From a virus, in IMG/VR virus record IMGVR_UViG_3300009506_002205, positions 1-22,889 of that record: a DNA stretch of 22,889 bases, one strand, 5' to 3'. A program made the position numbers and the translations under genes. Below the pieces are notes generated by a model. That model was not told the origin of the DNA and ran no database searches. It saw nothing but the letters and a program-made list of their open reading frames with translations. Numbering within the stretch: position 1 is the first letter of the stretch; each line of letters opens with the position of its first letter. Of this stretch, positions 1-22,889 are shown in pieces.

Positions 1-13
1 TACACAACGCTGG

Positions 14-1735
14 TTACTTTGACGCTACCATGGTCTGGATTTTGGCATTGATCGCTTCTGTGATCGCCTCGGCCAGCAGTTCTTCGGCATCCACATCTTC
101 TGCGTCAACACCATCCGGTATCGTCAGTACAAGTTTGACTAGGTTTTCCCCTTCATCGGCACCGCCCGCGTCGTCGCCCTCGGCGGCGCCAGCAGCGGCT
201 TCGTCGGCGGCTTCATCTGCCGTGGCGACCACTGTTTGTTCTTCGTCCGTCCCGTCTTCGACCTCTTCTGTTTCTTCGTCCGTCGCCTCCGATTCGTCGG
301 CAGCTTCGGCTTTAATGGTTTCGATTTCTGCTTCTTCCTCTGTATCTACATCATCGGACACGTCGGGTTCGGTCGTATCCGCATCTTCCGTCTCGCCACC
401 TTCCGCTTCCAGTTCTTCATCGGCTTCACGGATCGCCAGTAGCGACTCCAACTCGGCACGCAAAACAGAGCCGGGAAGCGTCAATCGCTGTTGGTTGGGA
501 TCGTAGACCCACTCGTTGGCTTCAATCTCGTACTCGATTTGCCCGTCATCGCCCCGAACTGCGATTCGGAACGTGGGTGTAGTATCGAATCGGAATGCGT
601 TATTCGTCGTGGTGCTATCGCTGGTGGTATAATCGTTGCCCATGATCGTTATGATATTTGACCCGGAACTGGTCGTGTAGCGTAGTACATCGCCCGCATG
701 CTCTTTCTTCAGCACGCCGACGACGGCCTTTATGCGGCATGTGTCGGCAGAGGCCGCCACGTCGTTTGGTAGAATGCAGATCGTGGCGAACGTCTGGCCG
801 TTGTCCATGCCGCCCTCCGCGAAGTCGCCCGGATTACGCTGGCGAAACCGCCAAGAACTGTCGGTTTCGTCAACGCCAGTCTTGAAATCGTGGTCGGACA
901 GCCATTTGCGGCAATCTTCCAAGCTGTCCCATTTGTTCTTCGGGAAAACCAGGGTCTGAACCGTCGTGGCACGAGTGGCCGCGCACCCTGGACAAGCGAT
1001 CCTGACATCATCATCGCCGGGCGGCTGAACCCATTCGACCTTGGCGGGTTCGATGTCGATTCCGCAGTAGTCACAGTGGTAGCCCACCTGTGCAATACGC
1101 TTCGCCGTCTCCCAAGCGCGAGTCAGCGGCGTTACATCGAGAATGCCTTTCTTGTGGGCGCTTCGCAGGGCCTTGTCCACGGTATTGGCATAAGGGTCGG
1201 CGGGGACGGGGACGGCGCTGGTCTCCAAGAGTTCCGCACGAGTGGCGACCCAGTAGACATCAATCCCCTGTTCACTGGCCATAGCACGTTCGTCTTCGTT
1301 GGGCTCGCGCCACTCATGCACGTCGAACCCAACCGACCATGCCCGCATGCCCCCCACTTCATAGAGCCTTCGCAGCCGGTGGGCCAACTGGTCCCAATGA
1401 TCATTGGTCAGGCCGTCCAACCACCTGACGTACTGGACAAGCGACCCATCGCTATGATCAACTACGGTCTGTACGGCATTGCCAACGGGCGGATGGCTAT
1501 AGTCGTGGGCGAACATGATGACGGGGTTGCTGTCGTAGCGGCTTAGGTCGTTTTCCCAAGCACCCGCTTCGATGATTCCGCCGTCTCGCGCTATTTTGTT
1601 CGTCGAAGCCCTGATCTTCAGATCATAGGGCTTCCCGTTCGGCGCGATTTTCGCACCCTCGTTGTTGCGATCCGCGTCGTGCTCAACACGACAGAAGACC
1701 GCCGCACGTACTTTGTTATGACGAGGCCCCGGCAT
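14..1735 (-). CDS. HK97-family prohead protease with zinc-knuckle insert and acidic scaffold-like tail
   Basis: This is a capsid maturation serine protease that would cleave scaffold and capsid N-termini inside the prohead. The N-terminal ~185 residues carry the S78-type layout: MFAHDYSHPP (likely catalytic His near residue 77), GGMRAWSVGFDV (likely catalytic Ser near 134) and the signature LLETSAVPVPADPYA (~169-183). Next come a four-Cys knuckle (CDYC near 221-224 and CPGC near 248-251) and a segment with DSLEDCRKWL and SSWRFRQRNP, a type I recall from phage protease fusions. From about residue 430 the chain is almost only Glu, Asp, Ala and Thr, then ends in a short ordered tail, as expected for a scaffold domain. 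At 573 aa it is far longer than a bare protease (~200 aa). ATG at 1735 is preferred over GTG at 1741 because AGGA lies 9 nt upstream. It follows the portal gene, and the capsid gene should lie beyond the left edge. Confidence 0.88.
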   Translation of the reverse strand: MPGPRHNKVRAAVFCRVEHDADRNNEGAKIAPNGKPYDLKIRASTNKIARDGGIIEAGAWENDLSRYDSNPVIMFAHDYSHPPVGNAVQTVVDHSDGSLVQYVRWLDGLTNDHWDQLAHRLRRLYEVGGMRAWSVGFDVHEWREPNEDERAMASEQGIDVYWVATRAELLETSAVPVPADPYANTVDKALRSAHKKGILDVTPLTRAWETAKRIAQVGYHCDYCGIDIEPAKVEWVQPPGDDDVRIACPGCAATRATTVQTLVFPKNKWDSLEDCRKWLSDHDFKTGVDETDSSWRFRQRNPGDFAEGGMDNGQTFATICILPNDVAASADTCRIKAVVGVLKKEHAGDVLRYTTSSGSNIITIMGNDYTTSDSTTTNNAFRFDTTPTFRIAVRGDDGQIEYEIEANEWVYDPNQQRLTLPGSVLRAELESLLAIREADEELEAEGGETEDADTTEPDVSDDVDTEEEAEIETIKAEAADESEATDEETEEVEDGTDEEQTVVATADEAADEAAAGAAEGDDAGGADEGENLVKLVLTIPDGVDAEDVDAEELLAEAITEAINAKIQTMVASK

Positions 1736-1845
1736 AAGCACTGGTCCTGTTGGGGCCGGGACGGAAAAAGGCCCGGCGTTTGCGACTGATCTCTCAGTTC
1801 ACAGCGCACGGGCCAACGGTGGGCCAACTCTGCTGCTTCTACTGT

Positions 1846-1868
1846 AAGCTAGGTTATTGTTCTAGCTT
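1846..1868. other. 7-bp inverted repeat in the portal-protease gap
   Basis: The 141-nt gap between portal and protease (1742-1882) contains AAGCTAG, a 9-nt loop, and CTAGCTT. No T-run follows on either strand, so it is a poor intrinsic terminator. It could be an operator, an RNA processing site or a translational control hairpin. Two GGGCCAAC-like repeats at about 1810-1826 and a GCCGGG/CCCGGC pair near 1757-1779 lie in the same gap. A TTGACG lies just upstream in the leftward direction, but no convincing -10 element is correctly spaced. Confidence 0.35.
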
Positions 1869-1882
1869 GCGTCAATATTACA

Positions 1883-4159
1883 TCATGTCGCCTTGGGTGC
1901 CATACGTGGCACAACAGCACAGCGACAATTACAAATCTCCTCGGCAGCGCCAGTGTAAGGATCACCCGGATACCGCAACTGCGCGTTCCCAACACGAAAC
2001 GTCTCGGCAGCACGGACAACCTGACCATCGGCGGCCTGATGACTTTCCCTGACGCGCCCGTCCCGAGCGGACAACCACTCCTTGTACGGCATGCCCGCTT
2101 CCGTGATCAACGCCTGCGCACCTGCGTTCAACGCACCATTAGCTTCTGTACGGGCGATGGACTCGGCGCGGGCAGCCGACATCTCTATGTCCGTCGCACC
2201 CAGTATGCGGGCTTTGAGACCATCAACGGCCTCGCCGGACATCATCCAGTCACTGACCGCTCGACGTATGGCGTCTCGCGTGACACTGTTGATGTGGCGG
2301 ATACGAATAGGCTTGGTCTCAAGGTACCAAGCAATCTCCTCGTTCAGTGCCGTTACCTTTTCCGGCACACCGTACATGTCGGCCAGCGTCTGCGCTTCAG
2401 CCACCGATAGCTGGCGACTAATTGCCAGTAATCCGGCCACCAAGCGATCATCGGCAGCTTCACCCAGTGCCGCTGCCAGTATTTTCTCGGCCATACCCTC
2501 ATGCTGGCGGGCCGGTACAACATCATCGACCGCCGCCAGCAAGTCCTTACGCTGGCGGCGCCATTCTTTCGTCAGGAACTCTTGGTACATGGTCTCGCCG
2601 CGCATGCTCCGAGCGACGAACCGTGCCCACCATATACCACGATAGACTTCGCTGGCGAACAGATTATCATCGGGCCTTCGGTGACCCAATAGCAGGCCGC
2701 GTGGCGGCTCATCGCCAGTCGGCTCATCTATTACCGGTTGCTCGCTACCGGCCACACCGACAGTCGAGCCCGGTGGCTGGGGTACAGTTTGTGGTGCACC
2801 CAGCGCCACATCCAGTACATCCGTAGAAGCACCGACCGGCACCAAGATGTCCTGCATCTGAATCTTGATTCGGTCGCCCAGTTCCTCTGGGAAGGGCTCA
2901 AGATCGGCGTCATCGCGGGCCTCGTTCAGTGTACGGATGCCACCCTTGAACTCCTCAAGCCGCTTCTCTAGCTGGAATTGTCTGTCTTCTGGCACTGGGT
3001 CAGGGAACCCCAAATCGTACCATGAAGTGTTCTCATCCCACGATGACAACACTTCCGCTTGTATGGTTTCAACAATACGAAGCATTTCAGGACGAATGGT
3101 TTCTCGGTTGAATGTCGCATCCGCCGCTTCGCTGTTGGACCGGTTTACGTCAGCGACCAGCCCAAGCTTGGCCTTGGGAACACCGTAAATGGCGACCAGT
3201 TGGTCAAGGTTCCACTCAGCAAGGCCAAGGAACTGTATGTCGGTGTTGGTCAACTGAAGGGCTTTGGGGGTCAACCCGCTACCCAATATTGCGGGCAGGT
3301 GGGAACGTGAAGCGCCGCTGAATTCGGCACGCCACTCTTGCAGAATGAGTTTGGCTTGTTCCGGTGCTATGGGCTGGTCGGTGACGAGTACGTAATCGGG
3401 ACGTGCGCTATTTTCAAAAAAGTTGCGGTGGTACTGGTTCATAAAGGACTGCGTGTCGTGGGCATACGCAGCCGACTTCAACATCGACCAACCAAAGATG
3501 TCATCGATGGGGGCAGGCATCTTGAAGTGCACAACATCTTCTCTGTTGAGCGATTCGACAGACCCATCCGCCTTGACGAACGCCCAGCCTTGTAGATAGC
3601 CGTCCTTATTGGTAACGGCATACATCGAATCGGGACGCAACACCCAAAACTCGGCTGGGTCGCCCGCGTTATCCCTGACGATCAACCAGAAGGCGTTCCC
3701 AGTCAGGCACAGGTGTATTTCCGTCCGTTCCTTCAATATGAAACCCGTCTTCTCGTGCATCGGGTTGGGCCGGTAGATAATGTCCAAGAAGGGGTGGGTT
3801 TCGATCTCCTCAATTTCCAAGTGGCCGCGTTCATAATTCGCCAAGTTAGCCCTGTTCAAGCCAATGACCTGACGTTCCAAACGACGACGTGCCCGTGTGC
3901 GCTCCGGCGTGACCCTACCGGCGATAGCCCGCCCGTTGCCATTCACCTCCGTCACCTTAAATAACTGGAAATCCAGTTCCGCTATTCGCTTGGCACGGGT
4001 ATGGATCGCGGCATACGTGAAATGCTCGTATGCCCTCAACTGATCGGTTAGGTTGGATTCGCGGCTATATCCGTATGGGCTGGGAATGCTTCCGCCGAAG
4101 ACAGATGGTATTTTAGGCGCCTGCCGAGCGGCCAGAAGCCGAAGCAATTTTGTGATCAT
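1883..4159 (-). CDS. Portal protein fused to Mu F-like (SPP1 gp7-type) minor head protein
   Basis: The portal is the dodecameric ring at the capsid vertex through which DNA is packaged. The first ~465 residues read as an HK97-type portal: early YEHFTYAAIHTRAKRIAEL, then ETHPFLDIIYRPNP, GNAFWLIVRD, DVVHFKMPAP, IFGWSMLKSA and IYGVPKAKLG. After a Pro-rich linker the C-terminal ~150 residues match the Phage_Mu_F fold: ARAESIARTEANGALNAGA, GMPYKEWLSARDGRVRESH and a terminal ICNCRCAVVPRM. At 758 aa it is about the sum of two separate proteins in most phages. Start chosen: ATG at 4159, preceded by GGTGGA; the frame extends to a TTG at 4201, which is less likely. MuF domains are injected or minor capsid proteins needed for head morphogenesis; here that role is family knowledge only. 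Confidence 0.92.
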   Translation of the reverse strand: MITKLLRLLAARQAPKIPSVFGGSIPSPYGYSRESNLTDQLRAYEHFTYAAIHTRAKRIAELDFQLFKVTEVNGNGRAIAGRVTPERTRARRRLERQVIGLNRANLANYERGHLEIEEIETHPFLDIIYRPNPMHEKTGFILKERTEIHLCLTGNAFWLIVRDNAGDPAEFWVLRPDSMYAVTNKDGYLQGWAFVKADGSVESLNREDVVHFKMPAPIDDIFGWSMLKSAAYAHDTQSFMNQYHRNFFENSARPDYVLVTDQPIAPEQAKLILQEWRAEFSGASRSHLPAILGSGLTPKALQLTNTDIQFLGLAEWNLDQLVAIYGVPKAKLGLVADVNRSNSEAADATFNRETIRPEMLRIVETIQAEVLSSWDENTSWYDLGFPDPVPEDRQFQLEKRLEEFKGGIRTLNEARDDADLEPFPEELGDRIKIQMQDILVPVGASTDVLDVALGAPQTVPQPPGSTVGVAGSEQPVIDEPTGDEPPRGLLLGHRRPDDNLFASEVYRGIWWARFVARSMRGETMYQEFLTKEWRRQRKDLLAAVDDVVPARQHEGMAEKILAAALGEAADDRLVAGLLAISRQLSVAEAQTLADMYGVPEKVTALNEEIAWYLETKPIRIRHINSVTRDAIRRAVSDWMMSGEAVDGLKARILGATDIEMSAARAESIARTEANGALNAGAQALITEAGMPYKEWLSARDGRVRESHQAADGQVVRAAETFRVGNAQLRYPGDPYTGAAEEICNCRCAVVPRMAPKAT

Positions 4160-4173
4160 GTATTCCACCCACT

Positions 4174-4190
4174 GGGCGCACGACGCGCCC
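4174..4190. other. GC-rich hairpin just upstream of the portal start
   Basis: A perfect 6-bp inverted repeat (GGGCGC / GCGCCC, 5-nt loop) sits in the 96-nt gap 4160-4255 between the methyltransferase stop and the portal ATG, about 14 nt before the start and just upstream of its GGTGGA. It has no T-run. It could moderate portal translation or separate the two transcripts. A loose TTGGCA-like element lies further upstream in the gap, without a convincing -10. Confidence 0.35.
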
Positions 4191-4255
4191 CTCCACCACA
4201 ACCCCTATACGTAATCTATGTCCGACTACCGCTACCTGCCAAATACCCAAACACC

Positions 4256-4858
4256 CTACCGGCGGCGAAGCCAGTATTCAAACCCCTTGGTCTTGGGCTT
4301 TCGGCGCTCGGCAAAAGATTCGATGACGTGCGTTTCCGTCAAAACTGAGGTCCACCACGATTGCGGCTTGACCGTCACGTGCACGTGTAGTCCGCCGACA
4401 TTGCGATCAAAGGCGGCGATTTCGGCATACGTATACTTGGCTACGCGAGCGAACTCGCGCATCGTATCGCGGATCAGTATTTCGGGCACGTGTTCCAGTA
4501 CATCGCAAGTAAAGATGACATCGAAACTATCATCTTCATACGGTAGGTCCCACGCGGGTGCCGCCTTGAAATACGGCATAACGGTGGGGCGTAGGTCTTC
4601 GTTGATACAGTCGGCAGCGATGTCGCACGCCTCGACGGCAAAGCCTTGGCCGAGAAGGTGGGCTACCGTGCGACCGCTGCCGCAGCCAACATCGAGTATG
4701 CTCTGACAACCACGCTCGCGGGCATCGGCCATAAAAACGTCAATGCCCCGCATGCCGGGGCTGATTCGTCGCTCCTGTGGCAAAAGCCAATACTTGTTGT
4801 ATTTCTCGCGCTCGCTCCGCTTCAGGTCTTCAAGTTCCCTCTCCACCGTCATCCTCAT
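4256..4858 (-). CDS. SAM-dependent class I methyltransferase (third in the window)
   Basis: Motif I is clear, SILDVGCGSGRTVAHLLGQG, followed by an acidic residue at the end of strand 2 (EACDIA) and the post-motif FDVIFTCDVLEHVPE, which is typical of Methyltransf_11/25-type small-molecule or glycan methyltransferases. The N-terminus is a charged helix (ERELEDLKRSEREKYN), then YWLLPQERR. The C-terminal third has LHVHVTVKPQSWW, as seen in some sugar-operon methyltransferases. The start is uncertain: ATG at 4858 or 4852, or GTG at 4846 with AGGA 5 nt upstream. All overlap the end of the Mre11-like gene by under 30 nt, whereas the longest frame (to 4957) would overlap by 128 nt. The substrate cannot be read. 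Nearby glycosyltransferase and FkbM genes suggest a glycan rather than DNA; no target-recognition domain or DPPY motif is present. Confidence 0.8.
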   Translation of the reverse strand: MRMTVERELEDLKRSEREKYNKYWLLPQERRISPGMRGIDVFMADARERGCQSILDVGCGSGRTVAHLLGQGFAVEACDIAADCINEDLRPTVMPYFKAAPAWDLPYEDDSFDVIFTCDVLEHVPEILIRDTMREFARVAKYTYAEIAAFDRNVGGLHVHVTVKPQSWWTSVLTETHVIESFAERRKPKTKGFEYWLRRR

Positions 4859-5984
4859 CCGTTTTTGCCTCGTTGAGATAGCGTTGGCCAAGTCGTGCCA
4901 ATGCCTCGCGGTCCAGTTGCTTATCCTCGGGTCGAAATCCTTGGAGAATAAAATCATTCAATATCTCATTTAGACCTTGGCGCGGTAACGATCCGCCAGA
5001 TGATCCCTTAGTGGTATATTGCGGCTGTCGCATATCCAGATGCAAGTGCACGAACTGTTTGCGGTAGTGAGCTATCCGCTTCTGATCCAACTCGCGGCGC
5101 ACCTGCTTGGGTACGTTCAACAAAACCAAGCGAGCGATACTGTGCACCTGTTTTCCGGTCAGTGCCCCTGCAATGATTTCATCAACTTCGTAAGGCGTCC
5201 TCCCAGTACAGTCCATCGGGCCGAGGTCGTAGACGGGTCGTGGGCTTTGTAGGGCGACGAAATAGTGCGTACTGGGATACTGGGTATCGAAGATTACCAG
5301 CCCTTTATCCTCCTTCGCTTCCGCCCAGATGTTGCTGCTCGTACGCTCGATGGCACCGGGATAGACTACGTGCGGCTTCAAAGATGTATACGTATGGTAG
5401 TCACCCAAGGCTACGTAGTCCCAGTCGCTCGGGTCGATCTCCTCGGCCCGAATCGTCTGCGCTCCATGTCGGACCTGTGGCTTATATTGGGTGGATGCGG
5501 CATGAATCAGCAGAATGTTGTATTTGGCCGATTTGTCCGGCTTTAGTTCGGGCCGCATCAGGACAGCATTGTGGCTCACGGCCAGTACGTGCCAATCGTC
5601 ACCGTAGATACTGCGCGGCTCATTGTAGGCCACCTTGACCGATGCCCCGCCGTCGATCTGATTGAACAACTCCAAGATGTTGCCCGTATCCTTGCTGCGC
5701 GGCGATTCGTGGTTGCCCGCCACCATGATGATCGGGGCCTTCGTCTCCTCGTGCAGCCGCTTGAACATGCGGAATGCGTACGTCACGGTCGCGTTGGGTG
5801 GCCGGACGGTATGGAAGATGTCACCCGCAACTACCGTCAGGTCAGGCTTGGCATCGATCACCACTTGAATGGCTTCCTTGAACGCCCTGGCTACATCGGC
5901 CTCGCGCAGGTTAACACCGGACCCCACGGTCTTGTGGTAGGCCCGGTAACCCAAATGCAGGTCAGCTAGGTGCGCTACCTTCAT
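4830..5984 (-). CDS. Mre11/SbcD-like metallophosphoesterase nuclease
   Basis: Calcineurin-like nuclease core in order: DLHLG (D8, H10), VVAGDIFH (D55), VAGNHES (N91, H92), LLIHAA (H161) and VALGDYHTY (H197). These are the five phosphoesterase motifs of the Mre11/SbcD family, which process DNA ends with a Rad50/SbcC ATPase. The last motif normally reads GHxH; here the first His is Asp (D195), so metal binding or activity may differ. The C-terminal ~100 residues (YRKQFVHLHLD, LNDFILQGFRP) resemble the Mre11 capping/Rad50-binding region and end in a Glu/Asp-rich tail. Length 384 aa is normal for SbcD. ATG at 5984 was chosen because the family begins MKxxHxxDxHLG; the frame extends upstream without similarity. 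No Rad50/SbcC gene is present in the window. Confidence 0.88.
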   Translation of the reverse strand: MKVAHLADLHLGYRAYHKTVGSGVNLREADVARAFKEAIQVVIDAKPDLTVVAGDIFHTVRPPNATVTYAFRMFKRLHEETKAPIIMVAGNHESPRSKDTGNILELFNQIDGGASVKVAYNEPRSIYGDDWHVLAVSHNAVLMRPELKPDKSAKYNILLIHAASTQYKPQVRHGAQTIRAEEIDPSDWDYVALGDYHTYTSLKPHVVYPGAIERTSSNIWAEAKEDKGLVIFDTQYPSTHYFVALQSPRPVYDLGPMDCTGRTPYEVDEIIAGALTGKQVHSIARLVLLNVPKQVRRELDQKRIAHYRKQFVHLHLDMRQPQYTTKGSSGGSLPRQGLNEILNDFILQGFRPEDKQLDREALARLGQRYLNEAKTDEDDGGEGT

Positions 5985-6435
5985 CGATGAAGCCAATCCG
6001 GCGTAGGTTGATGATCGTGGGTGGTCGTGGATGAACAACCGGCGCGGGCCTCGACAGGCCGCGCATCCACTTGGTAAGACATTCGGTGAGACAGCGGCTG
6101 TGACGTTCTCGGGCAAAAACCACTGTGAAACCGCGACACGGGTCCCAGTCTACCGTTAGCTCGCCCTTCGTGAGCCACAGGCCGTTTTGGTGCTGCGTGA
6201 CATGAATGGGGTCGTCCACATCGTACCGTATAAACCATGGGGCCGTCTTTATGAGTACCTGCCACCGCCACCAGAAAAAAGCCTGTAGCTCCCCAACCAT
6301 GTAGCCTAACCACCAACCATGCTTAGTCGCCATTGCCGTGGTCTGTCTGTCTGCGGCGAGGCCAACACCGTCGCGGACCACACGACCGGCAACAACAGGA
6401 AAGACTATTGAATCAGTTTTAGCTACCGAGCACAT
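5962..6435 (-). CDS. Hypothetical protein, Trp-rich middle
   Basis: Not recognised. The 157-aa frame starts with ATG at 6435, overlapping the upstream stop by 17 nt, and its end overlaps the Mre11-like start by 23 nt. That spacing fits the rest of this operon. An internal ATG at 6333 (MATKHGWWLGYMV) would give 123 aa but leave an 85-nt gap with no visible Shine-Dalgarno site. The middle is aromatic (LQAFFWWRWQVL) and may be amphipathic or membrane-associated. The C-terminal half has WDPCRGFTVVFARERHSRC and a basic, Pro-rich end. Confidence 0.5.
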   Translation of the reverse strand: MCSVAKTDSIVFPVVAGRVVRDGVGLAADRQTTAMATKHGWWLGYMVGELQAFFWWRWQVLIKTAPWFIRYDVDDPIHVTQHQNGLWLTKGELTVDWDPCRGFTVVFARERHSRCLTECLTKWMRGLSRPAPVVHPRPPTIINLRRIGFIDEGSAPS

Positions 6436-6706
6436 CTGCGATTTGCTTCAGTGTCGCACCGGCAGAGTTGTTGGCCATCTGCGCAAACTGGGATGTCTTA
6501 TCACGCAGCACCCGCCGACATTGCGACAGAGCACTACGCGCAGAAATGAGTACATCAACTACCCGTTCCGTGCGATCTACGCACGATTCCAGCACCCCTA
6601 CGGCTTCGCCAATGTCCGCCCATTCGGCGCTGGTCTTGGCGCCCTTGGTCTCGGCCAGCGTTCGCAGCACGCCAATCGCCCATCGGGCATCTCTGCCCAT
6701 TGTCAT
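6419..6706 (-). CDS. Small helical hypothetical protein
   Basis: Not recognised. 95 aa, predicted almost wholly helical: ARWAIGVLRTLAETKG, DIGEAVGVLESCVDRTERV, ISARSALSQCRRVLRD, then FAQMANNSAGATLKQIADV. No catalytic or metal motif is seen. Its ATG overlaps the stop of the methyltransferase upstream by 4 nt (ATGA), so it is translationally coupled to it. Confidence 0.65.
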   Translation of the reverse strand: MTMGRDARWAIGVLRTLAETKGAKTSAEWADIGEAVGVLESCVDRTERVVDVLISARSALSQCRRVLRDKTSQFAQMANNSAGATLKQIADVLGS

Positions 6707-7308
6707 ATCCCCCTGTTGAATTGCAGGAAACTCATGTCGGTGTTCCGCCGACCCTTGTACTTTAGATAGTGCTTGTATGGAACGCGAGTGTGTTTGGACA
6801 GGACGAACCCGTGATGGCGAAATAGCTCAACGTACTCATCCAGTTCTCGGTTGTAGACCGGCGGCATGCCGCTTTTGCGCCGCCACTCTCTGCCCAATAT
6901 TTCGCTCACCAATACCCTGTCCCACGCCGCCCGACAAGCCCGCCCAACGAACTCATTGATCAGGTCATCTGGGATGTGCAACAGGACCGTATGCAACAGC
7001 ACAGCGAAATGCATCGGGTAGTAATCGAGATAGTGAACCAACCGGAATGTATAACCTGGGTGTTTGTCGCGTGCCATTTGGATGCAGGTGGGATTGATGT
7101 CCACGCCCGTATAACGGTGCTTGCAAAATGCACCGCTCAATCGACCATCCCCACAGCCAATCTCCAAAACCGTGTTACAGTCGGCCAGCTTACGCCGCAG
7201 CAAACCCAAAAGATCAAACCCGCCAGGAAATTCGTCGCCACCACCGTGCTGCTTGGGCCGTAGAAAATTATGGCCCCGCGTTCGCCAAAATTGCTCGTCC
7301 GGGTTCAT
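6703..7308 (-). CDS. SAM-dependent class I methyltransferase
   Basis: 201 aa. Motif I is VLEIGCGDGRLSGAFC (~47-62), followed by YTGVDINPTCIQMARDKHP, in which the Asp of GVDI should bind the SAM ribose, and then a post-motif region with TVLLHIPDDLINEFV. The C-terminal part (ELDEYVELFRHHGFVL) resembles small-molecule or glycan methyltransferases. It shares ATGA overlaps with both neighbours (FkbM gene upstream, 95-aa gene downstream), so it is made with them. Acceptor unknown; a sugar or peptide is more likely than DNA because no nucleic-acid-specific motif is visible. Confidence 0.82.
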   Translation of the reverse strand: MNPDEQFWRTRGHNFLRPKQHGGGDEFPGGFDLLGLLRRKLADCNTVLEIGCGDGRLSGAFCKHRYTGVDINPTCIQMARDKHPGYTFRLVHYLDYYPMHFAVLLHTVLLHIPDDLINEFVGRACRAAWDRVLVSEILGREWRRKSGMPPVYNRELDEYVELFRHHGFVLSKHTRVPYKHYLKYKGRRNTDMSFLQFNRGI

Positions 7309-7952
7309 TTCAGGCGGATGGTGCGATCCACGGGGGCCAGTACGACATCACGGCGACCACGCTCTACCACATGGTAGTCCAAGTCCTTCAGCGCGGCCTC
7401 TGACCAACGCGATGGATACCCGTAGGGTACAGACAGCCCCTTGTCCTCTACCATGATTACGGGGCGGAAACGCGCAATCGTATCCCGTGCGCCCCGTAAT
7501 GCCACGGGTTCGTATCCCTCAATGTCCAGTTGAATCAAATCACAACGTGACAGTCCCAAGTCATCAATCCGCAGTACGGGGTACAGCCCGTCGTTGTCCA
7601 CGTCCACGGCTACGGCACCCATGTTCCGGCGGCCATGCACGTATTTCAAACCCACCGGGTGGCTCCGATCACCGACTGCCGCCTGTAGCTTGATGATATT
7701 GGGCTCGGGACAGTTGTTGACCAAACAGTGAAAGTTGTCGGGGTCCGGCTCGAATGTGTAGACGACCCGGAAGTGTTCCGCAAATTTCTTGGGCCATACA
7801 CCCGTGTTCCCGCCCGCCTGTACGGCGGTCTCCATGTGACGGCAATGTTTGAGCGCCAATGGAATCTCGTCCGACCAACTGAAAATGACCGCCGCACAGT
7901 CCACATCTTCAGCGGGCCACAGAAAGCCCTTCACATCTTTGTATTCAGACAT
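7305..7952 (-). CDS. FkbM-family methyltransferase
   Basis: 215 aa with the family's order of motifs: AVQAGGNTGVWPKKFAEHF (SAM loop, family form VGANxG), YTFEPDPDNFHCLVNN, KLQAAVGDRS, then DLIQLDIEGYEPVALRGA, which is the diagnostic FkbM block, and RFRPVIMVEDKG. FkbM enzymes O-methylate sugars or polyketides in many bacteria and large phages. Its start overlaps the glycosyltransferase stop by 8 nt, and its stop forms an ATGA junction with the next methyltransferase. The three genes therefore look like one glycan-building set. Confidence 0.9.
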   Translation of the reverse strand: MSEYKDVKGFLWPAEDVDCAAVIFSWSDEIPLALKHCRHMETAVQAGGNTGVWPKKFAEHFRVVYTFEPDPDNFHCLVNNCPEPNIIKLQAAVGDRSHPVGLKYVHGRRNMGAVAVDVDNDGLYPVLRIDDLGLSRCDLIQLDIEGYEPVALRGARDTIARFRPVIMVEDKGLSVPYGYPSRWSEAALKDLDYHVVERGRRDVVLAPVDRTIRLK

Positions 7953-8985
7953 TGGACCCTACAAACCGTTCGCCGCTATATTCATCCCCACGCCCGAGCA
8001 TATCGCAGTACAGTCTCTCGTAGCGTTCGGCCATCATCGATGGGTTCCAATGACTCTCCATAAACCGACGCGAACGCACACGTAGGCGAGCTACGTCCAA
8101 CGGGTTTTCCGCCAAGTTGACCAGCGTCCCCTCTAGCCCGGCCATGTCCGTGCTGACCCAGGGGATTTGGTCATCATCTATGTCGAGATAGTGCCGGAGA
8201 AACTGCCGCGCATAGTCGTTGATATTGGCGATCACGCAGGCACCCTGCGATAGCGATTCAAGCGATGCACGGTGGAAGTTCCCGGTAACAACCTCATCGA
8301 TGACCACGTGCGCCAATCGTTTCCGTTCCAGCGTCTCCCAGAGCGGCGTCTTCTCAATCAGGTCGTATGTCAGCACCCCCTTGCCCGCCAGTTTCTCCAA
8401 TACCCGCATTGTGCCATCAAACCCCTTGTCATGCAGCCCACCGAGATTGCGGGCACTCGGGGCATACGCGACATGCATTTTCTTGTGCGGTTCCGGTGCC
8501 ATGAATACGCGACGTGCACTCCAACCGTGTGGACAGAAACGGTCATCGTAGATCGGGATAATGTTGGGTAGTAGCACGTACTCCATGTCTGGCTGTTTTT
8601 GTTCGTACTCCCTTACCCACGCTGGCTGGGCTATGATCGCCTCTCGCACATTGTCAGAAAGCTTGGTGGGCAATCGTGCCGATGGCGGGTACTGGTGATG
8701 TTGCACGACCAGCGGTTTCCGGCGGGCCGCCTTCATTAAACCAACGCGGGTAGGTAGGTAATTATGGCAATGAACGATGTCCGCACCTTCAAGCACCTTG
8801 GCGAGCATGTGCAGGTTGTTGTTGCGCACTAATAGCCCATGCGGATAGGTGCGTGCGCCGTACCCAGTCTTGTGCTGTATCGTATGCGACCAGATGGTCG
8901 TATAGTCATTGAGGGCTCGGCTGGTGAAAAACGGTGAACCGGCAACTGGCGTGTTGCTATAGTGGACGACCTTGATAAGGGACAT
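7945..8985 (-). CDS. GT-B (GT4-like) glycosyltransferase
   Basis: 346 aa, two Rossmann-like halves. The N-terminal half starts IKVVHYSNTPVAGSP and contains ADIVHCHNYLPTRVGLM, the usual HxHN acceptor-side motif of GT4 enzymes. The C-terminal half has MHVAYAPSARNLGG and a donor-site segment GNFHRASLESLSQGACVI, equivalent to the E-x7-E region, then ARLRVRSRRFMESHWNP. The ATG at 8985 follows the preceding stop as TGATG with GAAGG just upstream; a second ATG at 9000 is possible. No signal peptide, so it is cytoplasmic. It probably transfers a sugar nucleotide to a glycan or protein; the acceptor is unknown. Co-translation with FkbM and a methyltransferase suggests methylated sugar on a virion or host surface polymer. 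Confidence 0.87.
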   Translation of the reverse strand: MSLIKVVHYSNTPVAGSPFFTSRALNDYTTIWSHTIQHKTGYGARTYPHGLLVRNNNLHMLAKVLEGADIVHCHNYLPTRVGLMKAARRKPLVVQHHQYPPSARLPTKLSDNVREAIIAQPAWVREYEQKQPDMEYVLLPNIIPIYDDRFCPHGWSARRVFMAPEPHKKMHVAYAPSARNLGGLHDKGFDGTMRVLEKLAGKGVLTYDLIEKTPLWETLERKRLAHVVIDEVVTGNFHRASLESLSQGACVIANINDYARQFLRHYLDIDDDQIPWVSTDMAGLEGTLVNLAENPLDVARLRVRSRRFMESHWNPSMMAERYERLYCDMLGRGDEYSGERFVGSNV

Positions 8986-9185
8986 CAACCTTCGATCCAT
9001 GCGATTTTGGCCAACAGCAACTGCTCGATAGCAGCACTCGGTGTGTCGCCGTGCGCCGCCACGAATCCTTCTACACCTGCTACTGTCGCCTCATCCAACG
9101 CCAATGCAACCCACGCTTTGTTCTCGGGCGAGAACACCACGAGCAAGGGGTCACTAAAGTCCGGTATCACTTCCTTGAGTCGCAT
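8985..9185 (-). CDS. Small hypothetical protein before the glycosyltransferase
   Basis: Not recognised. 66 aa starting MRLKEVIPDF. It reads as a short beta-alpha unit: PLLVVFSPENKAWVALALDE, then GVEGFVAAHGDTPSAAIEQL. The look is of a HicB-like or antitoxin-like small domain (a strand pair giving FSPENKAW, a helix with TPSAAIEQL), but no partner toxin is adjacent. ATG at 9185 chosen: GGAG is 6 nt upstream and the upstream stop forms TGATG. The stop forms a second TGATG with the glycosyltransferase. Confidence 0.65.
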   Translation of the reverse strand: MRLKEVIPDFSDPLLVVFSPENKAWVALALDEATVAGVEGFVAAHGDTPSAAIEQLLLAKIAWIEG

Positions 9186-9586
9186 CACCAACTCCACACT
9201 TTGAAATAAAAACCCATGTGCAGACCATACAGTACCACTAGCGCCAGCCAGAAATTCAGCCAGTCACCGCCCCACGCAAACGCGAACAACCACGGCACCT
9301 GGTAGTTCAACCAGTCCTTCACGTTGTCCGGTGATGGCCTGTATCCGTAGTTGGCGATCCGCGACTGTAGGATACGGACACGCTGGCTGTGCGTGACGAC
9401 GATGCCGCCGAAGTAGATGTCCATCCCTTCGAGTACGGTAGCCATCGCAGTACAGCCAAGGAAGAACGCGAGTGACAAGCCCCAGCCCGTCAGCCACCAG
9501 ATCGCCAACGATGCAACTGTCGAAATGACCGCATGGCCGAGATCGTGGATCAGCGGCCAACGCCGAAACAGGTAGATGTCACCCAT
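9185..9586 (-). CDS. Multi-pass membrane protein, unknown function
   Basis: Not recognised. 133 aa with two or three hydrophobic helices: about 15-50 (AVISTVASLAIWWLTGWGLSLAFFLG) and about 95-128 (VPWLFAFAWGGDWLNFWLALVVLYGLHM), joined by a polar loop with RVRILQSRIANYGYRP. The N-terminus HDLGHAV and loop GMDIYFGG carry charged residues in otherwise apolar stretches. ATG at 9586 has GGGGGG upstream and overlaps the upstream gene by 8 nt. It could be a holin-like or host-envelope protein, but there is no adjacent endolysin to support lysis. Confidence 0.65.
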   Translation of the reverse strand: MGDIYLFRRWPLIHDLGHAVISTVASLAIWWLTGWGLSLAFFLGCTAMATVLEGMDIYFGGIVVTHSQRVRILQSRIANYGYRPSPDNVKDWLNYQVPWLFAFAWGGDWLNFWLALVVLYGLHMGFYFKVWSW

Positions 9587-9854
9587 CGGACCCCCCCGAC
9601 AATAGCTCTTTCTTGTGTTTCTCGTACCACTTGTCCACGTTGTCGCAGTGGTACTGGTATTTTCGTCGCAGCGCCTCTAGTGCTTCCCAGTCGGCCAGCA
9701 TCGCGTCTTCCAGTACGACCCGTTCACGCAGGGCATAGCTCTTGTAATACTCGCCAGCCAGCACCGTGCCATAGTATTTGGTCTTTGTCTCACGCTCCAC
9801 TTCGTACAAAACGAAATCACCGCCCGTGTCCTCGATTATGACCAACCTCTTCAT
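9579..9854 (-). CDS. Hypothetical protein, charged and Tyr-rich
   Basis: Not recognised. 91 aa, MKRLVIIEDTGGDFVLYEVE then YYGTVLAGEYYKSYALRER, followed by a long helix (LEDAMLADWEALEALRRKYQYH) and a Lys-rich end. The N-terminal strands and C-terminal helix look like a small soluble protein. GGAGG lies 12 nt upstream of the ATG, a little far. Its start overlaps the end of the 57-aa membrane gene by 38 nt in another frame, which is one of the longer overlaps here. Confidence 0.6.
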   Translation of the reverse strand: MKRLVIIEDTGGDFVLYEVERETKTKYYGTVLAGEYYKSYALRERVVLEDAMLADWEALEALRRKYQYHCDNVDKWYEKHKKELLSGGSDG

Positions 9855-9990
9855 ACCACAGATCGTCCTCCCCCATCGGCTCTATGATCACATTGGGAAT
9901 GTGCGGCTTCGGCTGTAGGCTGATCCACCATGCCAAACCCAATAACCCCATCGCGCCCAGCACCACCAGTGTCTTCAAAAAGTCTCTCAT
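9817..9990 (-). CDS. 57-aa single-helix membrane protein
   Basis: Found by reading the gap between two longer genes. ATG at 9990 forms an ATGA with the preceding stop. The product begins MRDFLKTLVVLGAMGLLGLA followed by WWISLQPKP, i.e. a short basic N-terminus, one ~18-residue transmembrane helix (residues ~7-25) and a polar, acidic C-terminal half (IIEPMGEDDLWYEE). Type II topology or an uncleaved signal anchor fits. No Cys lipobox, so not a classic o-spanin. Function unknown; its size and topology would fit a small host-envelope modulator. Confidence 0.6.
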   Translation of the reverse strand: MRDFLKTLVVLGAMGLLGLAWWISLQPKPHIPNVIIEPMGEDDLWYEEVGHNRGHGR

Positions 9991-10484
9991 GGCTCAATCG
10001 GGTCCGGTTCCGGTTTTCTGCGTGTCTTCCGCTGGATTACATCTACCAGTCGTGGGTCGAGTACCACCAGATCGTTGGCGATCCATGGTCGCCAGTCATT
10101 GGCGTGTCTTACCTTCATCTTGTCGCGGAGAAGGTCGGACAGGTAATTCACGCCGATCCGTCGCTCCCCCTGATCGTACTTTGCCTGCGCTACACGCAAC
10201 ATCCAGTGCAGTGCCCGTAAGCCCTCATCGCTTTCGCGCCACTTCACATAGGCATCCGGCGCCTTGTCCGCCCTGCTGAACGGCCTGGCATCGGGGCCGG
10301 TCGGCGGCGATGGTGGCCACGGGATGGCTGCCACATCGTCCTTTTCGGCCTTTTCGGCGCACTCGCAGCACAGGTCTTCCTTGGGACCGCAGGGGTATGT
10401 CTTGCCGCACCCATCACACAATTTATCGAGGTTCCGCTGGCGGCGACAATTCTGCTTGGGGCATGTTTTCATCGGCTTGATCAT
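9987..10484 (-). CDS. Zinc-ribbon protein with C-terminal DNA-binding-like segment
   Basis: 165 aa. The first ~45 residues hold about nine Cys: CPKQNCRR, LCDGCGKTYPC and DLCCECAEK, enough for two zinc sites. A Pro-rich linker (PWPPSPPTGPD) leads to a helical part with LRALHWMLRVAQAKYDQG, RRIGVNYLSDLLRDKMKV and ANDWRPWIANDLVVLDPRL. That C-terminal pattern resembles a common small phage/bacterial protein family with the layout W-x-R then NNxY-x-LxAR. I recall the pattern but cannot name a function. ATG at 10484 overlaps the stop of the leader ORF as ATGA. The frame extends to 10664 but would then cross the promoter at 10607-10635. It is the first long gene of the leftward run. Confidence 0.65.
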   Translation of the reverse strand: MIKPMKTCPKQNCRRQRNLDKLCDGCGKTYPCGPKEDLCCECAEKAEKDDVAAIPWPPSPPTGPDARPFSRADKAPDAYVKWRESDEGLRALHWMLRVAQAKYDQGERRIGVNYLSDLLRDKMKVRHANDWRPWIANDLVVLDPRLVDVIQRKTRRKPEPDPIEP

Positions 10485-10549
10485 GGCGAGTACGTTGGTT
10501 TGCGGGGTGGGTATTCGAGGCGCCTGGTCGTCGATGACAGGTTCAACAT
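10481..10549 (-). CDS. 22-aa leader ORF coupled to the zinc-ribbon gene
   Basis: ATG at 10549 has AAGGA 8 nt upstream, one of the better ribosome sites in this region. It encodes a short basic peptide (MLNLSSTTRR then LEYPPRKPTYSP) and ends in an ATGA overlap with the ATG of the next gene, which itself lacks a Shine-Dalgarno site. This suggests that ribosomes enter here and re-initiate at 10484. The peptide itself may have no function. Confidence 0.5.
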   Translation of the reverse strand: MLNLSSTTRRLEYPPRKPTYSP

Positions 10550-10598
10550 TTTGGCAATCCTTGGGGTCTCCACTTGTGGTACAAAAGGCCCGTTTCGG

Positions 10599-10618
10599 AT
10601 AACGGTAATATAACGGTA
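10599..10618. promoter_or_regulatory. Operator-like direct repeat, ATAACGGTA twice
   Basis: ATAACGGTA occurs at 10599-10607 and 10610-10618, an 11-bp step of about one helical turn, so a protein could bind both on the same face. The copies flank and touch the predicted leftward -10. Related TAACG elements occur at 10644-10648 and inside the palindrome at 10677-10689. Confidence 0.5.
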
Positions 10619-10635
10619 TGGCCCAGATGACACAA
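10607..10635 (-). promoter_or_regulatory. Leftward sigma70-like promoter
   Basis: On the minus strand TTGTGT (10635-10630) is followed after exactly 17 nt by TATATT (10612-10607), a 5/6 match to the -10 consensus. It predicts a start near 10600, about 50 nt upstream of the leader ORF. The -10 hexamer is bracketed by two copies of ATAACGGTA, consistent with repression by occlusion. Confidence 0.6.
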
Positions 10636-10676
10636 TATTGCCGTAACGTGGGCTCTATGCCCAAATTATATATAGG

Positions 10677-10689
10677 GGTAACGGTTACC
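10677..10689. promoter_or_regulatory. Perfect 13-bp palindrome (operator candidate) before the rightward unit
   Basis: GGTAAC-G-GTTACC is a perfect inverted repeat with a 1-nt centre. It lies directly after an AT-rich TATATATA stretch (10667-10674) that may be the rightward -10, and 26 nt before the first rightward gene. No good -35 is visible for that promoter, so it may need an activator or be weak. The arm contains the same TAACGGT core as the repeats at 10599-10618, so one regulator could control both directions. Confidence 0.5.
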
Positions 10690-10715
10690 TAGCCAACAAC
10701 CAAGGGGAAGGGACG

Positions 10716-11540
10716 ATGAAGGGTGAGCTATTAGAGCGGGGATTCCTTGGCAGGGCGCGTCCGTGGTTTGCTTGGGCCGCCATCTTCGGGCTTGTCATGG
10801 TCGTGATCCCGAACGTCGCCGCACACTATAACAAACAACTGGACAGCTATCTCTCGAATGCCGAGTGGGCGCGGAAGATGGGCATCCTCGATCTGGGGCA
10901 GCTAGAGCCCTATACAGTCGATGTGAAGGTCTACCCGCAGAACTCCACGCTTGCGCTCAAGTCTAGCGATGGCGTTTGTCGTGGTAGCACCGACGATCCG
11001 AACATGCCGTGCGAGCAGCAGTTGGTCGCAGCCGTCCTGCTCACGGACGGGACGGTCTGGTGCAGCGATGGCGGGTACAACAACGAACCAGCCGACACAG
11101 CCGACCGAATCACAATGGCACCGTGGGTGCTCGGTGACTGCTACGAAGCGGTCGCCCTACTCGATACGGTGGTCATACAAGATACCACCTACAGGGCGAT
11201 CCGGTTGCAATGGGCAAGCCAAGTTGGTGCCGAGCGGCTAATCATCGCTGGCCCGGACACCACACGCATACCCTATGACAGTGTGCGCTACAACGTCACG
11301 ATTCGCTCGCCGGACCTGATTGTGTTCGACAGTATCTTCGCGGACACGGCCTACATCTGGCAGGGCGGCACGTTCGGCCAACAGTATTTTGCACAGGGGA
11401 CAGCCTGTGGACACCTTGGTGGAGCAATCACCTGTGCGGGAGCGGGACCAGAACTCCCGATCATCTTCCCGTATCCCGAAGTGATCGAGACGACCATCGT
11501 GCCAATGCAGATACTCGCGGACACGGTGACGATCCAGTAA
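10716..11540 (+). CDS. Exported membrane-anchored protein, unknown
   Basis: Not recognised. 274 aa. A basic N-terminus (GFLGRARPW) precedes one hydrophobic helix (~18-37, FAWAAIFGLVMVVIPNVAA), then an extracytoplasmic region. The exposed part is rich in beta-forming and Thr/Asp residues (YTVDVKVYPQNSTLALKSS, TTYRAIRLQWASQVGAERL) and has about six Cys (VCRGS, MPCEQ, VWCSD, GDCYE, TACGH, ITCAG), probably disulphide-linked after export. ATG has GGGA a few nt upstream. It opens the only rightward unit, and its stop is 1 nt from the next start. Candidate roles are superinfection exclusion or another envelope activity, by topology only. Confidence 0.75.
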   Translation: MKGELLERGFLGRARPWFAWAAIFGLVMVVIPNVAAHYNKQLDSYLSNAEWARKMGILDLGQLEPYTVDVKVYPQNSTLALKSSDGVCRGSTDDPNMPCEQQLVAAVLLTDGTVWCSDGGYNNEPADTADRITMAPWVLGDCYEAVALLDTVVIQDTTYRAIRLQWASQVGAERLIIAGPDTTRIPYDSVRYNVTIRSPDLIVFDSIFADTAYIWQGGTFGQQYFAQGTACGHLGGAITCAGAGPELPIIFPYPEVIETTIVPMQILADTVTIQ

Positions 11541-11541
11541 G

Positions 11542-11859
11542 ATGCAACACTACGTACGGCTGTTGTCTGCTAGTGTGGTCGTCGGCTGTACCGTCTTGGC
11601 CTTTGTGGGTTTTGTCGGCAACATCCACAACCAAGATACCGAATACGAGATGGTGCAGTACGAAGTAGTGCGTATCGCGTGCCAGTTGCCCGGTGGATGC
11701 GACATTACGTTCCAGACACCGGGTACGGGGCGGCCACTAACCCTACGCTGCCGACAGGGCTGCGTGGTGATGGCCCAAGATACCGTTATCGCACAGACGA
11801 CGCTACAGGAAATCGTCTTTAGAGCGGAGCCCGAAGATAGCGCGGCTGGGGTGCACTGA
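11542..11859 (+). CDS. Small exported membrane-anchored protein with paired Cys
   Basis: Not recognised. 105 aa, one hydrophobic helix at about 7-27 (LLSASVVVGCTVLAFVGFVG), then an extracytoplasmic domain with RIACQLPGGCDITF and TLRCRQGCVVMA, four Cys suited to two disulphides, and beta-rich surroundings. Same topology as the 274-aa protein one base upstream, so the two may form a complex or act on the same envelope target. Confidence 0.7.
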   Translation: MQHYVRLLSASVVVGCTVLAFVGFVGNIHNQDTEYEMVQYEVVRIACQLPGGCDITFQTPGTGRPLTLRCRQGCVVMAQDTVIAQTTLQEIVFRAEPEDSAAGVH

Positions 11860-11900
11860 ACAGGCGGGGGAGCCTCCTTGCGAGCCGGACAGGTAGTGGC

Positions 11901-11951
11901 ATGGACATAGATACGGCAAGCCAGGATGTGCGCCCCGGTCGTGCGCAATGA
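11901..11951 (+). CDS. 16-aa mini-ORF coupled to the winged-helix gene
   Basis: ATG at 11901 has AGG 7 nt upstream and encodes MDIDTASQDVRPGRAQ. Its TGA overlaps the next ATG as ATGA. The next gene has no ribosome site of its own, so this may be a re-initiation leader, as seen at 10481-10549. It lies in the 88-nt gap after the small exported gene. Confidence 0.35.
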   Translation: MDIDTASQDVRPGRAQ

Positions 11952-12403
11952 GACTCACGGGCGATATGGAGCAGTTCCGGCGGGCAGTACGAACACAAAA
12001 CCCGCCGATCAGGGTGAAACTGGAACGGAAAACAAAACCCGTGGCTATCAATAGAGTAGAATGCAGTCGAATCCTCAAAACTTTGAACACCAGTGATAGC
12101 CCACTTACCGCCCGCGAGATCGCCATTGACCTTGGGTACAATAACGGCGGCAAGGTCATGCACCAGTTGGCCGACCTCTCCATACGGGGAGAGGTCATCC
12201 CGATTGGTGTAGGGCACACGTCTAAGGCCACACGCTATATGTCAGCCACCAGCGCCGTACGGTCCCTGGCCGAAGCCTATGCTGTGATGATCTGGTGGTA
12301 CGAAAAGCGCGATCCCAAACTGGCCGAATTACTGTTACTGGATAGCATCGCTTGGCGCGACGGTCGTGGGGTGGGGGAAGGTGGTAGTGACGGGAAAAAG
12401 TAG
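11948..12403 (+). CDS. Winged-helix DNA-binding protein, probable regulator
   Basis: 151 aa. Residues ~38-100 form a winged-helix-like segment: CSRILKTLNTSDSPL, TAREIAIDLGYNNGGK (helix-turn-helix), VMHQLADLSIRGEVIPI and a wing GHTSKATRYMSA. This is the layout of MarR/Rrf2-like and phage repressor-type domains. The N-terminal ~35 residues are basic (FRRAVRTQNPP, VKLERKTKP). The C-terminal helix is MIWWYEKRDPKLAELLLL. Last gene of the rightward unit before the terminator. A regulator reading the 10599-10689 operators is plausible but unproven. Confidence 0.68.
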   Translation: MRLTGDMEQFRRAVRTQNPPIRVKLERKTKPVAINRVECSRILKTLNTSDSPLTAREIAIDLGYNNGGKVMHQLADLSIRGEVIPIGVGHTSKATRYMSATSAVRSLAEAYAVMIWWYEKRDPKLAELLLLDSIAWRDGRGVGEGGSDGKK

Positions 12404-12423
12404 TGTCACCCGTGAGCGCCAAC

Positions 12424-12455
12424 AGAAAGGCCGGGTATGTATACCCGGCCTTTCT
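12424..12455. terminator. Bidirectional intrinsic terminator
   Basis: Near-perfect hairpin: AGAAAGGCCGGGTA, loop TGTA, TACCCGGCCTTTCT. The A-rich 5' arm and T-rich 3' arm give T-rich ends on both strands. It sits 20 nt after the rightward winged-helix gene and 85 nt beyond the stop of the leftward DUF6745-like gene, so it separates two convergent units. Confidence 0.85.
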
Positions 12456-12460
12456 AATTT

Positions 12461-12539
12461 GGGGTGCCGGTGACGACGTTACACGCGCATTCGTCGCCTA
12501 GTGGCGTCTTTTGGCGCAACTTGCGCGACCCGGCACCCT
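12461..12539. other. Structured segment: 9-bp closing stem around smaller hairpins
   Basis: GGGTGCCGG (12462-12470) pairs perfectly with CCGGCACCC (12530-12538). Inside are GCGCA/TGCGC (12514-12526), CGCC/GGCG (12495-12506) and, as an alternative, CGACG/CGTCG (12474-12496). The element starts right after the stop of the leftward DUF6745-like gene and ends next to the terminator, so it would be that transcript's 3' end. It does not read as a tRNA: no T-loop GGTTCGA or D-arm pattern is present on either strand. It could stabilise the 3' end or be a small RNA. Confidence 0.45.
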
Positions 12540-13307
12540 TTACGTTTCCACATCGGGGTCATAGGCGTCCTCGGACATCCCAAACGTCCAAGCCACCGCC
12601 GCCTGTACCGATGTAGATGTGGGCGGTACACGCAACAGGAATCGACGGTCTGTCGATGCGTCCTTTACGCTGGCGACCATAATGACCTTGTCATCGCCGG
12701 AATTGGGTATCCCGCCGGGGGGCATCGGCACAGATAGCAACTCATCGTCACCGCGCCGATCAATGATCTCCGGCTTCGCCTGCTCGATAAACGAATCATA
12801 ACCCAGCAGGCGCAGTGCCGCCGAGGCAATCTCTGTATTGGTCGTACGGATGATTTCTTCCCACGTACAAGTCACTTCGTGATCGTTCTTGATGGCGACC
12901 ATCATGTCGTGGGCGGCCATGGGCCAGTCGATACCGTCGTCGCCCACCGTATCACGTACGTTCTTCGGCATCACCTGTAGGAGATTAGCGGCGCCTTTCA
13001 TGGCCACATCGTGAAACTTCCGGCGCTCGGCTATCAGAAACGGCGGGTAGCGATTCACAAATCCCTTGACTTCGTCGCTGTCACGGTAGGCGTTTTGCGC
13101 TGAATTGAACGATGCCTCAAAGTCATCGCAGCCGGAACACGACCCGTACCAGCCCTTGTAAAGCTGGTAATGCGTGTCGCTGGCGGATAGCATGACCCAT
13201 TCGCCCTGCCACGAACCAAATTCGTGGTAGAACAACATGCGCTCGCGCCTCTGCCACGCCACGATGGCGTAGCGTGGCAGTCGCGTCGAACCGAACGATT
13301 CAGCCAT
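12540..13307 (-). CDS. DUF6745-like protein
   Basis: 255 aa. The C-terminal part has the layout I associate with DUF6745: TNTEIASAALRLLGYDSFIE, EIIDRRGDDELLSV, then LLRVPPTSTSVQAAVAWTFG and a final YDPDVET. The N-terminal half has CSGCDDFEASFNSAQNAY with two close Cys and an aromatic start. Family function is unknown. The ATG at 13307 forms TGATG with the stop of the TGHAH-motif gene, so they are coupled, and I recall the two families as neighbours elsewhere. No export signal. Last gene of its operon. Confidence 0.7.
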   Translation of the reverse strand: MAESFGSTRLPRYAIVAWQRRERMLFYHEFGSWQGEWVMLSASDTHYQLYKGWYGSCSGCDDFEASFNSAQNAYRDSDEVKGFVNRYPPFLIAERRKFHDVAMKGAANLLQVMPKNVRDTVGDDGIDWPMAAHDMMVAIKNDHEVTCTWEEIIRTTNTEIASAALRLLGYDSFIEQAKPEIIDRRGDDELLSVPMPPGGIPNSGDDKVIMVASVKDASTDRRFLLRVPPTSTSVQAAVAWTFGMSEDAYDPDVET

Positions 13308-13633
13308 CAGTCGAAGACCGCTCGGGTCTGGTTCGGGCCTGCATACTCTCGCTGGTGAACGATAGTGTAGATACCCGGCTCCAACTCGATGGTCTCGTGC
13401 TCTTGGTGGGTCACCACCCCACCAGTACCACCGACTTCAACAAATCCGGCGCTACCAAACTGCGGCTGACCCCACGTCTCCATCACATCGGCTTCGAGCA
13501 CGTGGGCGTGGCCGGTCGCCTCACCAAGCGCGAGCGTCCATTCCTTGCGCTTCTCGCTGGTCTGGTTCCGTATCCAGTACGGAAGTTCCTTGACCTGTTG
13601 GATCAGCACATCACCCTGTCGGTACTGCTTCAT
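13307..13633 (-). CDS. Small TGHAH-motif protein
   Basis: 108 aa. Starts MKQYRQGDVLIQQVKELP, then LALGEATGHAHVLEADV (His42, His44), VGGTGGVVTHQEHETIEL (two more His) and LEPGIYTIVHQREYAG. Four conserved-looking His in beta-rich sequence suggest a small cupin-like metal-binding barrel. The same order (RQGDV, GExTGHAH, HxEH, QREY) occurs in bacterial and phage proteins of unknown function. ATG at 13633 is preceded by AAGGGGGG at ideal distance; the frame runs further up without similarity and would overlap the phosphoesterase. Coupled to the DUF6745-like gene by TGATG. Confidence 0.72.
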   Translation of the reverse strand: MKQYRQGDVLIQQVKELPYWIRNQTSEKRKEWTLALGEATGHAHVLEADVMETWGQPQFGSAGFVEVGGTGGVVTHQEHETIELEPGIYTIVHQREYAGPNQTRAVFD

Positions 13634-13656
13634 GGTACCCCCCTTAGAGGTAATGG

Positions 13657-14325
13657 TTAGATGGTCAGGTTGACCATTTCGCCTTCCGCGAGAATCCGGC
13701 AGTTCCCGTCGCGGACGGCTTTGTGCATGTGTCCACACACGAGTTTCGGGAACCGTAACCTCTGCCACAGAAAGTCTACCAGAACCGCCGACGAATCGAC
13801 CCATTCCGGGTGATACCCGAACGAATTCAAGATTCGTCGGTCAAAATTGCGCTCGATCACGCTCTGTGGTGGCGTATGGGTAACCAGTAGATCAAGATGG
13901 TCCACCTTGTCGAATTTCGCAATATCCCTCGTCGTCACTTCCTCATCGTCCGGCCAGTACCACTGATGATTCGGGAGCCTGTGCATGTGGTCGATAGAGA
14001 ATCCACCACCCAAAAACCCGATTCTCTTGCGACCAATCTTCAACACTGAACCCCGTGGCATATACGTGAGCCCACGGGCCATCTCCCACGGCTTGTCCCT
14101 GTCCCGAAAGAACGGGAAATACTCGTGATTGCCCTCGATGACATACGTGTGAACATTACGTAACAAGACGGGCGCTCGTTGTTCGTACGCTTGGATAAAT
14201 GCATCGCAGAGCGCCAAGTCGCCCACCTGCACAATTACCCCACGGTCTTGGGGGTTTAGCAGCCGTAGAAGGTCCCACAACCGGGTCCAGTCACCGTGGA
14301 TGTCACCAATGGCCCAAACTTCCAT
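13657..14325 (-). CDS. Calcineurin-like metallophosphoesterase
   Basis: 222 aa with the full set of phosphoesterase motifs: IGDIHGD (D8, H10), VQVGDLALC (D36), VIEGNHEYF (N66, H67), LLVTHTPP and VCGHMHKA. All metal ligands appear present. The small size and GDIHGD start fit Ser/Thr phosphatase, ApaH-like or cyclic-phosphodiesterase relatives; the substrate cannot be told. It differs from the Mre11-like enzyme at 4830-5984 in size and motifs. Its ATG lies 2 nt after the stop of the vWA gene, and it is followed 23 nt later by the TGHAH gene. Confidence 0.87.
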   Translation of the reverse strand: MEVWAIGDIHGDWTRLWDLLRLLNPQDRGVIVQVGDLALCDAFIQAYEQRAPVLLRNVHTYVIEGNHEYFPFFRDRDKPWEMARGLTYMPRGSVLKIGRKRIGFLGGGFSIDHMHRLPNHQWYWPDDEEVTTRDIAKFDKVDHLDLLVTHTPPQSVIERNFDRRILNSFGYHPEWVDSSAVLVDFLWQRLRFPKLVCGHMHKAVRDGNCRILAEGEMVNLTI

Positions 14326-14327
14326 AT

Positions 14328-14972
14328 CTACTTTTTCTGCTCCCAGAAATCGTCTTTGGATGTGCTGCCGCTGGACCGCGACTCAAAGTAACCAGTCGTG
14401 CTGGCACAAAGGTTGTGGCTCATCACTTCGTAGCCCCTCGGCGTTGCGTCGTAGGAAACAACCTGCCGGATGCCCAGGTGCTTCTGCACATCGCCCAAGT
14501 CCTGATTGGCACCGATGTAGACGAAGGTCCACTTGCCGGTGTCCTGTAGGGCCTTGACCTTCTCTGCGATCCGTTCCGCCGTCCATTCCCGCGATGCGTT
14601 CTCCAACCCGTCGCTGATCACGCAGAACAGGAAACCGACATCGCCTTCGTGGCTCTTGGTTTCGGCATCCTGTAGCGCCATCCCCACGCAGTCGTACAAT
14701 GGCGTGATGCCATTCGGCACGTAACTGCGCTCGTCAATCGCCGTGAGTGCTGATGCGGGCCGTGCATCGAATACACGTTCCCAGTGCGGCTTCGTTCCGT
14801 CGCCACCGCCGAACTTGTAGAACGACACCCAAGTATCGCCACCAAGATCAGCGTTACGCTGGATTGACCGCACCTGCTCATTGAAGCCATCGATGGCTTG
14901 TTTGCGGATCGAGCCCATCGAACCACTCTGGTCCAACAGGATGATCACGTGTGTGCGCTTCTCGTCAGGCAT
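14328..14972 (-). CDS. von Willebrand factor A domain protein with intact MIDAS
   Basis: 214 aa, essentially one vWA domain. The metal-ion-dependent adhesion site is complete: ILLDQSGSMG (D14, S16, S18), GITPLYDC (T90) and VISDGLEN (D121). Other blocks are DTWVSFYKFG, WTFVYIGANQDL and a polar tail (STSKDDFWEQKK). No signal peptide or membrane helix, so it acts inside the cell or virion. Free vWA proteins often act with MoxR-type ATPases or as binding platforms; no AAA ATPase is seen here. AAGGA lies 7 nt before the ATG. It heads a set with phosphoesterase, TGHAH and DUF6745-like genes. Confidence 0.88.
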   Translation of the reverse strand: MPDEKRTHVIILLDQSGSMGSIRKQAIDGFNEQVRSIQRNADLGGDTWVSFYKFGGGDGTKPHWERVFDARPASALTAIDERSYVPNGITPLYDCVGMALQDAETKSHEGDVGFLFCVISDGLENASREWTAERIAEKVKALQDTGKWTFVYIGANQDLGDVQKHLGIRQVVSYDATPRGYEVMSHNLCASTTGYFESRSSGSTSKDDFWEQKK

Positions 14973-14976
14973 ACTC

Positions 14977-15111
14977 TTATCCTTCTGGTGAGAATGGAGG
15001 GGCTTCCCGGCATTGCACTTCGGTAGTCGCGTTGCGCGTTTTTGGACCAGTCTCTCTACCCATGCCAGTCGGACAGGTGCAGGCTGTCACCGGGTCGGCC
15101 CCGGCCCCCAT
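14977..15111 (-). CDS. 44-aa Cys-containing protein
   Basis: Not recognised. MGAGADPVTACTCPTGMGRE with a CTC pair and one later Cys, ending in APPFSPEG. The ATG is 2 nt after the stop of the coiled-coil gene, and its TAA lies inside the ribosome site of the vWA gene. No clear ribosome site of its own. The spacing supports it; the composition is unremarkable. Confidence 0.4.
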   Translation of the reverse strand: MGAGADPVTACTCPTGMGRETGPKTRNATTEVQCREAPPFSPEG

Positions 15112-15113
15112 AT

Positions 15114-15395
15114 TCAAATCAGTTCGACCAATCGCTTGGCCGACTGCTGTGTTTTCTCTGTCTCCCTCATTAGGCGGGTTGCTACATTGCAAAGCTGCGA
15201 TGTGAAGTCTTCGCCTACCGGCACTATTGGTTTATCGCTTTCTTCGTTTGTAGCGATGGTGCCGGTGAGCCGATCCAGTGCCGTAGCAATCGCCCGATTC
15301 TGATTCGAGAGATCGTCAAGTGTGTTAGACAAGCGCTCTATCTCGGCACGCAGTCGCGGCGCCTTTCGGTCAGCAGAAATCCCATCCGACAACAT
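15114..15395 (-). CDS. Small coiled-coil protein
   Basis: 93 aa. The heptad-like stretch PRLRAEIERLSNTLDDLS, NQNRAIATALDRLTGTI predicts a coiled coil at ~15-50, followed by a helix LCNVATRLMRETEKTQQ. Function unknown; it may be an oligomerising adaptor. ATG at 15395 chosen because AGGGG is 6 nt upstream; the open frame runs to 15536 through a Gly/Pro-rich stretch with no good ribosome site. Confidence 0.65.
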   Translation of the reverse strand: MLSDGISADRKAPRLRAEIERLSNTLDDLSNQNRAIATALDRLTGTIATNEESDKPIVPVGEDFTSQLCNVATRLMRETEKTQQSAKRLVELI

Positions 15396-15591
15396 GACTG
15401 TCCCCTTTTGTTTGAGTGGGGTGGGGGGATTGGCTTCCCCCAACCAGCGGAGCAGACGTTGCTCTGTATAATTGACGCTGGAACCACCGTTGCCCCTGTC
15501 GGAGCACCCCATCGGGCCGGTGTACGTTACGCCCATGCTGCCCGTAGCGTTGTTCCGTCACACCCCCAACGCCAGCCGTCGCCAGCGTTGT
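15396..15591. other. 196-nt gap with G-rich tract and two weak overlapping ORFs
   Basis: No gene can be supported firmly. The frame continuing from the coiled-coil gene to ATG 15536 and an overlapping 63-codon frame starting GTG at 15561 are both open, but neither has a well-spaced ribosome site. A run of G/C blocks lies at 15416-15446. Just after the stop of the upstream gene, CAACGC and GCGTTG (about 15568-15591) form a 6-bp stem. It could be a leader or a spacer. Confidence 0.3.
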
Positions 15592-16035
15592 TTATTCTTT
15601 CTTCTCGTCCCACTCGCTATACCACGCGAAGTCGGCATAGCAGTAGGGCTTTCCATCCACGTCAGACCAGATCGCGGCCAACAGGTCGCCCCAGGCCCGC
15701 ATGCTGAACGTGGCAACCGTCCCGTCCTCGAACAGCGGGACACCATTTTCGCTATACTGGTGCCAGAACCCGCCGTAGCGCACATCGTGCTGGACGATAG
15801 ACTTACGCAACGCCTCGGCGTAGGCGGCCTCTTTCTCACTTGTCGTGGTACTTTCGACGTACTCATCCCATGGTGTGCCGCCACTCGTGTGCCTCTCACC
15901 GAATGTTTTGGTCTCGACGGTATCTGGACCATCCGGGCCACCCAGCATGGCGGCATTAAACCAGCCACCCCAGCCGCCGAGGCTGTCTTCCTTGTCGCCC
16001 GCTTCCTTGTAGCTAATCCAGTCGATCACTTTCAT
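15592..16035 (-). CDS. Hypothetical acidic, aromatic-rich protein
   Basis: Not recognised. 147 aa starting MKVIDWISYKEAGDKED, then LGGWGGWFNAAMLGG, YAEALRKSIVQHDVRYGGFW, GTVATFSMRAWGDLLAAIWS and a Tyr/Trp-rich end (PYCYADFAWYSEWDEKKE). Looks like a compact soluble protein. ATG at 16035 with GAAGG 10 nt upstream preferred over TTG at 16041. 13 nt after the previous stop. Confidence 0.6.
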   Translation of the reverse strand: MKVIDWISYKEAGDKEDSLGGWGGWFNAAMLGGPDGPDTVETKTFGERHTSGGTPWDEYVESTTTSEKEAAYAEALRKSIVQHDVRYGGFWHQYSENGVPLFEDGTVATFSMRAWGDLLAAIWSDVDGKPYCYADFAWYSEWDEKKE

Positions 16036-16048
16036 CGCCAACCGGCCT

Positions 16049-16411
16049 TCAGTTCAGCACCACGTTGGGTGGTGGCTTTTCTTCGTCGTCTTTACCATCG
16101 GCGTAATACTCCGATTGCAGTAACAGAGATGCGAGTACGAAAATCTGTCCAATGGATTCCTTCGCATCTTCTGGGAAATTGGCATAGACCTGTTCATCCA
16201 ACATCTCCATGGCAAGCGCCAATAGTGTCGCGGCCACCACGAACAGGTCTTCCGCGACATGCTCTTGGTCGGCCAATGACTCTAGGGCGGCCCCAATAGA
16301 TGGATTCAACCTGGCCTGTGCCCGCTTCAGCGATGCCAGTAGCCCCGGTGCCGCATCATCTTCCTCGACAGCGAAGATGCCCAAAAGCTGTTCGATGCGT
16401 TCCCAAGCCAT
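16049..16411 (-). CDS. Hypothetical helical protein
   Basis: Not recognised. 120 aa, MAWERIEQLLGIFAVEEDD, then LLASLKRAQARLNPSIGAAL and LFVVAATLLALAMEMLDEQ: all helical, one helix quite apolar (VVAATLLALAMEML), acidic C-terminus. ATG at 16411 lies 1 nt after the upstream TGA; the longer frame to 16489 would overlap that gene. Confidence 0.6.
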   Translation of the reverse strand: MAWERIEQLLGIFAVEEDDAAPGLLASLKRAQARLNPSIGAALESLADQEHVAEDLFVVAATLLALAMEMLDEQVYANFPEDAKESIGQIFVLASLLLQSEYYADGKDDEEKPPPNVVLN

Positions 16412-16412
16412 A

Positions 16413-16763
16413 TCAGTGTACCCCACCCTTCGGTGCGGCCACGCCATATCCGGCGTTGTCCAGCGCCATCTCGTGGTCGAGTGCGCCACGGAACGAACCT
16501 TCCATTTCGCCCCAATCCTTCACCTTACCCGCATTGGTGGCCGGGAAGATGTAGGTTTCTGGCCCTGTCAGATAAGCATCTACCGCCGACACGATGACAT
16601 AGCTGGTTGTCCGGGTCATGTACTTTTCAAGTTTGTCGTCGTAGTCTTCGTACTCCATGGGCGGCTCGACTTTATAGAGAGTCGCCTTACCCTGCCATTC
16701 GCCGCCCGGATTGTCCTTTATCGGTGTGGCGATACCCTTACGCCACGATGGCCTCTTTCCCAT
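16413..16763 (-). CDS. Conserved-looking small phage protein
   Basis: 116 aa: MGKRPSWRKGIATPI, GGEWQGKATLYKVEPPMEYE, then SYVIVSAVDAYLTGPETYIF and an end with GSFRGALDHEMALDNAGYG. I recall this order (KRPSW, ATLY, VSA, GPETYIFPA, GSxxGxxDHxxAL) from other siphophage genomes, without a known function. AGGGGG is 6 nt before the ATG. Confidence 0.7.
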   Translation of the reverse strand: MGKRPSWRKGIATPIKDNPGGEWQGKATLYKVEPPMEYEDYDDKLEKYMTRTTSYVIVSAVDAYLTGPETYIFPATNAGKVKDWGEMEGSFRGALDHEMALDNAGYGVAAPKGGVH

Positions 16764-16780
16764 ATGTCGCCCCCTTTCGT

Positions 16781-17035
16781 TTACTGCCTACAACGCTTCC
16801 TGTGGTCCCGTCGTAGTTCTGCGTTCATTTTGCTGTGGCTTGGCCCGATTCTGTCGGCGTAATCGCCACGCAATCGGATGCCTGTGACTTGGCCGTTGAA
16901 TCCGCGCCGCCTGTCGAACAGTTTATCCGCCGCCGCCCGTAAATCGGCCAAGTCTGGCAGTCCCCACTGGTTTCGCCGCACCTGTTCGGCCTCGCGTTGA
17001 CGGACTGCCCGTGCCAGCCACCAGTCACTGTTCAT
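16781..17035 (-). CDS. Small basic hypothetical protein
   Basis: Not recognised. 84 aa, about one quarter Arg/Lys: MNSDWWLARAVRQREAEQVR, DLRAAADKLFDRRRG, GIRLRGDYADRIGP and a terminal NAELRRDHRKRC. Likely helical and nucleic-acid-binding by charge only. ATG at 17035 overlaps the previous stop by 11 nt. Confidence 0.55.
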   Translation of the reverse strand: MNSDWWLARAVRQREAEQVRRNQWGLPDLADLRAAADKLFDRRRGFNGQVTGIRLRGDYADRIGPSHSKMNAELRRDHRKRCRQ

Positions 17036-17267
17036 CGCCAAACAGCGCCAGTTCGATCACATCCACGACCTCGCCAACCGTAGTATTGGCCACCGAAAAC
17101 TGCCGTGACAGATTGCCCGCCAGAAACGTGGCCGGGTTTTCCGGGTTGGCCAGCGCGATTCGCACTCGCACGGTGCCTTTCAGGTCAGTGTAGTCACTAG
17201 GTTTACGTCTATTGGCTGACCGCGTGAAATGACCGGCCCGCTTTTTCTTATTTGCCGTACCCGCCAT
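17025..17267 (-). CDS. Small hypothetical protein, basic N-terminus
   Basis: Not recognised. 80 aa: MAGTANKKKRAGHFTRSANR, then beta-like VRVRIALANPENPATFLAG and an apolar acidic end VGEVVDVIELALFGDEQ. AAAGGAAGG precedes ATG 17267 at good distance. It overlaps the upstream membrane gene by 20 nt. Confidence 0.6.
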   Translation of the reverse strand: MAGTANKKKRAGHFTRSANRRKPSDYTDLKGTVRVRIALANPENPATFLAGNLSRQFSVANTTVGEVVDVIELALFGDEQ

Positions 17268-17487
17268 GATTCAACCTTCCTTTCGTTAGTAGCACCCCGC
17301 TACCGGCAAAAGCCAGCAGCATCCCAGCGATTTCCTTCCACAGCGTCAGGAAGGCCCTCGTTTCCGTCACATCCGGGTGTAGAAACTGCCACCCAACCAC
17401 ATACACCATAAGATATATACCCACGGCCAATAGCGCAATACCCATGTATACGTAGGCCCTACGCACCCTTGGCCTTCTCTTTCTCAC
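17248..17487 (-). CDS. Two-helix membrane protein
   Basis: Not recognised. A strongly basic start (RKRRPRVRR) precedes helix 1 (VYMGIALLAVGIYLMVYVV), a short loop with HPDVTETRAF, helix 2 (AGMLLAFAGSGVLLT) and a Lys/Gly tail. Topology and length (79 aa) would suit a class II holin, but there is no lysis neighbour. GTG at 17487 overlaps the previous gene by 29 nt; ATG at 17445 is an equally possible start giving 65 aa. Confidence 0.55.
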   Translation of the reverse strand: MRKRRPRVRRAYVYMGIALLAVGIYLMVYVVGWQFLHPDVTETRAFLTLWKEIAGMLLAFAGSGVLLTKGRLNHGGYGK

Positions 17488-17797
17488 AGTGCTCGCAGTC
17501 GATGGGTTCAGCCATGATCCGCTCCAACTCGTCGAGGGCGCGATTCAGCGAAGCCAACTCGGGACCATCGTCATCTTCCCATTCCGTGCTGACCTCTGTC
17601 CAGCCGTGGCCCGTCTCGGGGTTGTAGCGGTGCTGGTGCCAGCAGTTGGAATCGCCGCACCACAGAAACACCTCGTCGGACCAGAGGCCGTCATCTTGCC
17701 AGTCCAGGTCGATTCGGACATTCCCGATATGGTATTTCTCCGTCAATCGCCGGAGCCGTTCGAGCACTACAATATGATCGCCCCGCACCATCGTCAT
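17459..17797 (-). CDS. Hypothetical Cys/His-containing protein
   Basis: Not recognised. 112 aa: HIVVLERLRRLTEKYHI, DLDWQDDGLWSDEVFLWCG, SNCWHQHRYNPETGHGW and a C-terminal PIDCEHCEKEKAKG. The CxxC plus the mid-chain C, H, H could bind one zinc. ATG at 17797 forms ATGA with the upstream stop and has AAAGGA just before it; a second ATG at 17791 has better spacing. Confidence 0.6.
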   Translation of the reverse strand: MTMVRGDHIVVLERLRRLTEKYHIGNVRIDLDWQDDGLWSDEVFLWCGDSNCWHQHRYNPETGHGWTEVSTEWEDDDGPELASLNRALDELERIMAEPIDCEHCEKEKAKGA

Positions 17798-17985
17798 CGT
17801 TCCTTTCTGGCCAGTGCGTTCCGAAGCATGTACCACGGGATCGGCACCTGTTTCGTGCCCAGGTGGTCGCCAGCGTTGTCGCGGAATTCCACCACGACGG
17901 TAATGCCCTTCGGCTCCTCGTACCACCACGCTTCGGGCATGCCGCGTACGGCGTGTGGTGATGTATGTAGGTCTTTGTCGCTCAT
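17794..17985 (-). CDS. Small hypothetical protein
   Basis: Not recognised. 63 aa with two beta-like stretches (GITVVVEFRDNAGDHLG, TKQVPIPWYMLRNAL) and a basic C-terminus. The form (strand, turn, PIPW then helix) resembles a small ubiquitin-like or SH3-like unit. ATGA overlaps on both sides. Confidence 0.6.
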   Translation of the reverse strand: MSDKDLHTSPHAVRGMPEAWWYEEPKGITVVVEFRDNAGDHLGTKQVPIPWYMLRNALARKER

Positions 17986-18248
17986 CGTGTTTTCCCCATC
18001 AATAATAGTACCCAGTCGGCCCTCGCCCGCGTGGCAACGTGGCCGGATTTCCAGTCACCCCAAAACAGTACCGCGAATACGATGGCCTCGCTTATGGACA
18101 TTCTATCCGGCACTATTCTACCACGTCCGCCACGGAAGCCTTCGTTTGTTTCCCAGTCAATTTGTTCACGTTCCCTGACTACCCGTTCGACTTCGCGGAG
18201 CGTGTCATCGAGTTCCTGTGTATCGAGACAGATGTCCGGTTTCGTCAT
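17982..18248 (-). CDS. Hypothetical protein, acidic helix then apolar segment
   Basis: Not recognised. 88 aa: MTKPDICLDTQELDD, a charged helix (LREVERVVREREQIDW), then GRGRIVPDRMSISEAIVFAV with an apolar FAVLFWGDW and a short tail WVLLLMGKTR. ATG at 18248 forms ATGA with the upstream stop, and GGGAG is 8 nt before it. Confidence 0.6.
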   Translation of the reverse strand: MTKPDICLDTQELDDTLREVERVVREREQIDWETNEGFRGGRGRIVPDRMSISEAIVFAVLFWGDWKSGHVATRARADWVLLLMGKTR

Positions 18249-18445
18249 TTCCAAAACTCCCTTGGCTGCCAGCGTTCACGCCTGTAGACCTTCACTTTGC
18301 CGCACTCGGGACAACGTGCGGTGTAGAATCCCTCTACGATGCGAAACCCGGTGTCGTCTCGTTGTTCGATGGTCGCGCCATCTCTAACATCGACAATTCG
18401 CCAGTTATGGCCGAACAGGCAGCGCCATTTCTTCCGCTTGGTCAT
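18245..18445 (-). CDS. Small zinc-knuckle protein
   Basis: 66 aa: MTKRKKWRCLFGHNWRIVD, then GFYTARCPECGKVKVYRRE. C9, H13 and CPEC give a plausible single zinc site (C-x3-H then C-x2-C), of a kind often seen in phage small proteins that start with CLFGHxW. Start choice among ATG 18445, 18448 and 18457 is uncertain; GGGA is 6 nt before 18445. Confidence 0.6.
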   Translation of the reverse strand: MTKRKKWRCLFGHNWRIVDVRDGATIEQRDDTGFRIVEGFYTARCPECGKVKVYRRERWQPREFWK

Positions 18446-18656
18446 CATGCGTCCCATCGTAAAACTCGACAGCCGCGATACCGGACAGCACGCAGGTGGC
18501 TACCAGGTACGCGACAACGACCACGGCGAAGGCCGCCGCACGACCGTTACGTGCCCATTCGCCGTTCTCGTCAATGATTTCTGTGGCCGTATATACGATC
18601 AGGGCGGCGGCGGCTATGCCAGAGATGATTGCCCAAAGCGTAGCCCACGATTCCAT
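18405..18656 (-). CDS. Two-helix small membrane protein
   Basis: 83 aa: MESWATLWAIISGIAAAALI (helix 1), a polar loop with ATEIIDENGEWARNG, then AAAFAVVVVAYLVATCVLSG (helix 2) and an acidic C-terminus (DGTHDDQAEEM). Unknown function. Its ATG shares one base with the previous TAA (TAATG). Confidence 0.62.
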   Translation of the reverse strand: MESWATLWAIISGIAAAALIVYTATEIIDENGEWARNGRAAAFAVVVVAYLVATCVLSGIAAVEFYDGTHDDQAEEMALPVRP

Positions 18657-18931
18657 TATTGCGCACTCCCTGTCGTCGGCCCATGCTGTGCGGGCAGTTG
18701 CTTCACGGGCACAAGCGCCACAGCCATCTCATAGGCACGGTCTTCGTGGCCACAGTGTGCGATGGCGAACCTGACAATCTCACGCACCGACAAGTCGAGG
18801 TCGCGTTCTTCGATGGCGCAATCGAGGCATTGTGGCCGATCACAGAACAGTCCCCGTTTGGCTTCATAGTACGCAGCCAGTTCTTTACGGCCCATCATAT
18901 TGTACGTAGTTATTTCTTTACGGCCCATCAT
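18656..18931 (-). CDS. Small Cys-containing protein with duplicated N-terminus
   Basis: 91 aa starting MMGRKEITTYN, directly repeated as MMGRKELAAYY, then GLFCDRPQCLDCAIEERD (three Cys, zinc-like), a helix VREIVRFAIAHCGHEDRAY and VALVPVKQLP. ATG at 18931 forms ATGA with the upstream stop and has GGAAG 8 nt before it; the second copy of the repeat brings another in-frame ATG pair. Function unknown. Confidence 0.6.
   Translation of the reverse strand: MMGRKEITTYNMMGRKELAAYYEAKRGLFCDRPQCLDCAIEERDLDLSVREIVRFAIAHCGHEDRAYEMAVALVPVKQLPAQHGPTTGSAQ
18866..18931. repeat. 33-bp imperfect tandem duplication of a gene start
   Basis: Unit 18899-18931 and unit 18866-18898 match at 28 of 33 positions. The first 18 nt of each in reading direction (ATGATGGGCCGTAAAGAA) are identical. 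The length is eleven codons, so the frame is kept, and the duplicated part includes the initiation codon itself. Confidence 0.85.
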
Positions 18932-19161
18932 TTTGATTTCTTCCATATCTTGACCTCGATGGCACGGCACGTGCCGGTGCGTACCGTGATCCCGGTCAGG
19001 TTCAGAAACGACTCGTAGCACACCTCCTCGCACTCCAATTCCGGTGTCATCCACATCCCATCGTTGTTCAGTGTCGGCTGCCTGCCTCGCCAGAGGTGGA
19101 CATAGGCCGTGTCGTTGCCCGGCTCATCCTTGTCCCGACTGACCCATAGTTTACGCGCCAT
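18928..19161 (-). CDS. Small hypothetical protein, phage-type
   Basis: 77 aa: MARKLWVSRDKDEPGNDTAY, VHLWRGRQPTLNNDGMW, then LECEEVCYESFLNLTGI and a basic end VKIWKKSK. The layout (KLWVSRD, Y-x-LW, C-x3-C, F) recalls small phage proteins of unknown role. Overlaps the upstream stop by 11 nt. Confidence 0.65.
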   Translation of the reverse strand: MARKLWVSRDKDEPGNDTAYVHLWRGRQPTLNNDGMWMTPELECEEVCYESFLNLTGITVRTGTCRAIEVKIWKKSK

Positions 19162-19483
19162 ATCTCATCCCCTCTTGTGAGCAGTATCCATTCGTTCGCA
19201 ATTCAAGTTCCGCCAGTTGGTCCTGTTCTTCGAGGGACAGGTTTTGGATAAAGGGCGGCAATACAGCGCCCGCCTCTTCCAGGTCGGCTCGCGCCCACTG
19301 GCTCGCCCTAAACGCGACCCTGCGCAACATGTCACGGGCGGTGCCGGTCGGCATGTAGTGCACCTTTAGCTTGCAACGCTGACAGCGCAGTACAGCAGTT
19401 TTGGGTACGTCGCTATCTTGGCCGATCCGCATGCCATGGAGTCGCCAATCGTGACCGGCAGCGATACACTGGACATTAACCAC
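19151..19483 (-). CDS. Small zinc-ribbon-like protein
   Basis: 110 aa: CIAAGHDWRLHGM, then VLRCQRCKLKVHYMPTG, a possible zinc site from C, H and CxxC, and a helical C-terminal half (DMLRRVAFRASQWARADLE, LEEQDQLAELELR). Unrecognised. GTG at 19483 is preceded by GGGGG at 7 nt and overlaps the upstream gene by 8 nt. Confidence 0.6.
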   Translation of the reverse strand: MVNVQCIAAGHDWRLHGMRIGQDSDVPKTAVLRCQRCKLKVHYMPTGTARDMLRRVAFRASQWARADLEEAGAVLPPFIQNLSLEEQDQLAELELRTNGYCSQEGMRYGA

Positions 19484-19859
19484 CGAAAAACCCCCTAAGC
19501 GCCATCAGTGCATAGAATTCCGGGTTGGCCAGTCGTGTAATACCGAAATGGACGACGAACGGCAGCGCGATCAGTCCAGTGGCTCCCGCAATACCAAATA
19601 GCAGGTTGGCGATGAACCAACCTTCGGAGTCCGGGCCATTGAACCGATCACGTTTGATGGTATGGCGCAGGAGCAATGCGGCCCCGCCAGCCAATACCAG
19701 ACAGAACGGCGCCCATAGGCCCAGGTGTATCCAGCCATTGATGTGCTGTTGGCGTACCAGTATTGGCCATAGGTGTTCGACGGTGGTTCCGAGTGTGTTG
19801 GCCAGCATGTCGAGCCGGTTCAACAGTTCCTGCTGTAGGGTCTGGTCTTGTAGTATCAT
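19476..19859 (-). CDS. Two-helix membrane protein
   Basis: 127 aa: amphipathic start MILQDQTLQQELLNRLDML, then GLWAPFCLVLAGGAALLLRH (helix 1, ~47-66), a polar loop DRFNGPDSEG, NLLFGIAGATGLIALPFVV (helix 2, ~84-104) and an apolar end. ATG at 19859 has AAGGGGGG upstream and forms ATGA with the previous stop; the longer frame to 19979 is not needed. Function unknown. Confidence 0.66.
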   Translation of the reverse strand: MILQDQTLQQELLNRLDMLANTLGTTVEHLWPILVRQQHINGWIHLGLWAPFCLVLAGGAALLLRHTIKRDRFNGPDSEGWFIANLLFGIAGATGLIALPFVVHFGITRLANPEFYALMALRGFFGG

Positions 19860-20080
19860 GGTTGCCCCCCTTCGCGTTCTGGGCAGTGTGAGAAGTGGAA
19901 CTCCACGTGATGTGAGATTTCCTTCATGTCTCCTATGGTTAATGGTTGGACGGTAAATTCGTGCCCACAGTAGCGGCACCGGTAATGCACTATTCCGCCG
20001 TCCCGCGTGCTACAGTGCCTGTCGAAGCCGGTGTCGATGCCGTATTTCATAACCGCATGCCAGATGTCGTTCGGTTGCAT
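19856..20080 (-). CDS. Small Cys/His zinc protein
   Basis: 74 aa: MQPNDIWHAVMKYGID, GFDRHCSTRD, then HYRCRYCGHEFTVQPL and a His-rich end EISHHVEFHFSHCPERE. Several Cys and His suit one zinc ribbon (CRYC with later HxxxHC). TGATG with the gene upstream; AAGGGA is 5 nt before the ATG. Confidence 0.63.
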   Translation of the reverse strand: MQPNDIWHAVMKYGIDTGFDRHCSTRDGGIVHYRCRYCGHEFTVQPLTIGDMKEISHHVEFHFSHCPEREGGQP

Positions 20081-20226
20081 CACGGTCCCTTTTTGTCTTC
20101 GCTGGTACCGGCGAGGAAACCCCATATCAGATGCGAACCGAGCAGCACTGCGATGACGGTAAGCGAAAACGCCAAAACCCGAAGGACGCCGAGTGTTTCG
20201 TTAAGAAGGTAGGCGCATTCACACAC
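20080..20226 (-). CDS. 48-aa single-helix membrane protein
   Basis: GTG start at 20226, overlapping the upstream stop by 8 nt: CECAYLLNETLGVLRV, then LAFSLTVIAVLLGSHLIWGF (one transmembrane helix, ~18-37) and a charged tail GTSEDKKGP. The same frame is open to 20448, but there it lies wholly inside the better supported 79-aa gene, so the short form is preferred. Confidence 0.5.
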   Translation of the reverse strand: MCECAYLLNETLGVLRVLAFSLTVIAVLLGSHLIWGFLAGTSEDKKGP

Positions 20227-20458
20227 GATGTTTGCGTTCCTGTAGTGTTGGTTCGTTGAAGTAGCGGCGTGGGTTGCCACACATGTGACACGAGCAGAGC
20301 ACGCGGGTATTGGCCAGCATACCGACTGCCCGTTCGTCCCATTCGGTCCACGCTGTGCCGTTGCTGCTGAAGTTAGACCATAGCCGTAGCCGTCGTCGGG
20401 CTCGTGCTTTTGCCCGTTCGTATTGATGTCGCCTATAGGCAAGTCCACGCTTACTCAC
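20219..20458 (-). CDS. Small phage-type basic CxxC protein
   Basis: 79 aa: LAYRRHQYERAKARARRRL, then VGMLANTRVLCSCHMCGNPR and a terminal PTLQERKHRV. This order (RRHQxERAKxRxxR, CSCxMCGNPRR, TLQE) occurs in small proteins of many phages and bacteria, function unknown; the CSCxxC may bind zinc. GTG at 20458 has GGAAG 6 nt upstream and overlaps the previous stop by 8 nt. Confidence 0.78.
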   Translation of the reverse strand: MSKRGLAYRRHQYERAKARARRRLRLWSNFSSNGTAWTEWDERAVGMLANTRVLCSCHMCGNPRRYFNEPTLQERKHRV

Positions 20459-20690
20459 TTTTATCTTCCTTCGGCAGCAGTCCGGCGGCGAATGTCAACT
20501 TACGTTGATCCACCTCTGCAAGTATCTGCGGGGCGAGTTGGCCGCATTTCCACGCTTCTGCGATCAGCGCCCGTACAGCATCGTCTAGGCGGCGGTTTAC
20601 TGCTATATACTTGGCCGGTTCACCTTCTCGGAATCTGAGCACTCGCGCAAATTCCAGTTTCGCCGCTTCGTATTCTTCCGCTGCGCTCAT
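20451..20690 (-). CDS. Small helical hypothetical protein
   Basis: 79 aa, one or two long helices: EEYEAAKLEFARVLRFREG and VNRRLDDAVRALIAEAWK, then an apolar LTFAAGLLPKED. Unrecognised. ATGA with the gene upstream. Confidence 0.6.
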   Translation of the reverse strand: MSAAEEYEAAKLEFARVLRFREGEPAKYIAVNRRLDDAVRALIAEAWKCGQLAPQILAEVDQRKLTFAAGLLPKEDKSE

Positions 20691-20998
20691 TCGTCACCCC
20701 CTGCGTGTGTATGCGACCCACCTAGCGGGCCTGATCGGCGCGGAACGTCAAGTGTGGCGTCTGGTTCCTCGTCGAGTAGGGCACGGCAATAATCGTCCAC
20801 GCCGAATCCTGCCGGTCGCCTACGGTTCAGAACAGCGTCTCGTAACAGCGCCTCGACCCGCGAGTTCAGCGCGGCACGGGCGGCGTCATAGGCATCGAGA
20901 TCGGCTTTGCTGACAGCACGGTGTTCGCTGACTCGTTCGGTCGCTCGGATCAGCGCCTCGACCTGCTTGCGGATGGCCGGGTAGGGGTCAGTCGCCAT
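20687..20998 (-). CDS. Hypothetical helical protein
   Basis: 103 aa: IRKQVEALIRATERVSEHR, LDAYDAARAALNSRVEAL, then a less ordered Arg/Pro/Gly C-terminus. Unrecognised. Resembles its neighbour at 21130-21369 in its alternating Arg/Ala helices. ATG at 20998 overlaps the preceding 57-aa gene by 11 nt. Confidence 0.58.
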   Translation of the reverse strand: MATDPYPAIRKQVEALIRATERVSEHRAVSKADLDAYDAARAALNSRVEALLRDAVLNRRRPAGFGVDDYCRALLDEEPDATLDVPRRSGPLGGSHTHAGGDE

Positions 20999-21161
20999 CG
21001 TTCTCGCTCCGTTCGTCGCGTAGAAGCTTTGCAGCCCACTCGCGGTTTCTCTGCGTATCCTTGTCTAACAGCAAAACTTCGTCGTTATGCCAAGGGCACG
21101 GTAACGGGTGGCCGCACTTGAGTCTGGGTTCATGGCGATCCGGTTTCTGACACATCTCCAT
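20988..21161 (-). CDS. 57-aa His/Cys-rich protein
   Basis: Found by reading the gap. The product MEMCQKPDRHEPRLKCGHPL then PCPWHNDEVLL contains C4, H10, C16, H18, C22 and H25, a compact zinc site, followed by a charged helix RNREWAAKLLRDERSE. ATG at 21161 (or 21155) has GGAG just upstream. It overlaps the previous gene by 32 nt and the next by 11 nt. Unrecognised. Confidence 0.6.
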   Translation of the reverse strand: MEMCQKPDRHEPRLKCGHPLPCPWHNDEVLLLDKDTQRNREWAAKLLRDERSENDGD

Positions 21162-21369
21162 CGTCTCCGTCCTTTCCGCGCACTAGGCGGCGGGCCGCAG
21201 CTCTGGCCCCCGACCGATAAACGTATTGGGTCCCCAAGAACGCCTCCACGCACAACGCCTCCACCGCATCAAGTACGGCTTCGCGGCTACCGCCTCGGTA
21301 CTGGTCATTGCAGGCCGCCCTCTCAATTATCCGTCGCGCCGCATCTAGCCGTTCCCGTGTGTCAGTCAT
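21130..21369 (-). CDS. Small helical hypothetical protein
   Basis: 79 aa: TRERLDAARRIIERAACND, then REAVLDAVEALCVEAFLGT and GARAAARRLVRGKDGDD. Unrecognised; all helix with a Gly/Asp tail. ATGA with the gene upstream. Confidence 0.6.
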   Translation of the reverse strand: MTDTRERLDAARRIIERAACNDQYRGGSREAVLDAVEALCVEAFLGTQYVYRSGARAAARRLVRGKDGDDGDVSETGSP

Positions 21370-21566
21370 GACTCACCCCCATAGCCGCGTTTGCGTAGAA
21401 TGAAATCAATCGCCTTGTCCAGATCATCCCACATGGGCATATTCGCCAATTCTATCAGCATCTCCCGCACTTCTGCCAGCGGGACGGCGTTCTGCCAGGA
21501 CTCAACCATGCCCTCGGTGCTTTGGGCCGTCCGTTCCTTCGCCGTGCGCTCCATTGGTGGTGTCAT
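21366..21566 (-). CDS. Small hypothetical protein
   Basis: 66 aa: a charged start MTPPMERTAKERTAQS, then LAEVREMLIELANMPMWDD and LDKAIDFILRKRGYGGES. Unrecognised. ATGA overlaps both sides. Confidence 0.6.
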   Translation of the reverse strand: MTPPMERTAKERTAQSTEGMVESWQNAVPLAEVREMLIELANMPMWDDLDKAIDFILRKRGYGGES

Positions 21567-21673
21567 TCTGTCACCTCACATTCCGGCAGACCTTCGTAGA
21601 TCGCTAATCGGCATTTCGTGGGACGCAACACCCAGAATGCCAAACCCACGAGAAGCAAGCCAAGCCACCTCAT
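21563..21673 (-). CDS. 36-aa single-helix membrane protein
   Basis: MRWLGLLLVGLAFWVLRPTK then CRLAIYEGLPECEVTE: one short hydrophobic helix followed by two Cys in a polar tail. ATG at 21673 forms ATGA with the previous stop. The frame is open to 21862 but its upstream part lies inside the neighbouring 115-aa gene and looks random. Unknown. Confidence 0.5.
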   Translation of the reverse strand: MRWLGLLLVGLAFWVLRPTKCRLAIYEGLPECEVTE

Positions 21674-22017
21674 CGTCTGCCGTTCCTTTTCATATTCCGG
21701 TGGTAGTACGCCCATTGGAGCTGTTGCGCCTTGTAGCCGGTACTCGCCGCGATCTCCACCCAGGTCATGCCCTTGTGTCGCATGGCGTCTATCGGCGGCC
21801 AGTGATAGCGATACACGCGCTTGCGACGGACGCCGTTGGATTCGTCGTAGCAATGCCGACACATACCATTTCGCTCGACGGGTCGGCCGCAGTCAGGCGC
21901 GGAACAGACGAACGCCGGCCGTTGGGCTACCATCCGGTCGCACTCCGCACGGACGGCCGGCCAGTCCTCGAGGTGCCAGGCGGCACCCATCGCGGCGTCG
22001 TGGTCACGCTTCTTCAC
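21670..22017 (-). CDS. Zinc-knuckle plus helix-turn-helix protein
   Basis: 115 aa. A C-x4-C then C-x2-C knuckle (FVCSAPDCGRPV, GMCRHCYDE) sits at ~37-57, followed by a basic link and a helix-turn-helix-like GMTWVEIAASTGYKAQQLQ at ~83-101. Looks like a small DNA-binding accessory protein. GTG at 22017 overlaps the stop of the 38-aa gene as GTGA. Confidence 0.62.
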   Translation of the reverse strand: MKKRDHDAAMGAAWHLEDWPAVRAECDRMVAQRPAFVCSAPDCGRPVERNGMCRHCYDESNGVRRKRVYRYHWPPIDAMRHKGMTWVEIAASTGYKAQQLQWAYYHRNMKRNGRR

Positions 22018-22130
22018 CGTCCCGCCGTCAGTAGCCGCTGCGGATCGCAGCCGTAGACCCGACGCACTAGCCAGTCGGGGACCACCTTCGAGTAGCGGTT
22101 ACACAGGAAATAAGCCCACCATGCGCTCAC
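22014..22130 (-). CDS. 38-aa hypothetical protein with ideal ribosome site
   Basis: Found by reading the gap. GTG at 22130 follows AGGAGGT by 5 nt, the best Shine-Dalgarno seen in the window. Product: MSAWWAYFLCNRYSK, then WLVRRVYGCDPQRLLTAGR. It starts 11 nt after the replication gene's stop and ends in a GTGA overlap with the next gene. Unrecognised. Confidence 0.55.
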   Translation of the reverse strand: MSAWWAYFLCNRYSKVVPDWLVRRVYGCDPQRLLTAGR

Positions 22131-22141
22131 GTCTTACCTCC

Positions 22142-22889
22142 TCAGTTCAGCCGGGACGGGGCTGCTACGTTCATGCGGTCGAGCACGCCCTCCCTCGTTT
22201 GGGTTTGTTGCCCCGTCCCGACGTTGTATCTCGAGGCGCACCGCCTGCACCACCAACCCAACTCGCTACGAACCATCCGCGATTCGGGGAAACTGTCGCC
22301 GCAACCTAGCACCCTATCACCGCACGGGTGGTGTGCCTCGGTTGGCGCGTCCAGCCACTCGAGCCACCGTTCGTTCGGCCCGAAGAATGTCGCCGCCTGC
22401 ATGATGTACCGCGGTTCGGTGCCCTCGCGTTCGCAGTGGTCCGCGTAGTTGCGGGTGGCGGTCAGTAGCTTCTCGTGGCTGACGCCTTCCTTGAGTCGCT
22501 TTTCGTAGGCTGCCCGTGCCTGCTTCTTCGGGTTCGGGTGCCGTTTCGGATAAGTTTTCCACACCTCGTCGAACGATGTGTTTCTCTCTTTATTCTCTCT
22601 TTCTTTGATATAGACGTGTCCCGCCTCTGTCCCACCGCTGTCCCGCGACCCCTGATAACTCGCGTAGTTGCAGATAGTTATGTGTCCCGCCTCTGTCCCG
22701 CGGCTGTCCCGCCTGATTGCGCCCTCGTCCTCGAGGCACTGTAAGAACCGGCAGACACTAGACTTACCTACCATCCAGCGGGTCGCCAGATCGCGTACCG
22801 TGGCACTGAGTTCGCCGCGTTTCATCTTCGGCGTGTCCTTCCAGTTGGCGAGGTAGAGCATATCGACCCACCAGAGCTTCCAGGCCAGC
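22142..22889 (-). CDS. Replication initiator / replisome-organiser-like protein (5' end outside window)
   Basis: Partial: the frame stays open to the right edge, so the N-terminus is missing. The visible start KLWWVDMLYLANWKDTP, then MKRGELSATVRDLATRWMV and KSSVCRFLQCLEDEGAIRR, is the winged-helix layout of phage replisome organisers and lambda O-like initiators. After a repeat-rich linker comes SFDEVWKTYPKRHPNPKKQA and RYIMQAATFFGPNERWLEW, a pattern known from phage replication proteins (family form YIPxPATxLxxxRWxD). The C-terminus has CGDSF and WWCRRCASRY, possibly zinc binding. It probably binds the origin and recruits helicase. Iteron-like repeats lie inside its own gene. Confidence 0.75.
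   Translation of the reverse strand, partial: LAWKLWWVDMLYLANWKDTPKMKRGELSATVRDLATRWMVGKSSVCRFLQCLEDEGAIRRDSRGTEAGHITICNYASYQGSRDSGGTEAGHVYIKERENKERNTSFDEVWKTYPKRHPNPKKQARAAYEKRLKEGVSHEKLLTATRNYADHCEREGTEPRYIMQAATFFGPNERWLEWLDAPTEAHHPCGDRVLGCGDSFPESRMVRSELGWWCRRCASRYNVGTGQQTQTREGVLDRMNVAAPSRLN
22580..22613. other. AT-rich pyrimidine tract beside the iterons (possible unwinding element)
   Basis: 34 nt with 24 A/T, and almost all pyrimidine on the plus strand (runs of TTTCTCTC, TTATTC, CTTTCTTTGATA). It directly abuts the first iteron. In lambda, an AT-rich strand-biased region next to the iterons is where the helix opens; the same role is inferred here. Confidence 0.5.
22617..22712. repeat. 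Iteron-like array: six TGTCCC(G/A)C on one 11-bp register (candidate origin)
   Basis: Copies at 22617, 22628 and 22639 (one with A), then 22683, 22694 and 22705: two triplets at an exact 11-bp period, with the triplets 66 bp (6 x 11) apart, so all six face the same side of the helix. The 11-bp period is not a codon multiple, so protein coding does not explain it. It lies within the replication initiator gene, as the lambda origin lies in gene O. Confidence 0.75.

Follow-up and report, generated by a model that had tools for sequence, protein, structure and literature searches.

Phased iterons within a phage replication initiator gene: a putative embedded origin whose repeats co-vary with the recognition helix

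An initiator gene and its iterons

The DNA analysed here (the window, 22,889 nucleotides) is the whole of the virus record IMGVR_UViG_3300009506_002205, and at its far end, on the minus strand, lies a replication initiator gene that runs off the contig, its 5′ end being missing. The features on which the argument is built are the following:

22142..22888, minus strand: replication initiator gene, 248 residues read, assigned through phrog_270, several DnaD-like/O-like families and profile A1.
22652..22882, minus strand: N-terminal winged-helix DNA-binding domain (residues 3–79), closing with the conserved ITICNYxxYQ; profile A1, AlphaFold and Foldseek.
22727..22765, minus strand: recognition helix (residues 42–54, KSSVCRFL...), placed by the AlphaFold model and the co-variation of columns 59 and 63.
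22683..22712, plus strand: iteron array 1, TGTCCCG at 22683, 22694 and 22705 (CGGGACA on the coding strand), encoding the wing, residues 59–69.
22617..22646, plus strand: iteron array 2, TGTCCC(G/A) at 22617, 22628 and 22639, encoding the flexible linker, residues 81–91.
22572..22616, minus strand: AT- and purine-rich tract directly after the last iteron, a candidate unwinding element.
22337..22606, minus strand: C-terminal domain (residues 95–184), matched by phrog_26426 over 95–184.

The protein matches phrog_270, “replication initiation protein” (E = 8e-24), and the N-domain profile A1 (E = 8e-24, the window sequence being one of the 20 seeds of that profile), and the PHROG families 270, 2514, 35955 and 186, annotated as “replication initiation” or “DnaD-like helicase loader,” are matched both by it and by all or most of the A1 members. 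The signature of the winged-helix family, RGQ...WxWSKSxVxRFL...ITICNYxxYQ (profile A1; phrog_35955/2514/186), is present in it, and AlphaFold predicts a winged helix, with the wing at residues 58–72, as it likewise does for the N-domain of a complete relative (pLDDT 90.3). The best Foldseek matches of the N-domain are mostly generic winged-helix regulators, no replication initiator appearing among the best 50, and in Pfam neither the window protein nor the A1 members match a family specific to this domain, only generic winged-helix families, weakly. The C-terminal domain is common to phage replication proteins with different N-domains and likely contacts a helicase or its loader. No helicase gene adjoins the initiator gene in the window, which is a fragment; elsewhere it carries, on the minus strand, a portal protein fused to a head-morphogenesis (MuF-like) domain (1883–4201) and, near it, an SbcD-like nuclease gene (4830–6116).

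On the plus strand, TGTCCC(G/A)C is found at 22617, 22628, 22639, 22683, 22694 and 22705, that is, as two triplets with steps of 11, 11, 44, 11 and 11 bp and an offset of 66 bp between triplets, all of which agrees with a previous, sequence-only reading of this DNA. The whole window contains eight such 8-mers, against 2.5 ± 1.6 expected, and six of them fall inside 96 bp. That reading had assigned both triplets to the linker, which is correct for 22617–22646, a segment of low confidence in the AlphaFold model, whereas 22683–22712 encodes the wing in that same model. It had also placed all the copies on one face of the DNA; however, at 10.5 bp per turn the six copies lie at 0, 17, 34, 103, 120 and 137 degrees, and with a phase that drifts this far the copies cannot all share one face of relaxed B-DNA. 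These positions would be better accommodated by a head-to-tail array, in which each monomer takes up 11–12 bp, than by binding along one face.

On the minus strand, successive copies of the 11-bp unit fall in all three reading frames: cGG GAC A as R-D-S, GGG ACA as G-T, and GGA CA as G-H. Among 20,000 synonymous recodings that followed phage codon usage, none reached the 10 lag-11 hexamer matches observed (mean 0.08), nor the six copies of GGGACA (mean 0.28). Both results bear out the statement, already made from the sequence, that the period does not come from codon repetition.

Phasing across the initiator family

The seed alignment of A1 was made mostly from genes first selected by their repeat, while later retrieval was by protein alone, blind to DNA repeats; the window protein, used as a single query against viral contigs, brought out no relatives. 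Eighty relatives were collected with A1, together with 80 more distant ones and 39 from bacterial genomes, and the phasing counts were made on non-redundant subsets of 68, 47 and 38 genes, respectively. Identical hexamers at lag 11 numbered 788 in the first set, against 66 ± 18 in synonymous shuffles, 460 against 59 ± 11 in the distant set, and 328 against 35 ± 9 in the set from bacterial genomes. The sequence-only reading had put forward, as a check on its claim, a phasing kept while the codons drift, and it is kept in 62 of 68, 31 of 47 and 32 of 38 genes. The counts at lags 10 and 13 are small and match or approach those of the shuffles (no more than ~2.6 times their mean); lags 12, 22–24, 33–35, 66 and 78 are raised in the relatives, and the C-terminal region of the same genes holds only eight lag-11 hexamers.

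Each gene uses essentially one word across its copies, and this word varies from gene to gene (CGGGACA, CGACGCA, CGATACA, CGAGACA, CGAAACA, CGGGGCA, CCGGACA, CGCCGCA, CGGAACG, and others). The positions of the iterons relative to the domain are nearly fixed across relatives despite the differing words and peptides; an equivalent wing array is found in them, with a linker array at a similar offset from it in most. Iterons phased at 11–12 bp in the DNA of the wing and linker are a feature of the family, and the window gene shares it.

At least 120 viral contigs contain three copies of GGGACA at 11-bp steps, and many of these loci are initiators with ITICNYxxYQ. The raw number of matches is no evidence by itself, because scans at 10 and 12 bp also give many, those listed being mostly unrelated repetitive genes; among the matches listed, the loci holding the initiator family number 23 at 11 bp, against 1 at 10 bp and 6 at 12 bp.

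Other repeat arrays were also met. In marine-type phage contigs an intergenic element (L003:3350–3500, L008:3330–3470, and, on the minus strand, L012 and L043) carries GGTGTCCCTnAGGGACACC and then GGGACACC at 11 bp, and has in addition another small array and a palindrome that finishes in T-runs, with no gene inside; it is conserved among the four contigs read, and some 20 loci among the matches listed for GGGACA at 11 bp belong to this GGTGTCCCTnAGGGACACC/GGGACACC type. Six further loci (L009, L020, L036, L042, L057 and L060) have 11-bp GGGACA arrays in coding regions that lack ITICNYxxYQ, with the three-frame peptide RD-GT-GQ, and these could possibly be convergent embedded origins. GGGACA at 10-bp steps is found in phage proteins of the KRRQRA type, as well as in repeated genes whose arrays lie on both strands (L258, L271, L330, L345, and others), and there are phage proteins consisting largely of DSVWDSVRDSVGASV-type repeats, with a DNA period of 12 bp (L128, L132, L136, and others). 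The Salmonella plasmid pZ1322PSL0030-3 (L582; 5,872 bp, circular, with phage-like regulators and ParA) has an ORF of 209 aa, lacking annotation, in which the A1 domain and a repeat linker are present but the C-domain is apparently missing. Relatives through the C-domain only (Arthrobacter Prairie, SfV, BcepMigl, JC1, and others) were not counted, having other N-domains and no comparable 11-bp array in the scan; the initiator of Burkholderia phage JC1 (L370:830–930) has a 15-bp in-frame linker repeat with six CCCGGAT, in which the peptide PSPDKPGPVE is repeated.

The recognition helix and the iteron word

The relationship between protein and word was examined in 87 members, at most 80% identical, with the columns encoded by the iterons themselves (the wing) excluded. 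The variable centre of the word co-varies most with columns 63, 59, 48 and 60 (mean Z 10.8, 10.0, 7.8 and 6.1), the other columns giving 1.0 ± 1.4; the rank of column 48 may reflect phylogeny. AlphaFold locates column 59 where the recognition helix begins, with column 63 one turn further on, and in the window protein they correspond to Lys42 and Cys46. Within this set, word position 4 is G in 41 of 42 members with Lys59 and C in 15 of 17 with Glu, Asp or Asn59, while Gln63 is accompanied by ATA in 7 of 9 and Asp63 by GG in 26 of 26. The window, with Lys42 at column 59 and CGGGACA as its word, obeys the first of these rules. The difference between CGGGACA and CGGGGCA finds no explanation in columns 59 and 63. 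The register of the words was set partly by the consensus CG...CA, and because of this the constancy of the outer positions is partly built in; the Firmicute/Bacteroidetes-like relatives, which entered the phasing test, were left out of the code because the register is ambiguous there.

The same rules were met outside this set. Forty further sequences, at most 80% identical to those already used, came from one scan and two smaller sources, and 38 were tested, two plasmid/phage records being omitted: Lys59 accompanies G in 13 of 14, against 4 of 24 for other residues (p = 5e-6), and Glu or Asp59 accompanies C in 5 of 5, against 2 of 33 (p = 4e-5). As a control for relatedness, 49 disjoint pairs of relatives with different words were compared with 38 pairs sharing the same word: of the former, 73% have different residues at 59 and at 63, compared with 35% for background columns, and of the latter 21% differ at these two columns. 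This co-variation suggests that the initiator probably reads the repeats in its own gene.

A candidate origin in the gene, and the embedded origins already known

In the window, AT makes up 67% of the 45 bp that follow the last iteron, compared with 39% of the gene as a whole, and purines 69% on the coding strand. For 86 members, the first 30 bp beyond the iterons average 67% AT, with 43% in the gene (p = 9e-16), and 78% purine, and in 43 distant members the same interval is 72% AT, against 59% (p = 1e-10), and again purine-rich. The gene downstream of the initiator is a primase/helicase, a DnaB-like helicase or a helicase loader in 13 of 20 relatives sampled, in a sample that leaned to longer genes, and some relatives adjoin DnaC-like or DnaB genes. 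In Sulfitobacter phage pCB2047-A, 8 of the 11 genomic copies of CGGGACA lie inside the initiator gene; the GC skew of this complete phage tracks gene orientation, being dominated by the gene strand.

Taken together, the iterons, which are conserved at the level of DNA and co-vary with the recognition helix, the AT-rich tract, and the replication genes that lie near this gene in relatives make it very probable that this is a self-contained phage initiator with an embedded origin, its winged helix binding iterons in its own gene. In this replicon module the protein would begin with a winged helix, continue through a disordered linker, and end in a domain in contact with the replisome, and the DNA encoding the wing and linker would be the origin itself, an activity suggested by the layout and by analogy with proven systems. 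The steps could have been: (i) the recognition helix would read a 7-bp iteron (here CGGGACA, with GGA as its variable centre) on its own gene; (ii) given steps of 11–12 bp, the monomers would line up head to tail and form a helical nucleoprotein array; (iii) this array would melt the adjoining AT- and purine-rich tract; (iv) and finally, the C-domain would recruit the helicase or its loader, and replication would begin there.

An alternative explanation is that the repeats are an operator, by which the protein would mainly repress or time its own expression, with replication starting elsewhere. Replication initiators often autoregulate, and what co-variation makes probable is that the protein reads the repeats, which says nothing of the effect of its binding; however, the array lies more than 170 bp into the coding sequence, away from a promoter, and the AT- and purine-rich tract comes after it, a layout that matches proven embedded origins, and we consider the operator unlikely. 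It is more improbable still that some other protein, of host or phage, binds the repeats and that their overlap with the initiator gene is incidental, since although GGGACA arrays also exist in contigs without the initiator family, some of them intergenic, the word shifts together with the recognition helix of the very protein which that gene encodes, and does so in the further sequences too. Finally, that the repeats are nothing more than the result of a flexible, repetitive peptide or of a recent tandem duplication, an idea favored by the low complexity of the linkers and by the ability of duplication to make repeats, deserves hardly any credence, because 11 bp is not a multiple of three and a peptide repeat cannot therefore give this period, because synonymous shuffles lose the 11-bp signal, and because the copies keep almost the same places with respect to the conserved domain whichever word the gene uses.

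It seems to us somewhat probable that one stretch of DNA does double duty, being bound by the initiator while also encoding the wing of its DNA-binding domain, and that recognition helix, wing and some 6–10 iterons change together, as a lock and key proper to each phage, in such a way that the family would form a natural collection of initiators paired with their iterons through a code that can be read (Lys59/G; Glu/Asp59/C; Gln63/ATA), and of mutually independent replicons. Phage origins could be found from sequence alone in a widespread family of initiators, which includes those of phages from the human gut and from staphylococci whose only annotation is “DnaD-like”; proteins naturally matched to their DNA targets would be available for studying how winged helices choose those targets; and the way in which an origin changes specificity would become testable where the same bases are both the target and part of its reader.

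Embedded origins as such are already known (lambda O, Tuc2009, pSK41), and in open-access papers we found no description of this class of iterons or of the recognition code; PHROG 270, 2514, 35955 and 186 are family annotations in which iterons are not described. In lambda the origin lies in the middle of the O gene, with iterons bound by the O initiator and then an AT-rich tract (PMC7466680). The window gene shares with it this layout of iterons followed by an AT-rich tract within an initiator gene, a likeness from which origin activity would follow by analogy. The sequence-only reading had proposed a lambda-like self-contained initiator and origin, and the phasing, co-variation, AT tract and neighbours favor this proposal, but not membership of the lambda O family: the A1 profile gives no N-domain match to lambda O even at maximum sensitivity (E = 0.097, with the wrong region aligned), and the four iterons of lambda ori are of 18 bp at steps of 20–24 bp, whereas those of the window family have 7-bp cores at 11–12 bp. 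One array in the wing, another in the linker, and a diversity of words between phages also set this family apart from lambda.

The lactococcal P335 replisome organizers (Rep2009 of Tuc2009, ORF13 of TP901-1) bind direct repeats in their own gene, which are the ori, and the passages of that account consulted here report no co-variation of recognition helix and word (PMC8965321). The rep gene of Tuc2009 contains CAACCA four times at exactly 11 bp, that of TP901-1 gives no 11-bp signal, and neither Rep protein matches the A1 N-domain profile; given Tuc2009, 11-bp phasing may extend beyond the window family. In the RepA_N plasmid pSK41 the ori also lies inside rep, in the part encoding the linker, and the N-terminal domain binds the iterons (PMC5703833), although the window protein and the A1 members have no match to the RepA_N domain of Pfam (PF06970). 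In PLE RepA, too, the N-terminal domain binds iterons, as is proposed for the initiator of the window, and orf46 of S. aureus phage PVL, which matches A1 (E = 2e-29), carries repeats at 11, 22 and 33 bp.
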